A DNA stretch of 64,000 bases, from assembly GCA_902798545.1 (NCBI GenBank), contig CADBWQ010000003.1, forward strand, positions 63,125 to 127,124, given 5' to 3'. Positions 1 through 64,000 of this stretch are shown here, in pieces. Each line of letters starts with the position of its first letter. Within the stretch, counting starts at the first letter, position 1. Origin of the DNA: Oscillospiraceae bacterium. GTDB lineage: Bacteria; Bacillota; Clostridia; Oscillospirales; Oscillospiraceae. The notes beneath the pieces were generated by a model. It searched no databases and had not been told where the DNA came from. It was given only the letters and a program-made list of their open reading frames with translations. Both the position numbers and the translations under genes were made by a program.

Positions 1-384
1 GTTGATAAACGGGAAGCGGTACCGTCGGTCGGTCGGATCCTTCAGCTCTCTCAGGCAGTCCGGGCAGGTTGCGATATCCGGAGAGATGAGTGTGTTTCTC
101 TCCTCCTGCCGCTCACTGCCGATGATGGTGAAGCGCTCAAAGCCCCGTACCGGGATTTCCCTGCTGCGGATCTCTTCGATCACGGCGAGCGGCGGTGCTT
201 TCCGCGGCAGCTCCCGCAGGAAGGCATTGATTGCCGTCTCTTCCCCCTCCAGCTCCATCGTCACGCCGGACGAGGTGTTCCGGATCGTTCCTTTCAGTCC
301 GTGTTCCCGCACCAGCCGGTGAATGAACGGGCGAAAGCCCACACCCTGCACAATTCCCCTGATTTTTACTTCCGCTGCCTGCAT
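1..384 (-). CDS. hypF: HypF carbamoyltransferase, N-terminal fragment (runs off left edge)
   Basis: The minus-strand frame is open from the ATG at 384 to the window edge, 128 codons. The first ~90 residues are an acylphosphatase domain with the motif VQGVGFRPFIHRL. It is followed by the start of the zinc-finger region (CPDCLREL, then DPTDRRYRFPFIN), the order found in HypF. HypF makes the cyanide ligand precursor of [NiFe] hydrogenases: it uses carbamoyl phosphate and ATP to form a thiocarbamate on HypE. Only about one sixth of the usual ~750 residues is visible, so the YrdC-like and Kae1-like domains must lie to the left. The hydrogenase encoded in this window is of the [FeFe] type, which does not need HypF, so a [NiFe] enzyme is probably encoded elsewhere. 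Confidence 0.9.
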   Translation of the reverse strand, partial: MQAAEVKIRGIVQGVGFRPFIHRLVREHGLKGTIRNTSSGVTMELEGEETAINAFLRELPRKAPPLAVIEEIRSREIPVRGFERFTIIGSERQEERNTLISPDIATCPDCLRELKDPTDRRYRFPFIN

Positions 385-592
385 CCAACTCTTCCTCTAT
401 CTGTCCTGTCTCTCCTCAATTGCTGTGCCGTTCTGCACTGCAATGGGGATTGTTTTCTTCTCCGGCAGGTCGTACAGCCGCACGGCATGACCGGTGAAAG
501 CTCCGGCTCAGTATAACACAAAAAACTGATCCTTTAAAGACACATTCCGGAGAATTCCCGGCGCGGGACCTTCTGGTGCACAACAGAGAAAA

Positions 593-618
593 CGCCCGCG
601 GTCCGAAGACCGCGGGCG
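593..618 (-). terminator. Rho-independent terminator of the NSS transporter gene
   Basis: An 11-bp perfect stem (cgcccgcggtc / gaccgcgggcg) with a 4-nt loop. Read on the minus strand it is followed by TTTTCTCTGTT. It lies about 40 nt past the stop of the transporter gene. Confidence 0.8.
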
Positions 619-655
619 CCCTCTCAAAGGATGTATATGACGCATCTTGAAAGGT

Positions 656-2164
656 TTACTCTGTTTTCTTTCCAACTGCCGCAAAGATCCAGAAGACGAT
701 CAGTGCGCCGAATGCCACGATGTACCAGATGGCGCTAGCACCGCCGAAGAAGTCGATCATCTGGCCGGCCAGAACGAAGGCCATCACGATGGGAACGACA
801 AACTTCACGCAGACGCGGTAGAATGCCTTAAAGCCCGCAGACGGGTCGCCGTGCGCGACTTCATCCAGAACCAGATCGGGGGAATTCTCCCAGCCGATCA
901 TCAGGGCCATCAGCATGGCGCCGAGAGGCATCGCGATACCTTCAGACCAGCAGTCCATGAAGTCGAGGAAGCAATCCAGGAAGGTCGGCATGGTCTTCAT
1001 ACCGAGAAGGCTGGCCGGGCTGAAGTTGGAGCCCAAACCGTCGGCCGCGACGACAACCGCTTCCACCAGGATCAGCAGGGAGACGATCAGAACGTTGCGC
1101 TGACGGGTATCGGTCTCGCCCTTCTGGAGATCCTTGTCGATCCAGTGGGCGGCGATGGTCTCCATCAGGGAGATGGCGGAGGAAATGGCGGCGATCAGAA
1201 CGAGGACATAGAAGATCACACCGAACAGGGGGCCGAGAGCACCCATGTTGGAGAACACGTCCTGCAGCGTGATGAAGAGCAGGCCGGGGCCGCGCAGGGT
1301 GATCTCACCGGGAGCCATGCCCTGGGACAGGCCGTAGGAGACGGCAGCCGGGATAACGGCAATACCGGCCATCAGCGCGATGAGCGTATCGGCCGCGACG
1401 ATGATGACGGAGTTCTTGACAAGGTTCTCATCCTTGCCGAGGTAGGAGCCGTAGGTCAGGATGGCGCCCATGGCCAGCGACAGGGAGAAGAACATCTGGC
1501 CGCCGGCGGTACCGAGAACGGTGATCAGGTCGGGCGCTTGATCGATGAAGCCCGCGCTGACCGCATAGCCGGGGACAAACATGAACTTCAGGCCTTCCGC
1601 GGCATTGGGGAGGGTCAGGGAGCGCACGATGATGATGAGCAGCATCACGAACAGCGCCGGCATACCGACTTTATTGAACTTCTCAATACCGCCGGAGACA
1701 CCGCCCTGCACGATAACCATGCAGATGATGATGAACAGGATCGTGAAGACCACGCAGCCGAGCGGGGTGGTCAGCATCGCGCCGAAGACATCACCGCCGC
1801 TCATGGAAACAGCGCCGTTTCCGAAGCTCAGCTTCGTCATGTTCAGTGCGATGTACTGCAGGCAGTAGCCGCCGAGCACGGTGTAGAAGCTCATGATCAG
1901 GAAGGGTGCGATTGTGGCCAGCCAGCCGATCCATGCGAACTTCTTGCTGACCTTCTGGTAGGCATCAATCGGGCTGAGCTTGGTCTTACGGCCGACTGCA
2001 AGCTCGGAGACCATGATAATCATACCGACAAAGATCGCGAGGAACAGGTACACGATCAGGAAGGTGAAGCCGCCGCTCTTGCCCATCTTGTACGGGAAGC
2101 CCCAGATGTTGCCGAGACCCAGGAAGCCTAAATTGCTGCCCCATGAACTGCGATTGTTGTCCAT
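656..2164 (-). CDS. Sodium:neurotransmitter symporter (NSS/SNF) family transporter, with a shortened TM1
   Basis: A 502-residue polytopic membrane protein of the NSS (LeuT-like) family, which imports amino acids or related solutes with Na+. The family signature GLGNIWGFPY and the following KMGKSGGFTF segment are present, and about ten further hydrophobic segments follow. The start at 2164 (MDNNRSSWGS) is chosen for an AGGAGA ribosome site about 7 nt upstream; the longer frame to 2254 has none. Oddity: the N terminus reads WGSNLGFLGLGNIW, whereas the family normally has about eight more residues (pattern aAAxGSAV) between GF(L) and GLGN. In LeuT this stretch is the unwound part of TM1 that supplies backbone ligands to both Na+ sites. 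Either this is a real in-frame 24-bp loss, probably inactivating or altering ion coupling, or a sequence error. It is transcribed divergently from a LysR regulator that may control it. Confidence 0.88.
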   Translation of the reverse strand: MDNNRSSWGSNLGFLGLGNIWGFPYKMGKSGGFTFLIVYLFLAIFVGMIIMVSELAVGRKTKLSPIDAYQKVSKKFAWIGWLATIAPFLIMSFYTVLGGYCLQYIALNMTKLSFGNGAVSMSGGDVFGAMLTTPLGCVVFTILFIIICMVIVQGGVSGGIEKFNKVGMPALFVMLLIIIVRSLTLPNAAEGLKFMFVPGYAVSAGFIDQAPDLITVLGTAGGQMFFSLSLAMGAILTYGSYLGKDENLVKNSVIIVAADTLIALMAGIAVIPAAVSYGLSQGMAPGEITLRGPGLLFITLQDVFSNMGALGPLFGVIFYVLVLIAAISSAISLMETIAAHWIDKDLQKGETDTRQRNVLIVSLLILVEAVVVAADGLGSNFSPASLLGMKTMPTFLDCFLDFMDCWSEGIAMPLGAMLMALMIGWENSPDLVLDEVAHGDPSAGFKAFYRVCVKFVVPIVMAFVLAGQMIDFFGGASAIWYIVAFGALIVFWIFAAVGKKTE

Positions 2165-2422
2165 ACATTTCTCCTCTTTCCCACCGGATATAATAAAAAT
2201 TGAAAAGCCAGAACACTGATGAAGTCCCGGAGGTCTTCCGCGTCGATGCGTCATAAGCGCGGAGAGGCCGGATTCTCTTCTCTGAATACGGAACTGAACT
2301 TTTCGTCCGGTGTAATTATGAACAAATTATAACATCACTATTGCTTTTTTTAAAACGCGGGATTATTATATATGCCATAACAAAATTTCATGGATAGTTT
2401 CATCCGCAAGAAAGGCAATACC

Positions 2423-3328
2423 ATGGACAGCAAGAAAGTATACGCCCTGCTGCTGGCGGTGGAAAAGGGAAGCCTGACCTCCGCGGCAACGGAGCTCGGA
2501 TATACGCAGTCGGGCCTCACGCACATGATGAACGCGCTGGAGGAGGAGCTCGGTCTCAATCTCCTGGTCCGCAGCAAAAACGGTGTCCGCCTCTCCCCCG
2601 CCGGTCAGGCTTTGAAGCCCAAGATGCAGGCTTTTCTGGATTCTTCCGATGCGCTGGAGCAGGAGTCGGCCCGTCTCCGTCAGCACAACAGCACCACGCT
2701 CCGCCTCGGCGCTTATTCCAGTGTCGCAGCCCACTGGCTGCCGGTTATTCTTGCCTCTTTCCGCAAGGTCGATCCGACGATCGATGTTCTCATTGATGTA
2801 GGCGGTATTCCGGATATTTATGAAAAACTGAAGAACGATCAGCTGGACTGTGCCATTGTCAGTTACGAAGAGCCTTTGTGCCAGGGTCTGAGCTATATCC
2901 ATCTGGCGGATGATCCGCTCCTTGCGATCGTTCCGGAAACTGACGATCATCTGGGCTATTTCCCGATCAGGGATTTTTCCGATCAGGAATTCCTGATGCC
3001 GTCCGACGGCTTCGACATGGACATTCTCCCCCTGCTGAACCATTACCTTGGCCGGGAGCAGCCCCGTATCCGTTATACGAATCTCTCTGACAGCGCCATT
3101 GTCTCCATGGTGGAGCACAATCTCGGCATCAGCCTTCTCTCTGAACTGATCATGCAGGATATTCACTGTTCTGTGCAGGCACTGCCGCTGGATCCACCCG
3201 CTTTTCGCAAGCTTGGCATTGCCACCACGGAACGGCAGCAGAACAACAAGGCCATCCGGCGTTTTGTCCGCTGTGCGCAGCTGATCGTCGGCGAGATGTA
3301 CAAGGGTCAGCGCAGCCGGGTGATCTGA
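2423..3328 (+). CDS. LysR family transcriptional regulator
   Basis: About 301 residues, a normal LysR length. The N-terminal winged helix-turn-helix covers roughly residues 1-60 (AVEKGSLTSAATELGYTQSGLTHMMNALEEEL in outline). The rest is the periplasmic-binding-protein-like effector domain, with a typical start around LRLGAYSSVAAHWLP. I chose the internal ATG at 2423 (MDSKKVYALL) because AAAGG sits ~7 nt upstream and because LysR proteins begin close to the first helix; the ATG at 2390 has no visible ribosome site. The gene is divergent from the NSS transporter across a ~260-bp intergenic region, the usual layout for a LysR protein that controls its neighbour. The effector cannot be told from sequence. 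Confidence 0.9.
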   Translation: MDSKKVYALLLAVEKGSLTSAATELGYTQSGLTHMMNALEEELGLNLLVRSKNGVRLSPAGQALKPKMQAFLDSSDALEQESARLRQHNSTTLRLGAYSSVAAHWLPVILASFRKVDPTIDVLIDVGGIPDIYEKLKNDQLDCAIVSYEEPLCQGLSYIHLADDPLLAIVPETDDHLGYFPIRDFSDQEFLMPSDGFDMDILPLLNHYLGREQPRIRYTNLSDSAIVSMVEHNLGISLLSELIMQDIHCSVQALPLDPPAFRKLGIATTERQQNNKAIRRFVRCAQLIVGEMYKGQRSRVI

Positions 3329-3365
3329 AAAAAGAACGGAATCTTTTTTTCCTGAAAATCTCCTC

Positions 3366-3394
3366 TTGACTTTCCTCCGTATCTGCATTATAAT
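3366..3394 (+). promoter_or_regulatory. Sigma-A promoter of tRNA-Ser
   Basis: TTGACT (3366-3371), a 17-bp spacer and a perfect TATAAT (3389-3394), ending 49 bp before the tRNA. Confidence 0.8.
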
Positions 3395-3443
3395 GTCAAA
3401 GCTTTGAGCGAAACAGAATATGGTTTTTGTTTTCGACAGATAC

Positions 3444-3535
3444 GGAGAAGTCGCGTAGTTGGTCGAGCGCGCACGATTGGAAATCGTGTATACCTCATAA
3501 GGGTATCAAGGGTTCGAATCCCTTCTTCTCCGCCA
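3444..3535 (+). tRNA. tRNA-Ser (anticodon GGA)
   Basis: A 92-nt class II tRNA with a long variable arm. The acceptor stem GGAGAAG (3444-3450) pairs fully with CTTCTCC (3525-3531), followed by G and an encoded CCA. The anticodon loop TTGGAAA gives anticodon GGA, reading UCC/UCU serine codons. The T-loop is GGTTCGAATCC. A low-GC mobile cassette begins just downstream; I found no copy of the tRNA 3' end at the far side of the cassette. Confidence 0.97.
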
Positions 3536-3540
3536 AATAA

Positions 3541-3571
3541 GCACCGTGATTTTGATACAAAGTCACGGTGC
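3541..3571 (+). terminator. Hairpin just after tRNA-Ser
   Basis: A perfect 9-bp inverted repeat (gcaccgtga / tcacggtgc) with a 13-nt loop. The tail tctatttat is only moderately T-rich. Confidence 0.5.
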
Positions 3572-3631
3572 TCTATTTATGTCCCAAAACCAAAGAATAC
3601 CGGCATATTCAACGTATATTTTGTTCTACTC

Positions 3632-3664
3632 ATTCCCCAGTGGAGTTTTGTTCCACTGGGGAAT
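3632..3664 (+). terminator. Strong hairpin upstream of the repeat array
   Basis: A perfect 13-bp inverted repeat (attccccagtgga / tccactggggaat) around a gttttgt loop, with a weak T tail (tgcttgttt). It may be the terminator at the edge of a lost mobile element. Confidence 0.45.
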
Positions 3665-3707
3665 TGCTTGTTTCAAGTGCCTAACCAGTAATACAAATTA
3701 TTCCTAC

Positions 3708-3787
3708 CGTGCGATTTATGGGGGTATCGTGTGAAATATGAGGTTAACGTGCAATTGATGGAGCTATCGTGTGAATTGCGAAGCGGA
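3708..3787. repeat. Four degenerate 20-bp direct repeats
   Basis: Units begin at 3708, 3728, 3748 and 3768 with an exact 20-bp period. Each starts cgtg(c/t)ga or cgtgcaa, followed by tatg/gatg. The array is noncoding. It could be protein-binding iterons or the multiple-repeat end of a transposon of the IS21 kind. The rest of the 3536-3957 gap holds the two hairpins described separately and no credible gene. Confidence 0.6.
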
Positions 3788-3957
3788 TTCCCAATTTCAA
3801 ACGAGTCTTCTTGGCTCAGATAGCTTAATCGATATTAGGCTAAAAATGAGAAATAGCTTGTTGGTGAAGAGTTTGAATATTTCAATTTTTGTTTGATATT
3901 CGTCTTCTGCTAAAGACAATTATTTGGTTTGCCCAGGCACATAATGCAGAAAATCCA

Positions 3958-4006
3958 TTGACATAAAAGATCCTATATAGTAGAATTGTTTCATTACTAT
4001 ATAGGA
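3958..4006 (+). promoter_or_regulatory. Promoter with overlapping palindromic operator for the MarR/radical SAM operon
   Basis: TTGACA (3958-3963), a 17-bp spacer and TAGAAT (3981-3986). A perfect 12-bp inverted repeat, tcctatatagta (3971-3982) and tactatatagga (3995-4006), with a 12-bp spacer, overlaps the -10 box and reaches into the ribosome site of the MarR gene. A bound MarR dimer pair there would block transcription, so autorepression is the natural reading. Confidence 0.8.
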
Positions 4007-4015
4007 GTAATTTGC

Positions 4016-4450
4016 ATGAAGATGAACGGAGGATTTTTGATCACAAAGATCAAGCAGCTAGGTGATCGAATCTTTGAAAAGGTCCTCAGCGAGAACAATG
4101 TTGATGCCTTTAACGGTGCGCAGGGGCGAATCTTGTTCGTGCTGTGGCAGGGGGATGGTATTCCCATCAAAGCCCTATCAGATCGTTGCGGACTTGCTAT
4201 CACTTCGCTTACAACTATGCTGGATCGCATGGAAAAGCAGGGCTTAATCACGCGCACTCAAGATAACAGCGACAAGCGAAAAACGCTGCTGATTCTGACA
4301 GATAAAGCCCGTTCACTGAAAACGGCTTATGATGCTGTTTCAGATAAAATGGGAGAGATTTATTACAAGGGATTCTCGGAGGAGGAAATCAGATCCTTTG
4401 AGAGTTACTTGGATCGTATACTCATGAATCTGGAGGGGTGGGAGGAATGA
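4016..4450 (+). CDS. MarR family regulator of the radical SAM mobile pair
   Basis: A 144-residue winged helix-turn-helix protein. The core carries IPIKALSDRCGLAITSLTTMLDRMEKQGLI (recognition helix) and the wing motif DNSDKRKTLLILT, the MarR D-x-R-type wing. The start at 4016 has AGGAG 8 nt upstream; the longer frame from 3986 would run back through the promoter/operator. Its stop overlaps the start of the next gene (ATGA), so the three genes form a translationally coupled operon. MarR proteins in this exact position are known companions of radical SAM mobile pair genes A and B. It is likely autorepressed through the palindrome at 3971-4006. Codon use and GC are clearly lower than in flanking genes, which suggests acquisition by transfer. 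Confidence 0.85.
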   Translation: MKMNGGFLITKIKQLGDRIFEKVLSENNVDAFNGAQGRILFVLWQGDGIPIKALSDRCGLAITSLTTMLDRMEKQGLITRTQDNSDKRKTLLILTDKARSLKTAYDAVSDKMGEIYYKGFSEEEIRSFESYLDRILMNLEGWEE

Positions 4451-5148
4451 GCGTCTGTATCAAGGACCAGATCCAGAATATGAATTTGGTAATCGGATGT
4501 ACCGTGGGTTGTGATTACTGCTATGCCCGGAATAATGTAAAGCGGTATCATATGATCGAGGATTTTGCAAAGCCAGAATTCTTTCCGGGGAAGCTGCGCC
4601 TTATGGAGAAGCCAAAACCTCAGAATTTCCTGCTCACCGGCATGAGCGATTTGTCTGTCTGGAAGAAAGAATGGCTGGACGAGGTTTTTGCCAAAATGCG
4701 GGAAAATCCACAGCATCAATTTCTCTTCTTATCGAAGCGCCCCGACCTCCTAGACATTGATACCGATCTGGACAACGCCTGGTTCGGTGTTACGGTTACC
4801 CGGAGGTCTGAGCTATGGCGCATTGATGCACTGCGGAAAAATGTCCGCGCAAAACACTACCATGTTACTTTTGAGCCTCTGTTTGATGATCCCGGTGAAG
4901 TCGACCTGCATGGGATTGAATGGATTGTTGTCGGTACGATGACTGGCGCGCAGAGCAGGAAGGTACACACCGATTTGGCTTGGGCTGTTTCCCTGACAGA
5001 GCAGGCCCATTCGCTACAGATCCCGGTTTTCTGGAAGGAAGACCTGATTCCCATCGTGGGTGATGACCTGATGATTCAGGAGATGCCGGAAGCTTTCAAC
5101 AAGGTATTGGAGGAACAGAAGAAATGGAACGCAAAGAAATCAAAGTGA
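4447..5148 (+). CDS. Radical SAM mobile pair protein A
   Basis: A 233-residue radical SAM protein. The CX3CX2C cluster motif is visible near the N terminus as CTVGCDYCYARN (about residues 18-29); these cysteines would hold the [4Fe-4S] cluster that cleaves S-adenosylmethionine. The remainder matches the DUF5131/spore-photoproduct-lyase-like layout (FLLTGMSDL, FLFLSKRPDLL, WFGVTVT, FEPLFDDP, EWIVVGTMTG). It overlaps the MarR gene by 4 nt and the B protein by 25 nt. The family is defined by this pairing in mobile cassettes of Firmicutes. The substrate is unknown; related proteins act on nucleic acid or its photolesions, but that function is not shown here. Confidence 0.85.
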   Translation: MSVCIKDQIQNMNLVIGCTVGCDYCYARNNVKRYHMIEDFAKPEFFPGKLRLMEKPKPQNFLLTGMSDLSVWKKEWLDEVFAKMRENPQHQFLFLSKRPDLLDIDTDLDNAWFGVTVTRRSELWRIDALRKNVRAKHYHVTFEPLFDDPGEVDLHGIEWIVVGTMTGAQSRKVHTDLAWAVSLTEQAHSLQIPVFWKEDLIPIVGDDLMIQEMPEAFNKVLEEQKKWNAKKSK

Positions 5149-6035
5149 ATTTTGTAGGAACCAAAAGCGTTATGACCAAGTCAAACGCTCCCCTGGGCGG
5201 ATATGCCGTTAATCCTTATGTGGGTTGCCCTCACGCCTGCCAATATTGCTACGCTTCCTTCATGAAACGCTTCACCGGGCATACCGAGGAATGGGGCAGC
5301 TTTATGGATGTAAAGGAGTGGCCGGAAATCACCAATCCCCGGAAATACGCAGGGCAGAAGGTCATCATCGGTACGGTTACGGATGGCTATAATCCGCTGG
5401 AAGAGACATATGGGAAAACAAGACTGATCCTGGAACAGTTGAAGGACAGCGGCGCGGATATCCTCATCTGCACCAAATCCGATCTTGTTCTGCGTGACAT
5501 GGATCTGCTGCAGGAGATCAACAGGAAAAATACATTGACGGTATCCTGGTCTGTCAATACGCTGGATGAATCCTTCAAAGACGATATGGACTCCGCTGTA
5601 AGCATTGAGCGGAGGCTTGCGGCTATGAAGCAGATTTATGATGCCGGTATCCGCACGGTCTGCTTCATCTCTCCGGTATTCCCCGGTATCACAGACATTG
5701 AGGCGATCATTGACAGAGCGAAGGATCAGTGCGACCTGATCTGGTTGGAAAACCTGAACTTGCGTGGTGGATTCAAAAAGACGATCATGGATTACATTGC
5801 GGAAAAGCATCCTGATCTGCTTCCGCTCTACGATGAGATTTATAACAAGAAGAATCGCAGCTATTTTGAAGCACTTGAAAAGAAAGCCGAAGAGATTGCA
5901 AAGAAGTACGACTGCCGCTTTGTAGATAATGAAACTCCGTATGAGCGTGTGCAGAGGGGACATCCAACGATCGTGGACTACTTCTACCATGAAGAGGTCA
6001 GAGGCACTGCCAATAGTGGGAAAAGAAACAAGTGA
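5124..6035 (+). CDS. Radical SAM mobile pair protein B
   Basis: A 303-residue radical SAM protein with CPHACQYCYA (about residues 35-44) as the CX3CX2C motif. It is preceded by the PLGGYAVNPYVGC stretch typical of the Spl-like/rSAM pair B group. Later segments fit a TIM-barrel radical SAM enzyme: VIIGTVTDGYNPLEE, ILICTKSDLVLRD, LTVSWSVNTLDE and VCFISPVFPG. It starts inside the A gene with GGAGG ~9 nt upstream, so the two are translationally coupled. A terminator follows at 6080. A and B occur together with the MarR regulator as a portable three-gene unit; the reaction is unknown. Confidence 0.87.
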   Translation: MERKEIKVNFVGTKSVMTKSNAPLGGYAVNPYVGCPHACQYCYASFMKRFTGHTEEWGSFMDVKEWPEITNPRKYAGQKVIIGTVTDGYNPLEETYGKTRLILEQLKDSGADILICTKSDLVLRDMDLLQEINRKNTLTVSWSVNTLDESFKDDMDSAVSIERRLAAMKQIYDAGIRTVCFISPVFPGITDIEAIIDRAKDQCDLIWLENLNLRGGFKKTIMDYIAEKHPDLLPLYDEIYNKKNRSYFEALEKKAEEIAKKYDCRFVDNETPYERVQRGHPTIVDYFYHEEVRGTANSGKRNK

Positions 6036-6079
6036 AGTAAACTCAAACACTTCAGTTTTTGCTAATTGAATACAACCTA

Positions 6080-6109
6080 AGAGATCGGAGAAATCCGGTC
6101 TCTTTTCAT
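6080..6109 (+). terminator. Terminator of the radical SAM pair operon
   Basis: A 9-bp stem (agagatcgg / ccggtctct, one mismatch) with a 6-nt loop, followed by tttcatttt. Confidence 0.75.
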
Positions 6110-6316
6110 TTTACGAAGGAGGGCTGCCCGTGAGCCTTTTTCGTGTATACGTGGATGGGTAACTAACCTGAAAGCAATATGATATTTGCTTTATGGCTCT
6201 CGATCGTAATAGTCGGGGGCTTCTCTTTTTTTACCTGGTACATAGGATGGATGTGAAGCCCCTATCTCTTATTTCCTGAAACCCGGGGACATGATTCTGC
6301 CCGCAGGAGAAGGCGA

Positions 6317-6349
6317 GGGCTGCCGCACCGTTTACCGGTGCAGCAGCCC
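6317..6349 (-). terminator. Hairpin terminating ridA
   Basis: A 14-bp stem (gggctgccgcaccg / cggtgcagcagccc, one mismatch) lying 10 nt past the ridA stop on the minus strand. The T tail is poor, so termination is probable rather than certain. Confidence 0.5.
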
Positions 6350-6358
6350 CTTGATTCG

Positions 6359-6727
6359 TCACTTTTCTGCAATGGCCTCGATCTCACAGAGCACTCCCTT
6401 GGGAAGCGCTTTTACCGCGACGCAACTGCGCGCCGGTTTGGAGGTGAAGTATTTGGCATAGACCTCGTTGAAGGCGGCAAAATCTCCCATCTCAGCCAGG
6501 AAACAGGTCGTTTTTACGACATGATCCATGGAACTTCCGGCAGCCTCCAGGATCGCGCGGACATTTTTGCAGCTCTGTTCCGCCTGTGCGGCGATTCCCT
6601 CGGGGACGGAACCGTCCGCCGGATCCACTGGGATCTGCCCGGAGGTGATGATCAGACCGAGCACCTCAAAGGCCTGAGAATAGGGGCCGATGGCGCCGGG
6701 TGCATTTATTGTATCGATGACTCTCAT
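6359..6727 (-). CDS. ridA: RidA/YjgF/YER057c family reactive-intermediate deaminase
   Basis: A 122-residue single-domain protein. Family landmarks are the N-terminal APGAIGPYSQA, ITSGQIPVDP, the C-terminal RSCVAVKALPKG (with the conserved Arg that binds the imine carboxylate) and the terminal CEIEAIA. RidA proteins hydrolyse reactive enamines/imines released by pyridoxal-phosphate enzymes. The start at 6727 has AAGGAG ~10 nt upstream; the longer frame has none. It lies 50 nt downstream of the MalY/PatB-type PLP enzyme on the same strand, a functionally sensible pairing since that lyase produces 2-aminoacrylate. Confidence 0.93.
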   Translation of the reverse strand: MRVIDTINAPGAIGPYSQAFEVLGLIITSGQIPVDPADGSVPEGIAAQAEQSCKNVRAILEAAGSSMDHVVKTTCFLAEMGDFAAFNEVYAKYFTSKPARSCVAVKALPKGVLCEIEAIAEK

Positions 6728-6777
6728 ATCTGTATAACTCCTTCCGTTGTGAAGAACATAATTCTGAACGGTTCCGA

Positions 6778-7989
6778 TCACGCGTTTTTCGCGAGGATGG
6801 CGTCGCGCATGCGCTCCAGGCCGGTCTGAATGATCGAACGGGGCATCGCCAGATTCAGGCGGATGAACCGGTTCGCATTTCCGACAAACAGGGCGTCGCC
6901 GCCCTCGAGCAGAACACCGGCCTTGTAGGCGAAGAAGGAAGGAAGATCGTCCTCTTTGTCAAAGTAGGCGGACATGTCTACCCATGCCAGATACGTCGCC
7001 TCGGGGATCTCCATGACCGCTTCCGGCAGATTCTCCTCCAGGAAATCCTTCAGGAAACGGAAATTTCCGTCCAGATATGCTTTCATCTCCTCGTGCCACT
7101 TTCCGCCGACGTCATACGCCGCTTTCTGGCCGACCAGGGAGAGGGGATTGACAAATCCGCCGATCTTGTCCGCCGCCTTGAACTCATTGCGGGTCACCTC
7201 ATCGCGGATGATGATGTTGGAGAACTGAAGTCCTGCCATGTTGAAGGTCTTGCTGGCGGACATGCAGGTGATCAGCTTCTTATACTCCGTCATAACCTTG
7301 GCCATCGGGATGTGCTTCTTTCCGGCGCGGATCAGATCGCAGTGGATCTCATCGGAAATGATCCAGAGATTGTATTTTTCCACGATCTCTGCCACGGCCG
7401 AGAGCTCTTCCGCTGTCCACATGCGCCCGGTGGGGTTGTGCGGATTGCAGAAAATCACCAGCTTTGCCTTGGGGTCAGCGCAGCATCTCTCAAAATTCTC
7501 GAGATCCATGGTGAAATGGCCGGCATTATCTCTCTTCAGCGGCGAAGGAAGGAACTCCACATTGTTATACTCGCAGGCATGAGCAAAATAGCCGTAGGAA
7601 GGGGTGTTGATAATCACCTTCTCGTCCTTCTGGCAGAGGGTTTCGACCAGCTGGAAGAGCGCGGGGATGATGCCCGGGGAGAAGGTGAGCTCATCCTTGG
7701 GAACATCCCAGTCATAGTGATCCCGGCACCATTTGGCGAAGGACTGATAGTAATCGTCATCATAAACGCCGGTGTAGCCGAAGATCCTCCGGTCGATCCG
7801 GTCTTTTAACGCGTCGCAGATCTCGGGAGCAACAGCAAACTCCATATCTGCCACCCACATACGGACGAATTCGTCATCCGCATAGGGGAATTTCTTCTCG
7901 GGACCGGCGTGGAAAATATAGCCGCGGAAACCGTCGGTGTTCAGTGCATTGGTATGGGTGCGGTCGATAATCTCATCAAAGTTATACAT
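6778..7989 (-). CDS. MalY/PatB family PLP-dependent cystathionine beta-lyase/aminotransferase
   Basis: A 403-residue fold-type I aminotransferase of class I/II. The PLP lysine is in SASKTFNMAGLQ (about residue 245). The conserved CNPHNPTGR and SDEIHCDL motifs and the C-terminal RFIRLNLAMPR arginine are present. The MalY/PatB group typically cleaves cystathionine or cysteine to pyruvate, ammonia and a thiol. The start has AAAGGAGG just upstream. Flanked by ridA downstream and an amino-acid transporter upstream, all on the minus strand, it suggests uptake and catabolism of a sulfur amino acid, which is inference from context. Confidence 0.92.
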   Translation of the reverse strand: MYNFDEIIDRTHTNALNTDGFRGYIFHAGPEKKFPYADDEFVRMWVADMEFAVAPEICDALKDRIDRRIFGYTGVYDDDYYQSFAKWCRDHYDWDVPKDELTFSPGIIPALFQLVETLCQKDEKVIINTPSYGYFAHACEYNNVEFLPSPLKRDNAGHFTMDLENFERCCADPKAKLVIFCNPHNPTGRMWTAEELSAVAEIVEKYNLWIISDEIHCDLIRAGKKHIPMAKVMTEYKKLITCMSASKTFNMAGLQFSNIIIRDEVTRNEFKAADKIGGFVNPLSLVGQKAAYDVGGKWHEEMKAYLDGNFRFLKDFLEENLPEAVMEIPEATYLAWVDMSAYFDKEDDLPSFFAYKAGVLLEGGDALFVGNANRFIRLNLAMPRSIIQTGLERMRDAILAKNA

Positions 7990-8010
7990 GGGGAACCTCC
8001 TTTATGTGCA

Positions 8011-8046
8011 GCCGCCGGCCATTACGCCAGGTCCGGCGGCTTTTTT
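8011..8046 (+). terminator. Hairpin with T-run on the plus strand between two minus-strand genes
   Basis: gccgccgg (8011-8018) pairs with ccggcggc (8033-8040), followed on the plus strand by six Ts. Its orientation is opposite to the genes on either side. On the minus strand it sits between the transporter stop and the MalY start, where it could act as an mRNA-stabilising hairpin. Confidence 0.5.
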
Positions 8047-8060
8047 CTCGTCTGTTGATA

Positions 8061-9440
8061 TCAGTCCTCTGCTTTCAGTGCCGCATCTACGATTTTCTGC
8101 CGCTTCTCGTGAAGATCTTCCTTGCTCACGGAACCGGTCTTCAGGGCGATGCCGGAGAAAACCAGCGGGATGATGATGACGGCCGCGGCAACGATCGCGT
8201 CCTTTACGGTAAGATCCTTAAATAGTGTGATCGCCACAACGGCTGCGCAGAATCCGCCGAGAACGCTGCAGGTATTGAACAGCCACACAGGAATCTTGAT
8301 GGAGCGCTTGGCAAACTGTTCCGGATATCTCTTCGGGATCGTCATGCAGGCGACATTCAGATAGCAGTTGATCAGCATCGTAGGAATCATCAGCATGCTG
8401 ATCGCATTGCCGACGCTCATGCCTGTGAGAATCGGAACAAGCGCTACGATATATGTGAGCAGGAAGCAGAAATAAGGGTAGCCGTCGCTGCTCTTTTTCC
8501 GGAAAACGGAGGGAAACCATCCATCATCCGCCATGTGCGAGAGCGGCTCGCGGATCATCGCAAGTACAGCCAGGAACGAGGAGATGATGGCGCAGATGCC
8601 GCCGCCGATTACGAAGAAGGCGAACAGTCCGTGGGGCATGATGGCCTGTGCGGTAACACTCAGGTTTTCGCCCGCGATCTGATCGTACGGGAGAACCCCG
8701 GAGGCGACATAAGACATCAGGCCGTAAACGATCGATACAACGACGCAGGTCACCAGAATCCCCATCGGGATCGTGCGCTTGGGATTCTTTGTGATCGGCA
8801 CCACTCCGACCGGTCCCATGGTGGTTCCCTGACAGGCCCATCCCATGATGGCGATGGCGCTGATCATGCCGCCGAAGCCTCCGTGGAAGAAGCCTCCGTC
8901 AAAGGTCGCATTGAAGAAATCCGCCGCGTTCACACTGGGAATACCCATGACGACAAACAGGATGAGGGCAATGACCAGAAGGCCGGTCGCCACATTCTGA
9001 AAGAGCGTTACAATTCGGTTACCCCGGATCGAAAGCAGGAAGAACAGCGTGAGGACAACCGCGCTGATCAGCGTACTGTGTTCATTGACGACCGGGAACA
9101 GATTGCCAAGATAGCTGGTAAGCGCAAGCGAATAGCCGGTAAAACCGAACGCCCAGATAACATTTGTCCACCCGCCGTATCCGGTGAGCAGGGGCGGAAG
9201 CAGCATGCCCTTCATGCTGTAATCGCCGCCGTTTATGACGAAGATACCGGACATGCCGAGGTTGTACCAGTACGCGAGCAGCATGTAAAAGACGCAGATG
9301 ATGGTGATCGGAAGAATGGAACGCCCTGTTCTCTCGATCGCCGAGCCAAGTGTGACAAAGATACCGGAGCCGACAGCGCCGCCAACGCCCAGGCCGACAA
9401 TATTCCACAGCCCCATCTTTTTGATGTTTTCGTTATTCAT
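8061..9440 (-). CDS. APC family amino acid permease
   Basis: A 459-residue membrane protein with about 12 hydrophobic segments. The N terminus has the APC signature GLGVGGAVGSGIFVTLG (TM1, with the glycine-rich unwound stretch), and GWACQGTTMGPVGVVPITKNPKRTIPMGI matches the TM6 and IL3 region of the superfamily. The start at 9440 (MNNENIKKMG) has GGAGG 6 nt upstream; the in-frame upstream extension crosses the promoter at 9516. Likely substrate: an amino acid, not determinable further. It is divergent from the XRE regulator and upstream of malY-ridA, so it is probably the first gene of that unit. Confidence 0.88.
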   Translation of the reverse strand: MNNENIKKMGLWNIVGLGVGGAVGSGIFVTLGSAIERTGRSILPITIICVFYMLLAYWYNLGMSGIFVINGGDYSMKGMLLPPLLTGYGGWTNVIWAFGFTGYSLALTSYLGNLFPVVNEHSTLISAVVLTLFFLLSIRGNRIVTLFQNVATGLLVIALILFVVMGIPSVNAADFFNATFDGGFFHGGFGGMISAIAIMGWACQGTTMGPVGVVPITKNPKRTIPMGILVTCVVVSIVYGLMSYVASGVLPYDQIAGENLSVTAQAIMPHGLFAFFVIGGGICAIISSFLAVLAMIREPLSHMADDGWFPSVFRKKSSDGYPYFCFLLTYIVALVPILTGMSVGNAISMLMIPTMLINCYLNVACMTIPKRYPEQFAKRSIKIPVWLFNTCSVLGGFCAAVVAITLFKDLTVKDAIVAAAVIIIPLVFSGIALKTGSVSKEDLHEKRQKIVDAALKAED

Positions 9441-9515
9441 TGTTTCCTCCGTTTTGTTTACTTTGATTGAAAGGGGGATACAGATCAGGCCGCGCAGCAC
9501 ATCTCTTATGGCTGT

Positions 9516-9544
9516 ATTATATTGGGAATTCTTTTCGGGGTCAA
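9516..9544 (-). promoter_or_regulatory. Promoter of the APC transporter
   Basis: On the minus strand: TTGACC (9544-9539), a 17-bp spacer and TATAAT (9521-9516), about 75 nt before the start codon. Confidence 0.75.
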
Positions 9545-9609
9545 AGCAGGGCGGGTTTTGCGAAAAGAAACCGTCAGGCAAAAAAAGTTTCGTCACACGA
9601 GAAAACAGG

Positions 9610-9638
9610 ATGACATTCGCTGATTTTTGAAGTATAAT
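9610..9638 (+). promoter_or_regulatory. Promoter of the XRE regulator
   Basis: ATGACA (9610-9615), a 17-bp spacer and TATAAT (9633-9638), about 64 nt before the start codon at 9702. Confidence 0.65.
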
Positions 9639-9701
9639 TGTTTTTATCAGCGAAAAAACGTAAAAAAATCTATTTTCAGGAATCGGATACGGAGGCAGGA
9701 A

Positions 9702-10416
9702 ATGTCAGAACGGAGTATTGAGACAGGAAAGAAGATCCGTTATTTCAGAACGGGGAAAAATATGACCCTGGAAGAGCTGGCGGCAGCCGTCTGCAAGAGC
9801 AAAGCGACGCTTTCCAAGTACGAAAAAGGGGATATCGTGATCGATCGTGATCGATATAGAAACCCTGTATGAGATCGCGGATGCTCTCCAGATCCACATC
9901 GATCAGCTTCTCGTGAACCGGGACAAAAAGGAAACCGACGAGAGAGAAATTGATCCTGTTTTTTTTCGGGGACGGAACCGGCTGTATGCCTATTTTTATG
10001 ACGGCAGAATTCGGAAAATCAACCGAACGGTGTGCGATATCCTGTCGAAGACGGATGTGAATCAGTACAAACTGATCATGTATATGAACTGCAGAAGTAT
10101 CGACCGCTATCAACAGTGCGAAAATACCTACATCGGGTACATCAAGCACTTCGATGCCCTCTCGATCATCGAAGTCGTGCATCAGACGAATCCGATGGAG
10201 CACGGCAGTGTGCAGATCCTGGCTTCCTTTATGGATTCCGAGGTGAAGTGGGGGCTGTGGAACGGCATTTCCTCCCGCCCGCTGATGCCGGTGGCATGCA
10301 AGATGCTATTCGCCCAGAAGCCGCTGAAGGAAGATGCGGAACTTGAAGAGATGCTGAAGATCTCCAAAGATGATATACGGGTGATGAAAATGTACAACTT
10401 TTTCTCGGTGACATAA
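9702..10416 (+). pseudogene. XRE family regulator interrupted by a 10-bp frameshifting duplication
   Basis: The ATG at 9702 has GGAGG upstream and opens an HTH_3 domain (TGKKIRYFRTGKNMTLEELA, then CKSKATLSKYEKGDIVID). Translation then runs out of frame after RDRYRNPV and stops at 9872. Removing one copy of the exact 10-bp tandem repeat at 9834-9853 restores one frame (YEKGDIVIDIETLYEIADAL) that continues to the TAA at 10416. That would give about 234 residues, an N-terminal Cro/C1 helix-turn-helix plus an unrecognised ~160-residue C-terminal domain. The gene is divergent from the APC transporter and probably controlled it. The duplication could be a recent inactivating mutation, a reversible slippage switch or a sequencing artefact. 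Confidence 0.82.
9834..9853. repeat. Exact 10-bp tandem duplication inside the XRE gene
   Basis: atcgtgatcg at 9834-9843 is repeated at 9844-9853. The extra copy shifts the reading frame by +1. Confidence 0.95.
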
Positions 10417-10745
10417 AAGTATTATAATGTGGATAAAGCAACTTGTTTCACAATTACAAGAAAATGAAATTACGCAACAGCTTGTTTCGCAAACAACTGA
10501 CAGCGCTCGCCAGGGAGATGCTGTGGCTATTGCTGCACCTGCTATCGGAGAGCTAATACCAGCGATTTTTTGATTATAGGAGAAAGCGTCTTTTCGTTGA
10601 AATGAGTCTGATTTTCTGATATTAATAGAATAAGACAGGCGATGATCGGCACATAGGTTTTTGCGGAGGTGATAAAGATGATGTATCCGTTTCTTACTCT
10701 GAATGATCAAGAAGGCCGGCTACTAAGTAGACAAAAAACAAGAGG

Positions 10746-10775
10746 CCCGCAGGACAAGCACCTGCGGGATTTTTT
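10746..10775 (+). terminator. Terminator at the edge of the TTGACCCCA array
   Basis: A perfect 8-bp stem (cccgcagg / cctgcggg) with a 7-nt loop, followed by attttttg. Confidence 0.75.
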
Positions 10776-10875
10776 GACCCCATGTGGTTTACATAATTCA
10801 CGATTTGACCCCATGCTCTATCTACTTGACCCCACTTTGGCATGAGGCTGACCCCACTTTTCCAGGATGGGGTCA
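10774..10875. repeat. TTGACCCCA short-repeat array
   Basis: ttgacccca occurs at 10774, 10805 and 10826, with a ctgacccca variant at 10848 and an inverted copy tggggtca at 10868-10875. Spacing of the direct copies is 31, 21 and 22 bp. The pattern resembles the multiple terminal repeats of IS21-like elements; no transposase is present. Confidence 0.55.
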
Positions 10876-10905
10876 CTGTATCAAAATCAGGGTTATTTGC
10901 CAACT

Positions 10906-10944
10906 TAGGATTGCTATTTTAACAAAATGGCAATCCTATTTTTT
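10906..10944 (+). terminator. Terminator-like hairpin
   Basis: taggattgc (10906-10914) pairs perfectly with gcaatccta (10930-10938), followed by ttttttg. No plus-strand gene precedes it, so it is probably a remnant. Confidence 0.6.
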
Positions 10945-11014
10945 GCCAAATAGTGCTTTGAATGCGTTTAACTATGGCTGTTCTTGGTACTTTTCCACTA
11001 TAAGATTAAAAAGG

Positions 11015-11054
11015 AATCCTGAACCGGGGTTGTTTCGGATCAGGATTCTTGTTT
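11015..11054 (+). terminator. Terminator-like hairpin
   Basis: aatcctgaaccg (11015-11026) pairs with cggatcaggatt (11036-11047) with one mismatch, followed by cttgttttt. Confidence 0.5.
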
Positions 11055-11133
11055 TTATGGTTTGATTGCCATGTTTATTCCACTTATTCTTGTTTGCATC
11101 TATGATTTGCTGACGTTCCTATTTAAGCGGGCA

Positions 11134-12267
11134 TTAATTCCCGACTTGAAGCCTACGATATTTTCTTCTTCCGATCAATAGCGCCGTGATGCTGATCACA
11201 GCATAGAGAACTGGTGCTGCCTGAAAGTTCAAAAACAATCTGCCTGCCAGATGTATCAGCCGGTAGTTGGTAAATCCTGTATTCATCAAAACCGCATTCG
11301 GCCGGAGAAGCCATATTCTCTGTATGATGCCAAAGCGCTCCGGAAGATTCGCAAACAGATCAACGATCAGATATCCCAACAATCCGCAGGTCACAGTGGG
11401 CTGATTCTGCGTAATCACAGACAGCAGCATGGTCACAGCGGCAAAAAGGACCGCTGCAAGCAGGTAAATTCCTGCGTACACCCCCAGCATTTGTCCGAGC
11501 GTATAAGGAAGCATGGACCACGGCTTCACCAACTGCAGCATTTCCCCCATGCCTTCCATCCCGTAAACAAAGGAATAGGGGGTGAATATCGCAAGAAGCA
11601 AAAGGAATGCCGCTGCCATAATCCAAGTAAGGCCAGCAGCAAATTTGATCAGATACAGTTCTTTCTTTCCGTATCGGCTGCACAACAGAAGCTGATTCAT
11701 GTTATCTGCCGTTTCTCTTGCATAGACGCCCGACAGCCCGACAGTAGACAGGAGAAAGATAAAGAATCCAAGTACCTGAAAGGCTTTGAGCAGGTTTGCA
11801 GGCCCACTGTGATAATGATAAACAAAAGGTTTGGAAACCTGCGCCTCCTGACTGCGCCAGAATTCCTTGTCTGTTTCTGAGAGCCCCTGTTTTTCGATTC
11901 GCTGCTTCAGTTCCTGCTCACGCAAGGCATAAAACTCTGGCCCATCAAAGCGGGTAAGATCACGGTAATAACCGGTCACGGAAGTGATCACCTCCATAAC
12001 AGGAACATATTTTTCAGACTCCGTAGTAATCTCCATAAGCGTAGATCCGTTTTCAAACCTCATAGCAGGTTTCATTTCCTCTATCAGTTCTTCGTCAATG
12101 GTCCTGCCGTCCAGTTCTTTGGCCGCTTCCCGAGATACAGGTTGGACCTCCGAAATGGAGAATATCACCAGGAACAAGAGCATAAGGACTGCTCCTGCAA
12201 GCGCAATCAAATTTACCCTTGCACGAAACAGCTTTTTCAGTTCATACAAATATATCGTCCGAAGCAT
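11134..12267 (-). CDS. ABC-2 type transporter permease
   Basis: A 377-residue membrane protein. One N-terminal TM segment (about residues 18-38) is followed by a ~130-residue extracytoplasmic domain, then five to six TM segments grouped toward the C terminus. This is the layout of ABC-2 permeases with a large extracellular loop. It lies 9 nt downstream of the ATPase gene and completes the exporter. The operon is led by an ECF-type sigma factor gene. The substrate is unknown; such pairs often export peptides, antibiotics or lipids. GC content is lower than in the flanking chromosome. Confidence 0.82.
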   Translation of the reverse strand: MLRTIYLYELKKLFRARVNLIALAGAVLMLLFLVIFSISEVQPVSREAAKELDGRTIDEELIEEMKPAMRFENGSTLMEITTESEKYVPVMEVITSVTGYYRDLTRFDGPEFYALREQELKQRIEKQGLSETDKEFWRSQEAQVSKPFVYHYHSGPANLLKAFQVLGFFIFLLSTVGLSGVYARETADNMNQLLLCSRYGKKELYLIKFAAGLTWIMAAAFLLLLAIFTPYSFVYGMEGMGEMLQLVKPWSMLPYTLGQMLGVYAGIYLLAAVLFAAVTMLLSVITQNQPTVTCGLLGYLIVDLFANLPERFGIIQRIWLLRPNAVLMNTGFTNYRLIHLAGRLFLNFQAAPVLYAVISITALLIGRRKYRRLQVGN

Positions 12268-12276
12268 CCCGCAAAT

Positions 12277-12975
12277 TCACCTCTTTTCCCCAATCTGAGA
12301 GATATAGAATGCCTCCAGATCTTCTCCCCCGGCAGACCGGTTTCCCTGCCAGCGCAGTTGCCCGTCCTTCATAATCATCAGCCGGTCTGCGATATGCTCC
12401 AGATCCGATACGATGTGTGTGGAGAGCAGAACGATTTTATTCTTTCCCAATCCTGAGATCAGCTCGCGAAAGCGGATTCTCTCCTGTGGATCAAGACCCG
12501 CTGTCGGTTCATCCATAATCAGAATCTGCGGATCATTTAAGAGAGCCTGCGCGATCCCAAGCCTCTGCCTCATCCCACCGGAATACGTACGTACCTTTTT
12601 TCCGGCGGAATCTCCCAGCCCGACCAGCTCGATCAGTTCCTTTGTTTTTTGAATGGCGTCTTTTTTTGTCAGGCCCTTTACAGCGGACATATAGAGCAGG
12701 AAATCCTTTCCGGAGAATTCCGGATAGAAACCGAAGTCCTGGGGAAGATACCCCAAAATATCTCGATATTCCTCTGTTCCCACGCTCATTCCGTCACAGG
12801 AGACGGTTCCGCTGTCAGGAGCAAGAACCCCGCAGAGCAGCCGCATCAGGGTTGTTTTTCCCGCTCCGTTTGCGCCTAGAAGTCCCGTTACTCCCTTTGT
12901 CAAGGTAAATGACATCCGATCAACCGCAATCTTGTTTTTATACTGTTTGGTGATTCTGTCTGCTATTAGTTCCAT
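12277..12975 (-). CDS. ABC transporter ATP-binding protein
   Basis: A 232-residue nucleotide-binding subunit. Walker A is GANGAGKTT (about residue 34), the Q-loop is in LGYLPQDFGFYPEF, the signature is YSGGMRQR, Walker B is ILIMDEPTAGLD and the switch histidine is in LLSTHIVSD. It is of the drug/antibiotic exporter (DrrA/CcmA-like) class that pairs with ABC-2 permeases. Its start overlaps the end of the upstream membrane-protein gene by 10 nt, so translation is coupled. Confidence 0.93.
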   Translation of the reverse strand: MELIADRITKQYKNKIAVDRMSFTLTKGVTGLLGANGAGKTTLMRLLCGVLAPDSGTVSCDGMSVGTEEYRDILGYLPQDFGFYPEFSGKDFLLYMSAVKGLTKKDAIQKTKELIELVGLGDSAGKKVRTYSGGMRQRLGIAQALLNDPQILIMDEPTAGLDPQERIRFRELISGLGKNKIVLLSTHIVSDLEHIADRLMIMKDGQLRWQGNRSAGGEDLEAFYISQIGEKR

Positions 12976-13691
12976 ACCGCTTCCTCCAACTCACAAATCC
13001 ATCTGCGCATGCTGACGACAAGACTGAAAACAAGCAGGATAAACGCTACTGTCCAGATGACAGTAAACCTTTCCTCATATAAGCTGCTCAGGTAATATGG
13101 TGCCGCCGCAAAAAGTCCTGATGACAAGAAGCAGATTATTATGCTTCCCCAGTTATTGTCCGACCTGTTTTTCCTCTCATATACCGAGCCTAACAGTGAG
13201 GCTGCCAGATACGGCACCATCATATATAGAAATACTCTGATCAGAGAATACGAAAACCAAGGTCGCACCACCCAAATAACAACCAGAAGTCCTGCCGTCT
13301 CTACGATACCAACCAGAAATATCCTTGCAAGCATGACGCTCCTTAATGAAAATCTGGCAGTATACTCCAATTCAGCCATTTTCCACCTAGAAGATCTTCC
13401 TGTCTCAACAAGGATTTCTACTGCCAGAAGAGGAGTTAAGGCAAAAGGATAGTTTCCTATGTTACCGTAACAGATTCCCATAATGCACAACAATAGGACG
13501 GCAGATAGCAGCCATATCCACTTGCCAATATAAAAAAACTGTCTCAGGAGAAAGTCCCCATGATTTATGACTACAGGTCGTCTGGATATCAGGCCCTGAT
13601 CTTCTAATCCTTGAAAGAAAGCCTTCTTCTCTTCAGGTTCCGGAGTCGAGCAGATTTCTTTCAGAAGCTTGATAATCCTATCATTATCCAT
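12966..13691 (-). CDS. Membrane protein of the ECF sigma/ABC operon
   Basis: 241 residues. A charged, cytoplasmic-looking N-terminal stretch (about 1-45) is followed by about six hydrophobic segments. The family is not recognised with certainty. Its position directly after an ECF sigma gene, with an 8-nt overlap, is where an anti-sigma factor would be expected. The N-terminal soluble region followed by membrane segments is compatible with that, but no zinc-binding anti-sigma motif (HxxxCxxC) is visible. It could equally be an extra subunit of the ABC exporter. Confidence 0.75.
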   Translation of the reverse strand: MDNDRIIKLLKEICSTPEPEEKKAFFQGLEDQGLISRRPVVINHGDFLLRQFFYIGKWIWLLSAVLLLCIMGICYGNIGNYPFALTPLLAVEILVETGRSSRWKMAELEYTARFSLRSVMLARIFLVGIVETAGLLVVIWVVRPWFSYSLIRVFLYMMVPYLAASLLGSVYERKNRSDNNWGSIIICFLSSGLFAAAPYYLSSLYEERFTVIWTVAFILLVFSLVVSMRRWICELEEAVWN

Positions 13692-14193
13692 TTTCTCCCT
13701 CCATTTCTTCCTTGACCTTTTTCAATATCCCTTTCAGCCTTCTGTATACAGCAAACCTTGATATATGGTATAGACGGCTTATCACGGGAACAGGGACGTC
13801 GTTAACATACCGCAAAAGGAGCATTTCCCGCTCCTCCAGTGAGAGCTTCTGAAGAGCATCTATCAGGCTGATACGCTCTAACAATGACTGTTCCGATTCC
13901 TCCAGCTGCGGGATATCCAGCGCTTCATCAATGTTAAAAACAATCATCTTGTCTCTGTAATACTGACTGCACAGATTGCGTGCAATCGTATACAGGTACT
14001 GTAGCTGTCGGTTCTCGTCCTGATACGTCCTACTTCCAATAAACCGAAGGAAGGTTTCCTGCGTCAGGTCTTCCGCTGTATGTTGGTCATGAAGGCGGAA
14101 ATACAGATATTTATAGATCCGATCATATTGCTCTTCCAGATTCAACGAACGACCTCCTTCCTCAGTGTCTAAATAATTTTTCTTACTTGACAT
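13684..14193 (-). CDS. ECF-type RNA polymerase sigma factor
   Basis: 169 residues. Region 2 is seen in YRYFRLHDQHTAEDLTQETF-like sequence (about residues 28-50: YLYFRLHDQHTAEDLTQ), with YLYTIARNLCSQYYRD as region 2.4. Region 4 is LSLEEREMLLLRYVNDVPVPVISRLYHISRFAVYRRL. A GGAG ribosome site precedes the start. It heads a four-gene, overlapping operon (sigma, membrane protein, ATPase, permease), so it probably directs transcription of its own transporter in response to an envelope or antibiotic signal. That regulatory link is inferred from layout. Confidence 0.9.
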   Translation of the reverse strand: MSSKKNYLDTEEGGRSLNLEEQYDRIYKYLYFRLHDQHTAEDLTQETFLRFIGSRTYQDENRQLQYLYTIARNLCSQYYRDKMIVFNIDEALDIPQLEESEQSLLERISLIDALQKLSLEEREMLLLRYVNDVPVPVISRLYHISRFAVYRRLKGILKKVKEEMEGENG

Positions 14194-14332
14194 TTGTTTC
14201 TCCGATCACCGCCAAGCGGCATAATGACTCTACCGAGCCACGAAAATTGCTCCACAGTCTGCCACCACCTGACAATAGTTGTTCAGCCCCATCCTTGCAT
14301 TTTCCAGCGAAAAGTACTATTGACAGAATAGC

Positions 14333-14390
14333 AAAAAAGGAATCCCGGGAAACCACCTCATCAAGGTGAAATCCTCGGAATCCCTTTTTT
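14333..14390. terminator. Bidirectional nested terminator-like hairpin
   Basis: aaaaaaggaatcccggga and its imperfect complement tcctcggaatccctttttt enclose a second small hairpin (ccacct / aaggtg). There is a T-run on each strand. Confidence 0.6.
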
Positions 14391-14618
14391 CATGCTTTCT
14401 AAGTTCTCTTATGCATCTTTACGTAAAAGCAGACTACTGTCTCAACGAACTGGAAGTCTATAGTCAAGACCTCTATAAATCACGAATTGACGAGATGTAG
14501 TATACCACAATTCTCCGATTTTCGGAAGATGCTTTATAGCCGTCCTTCCCGGTAAGTAAAGGTCGTATCAATAAATAACGATTACCTTCATTTTGTCAAA
14601 ATAGCATTCTTTAGCCAT

Positions 14619-14656
14619 AAAAGGTAGGTAATTTTGATAGAAATTGCCTACCTTTT
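14619..14656 (+). terminator. Terminator-like hairpin
   Basis: aaaaggtaggtaattt pairs with aaattgcctacctttt (one mismatch) around gatag-like loop bases; T-rich on both sides. Confidence 0.55.
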
Positions 14657-14707
14657 CATTTTGCCTGAAAGCCCTTGATCTCAGGGCTTTTTCGCTGGCC
14701 GGGCATA

Positions 14708-14751
14708 AAAAAGCAGCCGCTGCGGAGTCAATTCCGCAGCGGTTGCTTTTT
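14708..14751 (+). terminator. Strong terminator hairpin beside the repeat array
   Basis: A 19-bp stem (aaaaagcagccgctgcgga, 14708-14726, with its complement at 14733-14751, one G-T pair) ends in five Ts. It can work in both directions. Confidence 0.75.
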
Positions 14752-14788
14752 GCATTTTGTCAATCCCCCTGGCCTTTTACAAAAACGA

Positions 14789-14863
14789 ATTGTTCTCACA
14801 GAGGCAGAATCGTTCATTTTGAGGGGCTAATCGTTCTCACAGAGGGTATCGTTCTCATATGGT
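14789..14863. repeat. ATCGTTCTCACAGAGG short-repeat array
   Basis: Copies begin at 14789 (attgttctcacagagg), 14809 (diverged), 14830 (atcgttctcacagagg) and 14848 (atcgttctcatatgg), spaced 20, 21 and 18 bp. It directly follows a strong terminator, the same arrangement as the arrays at 3708 and 10774. Confidence 0.55.
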
Positions 14864-15016
14864 GAACTACTTCCCCCAGGAGAAAGAGAACGCATTGAGG
14901 CCGAGTGTTTGCGCCTCAACAATGAATAACGGGGAGACAGTTTATTAGACGGTTACTTGTGGCCAGCACAAATAAATGCTATAATTGAAGCACCTTTTTT
15001 GCGGCTGGTGACTCGC

Positions 15017-15308
15017 ATGGACAGCTCGAGCAGTTATTTATCTGAGCTTGATAAGCCATATAAGAGTTGCCCATCCTGTGGCGCGATAATGACCAAGTCA
15101 AAGTATAACCCGTCGTGGGTTGATGAGGCTGAAGGGCTCTCCGCTATATTGGATGATTGATAAGTATCTGTCGTGTTATTATACCTACCATGAGGATGAG
15201 ATGGGCTATCTCACTTCGCTGAATGATTCCGCCTATGTGCTGATTACGGCAAACAAAGCGGATATCGAAGCAATCGTGGCAAGGTTTACGCTTTCCCTGG
15301 CAAATTAA
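15017..15308 (+). pseudogene. Possible frameshifted small gene with a zinc-ribbon-like motif
   Basis: An ATG at 15017 opens 47 codons (MDSSSSYLSELDKPYKSC, then PSCGAIMTKSKY) ending at 15160. A second overlapping frame continues plausible protein sequence (KYLSCYYTYHEDEMGYL) to 15308. Joined near 15155 they would make one ~95-residue protein with a CPSCG motif. No ribosome site is evident and I do not recognise the family, so this may be chance. Confidence 0.25.
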
Positions 15309-15349
15309 CTGAATCGTCAAGTGAGCAACAAAAGGAGGAAAATAGAACA

Positions 15350-16921
15350 ATGAAGAAAACTATTTGCTTTATCCTGTGCACAATCATGCTGTTTACGGTC
15401 GCAGCCTGCGGTACAGAAAAGTCGGAAAACAGTGCTGAGCAGCAGACGGCAGCCCCGTCTGAAGCAGAGCAGGCGTCGTTCGAGTGGACCCGGGAGGGCT
15501 ATTTCCAGGATGAGAATGAGAATATGCTCTCCGTTACCTGGATGGAGGATATTGACGAGCCTGGCTGGTATGTCGGCTGCATGCTGGGCGAGGACTGGAT
15601 CGAGGACTCCTGGGGCGGTACCCTTCCGCAGGAAGGAAGCACCCTGCACGGTGCTCTCCCTTCTTCCGGCAGTAAGGATGACATCACAGTCACGGTTTCT
15701 GAAGAGGGCGAAGACGGTCTCCTTCTCATGGTAGAGGGCGGAGAGACGTACCATTTCACCTCCATGGGCGATATGACGGCCAGCATTATGGTGACGATAG
15801 GCACAGAAGGCTTTGGTATGATCGGTTATGAAGAGGGCGAGACCGTGCCGGAGCTTGACCCCGAGTGGCCCTATCAGTCCGCGCAGGTCAATCTGGGCGA
15901 TCCTGCGACCTATACCTTTGCCGCTGCGCCTGAGGCAGGCAGCATGTTCGTAAAATGGACAAAGAACGGCGAGGACTTCTCCACCGAGCCGGTCATCACC
16001 GTACTGTTGGACGAGAGCGCGGAATTCGTCGCGGTGTTTGAGGAAGACCCCGGCTGGCAGAATCCGGTCATGAACTTCATCGGTGAGTACCAGAGCGACC
16101 GGGCCCACGCCCTAGTGGAGTGCTCCGGCACCGAGGACGCATTGATCACCATCGAGTGGGGTGGGAGCGCCGCAGAATTGGCCCGCTGGGATATCTTTGG
16201 CCGCCTGAACACCGAGACACTGACCATCAATTATTCCGGGGTCACAAAGTCCATCGTCACCTATGACGACAGCGGGGAGATCGTCAGTCAGGAGCCGGAG
16301 TATGAGGACGGCACCGGCACGATTACCTTCAACGATGATGGGACCTTTACCTGGCACGAGGATCAGTCCGAGTATGGGGTCGATATGCTGTTCGAGTGGG
16401 TCCCGGCGGCTTCGGAAACTGCCAGGGAGGACGGCGAGCGTTTTGAAGCGGTCATCATCCTCGAAGGCATGGAGGAGACGGTGCAGTACGAGCACATCGT
16501 CAGAGGGGATCTCGGCTTCGAGATGGATTACGATTATGAATCCTTTGAGCGGTACAGCGATCCGGAGCTTGAGAGCTTCCTCTCCGTCTGGGATGGGCCC
16601 GGAAACCCCGAGAACTTTCTTGAGGTGTCGTTTAGCGCGGAGGATGCCGATACCGTCGCCGCAGCCGTCCGGGAGGAGCTTTTCCAGACCTATGATCTTT
16701 ATGAGGAAACACGCGAGCTGAACCGTGCGGGCGAGTGCCTCTACATTGAGGCGTCTGTGCTGAAGGGCACCAACAATATGGCCGATCAGCTGCAGATGGT
16801 GTATATCATCCCGACGACCGACGGCTGCATTGTTGCCACGGTGCACTGCGCCGCTGAGGCCGCCGAAGGCTTTGCCAGGCGCTGCAACTACATGATCAAC
16901 ACCATCTCAGCCCTGCGGTGA
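15350..16921 (+). CDS. Large secreted lipoprotein with an InlB_B-like repeat
   Basis: 523 residues. The signal peptide ends in the lipobox TVAAC (cysteine about residue 20), so the mature protein should be anchored to the outer face of the membrane. It is very acidic, with Glu/Asp- and Trp-rich segments. Around residues 190-235 a stretch reading YTFAAAPEAGSMFVKW and ending EFVAVFEE resembles the InlB_B_2/beta-grasp repeats of clostridial surface proteins. The rest is unrecognised. AAAGGAGG lies 12 nt upstream of the start. It is the first gene of a probable plus-strand run with a second lipoprotein 56 nt downstream. The function is unknown. Confidence 0.85.
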   Translation: MKKTICFILCTIMLFTVAACGTEKSENSAEQQTAAPSEAEQASFEWTREGYFQDENENMLSVTWMEDIDEPGWYVGCMLGEDWIEDSWGGTLPQEGSTLHGALPSSGSKDDITVTVSEEGEDGLLLMVEGGETYHFTSMGDMTASIMVTIGTEGFGMIGYEEGETVPELDPEWPYQSAQVNLGDPATYTFAAAPEAGSMFVKWTKNGEDFSTEPVITVLLDESAEFVAVFEEDPGWQNPVMNFIGEYQSDRAHALVECSGTEDALITIEWGGSAAELARWDIFGRLNTETLTINYSGVTKSIVTYDDSGEIVSQEPEYEDGTGTITFNDDGTFTWHEDQSEYGVDMLFEWVPAASETAREDGERFEAVIILEGMEETVQYEHIVRGDLGFEMDYDYESFERYSDPELESFLSVWDGPGNPENFLEVSFSAEDADTVAAAVREELFQTYDLYEETRELNRAGECLYIEASVLKGTNNMADQLQMVYIIPTTDGCIVATVHCAAEAAEGFARRCNYMINTISALR

Positions 16922-16977
16922 CAGGCTTACGGACGTGGCCTGATACAAATGCCTGTGCGCTTTTGGGAGGTGGTATC

Positions 16978-17844
16978 ATGAAAAAGCAACTTCGAATTGC
17001 CTTGCTTTTCCTGCTTGTGTTTGCGATGCTTCTGTGCTCCGGCTGCGGACAGAAAACGACAAAGCGGAGCACGCAAGAGATCATCGAGGAGATGGTCGTC
17101 GATTACGGCAGCTACGGCGAAGAGGCCGATCAGAAAATCAAGGTGCTTCTGAAGGAAATGAAAACCGCGGACAAGGACGCCGCCTCGCGCTGGGAGCGCA
17201 TCATGGAGCTGTGGAAGAGCTCCAACACGGCGTTGACGATCCACTACGATGAGCCGACTGCCGATCTTCCCGATACCGACGAGCTGTGCTTTGTCGTTTT
17301 GGGCTTCCAGCTCGCCCCGGACGGGACCATGCGCGACGAGTTGATCGAGCGCCTTGCGGTCGCGCTGCGCTGCGCGGAGAGGTATCCGAACGCGCTGATC
17401 GTTTGTACAGGCGGCGGTACGGCATCCGAAGACGAGACTGCTACGGAGTCCGGGCGTATGGCGGAGTGGCTGATCGAAAACGGCGTCGCCCCCAAGCGCG
17501 TGATCGTGGAGGACAAGTCCCTCACCACGGCCCAAAATGCGATCTACACCTTTGATATTCTCGCTGAGCGTTATCCGCAGGTCCGAGAGCTGGTCATTGT
17601 GTCCAGCGATTATCACATCGCCACGGGGACGCTGCTCTTCGGCGCGGAAGCGATCCTGCGCGCTTCAAGCGCGGGAGAGGAAACGGTAAACGTAGTTTCC
17701 AACGCCGCCTGGAAGGCGCCCTCCGGCACGCTCTCCACCATGTTCCAGGCCGGAGCCTTGATCGAGCTCTCCGGAGATGTGGACACGGCCTTCGAGATTT
17801 ATTATGAGACCTACAACATCCATGGGCTGCCGCCTTTGAAGTAA
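16978..17844 (+). CDS. YdcF/SanA/ElyC-like (DUF218) lipoprotein
   Basis: 288 residues. A signal peptide with lipobox-like CSGC (about residues 20-23) marks it as a lipoprotein. The C-terminal ~170 residues form a DUF218 domain: FVVLGFQLAPDGTMRDELIERL, NALIVCTGGGTASEDETATE, WLIENGVAPKRVIVEDKSLTT-like and LVIVSSDYHIATG are visible as separate motifs. DUF218 proteins are linked to cell-envelope physiology; the enzymatic role is not established. A GGGAGG ribosome site supports the start at 16978. It probably forms an operon with the preceding lipoprotein gene. Confidence 0.87.
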   Translation: MKKQLRIALLFLLVFAMLLCSGCGQKTTKRSTQEIIEEMVVDYGSYGEEADQKIKVLLKEMKTADKDAASRWERIMELWKSSNTALTIHYDEPTADLPDTDELCFVVLGFQLAPDGTMRDELIERLAVALRCAERYPNALIVCTGGGTASEDETATESGRMAEWLIENGVAPKRVIVEDKSLTTAQNAIYTFDILAERYPQVRELVIVSSDYHIATGTLLFGAEAILRASSAGEETVNVVSNAAWKAPSGTLSTMFQAGALIELSGDVDTAFEIYYETYNIHGLPPLK

Positions 17845-17884
17845 AGGCAATCCTTCCAGGAGTATTTGCGGAGGAGATGATAAA

Positions 17885-18262
17885 ATGCAGTCGGATTTCT
17901 GGATCATGAGACCTTTCAACACGCTTTTTATCGCGTCTTTCGCTCTGTTTCTGTTTTTGCTCATCCTCGCAAGTCTTCTTTTGCACAACAAGGAGACCAA
18001 AACCAAGGATGCTGTTTTGATCACAGCCTGTGTGATCACACTGATCGGATTCGTCATCTACAAGATCTGTCTCTCACGCGACCACGATTTCAACGCCATT
18101 ACTGCCAGTATGGGAGGATTCAACTGGTGGGGATGGATTCCCTTCCCGTTCCTTTACCTGATGCCATCCACTGTCATCCTTGGGGTGTACATGCTTGCAG
18201 TTACGCTTCCGTTTGAGCTGGCCGACCGAAGAAAGAATAGCGCGTATCGAGAATCACGCTGA
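17885..18262 (+). CDS. Short YwaF/TIGR02206-like membrane protein, apparently internally deleted
   Basis: 125 residues with three or four TM segments. The N-terminal part (FWIMRPFNTLFI, then ASMGGFNWWG) resembles the start of the YwaF/TMEM164-like family. The C-terminal part (IPFPFLYLMP, then LPFELADRRK) resembles the end of the same family. Members I know are about 220-250 residues, so roughly 100 residues of the middle seem to be missing, with the joint near GGFNWWG/WIPFPF. The frame is intact across the joint. GGAGATGATAAA lies before the ATG. The function of the family is unknown, and the truncated form may not work. Confidence 0.7.
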   Translation: MQSDFWIMRPFNTLFIASFALFLFLLILASLLLHNKETKTKDAVLITACVITLIGFVIYKICLSRDHDFNAITASMGGFNWWGWIPFPFLYLMPSTVILGVYMLAVTLPFELADRRKNSAYRESR

Positions 18263-18309
18263 GATATTTACGTTGAGATAATCATGCTAACTGAAGACGC
18301 AGGAGAGTC

Positions 18310-18906
18310 ATGAAGCTTAAAAACTACGATGGCAAATGTGTAAGGATCATTGCTTCCTCCGGCGAGGTATATGAAGGGGTCGTATCCTATTGCGGCAGGG
18401 AATATGTATTCCATGAGTACGGGCAAAATGAGGAGGCGCTGCTTCTTGTTCCGCTTCTGTTCTGCAAAAGCGATATAACAGATATCGTCAGCCTGGAGGA
18501 AGTAAACGGCCCTTTCGGGCATTTTTCGGACAGGTACGGCCTTCTTGAGAAGAAATGTCTGGAATGGGGCACCGATCTGATAGAGGAGGTCTTTGATACA
18601 GAGAACGATATTCAGATTCTCAGAATGCTGACATGTATGAATGATAACTTTCATTCTCTTTCCGGCAGAGCAGTCCGCGGCATGGCCCCATGGCGCTCCG
18701 AAAAAAGCACTCGGGAATCCGAAGAAGATGAAGACGAGCAGGGGCCCGTATATCTGGAAGAACTGGAGAGAATGCTGACTTCTCTGGTAAAACACAGCGG
18801 GAATGATGATGTCATCAAAGCGGCAAAAGCCATGCTGGAGCGGCTTGCCGATTTGCCTTTGGCACTACCAGAGGCTAATGAATTGAGCAGCCTGAAATCG
18901 GTATGA
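18310..18906 (+). CDS. Sm-like domain protein of unknown function
   Basis: 198 residues. The first ~65 (MKLKNYDGKCVRIIASSGEVYEGVVSYCG in outline) look like the Sm/LSM-like beta-barrel found in short Firmicutes proteins that start MKLKDYIGKKVRI. The middle has an acidic linker (ESEEDEDEQGP) and the C-terminal ~50 residues are predicted helical. The ribosome site is GGAGA. A terminator overlaps the stop codon. Role unknown; RNA binding is possible by fold but not shown. Confidence 0.7.
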   Translation: MKLKNYDGKCVRIIASSGEVYEGVVSYCGREYVFHEYGQNEEALLLVPLLFCKSDITDIVSLEEVNGPFGHFSDRYGLLEKKCLEWGTDLIEEVFDTENDIQILRMLTCMNDNFHSLSGRAVRGMAPWRSEKSTRESEEDEDEQGPVYLEELERMLTSLVKHSGNDDVIKAAKAMLERLADLPLALPEANELSSLKSV

Positions 18907-18927
18907 TTTCAGGCTGATTTCTTTTTT
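18888..18927 (+). terminator. Terminator overlapping the end of the Sm-like gene
   Basis: cagcctgaaatc (18888-18899) pairs perfectly with gatttcaggctg (18905-18916), followed by atttctttttt. Confidence 0.85.
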
Positions 18928-19032
18928 ATACTGTTTTCCTCTGCCGATCGCGTCCGCGATACGGCGGTTGCGCAGCAAGCGTGCGGTGTGCTCTGTCCGG
19001 AAGGATCGGGCACGCTTTTGTGTTGCGCTTAT

Positions 19033-19062
19033 GACTCCGCTTCCGAGGCGGAGTCTTTCTTT
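19033..19062 (+). terminator. Terminator-like hairpin
   Basis: gactccgc pairs with gcggagtc around a 7-nt loop, followed by tttctttct. Confidence 0.5.
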
Positions 19063-19162
19063 CTGCGCCGGCGGGGAATACGCCGGGCCCGGCCTTCACG
19101 GTGACGACAACGCCGTCCACGGTGCGGGACTGCTCGAAGGGTGCGTCCTCTTCATGAAGCCT
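19063..19162 (-). pseudogene. Fragment of a surface-protein domain
   Basis: A minus-strand frame reads FEQSRTVDGVVVTVKAGPGVFPAG. This matches the pattern of the GIRVSVEAPEGAFPENT module in the intact adhesin at 34426-36894. It has no start or stop signals of its own. The surrounding 18930-19250 stretch otherwise appears empty. It looks like a decayed copy of a large surface-protein gene. Confidence 0.5.
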
Positions 19163-19368
19163 GCTGCAGTGGTTAGGATGTTGGTTGTTGAAAGCTGTTG
19201 GAATAATACTTGTTATAATCATATAATTATTAAACACAAACCGCTTATTGGCAAGTGGTTTTCAACAAAGCCGGTGAGAAGAAAAACGTGGCAAACAGCA
19301 GCATATTGATGTATAATTATAATTGGTTTATGATATGCATCAATCCGGGGATTTTGGAGGAAAGATTC

Positions 19369-20583
19369 GTGAAGAGCAAACGGTTCGTCAGCGTCTTGTT
19401 TGATCTCCTGCAGCAGCTGCTTGAAACAGAGGATATGACGGATGCCCTTTCCGGCACGCTGGAAATGCTCATCCGTGTCCTGAACTGTGAAGCGGGCGCC
19501 GTGTGGCTTCTGGCAAGGGAGTCGGACTTTCTGCTGCCTGTGGTGAGCGCGGGTCCTGTCAATTTCACGAACATCAGCACAGAAAACGGCGTCGGTGTGG
19601 AAGGGCTGGTGACCCGGGACGGGACAACCAGTCTGATTTCTGACGCGACTTCAGCCGATTATCCGGGCAGCGTGTTTGACGACTGCGGCCCGACGGTGCG
19701 GAACATGCTGTGCGTTCCTCTGAGGAATCTCACGGAAGTGGTCGGATGCATTCAGATCGTCAACCGGAAAGATGCCGGAGGTTTTGACGCGGAGGAAGTG
19801 CAGCTCTGTGAGCGCGTCGCGGCACTGGCGGCTCTCACCATTGAGGAGAAGGGCTTCTCCGTGTCCGCCGGGGCGAAGAAGGATGTGCTCATCTCGCTGC
19901 GCGGCATCATCAAGGAATTCCCCTCCGGGGAAGGCGTTCTCCGCGTTCTGAAGGGGATTGATCTGGATATCTACAAAAACGAGTTTGTGATCATTCTCGG
20001 TGAGTCCGGCTGCGGAAAATCCACGCTTGTCAACATCATCGGCGGCATGGATCACTTGACCGACGGTACGCTGACCATCGACGGGAAGGATTTTTCTCAT
20101 CCGACCGAAAAGGAGCTGACGCGCTTCCGCAGAGAGTACATGGGATTTGTCTTTCAGCAGTATAACCTGATGCCGAACCTGACCGCGCAGGAGAATGTCC
20201 AGTTCATTGCGGACCTTGTGAAGGAGCCGATGCCCGCCGAGGAGGCCATCGCGAAAGTCGGCCTCACCGAGCGCGCCAACAATTACCCGTCCATGCTCTC
20301 CGGCGGCCAGCAGCAGCGCGTCTCCATCGCGCGTGCGATCGTCAAGAACCCGAAAATCATTTTTGCGGATGAGCCGACGGCGGCGCTGGACTATCAGACC
20401 AGCATCGAGGTGCTGGAGGTCTTCGAACAGATCGTCCAGACCCGCGGTTCGACCGTCGTGATGATCACCCACAACCCGGAGATCGCCCGTATGGCAAACC
20501 GGGTCGTGAAGCTGCGCAACGGCGTGGTCTCCAGCATCCGCATCAACCTCCATCCCGCCCAAGCAAAGGAACTCGTCTGGTAA
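19369..20583 (+). CDS. GAF domain-ABC ATPase fusion (MacB/LolD-type ATPase)
   Basis: 404 residues from the GTG at 19369, which has GGAGG 8 nt upstream; the ATG at 19255 has no ribosome site. Residues ~5-160 form a GAF sensor domain ([19 protein letters not shown], then [20 protein letters not shown]). Residues ~175-400 form an ABC ATPase: Walker [10 protein letters not shown] (~211), Q-loop [18 protein letters not shown], signature [14 protein letters not shown], Walker [14 protein letters not shown]-switch VMITHNPE. The ATPase class is the MacB/LolD one that powers FtsX-like permeases, and such a permease begins 2 nt after the stop. A GAF domain fused to this ATPase is unusual and suggests that a small ligand gates the transporter. 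Confidence 0.9.
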
Positions 20584-20584
20584 A

Positions 20585-23500
20585 ATGAATTCTTCACAGT
20601 TATTGGACGCGCGGCGGAATATCCGAAAAGAGATCGTCGCCTTTATCTCGATCGTGATGATCGGGCTTCTGGCGGCGCTGGCCTATCTCGGCATCGCCTA
20701 TACGGCCGCGGCGCTGAAACAGGATGCCCTGTACTTCTTTAATACGTGGCAACTCTGGGACGCGGAAGTCACCTCCACCATGCTGATGACCGACGAGGAC
20801 CTGGAGGCCATCCGGGCGCTTCCCGGCGTCAGGGAGGCCGAGCCGGTCTGGGAGATTGAAACCCGTCTGCAGACCGGCGGCGGCAACACCGCCGTCTCCA
20901 TCGTCAGTCTTCCGGAGAAAATGTCCCTGCCGGTGATGCTGGAAGGCCGCCTGCCGGCGAGCGCGAAGGAATGCGCCGTCGAGCGGAACCTGGCCGAGGA
21001 ATGCGGCCTTACCGTGGGTCAGCAGCTCACCCTGAACTGCAGCAAGATCATGGATGTGGACCCGCTGGTTGAGTCGACGCTCGAAATCACCGGCATCTTC
21101 CACACCCCGGATCACTTCAGCTATATGGTCCCGGTTACGCCGTACATTTTTGTGACCAGGGACTGCTTCAATCAGGAGGGCTTTGACGGAGCCTTCATGA
21201 AAACGCGCGTCCGTGTCGCGGACGCCCCCGAGAATCGCTACAGCGATGAATACTGGAATACGGTCAGGCCCGTGACCGACGCTCTGGAGGCGCTCTCCGC
21301 GGACCGCGCCCCGGCAAGATCCGACGACATCCGCAGCGGCTTCGAGGACCGGATGCGCGACGGCGAAGCCCAGATCGAATCCGCCAGGGAGCAGCTGGCC
21401 CAGGGTCAGCAGAAGCTCGAAGAGGGCTGGAAGGAGCTCGCCAGCTTTGAAAAGCAGCTGGAGCCGGTCCCCGGTCTGCTGGACGCGGGAGAGGCAAAGC
21501 TGCGCGAGGGCGAAATCAAGCTGGAAGAGGCCCTGGCGCTGCTGGAGAAATATGGCATCGAGTTTGACGAGGATGCCAGTTTTCTCGAGCAGCTGGAGGA
21601 CGCCCGCCATATGATCAATCACGCCGGTCTCTTTTTCGACCGGATGGCGGAAAGCGGCGCCATCCCCCGGGAAGTACTTGATTCTTACGATGGGGACCGA
21701 AGCGCGCTTGACAATATGACCGCCCTGGAGGCGCTGTCCGAGATTGAGCGTCGAAGCGGCAGCGCGGTGAGTCTCGGCGAGCTGAAGGGAAAACTGAAGA
21801 CCTTCAGGGACGGCATCGAGGCCTACGAACAGGGACGGCTTGACTACTACTATTCCGGCGAACAGTATCTCGACGCGCTGGCCCAGCTTGACAAGGGCCG
21901 GAAAAAGCTGATTGAGGGCGAGAAAGAGCTCACCGAAGGGAAGGAAAAGCTCCGGCAGGGCGAAGAAGATCTGGCACATGCGAAGGAACAGCTCGATCAG
22001 ATCGGCACCTGCCGCTGGATCCTGCTCAACAACAACGGAAACCCCGGCTTCATTTACGCCGCCGCGAACTCGGACAAGCTCTCCTCGCTGAGCATGTCTT
22101 TTTCCTCCATCTTCCTGGTGGTCGGCGCGCTGGTCATCTATGCCACCATCTCGCGCATGGTCGAGCAGCAGCGCAAGCTGATCGGCGTGAACAAGGCGAT
22201 GGGCCTTTTCAGTTCCGAAATCTTTGCGAAGTATCTGCTGTTTGCATGCTCCGCGGTCCTGCTGGGCGTCGGTCTGGGCGTGGTGCTGGCCTGGGGCCCG
22301 ATGCAGCGCGCCGTTCTGAACTCCTATGAAGCGCACCTGAATTACGGTGTCGGTGCCCGCAGCTTTCTGCCCGTTGATACCGCCATCGTTGTCGTGGGGG
22401 CCCTCGGGCTCTCCGTCCTTGCGGTCTATCTGGGCTGTTCCCAGCTTCTCCGCGAAACCGCGCTCTCCCTCATGCAGGGGGCAAAGCCCACCGCCGGGCG
22501 GAAGAAGCAGCGCGGCTCGTCTGCGAAGAAGAGCCTCTACTACCGTCTGATTCTCCGGAACATGGGGACCGACTGGAACCGCGTTCTGGTCACCATTGCC
22601 AGCATCGCGGGCGGCTGTGTCCTGATGGTCACCGGCTTTACCCTCCGCTATGGCATCAGCGGCGTCCCCGATCGCCAGTTCGGCGGGATCCAGACCTATG
22701 ACGCCGAGGTCTTCTATAATGTCAGCGCGAACGAGTCCGTCGTCGCCGAGGTGGATGAGCTTCTGAGCCGCAATGGGCTGGAGCATATCAATGTCCGCAA
22801 GGAGAGCACCGTCTACGACACGGACGGGTCGCTGGACGCGCTGACCATGATCATCACGGAAAAGGGCAGCCTGGACGGCTATTTCAAGCTCCAGGATGCC
22901 GTAAATCACGCGGCCATCGACATTCCGGACAGCGGTGCGCTGGTCCCGAAGCGTTTCCGGGAGCACTACGGCACCGGAATCGGGGATGAAGTGACGGTCT
23001 ACGATTCCGAACTGAATCACTGCCAGGTCAGGGTCTCCGGCGTCTTTGACAACTACTACGGACAGATCTTCTTCCTGTCGCCCCAGGGGTATCAGGAGGC
23101 CTTCGGTACCGAAGCGCAGTGCAACTGTTTCTTCGTCCGGACGAACGGCATGTCCCTCAACGAGCTGCAGCAGAAGCTGGACGGAATCGAAGGCGTCGTG
23201 AACGTCAATGACGCCGCGGCCGAGCGCACGATGATCGAGCAGTTCACCAACGGGCTGAACTTCGTCGTGTATCTGATGCTCTTCATCGCGGGTATGATGG
23301 CCTGCTTCATCGTGGCGAACTTCACCATGACCTTTATCCAGCGGAAGACCTCGGAGCTCACCATCATGCGCATCAACGGCTTCAGCGCCGGCGAATGCAT
23401 CCGCTATGTGGCGGTGGACCTTGCGGTCACCACCGTGCTTGGGACGCTGGTCGGCCTTGTTATCGGCGGATTCATGGGCTTCCACATCCTGAAGGTCACC

Positions 23501-23644
23501 GAGACGCCGTATATCCAGATGATTCGCGAGCCGCGTCTTGAGTCCTTCCTCTTCTCCGCCCTGATCACCTTCCTCTTCTCGCTGATCACGAACGGGTTTG
23601 CTCTCCGCCGGATCCGGAAGCTGAAGCTGACCGATATCTCGTGA
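20585..23644 (+). CDS. FtsX/MacB-like ABC transporter permease with a long coiled coil
   Basis: 1019 residues. A TM helix at ~18-40 is followed by a MacB-like extracytoplasmic domain (~45-240) and a long coiled coil. The coil comprises ~250-300 and ~410-465, for example LREGEIKLEEALALLEKYG and GEKELTEGKEKLRQGEEDL, with an insert between. Then come the first FtsX domain with TM helices at ~500-640, a second extracytoplasmic domain, and TM helices at ~890-1010. This is the standard layout of big Firmicutes FtsX permeases. It starts 2 nt after the GAF-ABC gene. The pair probably exports or mechanically transmits force to something outside the cell; the substrate is unknown. Confidence 0.9.
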   Translation: MNSSQLLDARRNIRKEIVAFISIVMIGLLAALAYLGIAYTAAALKQDALYFFNTWQLWDAEVTSTMLMTDEDLEAIRALPGVREAEPVWEIETRLQTGGGNTAVSIVSLPEKMSLPVMLEGRLPASAKECAVERNLAEECGLTVGQQLTLNCSKIMDVDPLVESTLEITGIFHTPDHFSYMVPVTPYIFVTRDCFNQEGFDGAFMKTRVRVADAPENRYSDEYWNTVRPVTDALEALSADRAPARSDDIRSGFEDRMRDGEAQIESAREQLAQGQQKLEEGWKELASFEKQLEPVPGLLDAGEAKLREGEIKLEEALALLEKYGIEFDEDASFLEQLEDARHMINHAGLFFDRMAESGAIPREVLDSYDGDRSALDNMTALEALSEIERRSGSAVSLGELKGKLKTFRDGIEAYEQGRLDYYYSGEQYLDALAQLDKGRKKLIEGEKELTEGKEKLRQGEEDLAHAKEQLDQIGTCRWILLNNNGNPGFIYAAANSDKLSSLSMSFSSIFLVVGALVIYATISRMVEQQRKLIGVNKAMGLFSSEIFAKYLLFACSAVLLGVGLGVVLAWGPMQRAVLNSYEAHLNYGVGARSFLPVDTAIVVVGALGLSVLAVYLGCSQLLRETALSLMQGAKPTAGRKKQRGSSAKKSLYYRLILRNMGTDWNRVLVTIASIAGGCVLMVTGFTLRYGISGVPDRQFGGIQTYDAEVFYNVSANESVVAEVDELLSRNGLEHINVRKESTVYDTDGSLDALTMIITEKGSLDGYFKLQDAVNHAAIDIPDSGALVPKRFREHYGTGIGDEVTVYDSELNHCQVRVSGVFDNYYGQIFFLSPQGYQEAFGTEAQCNCFFVRTNGMSLNELQQKLDGIEGVVNVNDAAAERTMIEQFTNGLNFVVYLMLFIAGMMACFIVANFTMTFIQRKTSELTIMRINGFSAGECIRYVAVDLAVTTVLGTLVGLVIGGFMGFHILKVTETPYIQMIREPRLESFLFSALITFLFSLITNGFALRRIRKLKLTDIS

Positions 23645-23661
23645 AAGGCAGGTGACGGATC

Positions 23662-25845
23662 ATGGAACAGCTCCGCTGTGTCGTCGAACGCATCACGTAT
23701 CAGAACGAGCAGAACGGTTATTCCGTTCTCAAATGCAGGGTCAGGGGCTATCAGGATCTTGTCACCGTCGTCGGCAGCATGCCCGAAACCCATGTGGGCA
23801 GTGTGCTCACGCTGGGCGGCAGTTGGCGTGTGGATTCCAAGTACGGCCGCCAGTTTGCCGCCGAGACTTACGAAGAGACCCTCCCCGCCACGGTCTACGG
23901 GATCGAAAAATATCTGGGCAGCGGCCTCGTCAGGGGCATCGGGCCGAAATTCGCCTCCCGGATCGTCCGGCAGTTCGGCGCCGACACCCTGAACGTCATC
24001 GAAACCGAGCCGGACCGGCTTCTGGACGTTCCGGGGATCGGAAAGGTCCGTGTCGAGCGGATCAAAAAGAGCTGGGTGGAGCAGAAGGAGATCAAGAACA
24101 TCATGCTCTTTCTCCAGAGCCATGACGTCAGCACCGCCCATGCCACCAAGGTCTATAAGACCTATGGCAGCGACAGCATCCGTGTGGTCCGGGAGAACCC
24201 CTACCGCCTCGCAGACGACATCTGGGGCATCGGCTTTCGTACCGCCGACACCATCGCCGCCAAGATGGGCTTCGGACACGACAGGTTCCCGCGCCTGCGC
24301 AGCGGGATACTCTACACGCTGAACGCCCTGGGCGACGAGGGGCACTGCTACGCCACCCGGGAACAGCTCTGCAAAACCGGCGCCGAGCTGCTGGAGGTCG
24401 ACGAAGCGCTGATCTCTTCGGCGCTGGAGGAGATGATCCAGGCGCAGGACGTCGTGACGGAGGAAGAGGCCGTCTATCTCCCGCCCCTCTACTTTTCCGA
24501 GGTTGGCACCGCCCGACGGCTCCAGGCCGTTGGCAAGGGTGAAGCCTCCATCCACGTCCGGACCGAAGGGCTACGCGGGCGGATCGAGAAGCGCACGGGG
24601 ATGAATTACGACGAAATCCAGATGCAGGCCATTCTGACCGCCGCCGCGAGCAAGGTCCTTGTCCTCACCGGCGGGCCCGGCACCGGCAAGACCACGACCA
24701 CCCTGGGCATTATCAGCGCCTTCCGCGAGACCGGCGCCCGCATTCTGCTCGCCGCCCCCACGGGACGCGCGGCAAAGCGCCTCTCCGAGGCCACCGGTAT
24801 GGAGGCCAAAACCATCCACCGCCTTCTGGAGGTCAAGCCGCCCGAGGGCTATCAGCGGAATGAGGAAAACCCGCTGGAGGGGGACGTCCTGATTGTGGAC
24901 GAGTGCTCGATGATCGATATCATGCTGATGTACAACCTTCTGAAGGCCGTCCCCGACAGCATGACGCTGATCCTGGTGGGCGACATCGACCAGCTGCCCA
25001 GTGTTGGAGCCGGAAATGTCCTGCGGGATATCATCGACTCCGGCTGCTTCCCGGTTGTCCGTCTGACCCGGATCTTCCGCCAGGCGCAGACCAGCCGCAT
25101 CATCATGAACGCCCACCGCATCAACCGCGGCCAGATGCCCGACCTCTCCAACGGCCGGAACACCGACTTTTTCTTCATGGAGCGGGAGACGCCGGAGGAG
25201 GCCGCGGCCACCATCGAGGAGCTGGTAAAGACCAAGCTCCCCCGCTATTACCGTGTCCGTCCCGGTGAGATTCAGGTCCTCACCCCGATGCAGCGCGGCG
25301 TGGTCGGCGCCACGAACCTCAACCAGCTCCTGCAGCAGTCCGTAAACCCCGGCGAGGGCGGCCTGCGCCGAGGGGGTTACGTATACCGGGAGCGTGACAA
25401 GGTCATGCAGATCCGGAACAACTACGAAAAGGAAGTCTTCAACGGTGACATCGGCGTCGTCGAGCGGGTGGACCTGGAGGACCGGACGCTGTCGGTCCGC
25501 TTCGACGACCGGAACGTCGAGTACGACGTGACGGAGCTGGACGAGCTGGTCCTTGCCTACGCCACCACCATCCACAAGGCCCAGGGCAGCGAATACCCCA
25601 TCGTCGTGATGCCCGTGCTGATGACGCACTATGTGATGCTGCAGCGGAATCTGATCTACACTGGCATCACCCGGGCGAAAAAAGGCCTGGTCCTCGTCGG
25701 CACGAAAAAGGCCATCTTCCACGCGGTCCGCACGGTCACTGTGTCCAAACGCAACACGAAGCTGAGCCAGCGCCTGCAGCAGGAATGCAGCAAAGCCCCG
25801 CTGGATTCCCCCGGCGAGCACCGCCCGCTCCCCTACTTCAGCTGA
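23662..25845 (+). CDS. recD2: RecD2-type SF1B DNA helicase
   Basis: 727 residues, the usual RecD2 size. The N-terminal OB-like region (~1-90) is followed by helix-hairpin-helix repeats (GIGPKFASRIVRQFG, DVPGIGKVRVERIK, WGIGFRTADTIA). The helicase core shows Walker A GGPGTGKTTTT (~336), motif II VDECSMID, motif III LVGDIDQLPSVGAG, motif IV LTRIFRQ, and the C-terminal UvrD-like motif VLAYATTIHKAQGSEYP with GITRAKKGLVLVG. RecD2 unwinds DNA 5' to 3' in replication repair in bacteria lacking RecBC. It lies 18 nt after the permease gene on the same strand, probably cotranscribed but functionally unrelated. Confidence 0.95.
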   Translation: MEQLRCVVERITYQNEQNGYSVLKCRVRGYQDLVTVVGSMPETHVGSVLTLGGSWRVDSKYGRQFAAETYEETLPATVYGIEKYLGSGLVRGIGPKFASRIVRQFGADTLNVIETEPDRLLDVPGIGKVRVERIKKSWVEQKEIKNIMLFLQSHDVSTAHATKVYKTYGSDSIRVVRENPYRLADDIWGIGFRTADTIAAKMGFGHDRFPRLRSGILYTLNALGDEGHCYATREQLCKTGAELLEVDEALISSALEEMIQAQDVVTEEEAVYLPPLYFSEVGTARRLQAVGKGEASIHVRTEGLRGRIEKRTGMNYDEIQMQAILTAAASKVLVLTGGPGTGKTTTTLGIISAFRETGARILLAAPTGRAAKRLSEATGMEAKTIHRLLEVKPPEGYQRNEENPLEGDVLIVDECSMIDIMLMYNLLKAVPDSMTLILVGDIDQLPSVGAGNVLRDIIDSGCFPVVRLTRIFRQAQTSRIIMNAHRINRGQMPDLSNGRNTDFFFMERETPEEAAATIEELVKTKLPRYYRVRPGEIQVLTPMQRGVVGATNLNQLLQQSVNPGEGGLRRGGYVYRERDKVMQIRNNYEKEVFNGDIGVVERVDLEDRTLSVRFDDRNVEYDVTELDELVLAYATTIHKAQGSEYPIVVMPVLMTHYVMLQRNLIYTGITRAKKGLVLVGTKKAIFHAVRTVTVSKRNTKLSQRLQQECSKAPLDSPGEHRPLPYFS

Positions 25846-25918
25846 TTCCGCTCAACGCGCTGTCTTCTTGTCCCGCTTTTTCCACTTCAGTGAAAGCGGC
25901 TCAATCCCATATCATACA

Positions 25919-25961
25919 ACAGGCCTGCACTCCCCGAACGAGGAATGCAGGCCTGTTTTTG
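25919..25961. terminator. Terminator between convergent recD2 and the adhesin gene
   Basis: acaggcctgcactcc pairs with ggaatgcaggcctgt (one mismatch) around an 8-nt loop, followed by tttttg on the plus strand. The minus-strand tail is weaker but the hairpin probably serves both genes. Confidence 0.85.
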
Positions 25962-25984
25962 TTATGCGATTTTGACGCCGTGCG

Positions 25985-28900
25985 TCAGGTGTATTGCTTC
26001 TTTCTCCGGCGATACGAAGTCAGGGTCAGGATCGCCCCCGCCGTCGCAGACAGGATGCCGCCGATCATGGTAAAGAGTGCTGTGCCAGCGCCGCCGGTCA
26101 TGGGAAGGGGTGTGCCCGGTTCGTTTTCGATCTGATATCCGGCAGGATCCGTGTTTGCAGCAGGGATGTATGTGATCAGCTCCGAAGGATCCCCCGTTGG
26201 TGAAAGTGATCCATCACTACTTATACTGAATTCAAACGCACCCATTGTAATGATATACCCGGCAGGAGCCTGAACCTCCTGAAGCAGATAGCTTCCTGGC
26301 AACAAGCCGGTCAGTATAATCTCTCCGTTCGATCCAACTTCAAACGGACCTGTCCGCTTATTCCCGTTAGCTACTTCCACTTCAAACCGAGGATGCTCAA
26401 ACTTTGTAAAGCTGTTTTCCCCGGGCAGCTTCCTGGTAAGATGGAATTTCGCACCAGCAAGCGGCTTCGTTGTTCCTTTTTCTACCTTGACGATCTTCAG
26501 ATCATACATGTACAACGTGTTCGTCACTTCGACAGATTCCTTTGCGGTTGTTCCCCCGGTGATAGTGCCTGTGAGGCTGCCGGATGTGACGGATGAGATA
26601 TACCCATATGCGCTGTAATCAGACTCCGTGATCTTATAAGAAGTACCTGCGGGGAGTCCGATAATGGTGTACACATCGTTGGCTTTCAACTTGATGTCTG
26701 TTACAGAAGCCTTCGTATTTTCATCGGTCCTGGCAAGTGTCAGCGTCTGTGCCCCATCCACACCTGTCCTGGTGTACTGATAGGTTTCAGCTAACGTCTT
26801 TCCGTTCGGAGCAGTCAAATCAATTGTAAATTCAAATTCTTTACTTGTCTCCGCGCCGTCACCGGACACTTTCTTGGTCAGTTCCAGATCACCCGGATTC
26901 CTGGTGTAAGTATTCGTAACAGTTGTTGACGATGTTCCGCCTCCTGTCACAGAGATACTTCCCGTTCCGGAAACAGCCAGTGTATACCCTTCGACTTCAG
27001 CAGCTGTCCGATTCTCTTCGACCGTATAAGAACCGGCCGGCAGATTATTCCAGGTCTTCGTTTCATTCGAAGTAAGGGTCACATAATAAGGACTTGACTC
27101 TGCAACCAGACCATCCAGGCTATAATACTTCCCTTCAGAATCCTTCACGCCAATCTGATAGGTCTTCCCAGACGCATCTGCAGGGTCCAGGCCGGACATC
27201 GACTTTGTCACCGACAGGGAACCTTTTTGCTCTTTCTGGTTTGTAACGGTAATTGTCCCCGTTTCGGTCAGATTGTCGTTTCCATAGGAAACCAAATGGT
27301 AGGTATCCGGCACGCATTCCGTCTCAACAACGTAATAATAGTAGGGGTTTTCATCCAGATCGTACTTATCCAGATTCTCGAAAACATGCTTCCAACCGTC
27401 GCCCTTTCGGATCGTGTAGGTCTCCGTAAAGGTGCTGTCCACGATGTAATCATCACTGGGCGGACTGGAGGGGCTGACCACAGCATTCCGGGCCGGTGCG
27501 CTTGCAAACACTACTCCGCTGGCACTGTGAATCTGGACGCTGCTGCTTTCTGCGCTGCTGGCAGATCGGTTGACGTTCAGCATGCTCCGAGGCGCGGAAG
27601 CTGCATTATTGGCGGTCATGCGAGCGCCATTCGCAGCAGACCTGCTTCCTTCGTCCATGGTGATGGAAGTATCTTCCCACCCCCAATCCGTGACCAACGC
27701 ATATGAATACACTGTATTATCATGTTCCGGCGTAATCGTGAAATGATAGCTGTTGTTGGAGCTGTCCCACGTTCCGTTCGAACTCACGCTTGTCAGTTCA
27801 TTCGTATTTATAGTTCGATAATGGTTGCTTTCCCTTTCCTCAAGATTAAACCAATAATGGTCAGGATACCCTGCAGGATTCAATGCTGTTACCGTAAAAC
27901 TATAAGTGCGTCCAGGTTTCAAATTCTTATATTCGTTCGGTAACTGAACCCAGTTATAATTATTTCCTATCCCCTGCTTTGTCCACAGCCTGATCGTCAC
28001 ATTTCCGGCGTTGTCCTCATTCTGCACAGTCCAGGAATGGGTCTGATTCGGATTGCCATTCTCCAGGATTGCGAAAGAATCACTGGTAATAACCGGTTCC
28101 AGGCCTTCAACAGTGGTAACCTGCCTGATGGAATAGTTGCCCGCAAGCAGTTTATCCGGGTCGCCAAAGGTCAGCTGGCCGTCCGAGTCAGTTGTCTTTG
28201 TGTCGAACAGGCTGCCGTCCTTGTACAGCTCGAACGTCGCACCGCTGATGGGTGCCCCGCTATCCTTCCTGGTCAGCGTAACCGTGGCGGTACCCTTGCC
28301 TCTGTATGGGTTGTTGAAGGTCAGTTCCTTCTTCTGGTCCGGGTCGCCATTTTCAAGGATTGTAAACTCCTGCGGCGCCCCTGCCGGAAGCAGCTCTGCG
28401 TCGCTTGTCACCTGTTTGACGGTATAAGTGCCAGCAGCCAACCGCTCGGGGTCTCCAAAGGTCAGCTTTCCGTCCGGGCCGGTGCTGCCTTCCGCCAGCT
28501 TTTCGCTGCCCTGATACAGTTCGAACATCGCACCGCTGACCGCCTGTCCCCCGGGTCCGGTAAGGGTGACCTCAACATAGCCCTTGCCCTTCAGGTCATT
28601 GGTCATGCTCAGGTTGAAGTACTGTACTGTCCCGGGATGCTCCTGCACGGTAAAGTCCGTATCCTGCCAGCTGTCCGGAAGCTTGTAGGCTGCCGGCGGC
28701 TCGGTCTCAAAGAAGTAGTATGTGCCCGCCCTGAGCTGTGATACCGTGATCTGGCCGTTTGCGTCCGTCAGAAGGTCTTCCCTGATCACCGTTTCGCTGC
28801 TGCCTTCCCTCTTGATCAGGTTATACTTCGCGCCCTGAATGGGATCGCCATTATTGTCGTGCAGGGTCAGGGTGGCAACGCCGTTTGTCTCCAGCGCCTG

Positions 28901-31900
28901 ATTCTGGAGTTCACAGTGCATCTCCTGCGGAACAGTCTGATTGTCTTCGACTGCAAACTCTTCCGTCTGCGGCGCAGAGTCAGACATGCTGTAGCCTTCC
29001 GGCGTGCTGATCTGCTTGAAATAGTATGTTCCGGGTTCCAGATTGTTGGCAGCTATTCTGCCGTTGACGTCAGTAGTATAATCCTGCTCCTGAGCCATGC
29101 CGTCTTTATACAGCTTGAACACGGCGCCTTCGATCGGCGCACCATAGTTGTCCTTGAGTACGACCTCAAAGACGCCCTTGGTTTTCTTCGCATAGCGGTG
29201 CAGTTCAACCGTTACATACGCACTGTTTTCCTCATCGCCTGACAGGGCGGGTGACCAGACTTTCTCAACGGTGATGTTGATGGGTTCACGGTACTTGTTT
29301 GCGACCGCGAGGATAAGGTTTCCGTCTTGATCAGTGGTGACCGCAGGCGCGCTGATGAAGCTATATTGGTGCGTATAACTCTCCAGTCCGGTCTCAACAA
29401 CGTTCATCAGGAAGTATGTGTATCCCTGCTCCATCGGAATCTGCTGCTGCCAGTTGTTGCTGTTGTTCAGTGTGATATCCGCTACCTTTTCCTCGACAGG
29501 CGTTTCATACGCACCCGGCTCCTCCATCGAGGCGATGTAGAGACCGACAAAGTCATCGGAGACCTTTGCCGCGTCAAAGGTGGCATAGACCGTGGTGTTT
29601 TCGGCGATGCCGCTGATCGTGTACTTGCTCCACTTATCCTTCTGGCGTCCGTTGGAGTAAGTGATCTTCGGATTTGAGGACACGCTGCTGCGTGAAATCG
29701 AGTATTCCGGATCGGTATGGATCTCCTGGGCCTGGCTCGTTCCTCTGGCCCCCAGCGAAAACTCCAGAGTGGAATCCTTCTTTATTGTGACCGGAACCGA
29801 CACCTGACGGTACTCTGAATCCTCGGTCGTATTAACCATGAAGGTCACGGTGACTGGCGCTTCGGTCTCCCCGCCTGTCTCCTGGGCAGTTTGCTTTTTC
29901 CAAAGCTCCGCTGTAATCACGGCATATGTACTGCCGGGGAGCTTACGGGCCTCTTCCAGCGTATAGGGCTGTCCGTTCATTTTGAGCCACTGCTTCTGGA
30001 CATTGACACAGACCTTTTTGTTGTAAACCTCGGATTTTGCGTCCACACCTTTCTTGATCCTGCCGATGGTTTCAGGGTCAAAAGCCTGGCGGTCCTGCTC
30101 GTCACGCGCCAGGATACGGCTGATGATCTCATCATCACTGCCCAGCGTCTGTGCGTCATAGGACCCCTCGACCAGCTCCTCATGATCGAAGACAAAGCCT
30201 GCCGGAATGTTGTCCCGGCGCTCTTCAACATAGAAATGCGTACCCACCGCCAGGTTGGGGATTACAACGGTATACTCCGGTGGGATGCTGTTGATGGAAC
30301 CGCTTCGACCGGTGGTAGAGCAGACCACGGGGATTGTCCCCTTGTCCTCAGGCGCGTTGTTTGCACCGGTTAAGGTATAGTAATGCGTCACACCGTTAAC
30401 TTCTTTGGTGACATAATATGGGCCATAGGAATAGGGGATCAGCTGCCGCACCATCTCGCCTTCCACCTCGACGGTGCTTTCCAGATATACGCGGAACTCA
30501 AACACATCGCCGGACCCAGCCTGGGTGCCCTCAGGCAGAAGGTGTTTGGTGATGTTCAGGTTCTGGAGATACGGATGGTTCTTGTATTTAAGCTGGCTGC
30601 GGTCCTGCACCCGGGCGTAAGCTGCTTCGGCGGTGCTTTCACTCACGGTCACAACCTGGCCGTTGATTTCGACCTGCCGGGTCTGTTCAGAGTTTATCTC
30701 AACTTCTTTGATGGTGTATTCAATTTTCTTGTCCGCTATCATGAATACGGCGGCCTCGCCGGCCTTCAGCGTGAAGCAGCCGTTCTCATCCACGGTTACC
30801 GGAACGGGATTGCCCTCGTCGTCTTTTCGGTCCTTGTAGAAAATAGCCGTGCAGGCAATGTTTTCCGGGTCGGTACCGTACGTCGCGCCGGCATACAGCG
30901 GCTTTATCTCGTCGTTTTTCGTATAGTCTTTAAAGGTTGCCTGGAATTTGTACTCCTGGTTGACGAACCGCGGATCTACTCCCTCCGGGACCTGTTTTTC
31001 CACAACAACTTCGCCCGGGCGCACGACCTTCAGGTTGAACTGGATATCCAGGTTGGACGCACCCGCGCCGCGCTCCATATAGAAAGCCTTGAAGTCGTGG
31101 TTGGTGTAGTCTGCAAAGGTATCCAGTGTTCCGTTTCCGTCCACATCCTTCCAGGTAATGGCATTGATTCTGTCCTTCACAGCCTGCGGCGTGCTGCTGT
31201 TGTTCAGCACATCCATGAAGATCTGGTACAGCGTCTTCTCTCCGGCAAGGCTGGACCCGGTCGGGTTGTTGACCTTGCCGGTGGAAAAATCGATGGTACC
31301 GCTCAGCGGCTCATGGATGCCGCCGATGTCCAGCACAAGCACGCCGTCGATGTAGACCCACATGTCGTCGTCGCCGGTGAATTTGAAGACCATGGGGTCT
31401 CCATTCTCCAGTCTGCCGTCTTTCAGCTGGGTAAAGTTGGCCTCCATCTTCATGCCCGTGAAGAAGTTTGGGATGCCCTGCGTGCCGTAAATATCCTCGT
31501 AGGTACGTCCGTCACCGACAGGCAGTTCGCCGACCGCCTGGCCATTCTGATAGTCGTTTCCGTACTGATTCATCAGGCGCGAGACGTTCGTTGTCATGTC
31601 GATGTCGTTAAACGGCATATAGTGGCCGTGCGTATAATAGGTATGCCCCGGTGCGGTATCGTAAGGATACGGCGTAGCCGCCTGACGGTAGACAGTGAAG
31701 CTGGTATTGCCGTCCTTTCCAAGGTAGGCAAAGTTGTCCTCCGAGCGATAGCGGAACATGCCGCTTTCATCATAATAGCTCTTGAGGAACAGATTGGTCA
31801 CGCTGGATTGCGAGTAGGTCACCGCACTGCCGCCCGGGGTGAACAGTCCGGCCATCGCGCCTTGCGTTTTACTGGAGGGAAGATCATCCTCCAGATACGG

Positions 31901-34417
31901 TTTGACAAGAGCATGTGCCTCATGAGGGGTATAGGCATTCGCAGTGTTTGTGTTAGAATCAACAACTTGAGCCATGGAATCCAGCTTGTTGCCGGCATTG
32001 TATTCATAATCATCTCTTCCGTAGTCAAACACGGTGATATGAATGCCGAGGGCTTCGCTGTCCACGGTTTCGACCCGCTCCGCAGCGGCGGCAGGCATGT
32101 TGCTGGCAACCGCGAACAGGAACTCGTCCGAGGTGCCTGCAACCCGGGTGCCCGTTGACAGGGCCGGTACACCCTGATCATTCAGCGTCACATGCAGGCC
32201 GGCATAGTCGTAGGCCTTCTGGTCCCAGTTCTCGAGCGCGGTGCCGTACTCGCCGTTGTCCTTTCCGATCAGAGTCAGCCTGGAGGGTTCAGTGCTTATC
32301 GTCTGTGACGGTTCTGAATGCATCGGGTTGATGTAGACGGTTTCGCCTGTTGCCGGGTTGGTGGAATAGATGCTGTAATAGCCGCCCTCCAGCCGGTAAT
32401 TCCAGTACAGGTTTTTATCCGTTTCACGCCAGTAGACCGTGTCGCCGCCGTCGTAGACGCGCACAAAGGTTCCGTCACTGGCAAGGGCGTACAGCTGTTC
32501 ATTGCCCTGGCTGTCTTCGAACTTGCGATAGATCAGGAATCTGTTGTTCACGGTAAGATCCTGTACGGAAACCTTGCGCGCGGCAAAGCTGTCGAACAGC
32601 TCGGATTCCTCGCAGACCCGGAAGCGATATGCCGCGGAACTTGTATTTACGCCCTGGTTTGTGAATTTGAATACGCGGGTAGCCCATTCGCCGTTACCCT
32701 CGTTGTGCAGATAGAGGCCGCCATCATGAATCAGGATTGTTCCGTCACTGTTGACGTCGATGCTGAGCTGGGTGGCATCATTTCTGTTGTCAACCAGCCG
32801 GGCTTCCCATCCCCATTGGTGGTCATTATTGTTTCCTTTGTTAAATCTCTGCAGGTACTTTCCGTTGACGCTGAGGTAGTACTTTCCGTTCCCGGCGCTC
32901 TCGAACTGCCACTGCGCCGGACTGCCGCCGACGTAAGAGACGCCCCCGTCCTCATAGGCATGCACAGGCTGCACCTGAAACCCGTCAACTCTGTTTTGTT
33001 CATCCAGAAAATGCTGATCAGACATGGCGTGGGCGTTGACGATGATGGTGAAATAATCCCTGCCCCAGGTTTCCGAATAGCCCGTAGTTGCTCCGGGGTC
33101 ATTGGCAATGCCGGTGACCAGGGCATACTTTTTGTCGCTGGCTGCAATGCTGCTGATATCCGTCACGTTTACAACGGTGTAAACCGAGAACGAATCCGCC
33201 TGGAAAATGACCTCCTTCGCGACGCTTTCGCTGGCTGTGTCCTTTGCAGCTTTCCTGGTTTCGGGCATTTCCTCTTCCGACACCTCCGTCTCCGGCTGCT
33301 GCATTTCGGGCGCCGGAATTTCGGATGTCTGTGCTGTCAGCGCTTTTGCGCCGTCGACCCCGAAGTGCACCACGGAGGTATAATCCGCATCCGCTGCGCC
33401 GACGAGGCGGATGCTGACCTGAACGGGCGCGGACGGCTCAATCTTGCCGTCTTCTCCGAGAATCTCAATATCAAACAGACGGGCGCCGGAGGGTACCGGC
33501 ATCCCGATGCCCTGTTTCTCCGCATCGCTGCAGGCTTCCGCGGCCGCACTGTTGTAGAGGGCTTCATACTCCTCGTCAGTCGGAAGAATTTCTCTGACGT
33601 TCAGCTCTGCCCCGTCCGGGATCTGCGCATTTTCATCGTAAGTAACCGTGATCTCCCAGGTGTCGCCTTTGGCGTCGATGACGGTCTTGCGGATCTGGCC
33701 GTCGGTCACGCGGATGGTGAAGCTGTCCCCGTTCTCCATGGTGACGGTCAGGCTCTCTTCGCTCACAAACGGGCGCACGCTGACCAGTGCCCAGTCGCCG
33801 GCTTCCACCGTCTGAGCATTGATCTCCGCGATCTGCTCTTCCGTCAGATCCGCGCTGTATTCCACATCCAGTCCGTTCGCTTCCTTCAGCGCGCCGACTG
33901 TGCTCTCTTCATTTACCTTTCCAACCCACACGAGTTCCGGGCTGGAGAATTCCACTGTCGCAATCTCCGCGACAAAAGCCTTGGTCTCCTCGCTGACGGG
34001 CACATTGTTCAGGCTGATGGCCTGCTCAAAGGCTGCGGTCGCGGCCGCTTCGACCTCTGCCGCCGGGTCAGCTGCAGTTTCTTCTGCGGCTGTCTCAGCG
34101 CTGTTATCTGTGTATTCTTCTTCGAATGCTTCGTCCGTGACGCTGTCGGTGCAGGCTGCGTCACTGACGTTGATGCCCAGCACCTCGATCAGGTGCTCCA
34201 GGCTGATGAATCCGCCGCCGGGGATGCAGAACTCGAAGGTCTGTCCGTTGACTTCATAGTGGAAGTCCACCGTGTAGACGACGCCGTAGACCGAGAAGCT
34301 TCCGGTCTCAAAACTGACATCCGTTCCAACCGTTTCCGCACTCAGAACCTCGGTCTGTTCCCCGAAGTGGACGACCTGCGCCTGCGCATTCCCGGTCTCT
34401 TCCGGAAGGTCCATCAT
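25985..34417 (-). CDS. Giant sortase-anchored surface protein, C-terminal 3/4 of a split adhesin gene
   Basis: A 2810-codon frame. N-terminal part: repeats of the GSFSVYGVVYTVDF module seen in the upstream ORF. Around 1000-1060: a fibro-slime-like domain (FKFTGDDDMWVYIDGVLVLDIGG). About 1745-2120: four SpaA/Cna-B repeats (GAVFKLYKDG, GAKYNLIKREG, GAMFELYQG, GATFELYKDG). A further SpaA domain lies near 2640 (GAKFHLTRK). The C terminus has the sortase motif LPMTGG, a TM helix and RRRKKQ, so the chain is built for covalent cell-wall attachment. It lacks a signal peptide, and no ribosome site precedes the ATG at 34417. The frame reads back upstream as DGAEKIEPQAPVSVKIEMMDL, continuing the upstream ORF in another frame. 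I infer that it and 34426-36894 were one ~3640-residue gene. Confidence 0.85.
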   Translation of the reverse strand: MMDLPEETGNAQAQVVHFGEQTEVLSAETVGTDVSFETGSFSVYGVVYTVDFHYEVNGQTFEFCIPGGGFISLEHLIEVLGINVSDAACTDSVTDEAFEEEYTDNSAETAAEETAADPAAEVEAAATAAFEQAISLNNVPVSEETKAFVAEIATVEFSSPELVWVGKVNEESTVGALKEANGLDVEYSADLTEEQIAEINAQTVEAGDWALVSVRPFVSEESLTVTMENGDSFTIRVTDGQIRKTVIDAKGDTWEITVTYDENAQIPDGAELNVREILPTDEEYEALYNSAAAEACSDAEKQGIGMPVPSGARLFDIEILGEDGKIEPSAPVQVSIRLVGAADADYTSVVHFGVDGAKALTAQTSEIPAPEMQQPETEVSEEEMPETRKAAKDTASESVAKEVIFQADSFSVYTVVNVTDISSIAASDKKYALVTGIANDPGATTGYSETWGRDYFTIIVNAHAMSDQHFLDEQNRVDGFQVQPVHAYEDGGVSYVGGSPAQWQFESAGNGKYYLSVNGKYLQRFNKGNNNDHQWGWEARLVDNRNDATQLSIDVNSDGTILIHDGGLYLHNEGNGEWATRVFKFTNQGVNTSSAAYRFRVCEESELFDSFAARKVSVQDLTVNNRFLIYRKFEDSQGNEQLYALASDGTFVRVYDGGDTVYWRETDKNLYWNYRLEGGYYSIYSTNPATGETVYINPMHSEPSQTISTEPSRLTLIGKDNGEYGTALENWDQKAYDYAGLHVTLNDQGVPALSTGTRVAGTSDEFLFAVASNMPAAAAERVETVDSEALGIHITVFDYGRDDYEYNAGNKLDSMAQVVDSNTNTANAYTPHEAHALVKPYLEDDLPSSKTQGAMAGLFTPGGSAVTYSQSSVTNLFLKSYYDESGMFRYRSEDNFAYLGKDGNTSFTVYRQAATPYPYDTAPGHTYYTHGHYMPFNDIDMTTNVSRLMNQYGNDYQNGQAVGELPVGDGRTYEDIYGTQGIPNFFTGMKMEANFTQLKDGRLENGDPMVFKFTGDDDMWVYIDGVLVLDIGGIHEPLSGTIDFSTGKVNNPTGSSLAGEKTLYQIFMDVLNNSSTPQAVKDRINAITWKDVDGNGTLDTFADYTNHDFKAFYMERGAGASNLDIQFNLKVVRPGEVVVEKQVPEGVDPRFVNQEYKFQATFKDYTKNDEIKPLYAGATYGTDPENIACTAIFYKDRKDDEGNPVPVTVDENGCFTLKAGEAAVFMIADKKIEYTIKEVEINSEQTRQVEINGQVVTVSESTAEAAYARVQDRSQLKYKNHPYLQNLNITKHLLPEGTQAGSGDVFEFRVYLESTVEVEGEMVRQLIPYSYGPYYVTKEVNGVTHYYTLTGANNAPEDKGTIPVVCSTTGRSGSINSIPPEYTVVIPNLAVGTHFYVEERRDNIPAGFVFDHEELVEGSYDAQTLGSDDEIISRILARDEQDRQAFDPETIGRIKKGVDAKSEVYNKKVCVNVQKQWLKMNGQPYTLEEARKLPGSTYAVITAELWKKQTAQETGGETEAPVTVTFMVNTTEDSEYRQVSVPVTIKKDSTLEFSLGARGTSQAQEIHTDPEYSISRSSVSSNPKITYSNGRQKDKWSKYTISGIAENTTVYATFDAAKVSDDFVGLYIASMEEPGAYETPVEEKVADITLNNSNNWQQQIPMEQGYTYFLMNVVETGLESYTHQYSFISAPAVTTDQDGNLILAVANKYREPINITVEKVWSPALSGDEENSAYVTVELHRYAKKTKGVFEVVLKDNYGAPIEGAVFKLYKDGMAQEQDYTTDVNGRIAANNLEPGTYYFKQISTPEGYSMSDSAPQTEEFAVEDNQTVPQEMHCELQNQALETNGVATLTLHDNNGDPIQGAKYNLIKREGSSETVIREDLLTDANGQITVSQLRAGTYYFFETEPPAAYKLPDSWQDTDFTVQEHPGTVQYFNLSMTNDLKGKGYVEVTLTGPGGQAVSGAMFELYQGSEKLAEGSTGPDGKLTFGDPERLAAGTYTVKQVTSDAELLPAGAPQEFTILENGDPDQKKELTFNNPYRGKGTATVTLTRKDSGAPISGATFELYKDGSLFDTKTTDSDGQLTFGDPDKLLAGNYSIRQVTTVEGLEPVITSDSFAILENGNPNQTHSWTVQNEDNAGNVTIRLWTKQGIGNNYNWVQLPNEYKNLKPGRTYSFTVTALNPAGYPDHYWFNLEERESNHYRTINTNELTSVSSNGTWDSSNNSYHFTITPEHDNTVYSYALVTDWGWEDTSITMDEGSRSAANGARMTANNAASAPRSMLNVNRSASSAESSSVQIHSASGVVFASAPARNAVVSPSSPPSDDYIVDSTFTETYTIRKGDGWKHVFENLDKYDLDENPYYYYVVETECVPDTYHLVSYGNDNLTETGTITVTNQKEQKGSLSVTKSMSGLDPADASGKTYQIGVKDSEGKYYSLDGLVAESSPYYVTLTSNETKTWNNLPAGSYTVEENRTAAEVEGYTLAVSGTGSISVTGGGTSSTTVTNTYTRNPGDLELTKKVSGDGAETSKEFEFTIDLTAPNGKTLAETYQYTRTGVDGAQTLTLARTDENTKASVTDIKLKANDVYTIIGLPAGTSYKITESDYSAYGYISSVTSGSLTGTITGGTTAKESVEVTNTLYMYDLKIVKVEKGTTKPLAGAKFHLTRKLPGENSFTKFEHPRFEVEVANGNKRTGPFEVGSNGEIILTGLLPGSYLLQEVQAPAGYIITMGAFEFSISSDGSLSPTGDPSELITYIPAANTDPAGYQIENEPGTPLPMTGGAGTALFTMIGGILSATAGAILTLTSYRRRKKQYT

Positions 34418-34425
34418 CTCGATCT

Positions 34426-36894
34426 TTACGGAGACAGGTGCCTGCGGCTCGATCTTCTCTGCTCCGTCACGGAATCGTTCAGGTACTGTGCATAGCTCTC
34501 CGTATCCGGCAGAATCTCTTCCACCTTCAGCGTCGCACCCTCGGGGATTTCCGCCTCCGGTCCGTAGTTCAGGGAGATCTTGAAGGTCTTGCCGTCAAAG
34601 GCGGTGTAATTGGTTTCAATGGAATAGCTCAGGACGAAATCCGCGAAGTCATCCGTCTTGAAAGTGAAGCCGGAAACATTCTGCAGTCCGTTTTCATTCG
34701 GCTCACCCGTCACTTCGAGACTCTCGGTGAGGTTGACGGTTTCGTCCTCACGGATCTGGTACAGCTGAAAATCCTTACCGACGACCGCGTCCTCGGGCAG
34801 CGTGACACTGACGTTGAAGCCGTCATAGGCTGTCGCGTCCACATTCTCCAGTCCGATGCTGAAGACCTGGTATTTGGTCCCGGCGTCAGCAACACCGGCA
34901 GTGTTTTCCTGTGCTTCTGCTCCGGCAGGCGTCGCAGCCTGCTGTACAGCCGCGATGGCGCTCTCGCTCTTCTCTTCGTCCAGCACTTCGGCAAGGGCTG
35001 TGGCGTTCTCCGGCAGATAGCGGTCATTTACCGTGCTGATAACGGCAATCTCGTTTTCGCTTGTGACTTCGGTGGCGCCGTCCGCTTTCACGGCGATGCT
35101 GAACACCGCACCGTCCTGCATGGTGACGGTCAGGAACGCCACATCTTCGCTTGCCTTCAGGGCGCAGATGGTCCAGTCGGCTTCCGCCGCCGTAACGCTC
35201 AGGACATCCGCGGCGGAGACGCTGACATCCGCGATGCGGGACATGAAGTCCGCGATTTTATCTTCCGCTGTAATATTCAGTTCCTTCAGCACGTCCGAGA
35301 GCAGGATCTCCCGCGCGCCGGGGACGGAAGAGGTAAAGACCTGTCCGTCCACCTCGTATTCAAAGCTCACCGAATACACGATGGCATAGATGGAGAAGCT
35401 GTCGGCGTCGAAGACGACCTCCCGCTCGCTTGCGGGCTCGGCATCCGCCGCCTGCTCGATCACTTCGGCGTCTCCCGCCTTGTCGATGTGGACAACCTGT
35501 GTGGTCTGATCCACGTGGGCGCTCGCCCAGGGGGTGAGAGTTACGCGGATGGGAGTGGCGGGCTCGATCTCGTTGCCCTCGGCATCATAGAACTTGATAT
35601 CGACGGCCTGGACCTCCAGGACCTCGCCGTTTATAGCATCGGAGACGGTGTTCTTCAGGCTGTTGCCGTTCACCGGGCTTGCGGACATGCGGGTGTTCTC
35701 CGGGAATGCGCCTTCGGGTGCCTCGACACTGACCCGGATGCCGCCGGCGAGCTTCTCGAAGCTCTGGGCGGGCATGGGAACTGCAGGCACGTCAGCTTCC
35801 GTGTCTGTGGATTCAGTCTCTTCTTCGTTTTCGTCTTCTGTGTCGTCTTTGGTGTTGTCTTTGGTTTCGTCTTTGGTTTCGTCTTTGGTTTCTTCGCTGT
35901 CAGTCAGATTGTCAGTCTCTTCGATCTCGGATTTTTCTTCGGCGGCATCCGCGTCGTCTGTCTCTTCATGCTCTTCTGTGGCGGCAGGCTCTGCCTCGTC
36001 CGTGTCTTCCGTCAGGGCTTCCGTGATCTCGTCGGTAACTGAGATTTCTTCCGGTTCGCCGTCGTCCAGCTCATACACCGCGAAGCAGTCCGCGTCGTGA
36101 ACATGCTCGATGATCTCCGGCTGTCCGCAGATCAGCCAGGCGTACCCGTCCTCATCCACATAGATGCTTCCGTCGTCATTCTTCTGGTAGCAGTCGTCGC
36201 TGTGGGTGTGCAGGATGATCTCCGGCTTATCGCAGGTCAGGACGCGGTCAGTCAGATAGCACTCATCCGTATGGGTATGAGCGCCCTCGCCCTCTTCCAT
36301 GCCGCAGGTCAGGATCCACTCGGTCCGGTAGCAGTCTTCGGAGTGCAGGTGCGCGCCCTCCCCTGCTTCCATGCCGCAGGACAGGACTTCGTTCCAGGCA
36401 TAGCAATCATCCGTATGCTCATGCTCCTCGTCGGTATTGTCACAGAGGAGTTCTCCGCGCTCCAGGGTATAGCAGTCCCCGGTATGCTGATGTCCCTCGT
36501 TCTCCTCGAGATCGCAGGCCAGCGTTGTCACAGCCGTGTAACAGTCATCCGTGTGCCGGTGACCGGGGTTCTCCTCCAGACCGCAGACAAGCGTGGTGTT
36601 CTCGAGGTAGCAGGCATCCGAATGCGTATGCGCCTCCAGCTCCGGGAGAGTGCATGCGAGATTCCCATACTCATCATAGCAGTCGGCATTGTGAGTATGT
36701 ACAACCCGCTCCGCGCCCTCCTCCATATAAGGACACTCCAGAACCACCCTGGTGTAGGTTTTGGCAATCGCGTCCATGCGCAGACCGGAGAAAACGCCCA
36801 GTGACACGATCATGGACAGGCACAGGACCAGAGCGATCCAGCGATCGCGTTCCTTCCTGTTTCTTTCGATCCGTTTCAGCACTGATTCCATCAT
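34426..36894 (-). CDS. N-terminal part of the split adhesin, with nine His/Cys repeats
   Basis: 822 residues. A basic N terminus and a hydrophobic segment (~20-37, ALVLCLSMIVSLGVFSGL) form the export signal. Residues ~60-275 carry nine HxHxxxCY/F units (HTHNADCY, HTHSDACY, HRHTDDCY and so on to HVHDADCF), each with a later Cys. An acidic stretch follows with KDETKDETKDNTKDD, then two copies of a beta-rich module (GIRVSVEAPEGAFPENT; FSIYAIVYSVSFEYEVDGQVF). The last 12 residues (QRRSSRRHLSP) are out-of-frame sequence: after LNDSVT the expected segment is missing and the sequence resumes one frame away as DGAEKIEP. As encoded, the product would be secreted without a wall anchor. AAAGGA lies 12-17 nt before the start. 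Confidence 0.85.
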   Translation of the reverse strand: MMESVLKRIERNRKERDRWIALVLCLSMIVSLGVFSGLRMDAIAKTYTRVVLECPYMEEGAERVVHTHNADCYDEYGNLACTLPELEAHTHSDACYLENTTLVCGLEENPGHRHTDDCYTAVTTLACDLEENEGHQHTGDCYTLERGELLCDNTDEEHEHTDDCYAWNEVLSCGMEAGEGAHLHSEDCYRTEWILTCGMEEGEGAHTHTDECYLTDRVLTCDKPEIILHTHSDDCYQKNDDGSIYVDEDGYAWLICGQPEIIEHVHDADCFAVYELDDGEPEEISVTDEITEALTEDTDEAEPAATEEHEETDDADAAEEKSEIEETDNLTDSEETKDETKDETKDNTKDDTEDENEEETESTDTEADVPAVPMPAQSFEKLAGGIRVSVEAPEGAFPENTRMSASPVNGNSLKNTVSDAINGEVLEVQAVDIKFYDAEGNEIEPATPIRVTLTPWASAHVDQTTQVVHIDKAGDAEVIEQAADAEPASEREVVFDADSFSIYAIVYSVSFEYEVDGQVFTSSVPGAREILLSDVLKELNITAEDKIADFMSRIADVSVSAADVLSVTAAEADWTICALKASEDVAFLTVTMQDGAVFSIAVKADGATEVTSENEIAVISTVNDRYLPENATALAEVLDEEKSESAIAAVQQAATPAGAEAQENTAGVADAGTKYQVFSIGLENVDATAYDGFNVSVTLPEDAVVGKDFQLYQIREDETVNLTESLEVTGEPNENGLQNVSGFTFKTDDFADFVLSYSIETNYTAFDGKTFKISLNYGPEAEIPEGATLKVEEILPDTESYAQYLNDSVTEQRRSSRRHLSP

Positions 36895-37635
36895 GACTAC
36901 ATATTGTCCTTTCTAAAGGTTACAGATCAAGATATAGAAACGGCCATTTTGACATACTAATTCAATTTTTACTATACTGCTTTGTTACCAATTTTTCAAG
37001 ATAAGTTCAGCTTGTCTTTTGCTAATTTAAGGTTTTCTTAATAATACCTGGCAGATCCTTCTGTCTCCGCCTCACCGTTCATCGGCTTGGAACAGCTGAG
37101 ACGCCGCCCCGCGGAGATGGCTTTGCCGGGGCGTCTGAGACGCCGCCCCTTCCGGACCATTATCCTGTATATTCACATATTAACAAGCCAGCAGTCAACA
37201 AAGCCATCAATTTTGATATAAAATTTCGGTAATAACTGCCGGCGTACTTCATTTTTTTGTTAGGTTTTATTAATACTTCAAAAGTTTGAAAAAATCGTTG
37301 ATCTATATGCTTCTGATAACTTTTCTCCCTTTTTTTACATATTATCACGCTGTCCAGACAATTTCAACAATTTATTCACAATTGTATGTACAAATGATGT
37401 ATTTTTATTTTTACTCAGATTATTTGTTTGTTTATGCAGTTTCTTGTCATTTTTTGTGCAAATCCAGACTGTTTTACCTGCCGGTCTTTCATCTCTGTCA
37501 TCCTCCGGGTCCACCTGCGATGACGTTCTTGATCTCAGCTGTATTCTTCCTGCAGACAGGGAGGATCAGAAACGTTCCCCTTTCGTTTCCAGTAAACAAT
37601 CCAACCTCTAGTGACAGCAATGCTATAGTTTATCC
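36895..37635. other. AT-rich intergenic region between divergent adhesin and queT
   Basis: It contains the adhesin promoter and, at 37094-37152, a GC-rich patch in which tgagacgccgcccc occurs twice around an inverted partner (ccggggcgtc). The 125-codon frame 37286-37663 lacks protein-like composition and a ribosome site. Nothing else is seen. Confidence 0.5.
36971..36999 (-). promoter_or_regulatory. Promoter of the adhesin locus
   Basis: On the minus strand: TTGAAA (36999-36994), a 17-bp spacer and TATAGT (36976-36971), giving a ~70-nt leader before the start at 36894. Confidence 0.6.
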
Positions 37636-37664
37636 TTGCTTTTTGCTTCAGAGCATGCTATAGT
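37636..37664 (+). promoter_or_regulatory. Promoter of queT
   Basis: TTGCTT (37636-37641), a 17-bp spacer and TATAGT (37659-37664). The RNA would begin about 10 nt before the preQ1 riboswitch. Confidence 0.65.
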
Positions 37665-37680
37665 ATCGCCGCAATTCAAT

Positions 37681-37724
37681 CCGTGAGTTCGAAACCATCC
37701 TCACGTAAAACAAAACTAAGGAGA
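37681..37724 (+). ncRNA. preQ1-I riboswitch of queT
   Basis: cgtgag (37682-37687) pairs with ctcacg (37700-37705) around a ttcgaaaccatc loop. This is followed by an A-rich tail, taaaacaaaactaaggag, whose ACTAAGG end fits the H-type pseudoknot and Shine-Dalgarno overlap of class I preQ1 riboswitches. The ribosome site is part of the tail, so ligand binding should block translation of queT. Size, tail and downstream gene all agree. Confidence 0.85.
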
Positions 37725-37734
37725 ACAACCGAAT

Positions 37735-38232
37735 ATGAAAAACAAGAACCTGCTGTTCATGACACAGGCTGCCATGATCGCTGCGGTCTATGTTGCGCTG
37801 ACCTACATCTTCGCGCCCATTTCGTTCAGCGAAATACAGATCCGCATCGCCGAGGCTCTGACGATTCTGCCTGTGTTCACACCGGCTGCGATTCCCGGCC
37901 TCTTTATCGGCTGCCTGATCGGCAACACCGTCGGCGGCGCTCTGCTCCCGGACATCGTCTGCGGCAGCCTCGCCACCCTGATCGGCGCCTTCTTCACCTG
38001 GAAGCTGCGCAACGCGCACCCTTTCCTGGCTCCCATCCCCCCGATCGTGTCCAACACACTGGTCGTTCCCTTCGTTCTGAAGTACGCTTACATGGTGGAT
38101 CTGCCGATTCTCCTCATGATGCTGACCGTCTGCATTGGAGAGATTCTCTCCTGCGGCGTGCTGGGGCTGATCCTCTACTATGCGCTGCGGCCATACAAGG
38201 ACCGTATCTTCCACACGACGCTGGTCGCGTAA
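37735..38232 (+). CDS. queT: QueT family queuosine-precursor transporter
   Basis: 165 residues with five to six TM segments, matching the QueT family: ALTYIFAPISFSEIQIRIAEAL (with the conserved RIAEAL), PAAIPGLFIGCLIGN and ALLPDIVCGSLATLIGAF-type motifs. QueT proteins are the substrate-binding membrane subunits (S components) of an ECF-type importer for the queuosine precursors preQ0/preQ1, working with shared EcfAA'T modules encoded elsewhere. The preQ1-I riboswitch directly upstream independently supports the assignment. It is monocistronic, with a terminator 12 nt after the stop. Confidence 0.95.
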   Translation: MKNKNLLFMTQAAMIAAVYVALTYIFAPISFSEIQIRIAEALTILPVFTPAAIPGLFIGCLIGNTVGGALLPDIVCGSLATLIGAFFTWKLRNAHPFLAPIPPIVSNTLVVPFVLKYAYMVDLPILLMMLTVCIGEILSCGVLGLILYYALRPYKDRIFHTTLVA

Positions 38233-38243
38233 GCTGCGGCAAA

Positions 38244-38286
38244 ACCGCCCGAACCGATTTCTCTTTCGGTCCGGGCGGTCTTTTTT
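38244..38286 (+). terminator. Terminator of queT
   Basis: accgcccgaaccga pairs with tcggtccgggcggt (near-perfect), followed by ctttttt. Confidence 0.85.
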
Positions 38287-38363
38287 ATCTCTTGCTGTGT
38301 TTTTCGCTTTCTGTTTAGCTTTTTATGCTTCTTGTTCTCACTTCTCCGGTGCGAGGTCTTTTT

Positions 38364-40352
38364 TCAGGGTCTCAGCTGAAGATACAGGTCGCGGTACTGC
38401 CTGGCCGACTGGCCCCAGGAGACGTCCTTCTCCATGTTGCGCACGACCATCTCGTCCCAGCGCTCCCGCTCCGTGAAGTAGAGGGTCTTGGCGCGGTTGA
38501 TGGCATCCAGCAGCAGGCCCGCTTCATAGCGGTCAAAGGTAAATCCGTTGCCCGTGTTCTCATACTTGTTATAGGGCGCGACGGTATCCTTCAGGCCGCC
38601 GGTTTCGCGTACGATCGGCACCGTGCCGTAGCGCATCGCGATCAGCTGGGTCAGGCCGCAGGGCTCGAACAGCGACGGCACCAGGAAGGCGTCTGCGCCG
38701 GCATAGATCTCGTGGGCACGGCTCTCATCGTACATGATGTTGGAGCAGACGCTGCCCTTGTAGGTTGCTTCGTAATAGCGGAAGGCGTCCTCGTACTTCG
38801 GCTCGCCGGTTCCCAGCACCACGACCTGGGTATTGCCGTCGATCAGCGAGGGCATGACGGCGTTTACGAGGTCCAGACCCTTCTGGTCCGTTAGGCGGGA
38901 GACCAGGCCGATCACGAACTTGCCCTCGTCCTGCTCCAGGCCGAGTCTTTCCTGCAGGTCGCGCTTGATTTCTTTCTTCTTCGCGACGGCGTCCTTCTTC
39001 TCGTAGTTCACCGGCAGGAGCGCATCCGTCGCGGTGTCCCAGAGCTCCACATCGATGCCGTTGACGATGCCGCGGAGCTTTCCGGAGTGATGACGCAGGT
39101 GGGCGTCCAGATTCTCGCCGTAGAAGCCGGTCTGGATCTCTCCGGCATAGGTGTTGCTCACGGTGGTGATCATGTCGGCATAGGCAAGGCCCGCCTTCAT
39201 GAGGTTGGCGTCGTTATAGCCCTGCTTCAGGACGTCGATGTTGAAGAGGTGATCGGGCAGCCCGGACCAGTACTTCACGGCGGGAATGCTGTACACGCCC
39301 TGGAAGCGCAGGTTGTGGATTGTGAGCATGGTCTTCGCGCCGCCCACAGGCGTACCGGCGAACAGGGTCTTGAGATAGACCGGGACCAGGGCCGCCTGCC
39401 AGTCGTGGCAGTGGATGATGTCCGGAATCCAGTTCAGGTAATTGAGCGCCGCCAGCGCCGCCTTGGAGAAGAAGCAGTACTTGGGGATGTCGTCGACCAG
39501 GTTGGTATAGGGATTGCCGGCACTGAAGAACTCCTCGTTGTCGATAAAGTCATACACGACGCCGTCCTGGATGTATTCCATGACCCCGACGTAGAAGCTT
39601 CTGCCGTCGGCAAAAAGGTCCATCATGAACTCGCCGCGGTAGACCATCTTCTCCTGGTACTTCCAGGGGATGCACTTATAGCGCGGAAGGATCACACGCA
39701 CGTCGCAGTTCTGCTTGCTGAGCTCTCTTGGCAGGGCGTACATCACGTCGGCGAGGCCGCCCGTCTTCACAAACGGATAGCACTCCGAGCCGATGAAGGC
39801 GATGCTGCGCCGGGGCTGGGGCAGTTCAGGCTCCGCCGTCTCGACTGCGGGGGCTTCTGCTTCCGGTGCGGGTGCCGCTGCTTCGGGCGCAGGCTCTGCG
39901 GCCGGGGCAACTTCCTCCACCGGGGCAGGAGCGGCGACTTCCGCGGGAGCTTCCGCCGGAACTTCAGCCGGGGCGGGCTTCACTTCCACGACGGTCGGCT
40001 CTACCACGGGTTCTTCTGCCGGCTTCTTCGCGGCGGTCTTTTTTGCCACAGGTTTTTTCGCGGCAGGCTTCTTTGCTGCGGTCTTTTTCTCTATGGTTTT
40101 CTTCTCCGCGGCCTTCGGTGCTTCCGCGGCGGCGGTCTTCGCCGCTGTCGCCGGCTTTGCGGCCGGTTTCTTCGCCGCCGGTTTCTTCGCCGCGGGCTTC
40201 CTGGCCTCGACCTTTTCTTCAGCCGCTTTGGCCTCGACGGGCTTTTCTGCAACAGCTTTGGTCTCAGCGGGGCTGGTCTCGACGGCTTTCTCCGTCACGA
40301 CGGGCTCCGTCTTTTCCGTTTTCTTTATGGGTGTGGATTTCTTGGTTGCCAT
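38364..40352 (-). CDS. glgA: Glycogen/starch synthase with a lysine/alanine/proline-rich N-terminal extension
   Basis: 662 residues; the usual GlgA is ~480. The catalytic part starts near residue 180 with SIAFIGSECYPFVKTGGLADV, which has the KTGGL ADP-glucose motif. It continues through IIHCHDWQAAL, TIHNLRFQG and VNGIDVELWD to the C-terminal SLFEPCGLTQLIAMRYG motif of GT5 synthases. It transfers glucose from ADP-glucose to glycogen. The first ~180 residues are low-complexity: KPAAKKPAAKKPA-type, histone-H1-like repeats followed by an acidic Ala/Pro/Glu section (APAPVEEVAPAAEPAPEA). I chose the ATG at 40352 because GGAGG is ~7 nt upstream; the ATG at 40358 abuts the ribosome site. No other glycogen genes are adjacent. 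Confidence 0.92.
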   Translation of the reverse strand: MATKKSTPIKKTEKTEPVVTEKAVETSPAETKAVAEKPVEAKAAEEKVEARKPAAKKPAAKKPAAKPATAAKTAAAEAPKAAEKKTIEKKTAAKKPAAKKPVAKKTAAKKPAEEPVVEPTVVEVKPAPAEVPAEAPAEVAAPAPVEEVAPAAEPAPEAAAPAPEAEAPAVETAEPELPQPRRSIAFIGSECYPFVKTGGLADVMYALPRELSKQNCDVRVILPRYKCIPWKYQEKMVYRGEFMMDLFADGRSFYVGVMEYIQDGVVYDFIDNEEFFSAGNPYTNLVDDIPKYCFFSKAALAALNYLNWIPDIIHCHDWQAALVPVYLKTLFAGTPVGGAKTMLTIHNLRFQGVYSIPAVKYWSGLPDHLFNIDVLKQGYNDANLMKAGLAYADMITTVSNTYAGEIQTGFYGENLDAHLRHHSGKLRGIVNGIDVELWDTATDALLPVNYEKKDAVAKKKEIKRDLQERLGLEQDEGKFVIGLVSRLTDQKGLDLVNAVMPSLIDGNTQVVVLGTGEPKYEDAFRYYEATYKGSVCSNIMYDESRAHEIYAGADAFLVPSLFEPCGLTQLIAMRYGTVPIVRETGGLKDTVAPYNKYENTGNGFTFDRYEAGLLLDAINRAKTLYFTERERWDEMVVRNMEKDVSWGQSARQYRDLYLQLRP

Positions 40353-40391
40353 GGTCATCCTCCTCGTCAGTTCTGATTAAACCTGAGATAA

Positions 40392-40420
40392 ATTATAATG
40401 TGCTTTGCATAGAAAAGCAA
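40392..40420 (-). promoter_or_regulatory. Promoter of glgA
   Basis: On the minus strand: TTGCTT (40420-40415), a 17-bp spacer and TATAAT (40397-40392), ~40 nt before the start. Confidence 0.75.
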
Positions 40421-40431
40421 GACGAAAATGG

Positions 40432-40466
40432 AACACCGCCGGCTGACCTTCTCAGCCGGCGGTGTT
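40432..40466 (-). terminator. Terminator of the hydCBA operon
   Basis: A perfect 15-bp stem (aacaccgccggctga / tcagccggcggtgtt) with a 5-nt loop. The minus-strand tail is CCATTTTCGTCTT. Confidence 0.7.
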
Positions 40467-40550
40467 GTCATGCTGTCCGTGCAGCGTTTTCTGAAACCGC
40501 CCCTCCCCGCCGGAGGCAGGGAGATTACGGTCTTTCCTTACTGACAGAGA

Positions 40551-42242
40551 TCAGTGCTGTCCGTGCAGCGGATAGTGGATATGCAGAAGCTCGTGGGCGC
40601 GGCCCTTCAGCAGCTCGTCGTAGATATAATCCAGCGCCGGGTTCTGCTGCGGGATCTTGAGCTCGCAGTCCTCGTCTGCCTTGAAGATGGCTTCCACACG
40701 CTCTCTCTTGCGGGCGTTGGAGGCGGGCGGCTGTCCGCCGCCGCCGATGCAGCCGTTCGGGCAGGCCATGACTTCGATGAAGTCGAAGTATTCTTCCCCG
40801 CTCTCGACCTTCTCAATCAGGCGGTCGGCATTCGCGAGGCCGTTGGCCACCGCGATCTTGAGCGTCAGGTCACCCGCGGTGACCGAGAAAGCCTTGATTC
40901 CCTCCAGGCCGCGGACGCCGCACTCGGCGATGGTCTTCAGGGTATCGGGAGAGGCGTCGGCCAGCACCTTGCGGATGACGGCCTCCGTCACGCCGCCCGT
41001 AACGCCGAAGATGACGCCGGCGCCGGTGTAATCGCCCAGAGGATCGTCCGGCTCGGAGTCGGGCAGGTTCTTGAAGTCGATACCGGCGGCCTTGATGAGG
41101 CGGACCAGCTCATCCGTGGTGAGGACCAGGTCGATGAGGCGCTTGCCGTCTTTTTCAAGCTCCGGCCGTCTGGCCTCGAACTTCTTCGCCGTGCAGGGCA
41201 TGATGGCGACGGAGTAGACATCCTCGTCCTTGAACTGCTGGCGGATCAGGGCGCCCAACATTTCCATGGGGCTGCCCGCCGTGGAAACCTGCGGCATCAG
41301 GTTCGGATGGGCCTTCTCCACATGCTGGATCCAGCCGGGGCAGCAGGAGGTGAACATCGGGAGCTTGGCCCCGGACTTGACCTTCTCCAGGAACTCCGCG
41401 CTCTCTTCCATGATGGTGAGGTCGGCGGAGAGGTTGGTGTCATACACCACATCAACGCCGAGGCGGCGCAGCGCCGTGACAAGCTTTCCGGTGACGGGCT
41501 CGTTGGCGGGCATGCCGAATTCCTCGGCCATGCCGACGCGCACGCTGGGCGCGTACTGGACCACGACCCGCTTGTTCGGATCGTTCAGCATCGCCCACAT
41601 CTCGGGGATCTGACGGTTGATGGTGATGGCGCCGGTGGGGCAGACCGCCGCGCACTGGCCGCAGCCGACACAGCCGGTCTCGCTCAGCATCTTGCCGAAG
41701 CCGGGGGCGACGACCGCCCGTTTGCCGCGCTTGGTGAAATCAATGGCGCCGACGTTCTGGATCTCGGAGCACATACGGACGCAGAGGCCGCACAGGATGC
41801 ACTTGGTCGGGTCTCTAGTGATGCAGGGGGAAGAGACATCCAGCGGCAGCTTGGGATAGGTGTTCTCCTCAAAGCGCGGCTCCACGACGTTATAGCGGTG
41901 CGCGTATTCCTGGAGCTTGCAGCGTCCGCTCTGCTCACAGGTGAGGCAGTCGGCGCGGTGGCTGCTCATGAGCAGCTGCAGCGTGGTGTGGCGGCTCTCC
42001 AGGACCTTTTTGGTGTGGGTGTTGACGATCATGCCGTTGCGGGGCTGCATGGAGCAGGCCGCATCCATCGCTCCGCGCTCGTTCTCGACCAGGCAGAGAC
42101 GGCAGCCGCCGTAGATGGAAAGGTTCTCGCAGTAGCAGAGAGACGGAATGTCGATTCCGTTGTTTCTGGCGACCTCGAGCACGTTGCGCTCATTGGTAAA
42201 CGGACATTCGATGCCGTCGATGATCATTTTCTTTTCAGCCAT
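40551..42242 (-). CDS. hydA: [FeFe] hydrogenase catalytic subunit (trimeric HydA)
   Basis: 563 residues. N-terminal plant-type [2Fe-2S] domain (CYCENLSIYGGCRLC), His/Cys3 [4Fe-4S] motif (HRADCLTCEQSGRC), and two ferredoxin clusters (CILCGLCVRMC; CVGCGQCAAVCP). The H-cluster domain has all three signatures: TSCCPGW (~299), MPCTAKKFE (~349) and EVMACPNGCIGGGGQP (~490). The enzyme interconverts protons and H2. With hydB and hydC upstream it forms the NADH- and ferredoxin-linked (bifurcating-type) soluble complex. It starts 4 nt after hydB. It is shorter than many trimeric HydA subunits because it lacks a C-terminal [2Fe-2S] extension. Maturases HydEFG are not in the window. Confidence 0.95.
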   Translation of the reverse strand: MAEKKMIIDGIECPFTNERNVLEVARNNGIDIPSLCYCENLSIYGGCRLCLVENERGAMDAACSMQPRNGMIVNTHTKKVLESRHTTLQLLMSSHRADCLTCEQSGRCKLQEYAHRYNVVEPRFEENTYPKLPLDVSSPCITRDPTKCILCGLCVRMCSEIQNVGAIDFTKRGKRAVVAPGFGKMLSETGCVGCGQCAAVCPTGAITINRQIPEMWAMLNDPNKRVVVQYAPSVRVGMAEEFGMPANEPVTGKLVTALRRLGVDVVYDTNLSADLTIMEESAEFLEKVKSGAKLPMFTSCCPGWIQHVEKAHPNLMPQVSTAGSPMEMLGALIRQQFKDEDVYSVAIMPCTAKKFEARRPELEKDGKRLIDLVLTTDELVRLIKAAGIDFKNLPDSEPDDPLGDYTGAGVIFGVTGGVTEAVIRKVLADASPDTLKTIAECGVRGLEGIKAFSVTAGDLTLKIAVANGLANADRLIEKVESGEEYFDFIEVMACPNGCIGGGGQPPASNARKRERVEAIFKADEDCELKIPQQNPALDYIYDELLKGRAHELLHIHYPLHGQH

Positions 42243-42245
42243 GGC

Positions 42246-44132
42246 TTAACCCTCCTTGATCGCGCCAACCGGGCAGTTGGCCTTGCAGGTGCCGCACTTG
42301 ATACACTTGGTGGTGTCGATCACGTGCTGATGGCGCACGGTGCCGGTGATGGCGTTGACCGGACAGTTGCGGGCGCACTTGGTGCAGCCGATGCACTTGT
42401 CGGTGATGACGAACTGCGCCAGCTGCTTGCAGGTGCCGCAGTGGCAGCGCTTGTCACGGATATGCTCGATATACTCCTCTTCAAAGTTCTGCAGCGTGGA
42501 GAGGACCGGGTTCGGGGCCGTCTTTCCGAGACCGCAGAGAGAGGAGGTCTGGATCATTTTGCCCAGGCTCTTGAGCTCGTCGATGTCACTCATGCGGCCG
42601 TTGCCGTTGGTGATTCTGGTCAGGATCTCGTTCATGCGGGTGGTGCCTTCACGGCAGGGCGTGCACTTGCCGCAGGACTCCTCGCAGATGAAGTTCATGA
42701 AGAACTGCGCGATGTTGACCATGCAGCTGTCCTCGTCCATGACAACCAGACCGCCGGAGCCGATGATCGCGCCGACCTTCTTCAGAGAGTCGAAGTCCAT
42801 CGGCAGATCCAGGTGCTCTTCCGTCAGGCAGCCGCCGGAGGGACCGCCGATCTGAACGGCCTTGAATTTCTTGCCGTTCTTGATGCCGCCGCCGATGTCA
42901 TAGACGACCTCGCGGAGGGTGGTGCCCATCGGGACCTCAATGAGGCCGGTGTTCACGACATTGCCGGTGAGGGCAAAGGCCTTGGTGCCGGGGCTGCCTT
43001 CGGTACCGACGGAGCGGAACCACGCGGCGCCCTTCTTGATGATATCGGGGACGTTGGCAAAGGTCTCAACGTTGTTCAGACAGGTCGGCTTCTCGAAGAG
43101 GCCCTTGTCGACGCTGCGGGGCGGCTTCGTGCGCGGCATGCCGCGGTTGCCCTCGATGGAGGCCGTCATGGCGGAACCCTCACCGCAGACAAATGCGCCG
43201 GCGCCGCGGTTGATGTGCATGTGGAAGCTCTTCCCGCTGCCCAGGATGTTGTCGCCGAGAATGCCCAGTTCTTCCGCCTGCCGGATGGCGATGGAGAGTC
43301 TGGAGACCGCCAGCGGGTACTCCGCGCGGACATAAATGTAGCCCTCGGTGGAATCCGTCGCAACACCGGCGATGATCATGCCCTCAAGGATCTTGTGCGG
43401 GTCGCCTTCCATGCAGGAACGGTCCATGAATGCGCCGGGGTCGCCCTCGTCACCGTTGCAGACGATGTACTTGACCGGCTCTTCCTTGTGTGCCGCCACC
43501 TGGGCCCATTTCTTTCCGGTGGGGAAGCCGGCGCCTCCGCGGCCGCGGAGGCCGGAGTCGGTGACTTCCTGGATGACCTCTTCACCGCTCAGCTCGAACA
43601 GGCACTTTGCCAGGGCGGAATACCCGCCGATGGAGAGATATTCCTCGATGCTCTCGGCATCGATGTGGCCGCAGTGTTCCAGCACGCGGCGGGTCTGCTT
43701 CTTGTAGAACGGAATGTCTTCCTGGCGCTTATAGAGTTCGCCGTTCTGATGATAGCCCAGGCGCTCGATGAACTCGCCGCCGATGAGTGTCTTCTCGACG
43801 ATCTCCCTGACGTCGTCCGTGCGGACCTTGGTATAGAGCCAGCCTTCCGGTTCGATACGGACCAGCGGTCCCATCTCGCAGAAGCCGTGGCAGCCGGATT
43901 TCTTGACTCCGGTCGCCTCTCCGGCGCAGTCGGAGAGATTCAGTTTGACTTCATATTTGACGCCAAGCAGCGCCATCTGGTTCTGCAGTTCCTCATAGAC
44001 CTTCAGGTTGCCGCCGGCCGCGCAGCCGGTGCCGCAGCAGACCAGGACCTTGCGCTTCTCGCACTCGCGGGCCTTGATACACTTCTCCTGCAGAGCCTTG
44101 AACTCTTCCAGGCTGTTCAGTTTCTCTCGCAT
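42246..44132 (-). CDS. hydB: NuoF-like diaphorase subunit of [FeFe] hydrogenase (HydB)
   Basis: 628 residues. The N-terminal thioredoxin-like [2Fe-2S] domain has Cys in VLVCCGTGCAAGG and CHGFCEMGP. The NuoF core follows: GLRGRGGAGFPTGKKW (FMN/NADH site), CNGDEGDPGAFMDR, an SLBB domain, and the [4Fe-4S] motif CEESCGKCTPCREG. The C terminus adds a double ferredoxin (CIGCTKCARNCP, CIKCGTCKANCP). It oxidises NADH (or reduces NAD+) and passes electrons to HydA. Its start overlaps nothing but lies only 4 nt from the hydC stop, so the three are one operon. Confidence 0.95.
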   Translation of the reverse strand: MREKLNSLEEFKALQEKCIKARECEKRKVLVCCGTGCAAGGNLKVYEELQNQMALLGVKYEVKLNLSDCAGEATGVKKSGCHGFCEMGPLVRIEPEGWLYTKVRTDDVREIVEKTLIGGEFIERLGYHQNGELYKRQEDIPFYKKQTRRVLEHCGHIDAESIEEYLSIGGYSALAKCLFELSGEEVIQEVTDSGLRGRGGAGFPTGKKWAQVAAHKEEPVKYIVCNGDEGDPGAFMDRSCMEGDPHKILEGMIIAGVATDSTEGYIYVRAEYPLAVSRLSIAIRQAEELGILGDNILGSGKSFHMHINRGAGAFVCGEGSAMTASIEGNRGMPRTKPPRSVDKGLFEKPTCLNNVETFANVPDIIKKGAAWFRSVGTEGSPGTKAFALTGNVVNTGLIEVPMGTTLREVVYDIGGGIKNGKKFKAVQIGGPSGGCLTEEHLDLPMDFDSLKKVGAIIGSGGLVVMDEDSCMVNIAQFFMNFICEESCGKCTPCREGTTRMNEILTRITNGNGRMSDIDELKSLGKMIQTSSLCGLGKTAPNPVLSTLQNFEEEYIEHIRDKRCHCGTCKQLAQFVITDKCIGCTKCARNCPVNAITGTVRHQHVIDTTKCIKCGTCKANCPVGAIKEG

Positions 44133-44136
44133 GGGT

Positions 44137-44646
44137 TCAGGCCTCCTCTCTCAGCTGGCTCACCAGCGCTCTCGCCTTATCCGGCGTCATTGCCGCATGG
44201 ACCGTGTCGTTGACCATGACGACAGGGCTCAGGCCGCAGGCGCCAAGGCACGAGACGATCTCCAGCGTGAACAGGCCGTCGTCCGAGGTCGGCTTGTGTT
44301 CATCCGTGCCGGTGGCGTCATACAGCGCCTGAAGGATCGTGCTGCTCTTGCGCACATGGCAGGCCGTGCCGCGGCAGACCTTCATCACGTACTTGCCCTT
44401 CGCATCCAGAGAGAAGTTCCCGTAGAAAGTGGCAACTCCGTAGAGCTTGCTCTCGCTCATGCCGACTTTGCCGGCAATATACTCCAGCGCCTCCTGCGGA
44501 AGATACCTGTACTTCTCCTGCACATCCTGCATGATGGCTATGATCTTTGACTTGTCGCTGTCATATTTCTCCAGAACGGAGTCTATGAATTTGCGATCTA
44601 CGTTTTCCAACGCATTCTCACCCTTTCTTCTAAATGTATGTGACAT
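44137..44646 (-). CDS. hydC: NuoE-like [2Fe-2S] subunit of [FeFe] hydrogenase (HydC)
   Basis: Up to 169 residues. It is a thioredoxin-like [2Fe-2S] protein with cysteines in CRGTACHVR (~100) and CLGACGLSPV (~140), as in NuoE/HoxE. It is the first gene of the hydCBA operon and carries electrons between HydB and the rest of the complex. The start is uncertain: the ATG at 44646 has little ribosome site and would give a ~20-nt leader. A TTG at 44610 sits 8 nt behind AAAGGGTGAG and would begin MENVDRKFIDSVLEK, closer to family N termini. Confidence 0.93.
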   Translation of the reverse strand: MSHTFRRKGENALENVDRKFIDSVLEKYDSDKSKIIAIMQDVQEKYRYLPQEALEYIAGKVGMSESKLYGVATFYGNFSLDAKGKYVMKVCRGTACHVRKSSTILQALYDATGTDEHKPTSDDGLFTLEIVSCLGACGLSPVVMVNDTVHAAMTPDKARALVSQLREEA

Positions 44647-44664
44647 TGCCTGGATTGTGTACTC

Positions 44665-44693
44665 ATATTACAATAAATGATTCAAAAAGACAA
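44665..44693 (-). promoter_or_regulatory. Promoter of hydCBA
   Basis: On the minus strand: TTGTCT (44693-44688), a 17-bp spacer and TAATAT (44670-44665). Confidence 0.7.
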
Positions 44694-44786
44694 GACGAAC
44701 TTGCTATTTTTGTGACAATTTAGTTGATTTTTTTTGCTTTTTCCAATTCAGTTCCAAAAAGAGGCGTTATTAGAATTTTCTAACTG

Positions 44787-44815
44787 TTGACATTGACGAT
44801 AAAATATCATATACT
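44787..44815 (+). promoter_or_regulatory. Promoter of the TM1266/ABC transporter operon
   Basis: A perfect TTGACA (44787-44792), a 17-bp spacer and TATACT (44810-44815), ~170 nt before the first gene. It is divergent from, and ~95 bp away from, the hydCBA promoter. Confidence 0.8.
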
Positions 44816-44821
44816 CTTTTC

Positions 44822-44968
44822 GTCCGGACCGCGAGCAACGCTTTCGGTGAGGACACCCTTCATCTACTGACGCCGAAACTGTTCTTGAGGCGGAAGGCAA
44901 TCCATGTTTCGCACGCAAATTCTGTTCTGCGCAACAGCCATGCCTTCCGGCACGGCTGTTTTTGTTTT
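44822..44968 (+). promoter_or_regulatory. Structured leader with antiterminator and terminator (candidate riboswitch or attenuator)
   Basis: Terminator: acagccatgcc (44934-44944) pairs with ggcacggctgt (44949-44959), one mismatch, loop ttcc, then tttttgtttt. Antiterminator: cggaaggca (44891-44899) is a perfect complement of tgccttccg (44941-44949), which covers the terminator's ascending arm and loop. Upstream aptamer-like part: tttcggtg (44842-44849) pairs with cgccgaaa (44871-44878), and ccgc (44829-44832) can pair with gcgg (44890-44893), which would free the terminator. It matches no riboswitch class I can recall. Switching is inferred from these mutually exclusive pairings. Confidence 0.7.
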
Positions 44969-44986
44969 GGCGGGAAAGGAAGCAAA

Positions 44987-45247
44987 ATGGAAACCAGAAT
45001 CGGTGCAATCTCGATCCTCGTAGAAGATCCGGAATCCGCTGAGGCGCTGAATGCGGTTCTGCACGAATACGCCGGCTGTATTCTCGGCCGCATGGGCATC
45101 CCCTATCGGGAAAAGGGTGTCAACATTATCTGCGTGGCTGTCGACGCGCCCACAGATACCATCAATGCGCTGACCGGCAAGATCGGCCGCCTGGCCGGCG
45201 TCAGTGCGAAAGCCGTCTATTCCCGCGGGACGTCCGCTCAGAATTGA
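44987..45247 (+). CDS. TM1266-family putative iron-only hydrogenase system regulator
   Basis: 86 residues matching the TM1266 (ACT/NikR C-domain-like) family: RIGAISILVEDPESAEALNAVLHEY, LGRMGIPYREKGVNIICVAV and ALTGKIGRLAGVSAKAVYS are seen in order. The family is named for its frequent linkage to [FeFe] hydrogenase genes, and here it is divergent from hydCBA. The ferredoxin-like fold suggests ligand sensing; no DNA-binding segment is present, so the regulatory role is uncertain. The start at 44987 has AAAGGA 9 nt upstream. It is the first gene of an operon with an ABC importer, behind a structured leader. Confidence 0.88.
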   Translation: METRIGAISILVEDPESAEALNAVLHEYAGCILGRMGIPYREKGVNIICVAVDAPTDTINALTGKIGRLAGVSAKAVYSRGTSAQN

Positions 45248-45274
45248 ATTCAAAAAAGGAAGGAACAGATAATC

Positions 45275-46273
45275 ATGAAATCCACAGTCACACGTACGCT
45301 TCTCACCACACTGCTTGTGCTCTCCCTCGCGCTCTCTGTCTGCACGGTCGGCGCTTTCGCCGAAAGCGCCCAGACTGAACCCGACACAACGCTGCCCGTC
45401 CGTGTCATCACACTGAACGGAACCACCGGCTTCGGCATGGCAGGACTGATTGCCGCAGACGCGGCCGGGGAAACCGCGCTCAACTACAGCTTCACGGTCG
45501 AGACCGACGCCTCGAATGTCACTGCCGCCCTCGTGAGCGGTGACTGCGACATCGCCGCGCTCCCGACCAACGCCGCCTCGGCCCTTTACAATAAGACCGA
45601 GGGCAAGGTACAGGTTCTTGCGCTGAATACGCGCGGTGTTCTCTATCTCGTGACCGACGGTTCTGTCGCTGTCGACAGCTTCGCCGATCTCGACGGGCAG
45701 ACCGTCTATGCCCCCGCCCAGAATCCGAGCTTCATCTTTGCCTCTCTCTGCAAGGCAAACGGTGCTGACGTGACCATTGACAACACCTATGCCCAGCCGG
45801 CGGAGCTGAATGCTGCCGTCGCCGCAGGGGAAGTCAGCCTTGCCGTGCTCCCCGAGCCCATGGTCACCGTTGCCCGCAGCCAGAATCAGGATCTCGTCGT
45901 GGCCCTCGACCTCACCGAGGAGTGGGACAAGGTCTTTGAGGCGGGCAGTCTCGTCCAGGGCTGTGTCGTCGTACGCACGGAGTTTGCGGCCGCACACCCC
46001 GCGGAAGTTGCCGCTTTTCTAGCGGACTATGAAGCCTCCGTCGCCCTGCTGACCGAAGATACCGCCGCCGCCGCAAAGGCCGTCGAAGAGGCCGGTATCT
46101 TTGCCAAGGCTGCCGTTGCCGAGAAAGCCATCCCGAACTGCAACGTCTGTTTTGTCACCGGTGAAGAGATGCAGGCACAGCTCACCGCATTTCTTGAAAT
46201 CATGTTCGAAGCCGCACCCCAGTCCATCGGTGGGGCCGTTCCGGGGGCCGATTTCTACTGCATCCTGAAATGA
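45275..46273 (+). CDS. ABC transporter substrate-binding protein (NMT1/SsuA-like)
   Basis: 332 residues with a classical signal peptide (hydrophobic ~8-28, ending near AFAESA). There is no lipobox cysteine, so anchoring is by an uncleaved signal or not at all. The fold matches the type II periplasmic-binding group with NMT1/SsuA/TauA proteins: VRVITLNGTTGFGMAGLI, GDCDIAALPTNAASALYNK, VYAPAQNPSFIFA and LAVLPEPMVTVA in order. The ligand cannot be told from sequence; this group binds thiamine precursors, sulfonates and similar small molecules. The stop overlaps the permease start by 4 nt. Confidence 0.88.
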   Translation: MKSTVTRTLLTTLLVLSLALSVCTVGAFAESAQTEPDTTLPVRVITLNGTTGFGMAGLIAADAAGETALNYSFTVETDASNVTAALVSGDCDIAALPTNAASALYNKTEGKVQVLALNTRGVLYLVTDGSVAVDSFADLDGQTVYAPAQNPSFIFASLCKANGADVTIDNTYAQPAELNAAVAAGEVSLAVLPEPMVTVARSQNQDLVVALDLTEEWDKVFEAGSLVQGCVVVRTEFAAAHPAEVAAFLADYEASVALLTEDTAAAAKAVEEAGIFAKAAVAEKAIPNCNVCFVTGEEMQAQLTAFLEIMFEAAPQSIGGAVPGADFYCILK

Positions 46274-47034
46274 AGCCCGTCTCCCGCAGATTTCTCGTTT
46301 TTCTCGGGGTCTTCACGTTCTGGACAGGTGTCTGGATTCTGGCGGCGGAGCTGGTCGGAAGCGAGCTGCTCCTGCCCTCCCCCGCACAGGTTCTGCGGCG
46401 GTTTCTGGCGCTCGCCGGGACTTCCGCGTTCTGGCTCACGGTGGGCACCAGCATTCTCCGTGTGCTGAGCGGGATTCTCTGCGCCGCCGTGCTCGGCGTC
46501 CTGCTCGCAATCCTGACGGAGAACAGCGTGATCTGCAAAACGCTGCTCTCCCCTCTCATGGTGCTTGTCAAAAGCACCCCGGTCGCCTCTTTCATTATTC
46601 TGGCTCTCATCTGGCTGGGCCGCGGGGTTCTCCCCGCCTTCATTTCCGCGCTCATGGTGCTGCCCATTGTCTGGATCAATGTCTCATCCGGCATCGCCGC
46701 TCAGGATCCCCTGCTCCTGGAGATGGCCCGGGTCTACGGTTTCTCGCGCGGCAGGATTCTGAAGCGGATCACCCTCCCGACGGTGCTGCCGTTTTTTCGC
46801 TCGGCACTGAGCTCCGCACTCGGACTCGGCTGGAAGGCCGGGATCGCCGCCGAGGTGCTGACGGTTCCTCAGCCTTCCGTCGGCAAGATGATCTTCGAGT
46901 CGAAGCTCTATCTTGAGACGACAGATCTTTTTGCCTGGACGCTGGCAGTCATTCTCCTCAGCCTGTTCATTGAGCGGTTTCTTCTGAAGCTGGTTCAGCG
47001 GATCGGTGGGAAGGAGGTTTGCAAACATGCTTGA
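46270..47034 (+). CDS. ABC transporter permease (SsuC/ThiX-like)
   Basis: 254 residues with six TM segments and the permease EAA loop (EMARVYGFSRGRILKRITLPTVLP). It belongs to the BPD_transp_1 group that pairs with NMT1/SsuA-type binding proteins. It overlaps the genes on both sides (4 and 8 nt), so binding protein, permease and ATPase are translationally coupled. Confidence 0.92.
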   Translation: MKPVSRRFLVFLGVFTFWTGVWILAAELVGSELLLPSPAQVLRRFLALAGTSAFWLTVGTSILRVLSGILCAAVLGVLLAILTENSVICKTLLSPLMVLVKSTPVASFIILALIWLGRGVLPAFISALMVLPIVWINVSSGIAAQDPLLLEMARVYGFSRGRILKRITLPTVLPFFRSALSSALGLGWKAGIAAEVLTVPQPSVGKMIFESKLYLETTDLFAWTLAVILLSLFIERFLLKLVQRIGGKEVCKHA

Positions 47035-47626
47035 ACTCAGGGATGTTTCTGTTCGTCTGGGAGGAAAGCAGGTGCTTTCCGCCTGCAGTCTCCGTCTCGC
47101 CCCGGGGGATCGAATTGCGCTGATGGGGCCCTCCGGCTGCGGTAAGACCTCGGTGCTCCGGATCTGTCTCTCGCTTCTGGCCCCCGATGCCGGTTCTGTG
47201 CGGAATGACGCGCTGCGCCCCGCTGCCGTCTTTCAGGAGCCTCGCCTGCTCCCCTGGAGAACTGCCGCAGAAAATGTCAATGCCGTTCTCTCCGACAGTC
47301 CGGAAACGATGTCGGAAGCACTGCACTGGCTGGAGCTTCTCGGGCTCCGGGAAGCTGCCGGTCTCTATCCGGGAGAGCTCTCCGGCGGAATGAGTCAGCG
47401 CGTCTCCCTCGCCCGCGCTCTGGCATACAGGCCGGATCTTCTGATTCTGGACGAGCCCTTTAAAGGTCTGGACGAGGCGCTTTACAGGCGCGTTATGGAG
47501 CTGGTTTCGGCGTCGTCGGAGTCGGCAGCGCTGCTCCTCGCCACCCACAGCGAAGACGAGGCCATCGCCCTCGGCTGCAGGATTCTGAGATACCGTGACG
47601 GTCGTTTTGAATCCGCTTCCACATAA
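47027..47626 (+). CDS. ABC transporter ATP-binding protein of the TM1266-linked importer
   Basis: 199 residues, on the short side for this class. Walker A is GPSGCGKTS (~34), the Q-loop is AVFQEPRLLPWRTAAENV, the signature is LSGGMSQRVSLARAL, Walker B is LLILDEPFKGLD, and the switch His is in LLATHSEDEA. The start at 47027 has AAGGAGG 9 nt upstream; the longer frame to 47006 lies inside the permease gene. The regulatory C-terminal tail of SsuB-like proteins is absent. It energises the importer. Confidence 0.92.
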   Translation: MLELRDVSVRLGGKQVLSACSLRLAPGDRIALMGPSGCGKTSVLRICLSLLAPDAGSVRNDALRPAAVFQEPRLLPWRTAAENVNAVLSDSPETMSEALHWLELLGLREAAGLYPGELSGGMSQRVSLARALAYRPDLLILDEPFKGLDEALYRRVMELVSASSESAALLLATHSEDEAIALGCRILRYRDGRFESAST

Positions 47627-47655
47627 TCCATACGCCCTGCGCAGGCATGAATCAC

Positions 47656-47674
47656 GCCCTGCGCAGGGCTTTTT
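47656..47674 (+). terminator. Terminator of the importer operon
   Basis: A perfect palindrome gccctgcgcagggc followed by ttttt. A partial copy (acgccctgcgcagg) lies 22 bp upstream at 47632, making a direct repeat. Confidence 0.65.
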
Positions 47675-47804
47675 CCGCCGGATTGCGGCGGCGCTGTCTT
47701 CCGCGTTGGCCGTTCAGTGCCCATTCGGTCTTGCGAAGCCGACAAAGAAAAGGTATAATTTCATTATCTTTCAGAGATCAAAACAAAGAATGCGAGGCGC
47801 CTGA

Positions 47805-48986
47805 ATGGATACCCTGATTGAACTGTACGACGAGCGGCCGCTGGAAAACGTCATCGGTGTGGAGATGTTTCATCCCCAGCGCGTGGTGTATATCTGTCAG
47901 GAGAGCGTTCCCTCCGACCAGACACTTCAGAAGAAGCTCCGTGCCTATTTCCAGCACCGGGGGCAGAAGGTTGAGCTGATTTTTGTACGTTCCAGCATGT
48001 ATGACACCGATGCGATCCTGCGGGTCTTTCAGAAGACGATGGAAAAATACCCCGATTGCGCCATCGACATCACCGGCGGAACCGACGCGGTGCTCTTTGC
48101 CGCCGGCCTTGCCAGCGCCGCGAATGATGTTCCCGTCTTCACCTACAGCCGCAAACAGAACCGTTTTTATAACATCCGCAATGCTCCCTTCGCTTCGAAT
48201 GTCCTGTGCGATGTGATCTACAGCGTTGAAGACTGTTTTCTGATGGCCGGCGGCTCCATGCGCAGGGGCCGTGTGGACAACAGCATTCTCGCCGGCTACC
48301 TGAATGACATCGATCCCTTTTTCCAGCTCTATCTGCGGCACCGCCGCCAGTGGACAAAGATCGTGACCTATATCCAGCGCATCTCACCCGCGGACGCGGA
48401 TGGGCTTTTCTCCCTCTCCGTCAGCGGTGCCTATCGCGTGAAAGGGGAACGCGCCGACCGGATTCCCGCGCCGGAAGATGCCCTGCACGAGCTGGAAGAA
48501 ATCGGATTCCTGTCGGAACTTCGGATCGAGCCGGAGGAGTCGGTCTCCTTTCGCTTCCGGGACGCCCAGATCCGCACATGGCTGCGCGATGTCGGGAGTG
48601 TCCTGGAACTGTACGTCTACAAAGCCTGCCTGGACAGCCGGCTGTTCAATGACGTGATTACCAGCGCCGTCGTGGACTGGGAAGCCAGCGGAAGTCAGGA
48701 TGCCGTTACCAACGAGCTGGACGTGATGTGTACGCGCGGCACCATGCCGGTCTTCATCAGCTGCAAGACCTGTGACGCCAGGACCGAAGCCCTCAACGAG
48801 CTTGCGATTCTGCGCGACCGCTTCGGCGGAAAGAGCGCCAAGGCCGCCATCGTCACCGCTGAAAAGGGCGGTTCCGCCATGCGCAACCGCGCTGCCGAGC
48901 TCGGGATCGACGTCATCGATCTGAATGACCTTACGGCCGGTCGAACCGGCCGCCGGCTTCAGGCACTGATGCGGGATGTCAAATAA
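47805..48986 (+). CDS. Card1/Can2-like CARF domain nuclease (DUF1887)
   Basis: 393 residues. The N-terminal ~150 form a CARF-like Rossmann domain, with the typical loop AIDITGGTDAVLFAAGLA (~85-102) that contacts cyclic oligoadenylate in Card1. A winged-helix-like linker follows. The C-terminal ~130 residues are a PD-(D/E)xK nuclease: Glu in VLELYVYKAC (~270), Asp in TNELDVMC (~311), then VFISCKT (~325). Card1/Can2 cut DNA and/or RNA when type III CRISPR systems make cyclic tetra-adenylate. Oddity: the usual E-x-K of the third motif reads S-C-K here, as I recall for some DUF1887 proteins, so catalysis may use a shifted acid. No CRISPR array or cas10 is in the window. Confidence 0.83.
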   Translation: MDTLIELYDERPLENVIGVEMFHPQRVVYICQESVPSDQTLQKKLRAYFQHRGQKVELIFVRSSMYDTDAILRVFQKTMEKYPDCAIDITGGTDAVLFAAGLASAANDVPVFTYSRKQNRFYNIRNAPFASNVLCDVIYSVEDCFLMAGGSMRRGRVDNSILAGYLNDIDPFFQLYLRHRRQWTKIVTYIQRISPADADGLFSLSVSGAYRVKGERADRIPAPEDALHELEEIGFLSELRIEPEESVSFRFRDAQIRTWLRDVGSVLELYVYKACLDSRLFNDVITSAVVDWEASGSQDAVTNELDVMCTRGTMPVFISCKTCDARTEALNELAILRDRFGGKSAKAAIVTAEKGGSAMRNRAAELGIDVIDLNDLTAGRTGRRLQALMRDVK

Positions 48987-49018
48987 TCATGACAGAAAGG
49001 TTCAAAAAGTGATCAGCC

Positions 49019-49813
49019 TTGTCCTGTGATACCATTTTAAATGAGAATCTTGACTACTGGACGCATCGTGCTTCCGGCTATTCCGCCGTGAACCAGGAGG
49101 AGCTTCGTACCTGGCAGCGTGCAGCCTGGCGCGATGCTCTCTGTAAGAAGATACACCGTCATTTCCCTGACAGCGCGTCCTCGTCCCTGCGCGTGCTGGA
49201 GGTCGGTACGGGACCGGGCTTTTTTGCCATTATTCTGGCGGAGTCCGGTTTCGATGTAACCGCCATCGATCTCACCCCGAACATGCTCACCGAGGCGAAG
49301 AAAAATGCCGGCCGTCTGGCCGACAGAATACGGTTTATGGAGATGAACGCCGAGGCACTGGATTTCGGGGATGAATGCTTCGACGTCGTTGTCAGCCGCA
49401 ACCTCACTTGGAATCTTCCCCATCCGGAAGATGCCTATCGGGAGTGGGCGCGTGTGCTGAAACCGGGCGGTGTCATTCTGAACTTCGACGCCAACTGGTA
49501 CGGTTATCTCTTTGACGCGCAAGCGCAGGCCGCTTTTAACGCCGATCGCCGGAACACCGCCGCTCTGGGCTTTGAAGATCAGAACGTCGGAGAAAACTTC
49601 GACGTCATGGAGGACATCGCACGCCGCATTCCTCTGTCTGACACACGCCGGCCGGACTGGGATCTCGAAGTTCTCTCCTCTCTCGGACTGGTCGTCTCTG
49701 CTGATCAGGAGATCTGGCGGCAGGTCTGGAGTAAACAGGAAAAGCTCAACTTCGCCTCCACCCCAATGTTTCTGGTGGACGCCAGCAAGCCTTCGTTAAA
49801 GCTGCAGGCCTGA
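49019..49813 (+). CDS. SAM-dependent class I methyltransferase
   Basis: 264 residues. Motif I is LEVGTGPGFFAIILAE (~60), the acidic motif II region is VTAIDLTPNMLTEAKK, motif III is around ALDFGDECFDVVVSRN and the post-motif LKPGGVILNFDAN is also seen. The substrate is unknown. The start is odd: the only codon that fits is TTG at 49019 without a clear ribosome site. In the same frame an ATG at 48989, well placed 3 nt past the CARF gene, runs into a TGA at 49010. So either the gene starts at TTG or a stop codon has arisen near the 5' end. Confidence 0.85.
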   Translation: MSCDTILNENLDYWTHRASGYSAVNQEELRTWQRAAWRDALCKKIHRHFPDSASSSLRVLEVGTGPGFFAIILAESGFDVTAIDLTPNMLTEAKKNAGRLADRIRFMEMNAEALDFGDECFDVVVSRNLTWNLPHPEDAYREWARVLKPGGVILNFDANWYGYLFDAQAQAAFNADRRNTAALGFEDQNVGENFDVMEDIARRIPLSDTRRPDWDLEVLSSLGLVVSADQEIWRQVWSKQEKLNFASTPMFLVDASKPSLKLQA

Positions 49814-49852
49814 CAGGACTTCAGCAAATCAAAATCTCTCAGAAATACCAAA

Positions 49853-49885
49853 AACCGCTTGATTTCTTCAATCAAGCGGTTCTTT
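49853..49885 (+). terminator. Terminator after the methyltransferase gene
   Basis: A perfect 12-bp stem (aaccgcttgatt / aatcaagcggtt) with a 5-nt loop, followed by cttt. It abuts the 3' end of the convergent tRNA gene. Confidence 0.75.
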
Positions 49886-49887
49886 AC

Positions 49888-49964
49888 TGGCACGCGATAA
49901 GGGATTCGAACCCCTGACCTTCTGGTCCGTAGCCAGACGCTCTATCCAGCTGAGCTAATCGCGC
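49888..49964 (-). tRNA. tRNA-Arg (anticodon ACG)
   Basis: 77 nt including an encoded CCA. Acceptor GCGCGAT pairs with ATCGCGT (one G-T). The anticodon stem is TCTGG/CCAGA with loop CTACGGA, giving ACG (inosine-modified, reading CGN). The T-arm has GGTTCGAATCC. The 5' end and upstream promoter region are part of a 44-bp tandem duplication. Confidence 0.97.
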
Positions 49965-50041
49965 ATTTCTGACAGCTCAAAGATAATAGCACACTCAGCT
50001 AATCGCGCATTTCTGACAGCTCAAAGATAATAGCACACTCA
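49954..50041. repeat. 44-bp exact tandem duplication covering the 5' end of tRNA-Arg
   Basis: gctaatcgcgcatttctgac... at 49954-49997 is repeated exactly at 49998-50041. Each copy holds the first 11 nt of the tRNA and, on the minus strand, an extended -10-like TGCTATTAT, so the promoter core is duplicated too. Confidence 0.95.
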
Positions 50042-50073
50042 ACTGAAAAAAGCAAGTCTTTTTTTCATTTTAT

Positions 50074-50116
50074 TGACAGCAGAATCCCCGTCCTTGTGAC
50101 GGGGATTCTGCTGTCA
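50074..50116 (-). terminator. Very stable hairpin after the LysM gene
   Basis: A perfect 19-bp stem (tgacagcagaatccccgtc and its complement) with loop cttgt, 12 nt past the LysM stop. The tail has no T-run, so it may stabilise the mRNA or act only weakly as a terminator. Confidence 0.5.
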
Positions 50117-50127
50117 GCTTACCGCGA

Positions 50128-50373
50128 TCAGCGGATGACTGCCGGATAGATGGTCAGCTTCTGGCCGATGCTGATGACGTCCGGGTTCTTAATGTTGTTC
50201 CACTGGGCGATCTGCATGTAGTTCACACCGAAACGCTGTGCAATGCCGCTCAGAACATCGCCGGGGGCCACCGTGTAGACGATGTAGTTGCCATAGTTGG
50301 TGAAACTGCCGTTTGCATACTGCCAGCCGCCGCTCACGTTCTTGAGCTCGTTGTCGTTGATAAGAGTAGTCAT
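50128..50373 (-). CDS. Small LysM protein with a double-glycine-type leader
   Basis: 81 residues. Residues ~33-78 form one LysM domain (YTVAPGDVLSGIAQRFGV, then MQIAQWNNIKNPDVISIGQKLTI), which binds N-acetylglucosamine in peptidoglycan. The N terminus, MTTLINDNELKNVSGGWQ, is not a Sec signal. It has the form of a bacteriocin leader, ELxxVSGG with the cleavage point after GG at residue 16, as used by C39-peptidase ABC exporters. So the mature product would be a ~65-residue wall-binding peptide. GGAGA lies ~10 nt before the start. No C39 exporter is in the window. Confidence 0.88.
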   Translation of the reverse strand: MTTLINDNELKNVSGGWQYANGSFTNYGNYIVYTVAPGDVLSGIAQRFGVNYMQIAQWNNIKNPDVISIGQKLTIYPAVIR

Positions 50374-50488
50374 TTTTGTGTTCTCCTTTCAGATTACAGG
50401 TTTCAATTTGGTTTGGTTTATCTGTGTATCTTGCTTACAGGCACATCTTACCACCCCAAATGTCACACTACTGTCACACAAAAATGGC

Positions 50489-50683
50489 TCACTCGTCTTT
50501 TTCGCGGATAAGCTCTGTCCAGGCGATATCCCTCCGCCGGATTTCCCTCTTCACACCGGGGATCTTAAAAGTGTCATTCCGGTTTGCAAATCGAAGCCAG
50601 CGCCGAAATTCCTCGGTCTGAAGATCCGATACGCGAACATCGATATGGCTGAGGTCTTCGAAATGGATTCTGGTTGTCTGCAT
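50489..50683 (-). CDS. Small protein of unknown function (64 aa)
   Basis: MQTTRIHFEDLSHIDVRVSD and so on, rich in charged residues (FRRWLRFANRNDTF, KREIRRRD). The ATG at 50683 has GGGGAG 7 nt upstream, which supports a real gene. No family is recognised. It lies between the copA/71-aa gene pair and the LysM gene on the same strand. Confidence 0.5.
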   Translation of the reverse strand: MQTTRIHFEDLSHIDVRVSDLQTEEFRRWLRFANRNDTFKIPGVKREIRRRDIAWTELIREKDE

Positions 50684-50758
50684 GTCTGTACTCCCCTCAA
50701 AGTATTCTCCGGAAACCCGGTCTCTGCCACCATACTGCTCCGCGGGGTGCCGTATGGA

Positions 50759-50974
50759 TCAGATAAGATCTTTCAGCAGCTTATCAAGATCGTCTCTGCC
50801 CAGCGTCGCATTCACATTGACATGTACATTGGCGTTCTCTCCGTCAAACGTCACACTGATCGGATCGTTGAACTGCACGTCAGCCTCAACGCCGAGTTTT
50901 TTCCTGATCACAGATTTGATGATTTTGCTGATGATACCCTGCAGATACTTACTTCCAATATGCATTTCGTCCAT
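50759..50974 (-). CDS. Small conserved-looking protein downstream of copA (71 aa)
   Basis: It begins MDEMHIGSKYLQGIISKIIK, with a basic amphipathic N-terminal half and a beta-rich second half (ISVTFDGENANVHVNVNATL). Its form resembles short uncharacterised Firmicutes proteins. GGAG, within the end of copA, lies ~10 nt upstream, and the gene starts 8 nt after the copA stop, so it is probably cotranscribed. No metal-binding motif is visible. Function unknown. Confidence 0.6.
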   Translation of the reverse strand: MDEMHIGSKYLQGIISKIIKSVIRKKLGVEADVQFNDPISVTFDGENANVHVNVNATLGRDDLDKLLKDLI

Positions 50975-50982
50975 TCTTTCTT

Positions 50983-53562
50983 TTACTCCATTCCAAGATA
51001 ACTGTAGTCTTCTTCGGCGATCGCCTGCCGGACCGCCTCCTCATCCATCTTGCCGCTCAATGTAACCAGCGCGGTGCCGGCTTCAAAATCCGCCGTTGCT
51101 TCCTCTATGAAATCCAGTTTCTCCAGTGCCTTTTTGATGGCAGCCTCGCAATGATGGCACATCATGCCTTCGATGTGAAGGATCTTCTGTTCGGAGGCCG
51201 GAGCTCCGGGTGCCGGCTGTGCAGGCTGTTCCGGGCCGTCGGTCTCGGGTTCTTCCGTTTCGGGAAGGGCACGCTTTCGAAGGGGCCGGTCATGAGAAGA
51301 ATCCTGCATTTTAAACAGATTCAGTCGCAGCGCATTCATGCAGACCGTGAAGCTCGACAGACTCATGGCCGCAGCGCCGATCATCGGGTTCATCTTCCAG
51401 GCAAACAGTCCCGCCGCCAGGGGGATACAGATTGCATTATAGAAGAATGCCCAGAACAGATTCTCGTGGATGTTGCGAAGCGTTGCGCGGCTGAGCCGGA
51501 TCGCCGCGGCAACATCGCTCAGGCGGCTGTTCATCAGCACAACGTCGGCGCTGTCGATGGCGACATCGGTTCCCGCGCCGATGGCGATGCCAATATCCGC
51601 CCTTGTGAGAGCCGGGGCATCGTTGATGCCGTCGCCCACCATGGCCACCTTGCCGCGCCGCTGAAGACGCCGGATCACGCTCTCCTTTCCATCCGGCAGG
51701 ACGCCGGCAATCACGGTGTCGACACCCGCCTCGGCACCGATGGCTTGTGCGGTACGTTCGTTGTCGCCGGTCAGCATGACCACTTCAATCCCCATGTTCC
51801 GGAGCTGTCGAACCGCCTCCGCCGAGTCTTCCTTGATCACATCGGCCACCGCGATCATCCCGGCAAGTTTCCCATTCTCTGCGAAGAAGAGGGGTGTCTT
51901 CCCCTGAGATGCCAGCGCTTCGGCCTGCCTGCCAAGCGTATCGCTGACCGGAACCAGGCTGCGGATATATGCGCCGCTTCCTGCATGCAGAGCCTTTCCG
52001 TTGAGAGATGCGGTGAGGCCGTTGCCCGGCAGAGCATGGAAGTCTGATACCTCATCCGGGTGCAGTCCCCGTCTGCCCGCTTCTTCAACAACTGCCCGTG
52101 CCAGGGGATGTTCGCTTCGGTTCTCCAGCGCGTAGGCCATCCGGAGCAGCGACTCTTCCGTATAGCCGTTCCCGGCGATGATGTCCGTAACCTTCGGCAC
52201 TCCGGACGTAATGGTGCCTGTCTTGTCAAGGGCAACAATCTGCGCCTTTCCTGCAGTCTCCAACGCCTCGCTGGTCTTAAACAGAATGCCGTTCTTTGCC
52301 CCGAGGCCGTTGCCCACCATGATGGCAACCGGTGTTGCCAGCCCCAGCGCGCAGGGGCAGGAGATCACCAGCACGGAGATCGCTCTCGCCAGCGCAAAGC
52401 TCAGGCTCTGTCCGGCGAGCAGCCACCCGATCATCACCACGATAGAGATGCCGATTACAGCCGGAACAAACACGCCGGAAACCTTATCCGCAATGCGTGC
52501 AATCGGGGCTTTGGTCGCCGCGGCATCGGAAACCATGCGCACGATCTGACTGAGTGTGGTGTCCTCGCCGACCCTGGTCGCCTGGCAGCGGATGAATCCG
52601 GACTGGTTGATGGTCGCGGCGCTGACTTTATCCCCTTCCGCCTTATCCACGGGGATGCTCTCTCCGGTCAGGGCTGACTCGTTCACCGCACTGCTCCCCT
52701 CCAGAACGATGCCGTCCACGGGGATGCTCTCTCCCGGACGCACAACAAACACATCGCCGGCGCGCACTTCTTCGATGCCGACTTCGGTCTCTTCACCGTC
52801 ACGGACCAGTACCGCTGTTTTGGGTGCCAGCTTCATGAGACTCTTGAGCGCATCGGTGGTCCGGCCCTTGGACATCGCCTCCAGCATCTTGCCGACGGTG
52901 ATCAGCGCCGGGATCATGGCTGCGGACTCAAAGTAGAGCTGATTGTGGTAGAGCTCCATCAGTGCCATGTTGTCCGCGCCGCGGGTGATCATGTCGCACA
53001 TCTCGTAGAACACGAACAGACTCCATCCGAAGCTCACAGAGGATCCCAGTGCCACCAGGGTGTCCATGTTCGGCGCGCCGTGACGCAGAGCGCCGAAGCC
53101 GCTGGTGAAGAACTTCCCGTTGATGATCATGACGATCAGCGCAATCAGCATCTGGGTCAGGGTCAGCGCCAGGTGATTGTGTTCAAAGTACGCCGGCAGA
53201 GGCCATCCCCACATGTTGTGCCCCATGGTGATGTACATCAGTACGATCAGGAAGCCCACCGAGAGGATCAGGCGCCGTTTCAGCTTCGGGGTCTCCCGGT
53301 CCTTCAGCGCATCCTCCTCCGCGGCAAAGCTTCCTGCATTATTCTTTTTTGTCCCTGTTTCCGCCCCTTTCGGGGATGCACCATAGCCGGCGCTCTCCAC
53401 GGCGCGGATGATCATCGCCGGAGTCGCGCTGCCCTCCACGCCCATGGAATTGGTCAGCAGGCTCACGCTGCAGGCTGTCACGCCCGGCACTTTGGAGACG
53501 GCCTTCTCCACTCTCGCCTGGCAGGCGGCGCAGCTCATTCCGGTTACAACATACTGTTCCAT
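50983..53562 (-). CDS. copA: CopA-type copper-transporting P1B-ATPase with an HMA domain at each end
   Basis: 859 residues. The N-terminal heavy-metal domain has [14 protein letters not shown] (CxxC at ~10-13). The membrane core carries the P1B-1 motif [14 protein letters not shown] (~400), DKTGTIT phosphorylation site (~446), SEHPLARAV (HP motif, ~484), [12 protein letters not shown] and [10 protein letters not shown]. This set is typical of Cu+ exporters. A second heavy-metal domain ([15 protein letters not shown]) sits at the very C terminus after a Pro/Glu-rich linker (~775-790). A C-terminal HMA is uncommon. It could be a tethered copper chaperone; the window has one more, free, at 59674. 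No CsoR/CopY gene is adjacent. Confidence 0.95.
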
Positions 53563-53638
53563 TGTTATCCTTTGTTGTGCTGTTCTGTCATTCAGAAGCT
53601 TTTCTGCGGTCTGTTTTGACTAACCGCATTTTTGTAAT

Positions 53639-53661
53639 AGGGGACGCAAACTGCGTCCCCT
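53639..53661. repeat. GGGGACGC inverted repeat between two minus-strand genes
   Basis: A perfect 10-bp palindromic stem (aggggacgca / tgcgtcccct) with a 3-nt loop. It lies between the lectin-domain protein gene and copA. It looks like the small GGGGACG-type palindromic elements dispersed in some Firmicutes genomes. The T-run is poor on both strands. Confidence 0.5.
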
Positions 53662-53688
53662 GTCCAGTTTCATCTGTAATTCTGCCGC

Positions 53689-55374
53689 TTATCCGACATA
53701 CTCGACGATATAACCGATTCTTCCGCCATACATGCCGTAGAAATTGGTCAGCGGATTCTCCCGGCTGTCATTGTATACCCACCTGCCGTTGAGGTTCCAG
53801 AGCATGACATAGTCTTCAATTGCGCCGTCCCCGCCGTCCGTATAGGAGGGTTCCCCGTTATCCCACTGATAGAAGGTCACATCTTCGCCGCTTTCCCAGA
53901 CCAGGTTCCCGTCGACACGGTGACACCCGATCCAGATTCTGTCAAAACCGGCCTGATTGGCCAGATCAATCACCTGCTGGAGTTCCTCGGCGTTGTTGAT
54001 GGTCACAAGCTGCCCGCCCCGTGCAATGGCAGCCTGCTGTGCCTCCAGCCAGCTCACATCCGCACGGATTGCCTCATAGGTGTGCGTCAGTGTGGCCGGG
54101 TCTGCTGTGGGTTCCGTCTCTGCGGTCTGCGCCTGGATCTCTGCCTGCTGCGCAGCCTCCAGTGCTGCCTGCTCGGCAGCCCGCTGTTCCTCCAGCGCCT
54201 GCTGCTCGGCGAGCTGCTGCTGATACTGGATCTGCTCTTCCGAGAGAATGGCTGAAACACTCGGGTCCGCTGTCGGTTCCGCAGAGGGGGCAGTCACCGA
54301 CACATTTGTCGGCATCCGTCCGCCGTTGCGATCAGAGAAGGCATTGATGAGGATATTCGCGACAACTGCGGCAATCATCAGAATTGCCAGCAGCATGATC
54401 ACGACGAGAAGCGGCCGCCGTTTCTGTTCAGTCTCTTCTCCCTTTTCTTTGCCCTTCTGCTTTTTCTTTTTCACGGTGATCGGAGCGAGTTCCGGTTCCG
54501 GCTCCTCCGTCAGGATCGGGATACCTTGCTGTTTTCCTTTCGGTTCATACACGCGGACGTCCTCCTCTATTTCCAGTTCCGTCGGATCGCGCGGATCCGG
54601 CTCGTCCAATCCGAATATATCCGCCAAGCTGACTCTCTCCTCCTCGCTCTGTGCTCTCTTTTCCGGCCGCCTCAGTCCCGCCTCAGAAAAAATCTCATCT
54701 TCTGTTTTAGGGGAACCGCTGCCCTCACTGTCAACAGATTCCGCGATGGAATCCAGCAGCCGCTCGTCGCTGTCGGGTTCCGGTTCCGAGAGATCCGGTT
54801 CTGCTTTTCCTTCAATGATCTGCAACATCATCTGCTCCAGATCACTGAGCTGTTCTTCATCCTTTTGGAAGATTGCCTCGGCGCCGGATTTCGCTCTGAG
54901 GAGCCGGTTGTCCTCACAGTAATCCAGCATCACCGCCAGCTCCTCCGGATTCCGGTAGCGTTCAGTCTCTCGGAAGCGCAGTGCTTTTTCAATGATATCG
55001 CCAAGCTGCGTGCCGGCAGCTGCAGGCGCGTAGATGCTTTTCCCGCTCATGCGCATGAGTTGCGCATTATTGCTCTCCCCTTCGAAGGGGAGTTTTCCTT
55101 CACTGGCGCCATAGTAGAGCAGCAGCCCCAGTGCATAGACATCCGACTGCGGACAGGGCTTGTTGTTCCAGTAAATCTCCGGTGCGATATACGCCAGTTC
55201 CTTCTCGCCCCAGTCGCTTTTCTTCGCCGGGCCGATGGCGATCTGGCCGTCAGGGTTCCGGCTGATGTTCTCCGGGTAGATGCCGCCGTGATATGCCTTG
55301 TTGCCGGACTCTTCCCTGATCTGACGGCAGATCTCCGCCACAAGAGCGCACAGGTCCTTTCTGCTCAGTTCCAC
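53689..55374 (-). CDS. Membrane protein: kinase-like (pseudokinase) domain, TM helix and C-type lectin domain
   Basis: 561 residues from the GTG at 55374. Residues ~1-150 resemble the C-lobe of a Ser/Thr kinase: YHGGIYPENISRNPDG (catalytic loop, with Asp and Lys of HRDxKPxN lost), AIGPA in place of DFG, LAYIAPEIYWNN, QSDVYALGLLLYYGASEGKLPF. The N-lobe with ATP-binding Lys is missing. A long acidic linker is followed by a basic patch and a TM helix (~310-332), an Ala/Gln-rich coiled region, and a C-type-lectin fold (~430-558) with QQAAIARGGQLVTINNAEE, IWIGCHRVDGNLVWESG, QWDNGEPS and YVMLWNLNGRWVY. It probably senses something outside and signals without catalysis. The 5' end is uncertain: no good start precedes the GTG. 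Confidence 0.8.
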   Translation of the reverse strand: MELSRKDLCALVAEICRQIREESGNKAYHGGIYPENISRNPDGQIAIGPAKKSDWGEKELAYIAPEIYWNNKPCPQSDVYALGLLLYYGASEGKLPFEGESNNAQLMRMSGKSIYAPAAAGTQLGDIIEKALRFRETERYRNPEELAVMLDYCEDNRLLRAKSGAEAIFQKDEEQLSDLEQMMLQIIEGKAEPDLSEPEPDSDERLLDSIAESVDSEGSGSPKTEDEIFSEAGLRRPEKRAQSEEERVSLADIFGLDEPDPRDPTELEIEEDVRVYEPKGKQQGIPILTEEPEPELAPITVKKKKQKGKEKGEETEQKRRPLLVVIMLLAILMIAAVVANILINAFSDRNGGRMPTNVSVTAPSAEPTADPSVSAILSEEQIQYQQQLAEQQALEEQRAAEQAALEAAQQAEIQAQTAETEPTADPATLTHTYEAIRADVSWLEAQQAAIARGGQLVTINNAEELQQVIDLANQAGFDRIWIGCHRVDGNLVWESGEDVTFYQWDNGEPSYTDGGDGAIEDYVMLWNLNGRWVYNDSRENPLTNFYGMYGGRIGYIVEYVG

Positions 55375-55506
55375 CAGGTTCCTGCTCAGGGCATATTCCG
55401 GTTCAAAAACTGGATTTCCGATCTCCCGTCACCTCTTTTCACACTTCAATATATCGTATCACAACGCGCATTCCTTCGTCAAGTGCTCATTCATGAATTC
55501 GCCGGT

Positions 55507-57114
55507 CTATTTCTCAATTTTCGTAATCAGCTTCCGAATCGCCTCTGTATAGTTGCGCAGATCCCGATTTGCTCTGCCGTCCAGTCCGCGGCAGATCTCC
55601 AGCAGCCGTTCCGCCGCCTCGATCAGCTCTGCCAGGACCGGATTGACCTTCTTTGCTGCCGCCGGAGTATCTCTCCTGACCGGAACGCCCTCCGGGAAAC
55701 TGGTCCAGCGCTCTTCCAACAGATCGAAGGTCGCCCCGCTGTAGGGGGCAAAGGCTCTGTAACCCATCTCGCGGTTCAGGCAGTTGGAAAACGCCTCTGC
55801 CGCATCCGCATCTCCGTGATTGACAAAGACAAATTTTGGCTTTTCCCGGAAACCCTGCAGCCATGTGATCAGGCCGTTCTTATCCGCATGTCCGCTGATC
55901 CCGGGCAGGGTGTCGATCTCTGCCTCTACCTGTATGGTTTCATTGAAGAGCTTTACACTCCTGGCACCATCTACCAGGGTTCTGCCCAGCGTGCCGATCG
56001 CCTGATATCCGACAAAGAGCACCATGCTCTCCGGTCTCCAGAGATTGTGCTTCAGGTGATGACGCACACGGCCGGCATCGCACATGCCGCTGGCTGAGAT
56101 AATGATTTTCGGGGTCTGGTTTTCGTTGATGGCGACGGATTCCTCCTGACTGACGGCCAGTTCAAGTCCGGGGAAAACCAGGGGATTGATTCCGGCGCGG
56201 ATCGTCCTGCGCATCTCTTCATCCAGATAGTCCGTGTCGCACTGCAGAAAGATCCCTGTCGCCTCGATGGCAAGGGGGCTGTCCATATAAACCGGAAAAT
56301 CTCCGTGACCTTTGACAAGCTCCCGCTCCTTGATTTGCCGGATAAAGTACAGGATTTCCTGCGTCCGGCCCACGGCAAACGACGGGATGATCATATTGCC
56401 TCCGCGGTCAAGCACCTTCTGAATCCGTGCGGCCAGTTCTGCGACGTAGTCCACCCGCTCCGTGCTGTGCAGTCTGTCACCATAAGTGGACTCAATTACC
56501 AGGAAATCCGTCTCTTCCACATGCTGCGGGTCCTTCAGAATCGGCTGGTCACTGTTCCCGACGTCTCCGCTGAAGCAGATCTTCCGCGTTTCATCTGCCT
56601 CATGCAGCCATACCTCGATGGCAGATGAGCCCAGCAGATGCCCGACATCCGTCAGACGGATACTGACCGCCTCATTGACCTGGACAACCTCTCCATAGGA
56701 GCAGGGACGCAGCAGCTTCAGCACGCCCTCCGCGTCCTCCATGGTGTAGACCGGTTCGCACGCCGATGCACCGCTTCGCTGCGCCTTCCGGTTCTTCCAT
56801 TCCGCTTCGGTTTCCTGGATATTGGCGCAGTCACGCAGCATGATCTCACAGAGAGAACAGGTTGCGGCACTGGTGTAGATCGGTCCGCGGTAGCCTTCTT
56901 TATATAGCAATGGCAGCATGCCGGAGTGGTCGATATGTGCGTGGGTGAGCAGCACAAAATCCAGTTCCGGGTATGAAACCGGCAGAGGCTCGTTGACAAA
57001 CATGTCTTTCCCCTGCTCCATTCCGAAATCGACGATGCCTTTCTTTTCCCCGACCTCGATCAGTGTGCAGCTTCCTGTCACCTCGTGAGCCGCGCCATAG
57101 AACCCGATTCTCAA
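55507..57114 (-). CDS. Beta-CASP metallo-beta-lactamase fold RNA hydrolase
   Basis: 535 residues. Metal-binding motifs of the MBL fold are seen in order: LLTHAHIDHSGMLP (HxHxDH), DVGHLLGSSA, FSGDVGNSDQP, and the C-terminal GISGHADKNGL and FVNHGD. A beta-CASP insert (FAVGRTQEILYFI, then SASGMCDAGRVRHHL) makes it a relative of YsdA/CPSF-like ribonucleases rather than RNase J. It starts at a TTG (57114) behind AAAGGAGG, 8 nt upstream. Substrate RNA unknown. The C-terminal ~60 residues are helical and unassigned. Confidence 0.9.
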   Translation of the reverse strand: MRIGFYGAAHEVTGSCTLIEVGEKKGIVDFGMEQGKDMFVNEPLPVSYPELDFVLLTHAHIDHSGMLPLLYKEGYRGPIYTSAATCSLCEIMLRDCANIQETEAEWKNRKAQRSGASACEPVYTMEDAEGVLKLLRPCSYGEVVQVNEAVSIRLTDVGHLLGSSAIEVWLHEADETRKICFSGDVGNSDQPILKDPQHVEETDFLVIESTYGDRLHSTERVDYVAELAARIQKVLDRGGNMIIPSFAVGRTQEILYFIRQIKERELVKGHGDFPVYMDSPLAIEATGIFLQCDTDYLDEEMRRTIRAGINPLVFPGLELAVSQEESVAINENQTPKIIISASGMCDAGRVRHHLKHNLWRPESMVLFVGYQAIGTLGRTLVDGARSVKLFNETIQVEAEIDTLPGISGHADKNGLITWLQGFREKPKFVFVNHGDADAAEAFSNCLNREMGYRAFAPYSGATFDLLEERWTSFPEGVPVRRDTPAAAKKVNPVLAELIEAAERLLEICRGLDGRANRDLRNYTEAIRKLITKIEK

Positions 57115-57238
57115 GGTTCACGCCTCCTTTTTGCTTAATCTGATCCGTACTCAGTGATATTATTTTACACGATTTTCTCTCTTTTGGCAACACGACATCC
57201 CTCTTCTGACACCCCTCTTCCACGGGGACAGGTTTTGA

Positions 57239-57267
57239 TTGACATTGCCAGGTTCCTTCGCTATAAT
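57239..57267 (+). promoter_or_regulatory. Promoter of the DUF1858 gene
   Basis: Perfect TTGACA (57239-57244), a 17-bp spacer and a perfect TATAAT (57262-57267); transcription would begin ~25 nt before the start codon. Confidence 0.85.
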
Positions 57268-57298
57268 AACAGGAAATAACATCAGGGAGATGAAACAA

Positions 57299-57508
57299 AT
57301 GGAAATCACTGTCAATACCACGATGGGCGAAATGCTTCAGTATGACATGGGCATTGCCTATGTTCTGATGCAGTGCGGAATGCACTGTGTCGGCTGCCCC
57401 TCCTCCATCGGTGAGAGTCTGGAAGAAGCCTGTGCCGTACACGGTCTGGATCCGGACGACGTTCTGAACGAGATCAACGCGTATCTCGCAAGCCGAGAGA
57501 CGGTTTGA
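57299..57508 (+). CDS. DUF1858 domain protein
   Basis: 69 residues: TTMGEMLQYDMGIAYVLMQ, then CGMHCVGCPSSIGESLEEA and HGLDPDDVLNEINAYL. This is the DUF1858/ScdA-N-like module with its CGMxCxGC cysteine motif, thought to be linked to Fe-S or redox chemistry. The start at 57299 is 9 nt from GGGAG; the ATG at 57290 abuts that site. It has its own strong promoter and terminator, so it is monocistronic. Confidence 0.88.
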   Translation: MEITVNTTMGEMLQYDMGIAYVLMQCGMHCVGCPSSIGESLEEACAVHGLDPDDVLNEINAYLASRETV

Positions 57509-57522
57509 GGATTGACATTGAA

Positions 57523-57549
57523 AGACGCGCTGTTGGGCGCGTCTTTTTT
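57523..57549 (+). terminator. Terminator of the DUF1858 gene
   Basis: agacgcgc (57523-57530) pairs with gcgcgtct (57537-57544) around a 6-nt loop, followed by tttttc. Confidence 0.85.
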
Positions 57550-57570
57550 CATGGATGAAAGGAGACCCGG

Positions 57571-58245
57571 ATGAAGCTTCTCTATGCCGAAGACGAGCCC
57601 GCCATGTCCGAAGCGGTTACGGATATTCTGGAATTTCACAATTACACCGTCGATGCGGTTTATGACGGTGCAGAAGCCCTCGCCTACGCCCGCGAAGACC
57701 ACTATGACGGGATCATTCTCGATGTAATGATGCCGAAAATGGATGGTTTTGCGGTTCTGCAGGCACTTCGGGAGGCCGGTGATACGACCCCCGTGCTTCT
57801 TCTGACCGCGAAGGCGGAGGTTGAAGATCGGATTGCCGGTCTGGACCTGGGTGCCGATGACTATCTGCCAAAGCCCTTTGCCACCGGAGAGCTTCTCGCG
57901 CGGGTCCGTGCCATGCTGCGTCGCCGGGAGGATTTCACACCGGATATTCTGACCTGCGGGGATCTCTCCCTCAACACTTTCAACGCCGAGCTGCGCTGCG
58001 GCGGAACATCCGTCGTTCTGCCAAGGCTTGAATTCAAGCTCATGGAACTGCTGATGAACAATCTCGGCATCTGTCTGTCCACCGAAGACATGCTGACAAA
58101 GGTCTGGGGCTATGACACGGATGCCGACATCGGTGTTGTCTGGGTGTATATCTCCTACCTGCGCAAACGGCTTACCGCTCTCGGCTCGAACATTGAGATT
58201 AAGGCGCGACGCGGCGTCGGGTATACACTGGAGGCGCCGAAGTGA
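57571..58245 (+). CDS. OmpR/PhoB family response regulator
   Basis: 224 residues. The receiver domain has acidic D8/E9, phospho-acceptor D51 in IILDVMMPKMDG, T in LLLTAKAE and K in DYLPKPF. The C-terminal winged-helix DNA-binding domain ends RRGVGYTLE. AAAGGAG is 8 nt upstream of the ATG. The stop overlaps the kinase start (GTGA), so the pair is coupled. The stimulus and target genes are unknown. Confidence 0.95.
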   Translation: MKLLYAEDEPAMSEAVTDILEFHNYTVDAVYDGAEALAYAREDHYDGIILDVMMPKMDGFAVLQALREAGDTTPVLLLTAKAEVEDRIAGLDLGADDYLPKPFATGELLARVRAMLRRREDFTPDILTCGDLSLNTFNAELRCGGTSVVLPRLEFKLMELLMNNLGICLSTEDMLTKVWGYDTDADIGVVWVYISYLRKRLTALGSNIEIKARRGVGYTLEAPK

Positions 58246-59570
58246 CTCACGCGCTGCAGAAAAAATTTGTCATCACCGCAATGATTGCCGTCACCGTGCT
58301 GCTGGTCGTTGTTCTGGGCGCACTGAACGTATTCAACGCCGTCAGCAATGCGCGCCAGTCCGACCGTCTGCTGGATGAACTGGCGAGACAGAATATGCTT
58401 TCCGTGCCGTCGGACGGCTTCTCTCTGCACGCGCTACCGGATGGTCCCGGTGGTGAGAATTCTGAAGGCACTGATCCTGTGAATTCCTCCGTCGCCCCTG
58501 ATGGCCCGTGGGGCCGGTTCCGGAGCAGGCAGCGGGGATTTTTGGATGACCCGATGGACGACAACGCACGGATGTCCGCCATCTATTTCACCGTCGATAT
58601 GGACGCGCACTGTCAGGTGCTGCATACAGACATCAGCCATATTGCCTCCGTCACGGAAGAGGAAGCCGCCGCATACGCTCTCAGTCTCAATGCTGATGAT
58701 ACGGAAGGCAGCATTTCCTCTTATCGCTACAGGATTTATCACCGGCCGGACGGCGGATACTCCATCGTCTTTCTCGATGGAGCAGCCAGGCGCAGTGCGG
58801 TCATGCGGGTTGCCCTGCTTTCCCTGCTGGTGGGTTTTGTGAGCTGGCTTCTGATGCTGGCGCTGGTGATTGCGCTGTCCCGCAGAATGATCCGCCCCAT
58901 AGCGGAGAATATGGAGCGCCAGCGGCAGTTCGTGACCGATGCCGGTCATGAGCTGAAAACGCCCGTCGCCATCATCCTCGCAAATGTCGATGCGATGGAG
59001 CTGCGCACCGGCGAGAGTAAATACAGCCGCAACATCCGTTCTCAGGCCGGCAGACTCAGCGATCTCATGAAGAACCTGCTGACGCTGGCCAGGGTTGATG
59101 AATACAGCGTGCTGGAGCAGCCGCAGGAGATTGATTTCACGGCGCTCGGTCATGAGATCTTCGATTCGTTCCGGGAGGCCGCAGAGCTCAGGCACATCCG
59201 CTACCTGCTCTCGTTAGAGGACAACGTCCTCGTTCGGGGAGATCGGACCATGCTCTCCCAGCTCTGTTCGATTCTCGCCGACAACGCTGTGAAATACTGT
59301 CCGGAGAACGGTGAGATACAGATTTCTCTCCTGACAGACGGGCAAAAGCCATGCCTCCGTGTATCCAACAGCGTGACAGAGGTTCCAGACCTGTCACGGA
59401 TCTTCGACCGTTTCTACCGGGCGGACAGCTCGCGCAATCAGAAGTCCGGCGGTTTCGGAATCGGCCTTTCTGCCGCACGGACCATTGCACGGCTGCACAG
59501 AGCGGAACTGACCGCGGATTATGACGACCGGAGTGAGATGCTCTGCTTCTGTGTCCGTTTCCCCTCGTGA
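58242..59570 (+). CDS. Membrane sensor histidine kinase
   Basis: 442 residues from a GTG overlapping the regulator's stop. TM1 ~10-30 and TM2 ~187-210 flank a ~155-residue extracytoplasmic sensor domain. There is little or no HAMP domain. H-box TDAGHELKTPVAIILANVD (His ~235), N-box LADNAVKYCPENGE, then FDRFYRADSSRNQKSGGFGIGLSAARTIA covers the F and G2 boxes. It forms a two-component system with the gene just upstream. Confidence 0.94.
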   Translation: MTHALQKKFVITAMIAVTVLLVVVLGALNVFNAVSNARQSDRLLDELARQNMLSVPSDGFSLHALPDGPGGENSEGTDPVNSSVAPDGPWGRFRSRQRGFLDDPMDDNARMSAIYFTVDMDAHCQVLHTDISHIASVTEEEAAAYALSLNADDTEGSISSYRYRIYHRPDGGYSIVFLDGAARRSAVMRVALLSLLVGFVSWLLMLALVIALSRRMIRPIAENMERQRQFVTDAGHELKTPVAIILANVDAMELRTGESKYSRNIRSQAGRLSDLMKNLLTLARVDEYSVLEQPQEIDFTALGHEIFDSFREAAELRHIRYLLSLEDNVLVRGDRTMLSQLCSILADNAVKYCPENGEIQISLLTDGQKPCLRVSNSVTEVPDLSRIFDRFYRADSSRNQKSGGFGIGLSAARTIARLHRAELTADYDDRSEMLCFCVRFPS

Positions 59571-59582
59571 AAACAGATAATA

Positions 59583-59640
59583 AGCATTCGAGCCTGACAG
59601 CGGTGTATCGGATCTGCTGTCAGGCTCGAATGCTTTTACG
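59583..59640. terminator. Terminator between the kinase gene and the convergent HMA gene
   Basis: A perfect 18-bp stem (agcattcgagcctgacag and its complement), 16-nt loop, followed by ttttacgttttt on the plus strand. Confidence 0.85.
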
Positions 59641-59673
59641 TTTTTATTCCCTGCGCATTTTCAGGTGGCCGTC

Positions 59674-59874
59674 TCAGCCAACGACCTTGTATCCAGCCGC
59701 TTCAACAGCCGCTTTGAGTGCCGAGGCGTCCAGCGCCTCTCCTGTGACGACGGCCGTGCCGGCAGTATGGCTCACAACCGCATTCTCGACGCCGGCAACC
59801 GCTTCAAGGGCTTTCTTTGTGCGGTTCTCGCACTTGGGGCACATCATGCCTTCTACTTTGAGTGTCAGTTCCAT
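59674..59874 (-). CDS. CopZ-like heavy-metal-associated domain protein
   Basis: 66 residues, a single HMA domain with GMMCPKCENRTKKALEAV (CxxC) and the family's ending VEAAGYKVVG. Such proteins carry Cu+ or other soft metals to P-type ATPases such as the one at 50983. It lies ~78 nt after rnfB on the same strand and may be the last gene of that transcript. AAGGAAAAGA precedes the start. Confidence 0.9.
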   Translation of the reverse strand: MELTLKVEGMMCPKCENRTKKALEAVAGVENAVVSHTAGTAVVTGEALDASALKAAVEAAGYKVVG

Positions 59875-59952
59875 CTTCTTTTCCTTTCTTCTGACTTCTC
59901 CCGCTTCATTTCTGAAGCGGGAGAAATTCTTTCAGATTCCTTTAAAACGTTT

Positions 59953-60768
59953 TTATCTGTTCTTGTACTCCGGTCCGAAGTACGAGATGATATGCCGCGG
60001 GCAGATATCCGCACAGTGGCCGCACTGGACGCACTTTGCGACATCCACCTGGGCCAGATTATCTTTCACGACAATGGCGTCTGCCGGACACTCGCGCTGG
60101 CACTTCATGCAGCCGATGCACCCGACCTTGCAGACTTTCATGACCTGTGCGCCCTTCTCGGTATTGCTGCAGGCAGGCATGATCTTCTGCTTCTCCGGAA
60201 TGAGCTTGACAATGCTCTTCGGGCAGGCATCAACACAGGCACCGCAGCCGACACAGTTGAGGCGGTCAACCTTTGCGACGCCGTTGACGATATGCATGGC
60301 GTCAAACTGACAGGCTTTGGCGCAGTTGCCCATGCCGATGCATGCGAAGGTGCAGAGTTTGCTGCTTCTGCCGCCGAAGAGCATCGCCGCGCGGCAGTCT
60401 TCCGGACCGTTATAGTTGAAACGGAGTTCAGCCGCTTCGACGGAGCCGCTGCAGGGGACAAACGCAACCATCTTATCCGCCGCATCATTGCTTACGCCCA
60501 TGATCTCGGCGACTTTGGCTGCGGTGGCTTCACCGCCGGCCACACATCGATTGGTTGGGGCTTCACCCGCGGCAACCGCAGCTGCGTAGCCGTCGCACCC
60601 GGGATAGCCGCAGCCGCCGCAGTTGGCTCCGGCGAGGCATTCGCGGATCTGAGCCTGTTTCGGATCCACCTCGACATGGAAGATCTTGGATGCGAAAGCC
60701 AGCACGGCCCCGAAAACCGCCCCCAGAACGCCCAGCACGATGATTGCAAGGAAGATAGATTTAATCAT
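59953..60768 (-). CDS. rnfB: Rnf complex subunit B (multi-cluster ferredoxin)
   Basis: 271 residues. An N-terminal membrane anchor (~4-26) is followed by the Rnf-specific Fe-S domain (ANCGGCGYPGCDGYAAAV). Ferredoxin-type motifs follow: CNCVGCGACVDACP-like (CVGCGACVDACPKS), CIGCMKCQRECP and CVQCGHCADICP. It is thought to take electrons from reduced ferredoxin for the Rnf ion pump. It is the last rnf gene in the order C-D-G-E-A-B, as in clostridia. Confidence 0.96.
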   Translation of the reverse strand: MIKSIFLAIIVLGVLGAVFGAVLAFASKIFHVEVDPKQAQIRECLAGANCGGCGYPGCDGYAAAVAAGEAPTNRCVAGGEATAAKVAEIMGVSNDAADKMVAFVPCSGSVEAAELRFNYNGPEDCRAAMLFGGRSSKLCTFACIGMGNCAKACQFDAMHIVNGVAKVDRLNCVGCGACVDACPKSIVKLIPEKQKIMPACSNTEKGAQVMKVCKVGCIGCMKCQRECPADAIVVKDNLAQVDVAKCVQCGHCADICPRHIISYFGPEYKNR

Positions 60769-60783
60769 GTGTCATCCTCCCCA

Positions 60784-61368
60784 TCAAAAGATCTTCATAC
60801 CGCTGAATCCCATGAAGGCCATGGCCACCAGGGCAGCAGAAACCAGGCAGATCGGGAAGCCTTCAAAGCACTCAGGATAATCAGAAAACTGCGTTCTCTC
60901 ACGCACGCTGGCAAACAGTACGATGGCAAGCAAAAAGCCGATGCCGCCGGTGATACCGTATACCACGGACTCTATGAAGTTGTAGTTGTTCTGCACGTTC
61001 AGCAGCACGACACCGAGCACGGCGCAGTTGGTGGTGATGAGCGGCAGATAAATGCCGAGTGCGGAATACAGGGACGGGACAGATTTTTTCAGGAACATCT
61101 CGACAAACTGAACCAGCGACGCGATGACCAGGATGAAGGCCAGCGTTTCCAGAAAGGCCAGATTCAGCGGGATGAGGATGTAGTTGTCGATTACCCAGCA
61201 GATGGCCGAGGCGAGGCCCATGACGAACACAACCGCAAGCCCCATGCCCGCCGCTGTGTCGACCTTGTTTGAGCAGCCCAGGAAGGGGCAGCAGCCCAGG
61301 AACTGGGAGAAGATAAAGTTGTTGATCAGGATTGCCCCGAGGGAAATGGAAAGAATATTCGCAAGCAT
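60784..61368 (-). CDS. rnfA: Rnf complex subunit A
   Basis: 194 residues, six TM helices. It has the paired-cysteine motif NNFIFSQFLGCCPFLGCSNK near the N terminus and TTNCAVLGV, the second half of the inverted RnfA/RnfE-type fold. In Rnf these cysteines bind a membrane-embedded [2Fe-2S] cluster shared with RnfE. Its start overlaps the rnfE stop by one base. Confidence 0.96.
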   Translation of the reverse strand: MLANILSISLGAILINNFIFSQFLGCCPFLGCSNKVDTAAGMGLAVVFVMGLASAICWVIDNYILIPLNLAFLETLAFILVIASLVQFVEMFLKKSVPSLYSALGIYLPLITTNCAVLGVVLLNVQNNYNFIESVVYGITGGIGFLLAIVLFASVRERTQFSDYPECFEGFPICLVSAALVAMAFMGFSGMKIF

Positions 61369-62075
61369 TACTCTTCAACCTCCTTCAAAGCAGCTTCTCT
61401 GGCCGCGCGTTCGGCCTCTTTTTTCTTCTTTTCGCTCCTTTTCAGCGCATACTGCATCAGTCCGATCAGAAGACCCAGGGTCAGAAATCCGCCGAAGGGA
61501 AGGTTCATGATGGAAGCGCCGAACTCTTCAGGGAAGATCTGGATACCGCCGCCTGTACCGTCGAGTGTAAAGCGGAAGCCGTTTGCGACATCGATGAGAC
61601 CGCCGCCGAAGCGTCCGGATCCCACAAACTCCCGGAAGACGCACATGATGATCAGCACACAGGTATAGCCGAGGCCCTGGAATATACCGTCGAAGAAGCT
61701 GTCCTTGACCGTATTTTTCTGGCAGAAGGCTTCCGCACGGCCAATAATAATACAGTTGACCACGATCAGCGGAATGAACACACCGAGTGCCGCACTCAGC
61801 GCCGGAATAAATGCCTGCAGGAGCAGGTCTACGATGGTGACAAAGCCTGCAATTACAACCACGAAGATTGCCAGACGAATCTCGTCCGGAATGATCTTTC
61901 GCAGGGCCGCAACAACCACGTTGCAGCAGGTCAGGATGATCAGAACTGAGAGGCCCATACCGACGCCGTTGAAGAGCGTCGTGGTAATGGCCATTGTCGC
62001 ACACATGCCGATCTGCTGAACCAATACCGGGTTATTGGTGATCAGTCCTTCTTTGAACTGTTTACCACGATTCAC
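61368..62075 (-). CDS. rnfE: Rnf complex subunit E
   Basis: 235 residues, six TM helices, homologous to RnfA. NPVLVQQIGMCATMAITT and IVVNCIIIGRAEAF give the conserved cysteines of the shared Fe-S cluster. The C-terminal ~30 residues are a charged tail (KRSEKKKKEAERAA). It is part of the ferredoxin:NAD+ oxidoreductase membrane core. Confidence 0.95.
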   Translation of the reverse strand: MNRGKQFKEGLITNNPVLVQQIGMCATMAITTTLFNGVGMGLSVLIILTCCNVVVAALRKIIPDEIRLAIFVVVIAGFVTIVDLLLQAFIPALSAALGVFIPLIVVNCIIIGRAEAFCQKNTVKDSFFDGIFQGLGYTCVLIIMCVFREFVGSGRFGGGLIDVANGFRFTLDGTGGGIQIFPEEFGASIMNLPFGGFLTLGLLIGLMQYALKRSEKKKKEAERAAREAALKEVEE

Positions 62076-62089
62076 AGTGCCTTACCTCC

Positions 62090-62638
62090 TCAACCCAAAG
62101 ATGCAACGCAGGCAATTGAATTCGCCGTTGCGTCAGTAACCGCGCTGGACGTGATTGTCGCTCCGGCCAGTGCGTCAACGGAGCCGCCGGCCTTGGAGAG
62201 GGCGATGCTCTGGTCCTGGCCGACAAACTGGGCGCGGAACGCCTCACCGGCGGCGGAAGTGGAAGCCGCCACAGCACCGAGACCGGAGGTCTCGGAATGC
62301 TCGATGATGGAGATACCGCTGCACTTCAGATCGTTGTCGACACCGACCGCCATCGTGATACTGCCCTGGGCGCCGGAGAAGGTTGATACAACCACATGGC
62401 CGTTCCCGTCATTGGACCTGTTGACGCTGTCCACCGTTGGGAAGGCAGCTTTGTCAAACTCAACCGGAGTGTACCCGGATTCAGAACCGAGGACGGCGGC
62501 ATAGGCTTCGTATTCCTTCTGATGGGTGATCTGGTCGATCCGCTCAAAGGTCAGGGCATTGACAACACCGAGGATTCCTGCCGTAACTGCACAAATCGCA
62601 AACAGGACCAGTGCGAGTCTAACAATCTTATTATTCAA
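62090..62638 (-). CDS. rnfG: Rnf complex subunit G (FMN-binding)
   Basis: 182 residues. An N-terminal TM helix (~6-28) and an extracytoplasmic FMN-binding domain with the flavinylation motif AGATITSSAV; the Thr should carry covalent FMN. GLGAVAASTSAAGEAFRAQFVG is the usual preceding region. The gene overlaps rnfD by 8 nt. Confidence 0.95.
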   Translation of the reverse strand: MNNKIVRLALVLFAICAVTAGILGVVNALTFERIDQITHQKEYEAYAAVLGSESGYTPVEFDKAAFPTVDSVNRSNDGNGHVVVSTFSGAQGSITMAVGVDNDLKCSGISIIEHSETSGLGAVAASTSAAGEAFRAQFVGQDQSIALSKAGGSVDALAGATITSSAVTDATANSIACVASLG

Positions 62639-63665
62639 ACTTCGCCGCCTCCTTTGCTGCCATCTGTTCAGCCTTCTGGAAGAGGATATCGGACTTGCTC
62701 ACGCCGAACTGGTGGCGGTGGAAAGCCTTGTCGATCGCCCAGGAGCAGAGGTTCATGATCAGAATCGCATAAGTTGTACCCTCGGGGAAACCGCCGAAGT
62801 AGCGGATCAGCACCGTGAGCATACCGCAGCCGACGCCGAAGAGCAGCTGGCCGTTAAGAGTCACAGGGCTGGTGGCATAGTCAGTCGCCATGAAGATTGC
62901 TCCCAGCATCAGGCTGCCGGAAAAGACGTTGTAGAGCATCCACTCTCCATTGCCGTAGCCGGACTTTCCGAAAACCAGCGTCAGCAGCGCGACCGAACCG
63001 ATGAAGGATACCGGAATGCGCCACGAGATCACCTTGCGCCAAATGAGGTAGGCACCGCCAAGCAGCAGTGCGAAAGCGCTGATCTCACCGATGCAGCCGG
63101 GCATGTAGCCCATAAACATGGACTTGGCCGTGAAATACGCCGGGAGACCGTCGCCGTAGAGTCCGGCCAGCGGCGTTGCCATGGTTGTTCCGTCGACTGT
63201 TCCGCTCAGTGCATTCGGCACACTCCAGGTTGCCATGATCGTGGCATAGCTGGAAAACAGGAATGCACGCCCGGCCAAAGCCGGGTTCAGAAAGTTCTTG
63301 CCGATTCCGCCATAGAGCTGCTTTACAATGACGATTGCGAAGAATGTTCCGACCACCGGAAGCCACCAGGGTGCTGTCGGCGGCATGGTCAGACCGAGCA
63401 GGAGGCCGGTCACAACGGCGGAGAGATCTCCGATGCTGGCCTCCTTCTTAAAGAGTCTGCGGTATCCCCACTCCCAGAAGACGGCAGAGCAGATACTGGT
63501 CAGCAGGAGCACCAGCGTATAAACGCCGAATTGCAGGACACCGACAATGGCCGCCGGGATCAGCGCGATGATAACATCAAGCATCAGCCTCATGGTGTCG
63601 GTCTTTGTCCGGACCTGCGGCTGATAGGCTACATCCAGAATGATGCGTTCTGTCTTGTCACTCAT
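62631..63665 (-). CDS. rnfD: Rnf complex subunit D
   Basis: 344 residues with about nine to ten TM helices (NqrB/RnfD family). GKNFLNPALAGRAFLF and GTTMATPLAGLYG are seen; the TMATPL segment matches the flavinylation region, where a Thr would carry FMN. RnfD is the main ion-translocating subunit. It overlaps rnfC by 4 nt. Confidence 0.95.
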   Translation of the reverse strand: MSDKTERIILDVAYQPQVRTKTDTMRLMLDVIIALIPAAIVGVLQFGVYTLVLLLTSICSAVFWEWGYRRLFKKEASIGDLSAVVTGLLLGLTMPPTAPWWLPVVGTFFAIVIVKQLYGGIGKNFLNPALAGRAFLFSSYATIMATWSVPNALSGTVDGTTMATPLAGLYGDGLPAYFTAKSMFMGYMPGCIGEISAFALLLGGAYLIWRKVISWRIPVSFIGSVALLTLVFGKSGYGNGEWMLYNVFSGSLMLGAIFMATDYATSPVTLNGQLLFGVGCGMLTVLIRYFGGFPEGTTYAILIMNLCSWAIDKAFHRHQFGVSKSDILFQKAEQMAAKEAAKFE

Positions 63666-64000
63666 TTCTGGGCCTCCTTTGCCGCCTTGGCTGCAGCCTC
63701 AGCCTTCTCCTTGGTTGCTTTTGCCTGGAGCATGAGCTTTGCGGTCTTAAACGCATGAGTCAGCGGCATTCTCGCCGGGCAGTTGTATGAACAGCTTCCG
63801 CATTCGAAGCAGTCATTCACATGGAACTTCTCCAGGTTCTCATAGTCACCCTTGCTGTAATACATATACATGAAGACCGGCTCGAGATTCATCGGACATA
63901 CTGTGATGCATTTACCGCAGCGGATGCACTGGGGATTGTCCACCATGCGGTCTTCTTTCCCGGTGAAGTATAACACACCGGAGGTTCCCTTAATTGTTGG
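63662..64000 (-). CDS. rnfC: Rnf complex subunit C, C-terminal fragment (runs off right edge)
   Basis: 113 codons, open to the window edge. It opens with PTIKGTSGVLYFTGKED, then two [4Fe-4S] motifs CIRCGKCITVCP and CFECGSCSYNCPAR, which are the C-terminal clusters of RnfC, followed by a helical Lys/Ala tail. The NADH/FMN-binding part lies to the right of the window. RnfC is the NAD+-reducing subunit of the complex. Confidence 0.94.
   Translation of the reverse strand, partial: PTIKGTSGVLYFTGKEDRMVDNPQCIRCGKCITVCPMNLEPVFMYMYYSKGDYENLEKFHVNDCFECGSCSYNCPARMPLTHAFKTAKLMLQAKATKEKAEAAAKAAKEAQK

Follow-up and report, generated by a model that had tools for sequence, protein, structure and literature searches.

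ANTAR-dependent antitermination RNAs consist of two hairpins with hexanucleotide loops in which A1 and G4 are conserved. The HMP-PP riboswitch (thiS motif) is a compact transcription attenuator in which the loop of the terminator is conserved and the sensor and terminator states exclude each other (PMC6478431). Rex sites are predicted for hydG and the TM1266-type gene of Clostridium thermocellum (PMC8457756), so control at the DNA level exists as well. Across the open-access literature searched, neither RNA control of HydE/HydG/HydF maturation nor a description of TM1266 together with a riboswitch was found. No regulation of TM1266 is evident from open-access titles or abstracts, and among the open-access matches listed that join hydE, hydG, hydrogenase maturation or nitrogenase-like genes with riboswitches or structured RNAs, none describes this RNA by title or abstract, a scope outside which the large 2017 motif survey lies. 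The matching passages of PMC3543383, PMC10418091 and PMC8457756 hold no description of the RNA, and hydrogenase is never mentioned in the main text of the RNA surveys and reviews PMC11109978, PMC8632094, PMC2864571, PMC6429828 and PMC7266159.

Here, we describe a leader RNA from a 64,000-nucleotide stretch of Oscillospiraceae DNA (the window). With a probability of roughly 0.6, judged from comparative sequence analysis, this leader attenuates transcription and belongs to a class of cis-regulatory RNAs, apparently undescribed, that control H-cluster supply genes. Its parts are as follows:

44787–44815, plus strand: sigma-70-type promoter, TTGACA and TATACT spaced by 17 nt, 11 of 12 consensus positions
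44824–44852, plus strand: 5' hairpin CCGG-ACCG-CGAG...CUUU-CGGU-GAGG, of core-like plan, also present in the free fold
44867–44896, plus strand: core hairpin CUGA-CGCC-GAAA...UUGA-GGCG-GAAG, candidate sensor, supported by covariation and a model match of 47.8 bits (E 2.2e-12)
44891–44899, plus strand: 5' strand of the antiterminator, cggaaggca, which overlaps the core on its 3' side; its partner, the antiterminator 3' strand at 44941–44949, lies inside the terminator
44933–44960, plus strand: hairpin of the intrinsic terminator, with a T-rich tail that runs to about 44968

The promoter is the best of six sites in 8 kb, where 2.2 would be expected, and would start transcription at about 44822, giving a leader of about 165 nt before the TM1266 start codon (ATG at 44987). 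The terminator hairpin comprises 7 + 4 pairs flanking a single A-C mismatch, and the fold of 44925–44972 is more stable than most shuffled versions (z −2.42; 7 of 200 shuffles equally good). All nine positions of tgccttccg (44941–44949) pair with cggaaggca (44891–44899). The positions that the preliminary description had given for promoter, leader, terminator and antiterminator thus all hold. Enforced folds of the window leader yield −46.7 kcal/mol with the terminator and −49.1 kcal/mol with the antiterminator, values so nearly equal that the sequence does not reveal which state is the default or in which direction the leader switches. The stability of the entire leader is not unusual in itself (z −1.67; 11 of 200 shuffles equally good) and was rejected as weak evidence; chance was excluded through homologous leaders instead.

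The leader opens an operon that begins with TM1266 and continues with an ABC importer, and a hydrogenase operon diverges from it:

44987–45247, plus strand: protein of the TM1266 family, encoded by the operon's first gene; TIGR03959 at 108.3 bits (cut-off 60.8), PF21699
45275–46273, plus strand: SsuA/NMT1-like substrate-binding protein (SBP) of the ABC importer; PF02621 and PF09084 over cut-off, TIGR01728 below
46270–47034, plus strand: permease of the importer; PF00528
47006–47626, plus strand: ATPase of the importer; PF00005, true start possibly the ATG at 47027
44137–44646, minus strand: HydC-like thioredoxin-type ferredoxin, divergent neighbour; PF01257
42246–44132, minus strand: HydB-like subunit of the hydrogenase operon, named by position and by similarity to homologous loci
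40551–42242, minus strand: HydA, group A [FeFe] hydrogenase; TIGR02512 at 462.6 bits (cut-off 405.95)

Membership of the TM1266 family and of the group A hydrogenases is thus clear from these scores, and HydA carries TSCCPGW, MPCTAKKFE and CPNGCIGGGGQP, which we take to be its H-cluster motifs. In the SBP, cysteines C159, C230, C289 and C292 and an LNGTTGFGM stretch are conserved in more than 95% of 81 sequences; the nearest solved structure by sequence is 3hn0. Further downstream, 47805–48986 encodes a protein with a Card1-like endonuclease domain (PF09002) that has its own promoter-like site, at 47731.

Homologous leaders were collected from several sources. A search with the SBP, from which the best 80 of 297 loci in named genomes were kept, contributed to a motif search over 111 loci. 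The conserved element was recovered in 68, a count that includes both copies of the window itself, and 55 of the 68 are unique. The consensus of the core is CUGA-[4 bp]-RAAN...NURA-[4 bp]-RAAG. In A1, an alignment of 48 of the 55 unique cores made with MAFFT and without structure, 96.6% of cells are paired and two-sided changes number 16 against 3.7 in shuffled alignments (reached in 0 of 500), while slid registers give 0–2. A structure-fitted alignment of 75 sequences (A2) has 50 two-sided cells against 12.6. The same signal appears in A4, which holds 38 model-found sequences, 37 of which belong to families other than that of the window (L137 is the exception), again aligned with MAFFT without structure; the near-duplicates L120, L127 and L129 were left out and the tail of L193 was trimmed. 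Here, 96.1% of cells are paired; two-sided changes number 45 against 12.8 in shuffled alignments (0 of 500), while slid registers give at most 13. RNAalifold, run on A4 with no structure imposed, recovers the same core, one pair longer, with two-sided changes at seven of nine pairs.

The 2x2 loops of the core are rich in G and A, which would be compatible with tandem sheared pairs. Within the aligned cores there is no conserved start codon of a leader peptide. A second model match in the window's own genome (E 0.44) was treated as chance.

Of 90 leaders, 25 (that of the window and 24 of the other 89) carry upstream a hairpin that matches the strict pattern of the 5' hairpin, against 0.03 in shuffles. 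This hairpin has 25 two-sided cells against 5.8, a figure to be read knowing that the inner N4/N4' pairing was itself a criterion of selection. The hydE-type leaders L123, L129, L173, L185 and L189, which come from other families, have it as well. The two hairpins may be copies of one module, and they may act as tandem sensors.

This arrangement replaces the two-stem, aptamer-like fold that the preliminary description had drawn. Homologous leaders do show a covarying RNA, though not the fold proposed: two hairpins do exist, at 44867–44896 and, similar to it, at 44824–44852, in place of the stem between TTTCGGTG and CGCCGAAA. That stem can form in the window and is complete in 4 of the 25 two-hairpin leaders (701 of 2000 permutations score as high); the accompanying CCGC–GCGG third pairing, likewise formable in the window, occurs in 13 of the 25 (238 of 2000). 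As the 25 leaders do no better than permuted partners, both elements were rejected.

The expression platform was followed across 90 leaders, made up of the 75 rows of A2 and 15 class loci, with the class matches L174, L218, L253, L263 and L269 excluded. An automatic scan places a terminator 3' of the core in 85 of the 90, a number obtained without a shuffled control. No terminator is seen in L086, L093, L094, L106 and L124, and the picks are unconvincing in a few others, such as L046, L057, L186 and L230. The 3' strand of the core matches the terminator arm of its own leader with a mean of −13.4 kcal/mol, against −10.2 (sd 0.32) for permuted partners, a value reached in 0 of 5000 permutations; this supports the exclusive terminator and antiterminator first noticed in the window. 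Because RAAG is wanted both by the core, where it meets CUGA, and by the antiterminator, a stabilised core should favour termination, which points to a switch of the OFF type.

The core would be stabilised by a signal, in all likelihood a metal complex or small molecule indicating the status of H-cluster precursors. CUGA would then hold RAAG, the terminator would form and the operon would be off. Without the signal, the strand beginning RAAGRY would capture the terminator arm, and TM1266 and the importer, or the maturases, would be transcribed.

The spread of the RNA bears on what this signal might be. At the order level, a search with model R1 matched 35 of 394 genomes at E ≤ 0.01 and returned 30 loci, one of them the window; five weaker genomes fell outside these loci, and in one of the five (G098) HydE lies about 340 bases 3' of the match. 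Besides the window, 25 of the 29 matches (L114–L142) precede TM1266, hydE, hydG, FecCD or SBP genes. TM1266 follows directly in 22, and is itself followed by hydE (13), FecCD (6), hydG (1), SBP (1) or the contig end (1). Three more have hydE or hydG without TM1266, either next to the RNA (L125) or with an intervening gene (L117 and L124). One match (L134) lies at a contig edge with no relevant gene in view, and L132, L138 and L140, which have no related gene nearby, were treated as false. NCBIfam models identify HydE on L115 and L125, HydG on L133 and HydF on L185.

At the class level, TM1266 proteins occur in 183 of 292 genomes. From these genomes, 99 TM1266 loci were taken, mostly from the top of the list and picked by protein alone, and scanned with model R2 (75 sequences). 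At E ≤ 0.01 the RNA was found in 16, in 14 of which it ends 56–138 nt upstream of TM1266; the operons of the 16 read TM1266-hydE-hydG-(HydF-like) or part thereof. In L234 and L271 the RNA sits between TM1266 and hydG, not before TM1266. The remaining 83 loci gave no match at this threshold, so TM1266 often either dispenses with the RNA or carries a form that the model misses.

The RNA is present at 61 of the 80 SBP loci kept as the best of 297. Of these 61, 53 have TM1266 upstream of the SBP and 32 have a divergent hydC upstream. The corresponding counts in the 19 loci without RNA are three and one, with absence judged mainly by sequence pattern and by model scan in five of the 19.

The RNA thus precedes hydE-hydG-hydF maturation operons in several Clostridia families, and its association with the genes of one pathway is steady: TM1266, hydE/hydG/hydF and importers beside [FeFe] hydrogenase. 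A structured, conserved 5' leader RNA with an expression platform and a constant gene context is what is expected of a riboswitch. The preliminary description had tied the leader to TM1266-ABC importer operons, a specificity that proved too narrow. Since the RNA also stands before hydE/hydG/hydF and FecCD operons, the signal is more likely to be H-cluster supply than the ligand of one importer alone.

An 80-genome panel was drawn from RNA or TM1266 loci; many of its members are drafts, and completeness is not given for the 40 reached through named loci. In the panel, 52 genomes have both the RNA and an SsuA/NMT1-type importer. Group A HydA is over cut-off in 42 of these and not in the other 10, HydE in only three (G079, G170 and G855), HydF in the same three and HydG in none of the 20 tested. 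HydA is present, and HydE, HydF and HydG are not found over cut-off, both in the draft genome of the window itself (91.8% complete) and in G251, which belongs to another family, is 100% complete and has the order RNA-TM1266-SBP-ABC. In five TM1266-SBP genomes without an RNA match, HydE and HydF were found in none and HydA in three. HydE and HydF are present in every one of the 16 hyd-type genomes, and group A HydA in 15; the six FecCD-type genomes all have HydE and HydF, four have HydA, and none of three tested has HydG.

Gene order adds candidates. In six of six loci (L291–L296, from G236, G215, G150, G289, G338 and G229), the RNA leads a run of TM1266, FecCD, an ATPase, a NifH-like protein, two nitrogenase-component-1-like proteins and a BtuF-like SBP, with protein families checked on L291; HydE lies inside the run in L291–L293. 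The ATPase of L291 ends in a C-terminal TM1266 domain (64 bits, Pfam), and the equivalent reading frames of L293, L294 and L296 match TM1266 too. Elsewhere, a contig of G170 (C9, L299) has the run HydE-permease-ATPase-SBP-HydF with an SsuA/NMT1-type importer, in a genome with no HydG over cut-off, and G079 has FecCD-ATPase-HydF-TM1266-HydE (L298); in both genomes the RNA is located at the SBP locus and not at these runs. In L265 (G606), for which no RNA match was recorded, the order TM1266-NflD-NflK-HydF places nitrogenase-like proteins in a hydrogenase maturation operon.

The boldest reading, which we regard as speculative and rather unlikely, is that of an organometallic-cofactor riboswitch. 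It would sense H-cluster precursor or supply and shut off synthesis (hydE, hydG, hydF) or uptake, with importers (the SsuA/NMT1 type beside TM1266, and the FecCD type beside a TM1266-fused ATPase, nitrogenase-like proteins and HydE) replacing the missing maturases in bacteria that obtain the building blocks of the H-cluster from neighbours or by a route independent of HydG. If true, this would account for the [FeFe] hydrogenases of genomes that lack maturases. Against the import part, 200 genomes from the family of the window include 108 with the SBP family, 50 with HydE over cut-off (150 without) and 22 with both, an exclusion that is not significant (Fisher odds ratio 0.58, p = 0.105); the 18 closest SBPs show none either (HydE with four, p = 1). 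HydA scores come from the 80-genome panel, so the import idea draws on that panel and on gene order.

Other explanations of the leader itself must be weighed against a new RNA class. Attenuation could depend on a protein, with TM1266 or another protein binding the GA-flanked hairpin or hairpins and favouring the terminator, an autoregulation in which TM1266 would sense the metabolite. This is a minority reading with some claim to attention: the hairpin is small for an aptamer, TM1266 lies immediately 3' of the RNA in 22 of the 29 order-level matches and upstream of the SBP in 53 of the 61 RNA-bearing loci, and TM1266 is encoded in 10 of 11 RNA genomes tested, mostly picked because it was not directly 3' of the RNA. 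So constant a company makes a protein-dependent switch possible. Yet no TM1266 was found in G835, a draft genome with the RNA, most of the 99 TM1266 loci from the 183 class genomes lack an RNA match, and TM1266 is not known to bind RNA. It is very improbable that the leader is just a constitutive partial terminator, or an RNA-stability element, whose conservation involves no signal, as the conserved unpaired purines, the covarying alternative pairing and the second similar hairpin exceed what a plain terminator needs.

That the RNA is a highly divergent member of a known riboswitch class, missed by its covariance model, is improbable, even though small aptamers are hard for such models and the attenuator architecture is ordinary. 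With Rfam 15, the whole window searched at gathering thresholds has no match in the leader, bearing out the earlier view of a riboswitch-like attenuator outside known RNA families. Relaxed searches of the window leader and 31 further loci gave, at or near the leaders, only sub-threshold matches to unrelated families and no known riboswitch at the element; genuine matches in the searched loci lie away from the leaders. The T-box models match none of the searched leaders, with T-box matches elsewhere in L258 and L271, and an ANTAR-dependent RNA was set aside because the loops vary in length and sequence. To our knowledge, no riboswitch class fits a context of TM1266, hyd genes and importers. The HMP-PP riboswitch (PMC6478431) was also rejected: in the window RNA, core and terminator are separate, and TM1266, hyd genes and importers lie downstream. 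At the edge of one locus (L018, 3838–3885), downstream of its importer region, there is a partial SAM riboswitch (43.6 bits, gathering threshold 44.4).

If a new attenuator class is the correct reading, a regulatory RNA tied to organometallic H-cluster assembly would be present in several Clostridia families, including gut and rumen lineages, and its neighbourhoods would suggest importers and nitrogenase-like proteins as candidate replacements for HydE, HydF and HydG.

Known systems offer several points of comparison. Ligand-sensing domains occur on other importers, with MetN as an example, and the TM1266 domain on the L291 ATPase is reminiscent of these. The HydE/HydG/HydF maturation system is linked to the RNA, which precedes such operons, whereas the window's own draft genome has none of the three over cut-off. 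Guanidine-II (mini-ykkC) leaders likewise contain two similar short hairpins, but these have conserved tetraloops, while the window RNA has conserved 2x2 purine loops, an optional 5' copy and no Rfam match. The xanthine (NMT1 motif) riboswitch (PMC7373994) is named for an NMT1-type gene; the window RNA accompanies other genes and has no Rfam match. Finally, the HMP-PP riboswitch shares with the window RNA the compact plan of a transcription attenuator and differs in having its aptamer inside the terminator, switching genes ON and serving thiamin genes, whereas the window RNA carries its core upstream of the terminator and precedes H-cluster genes.
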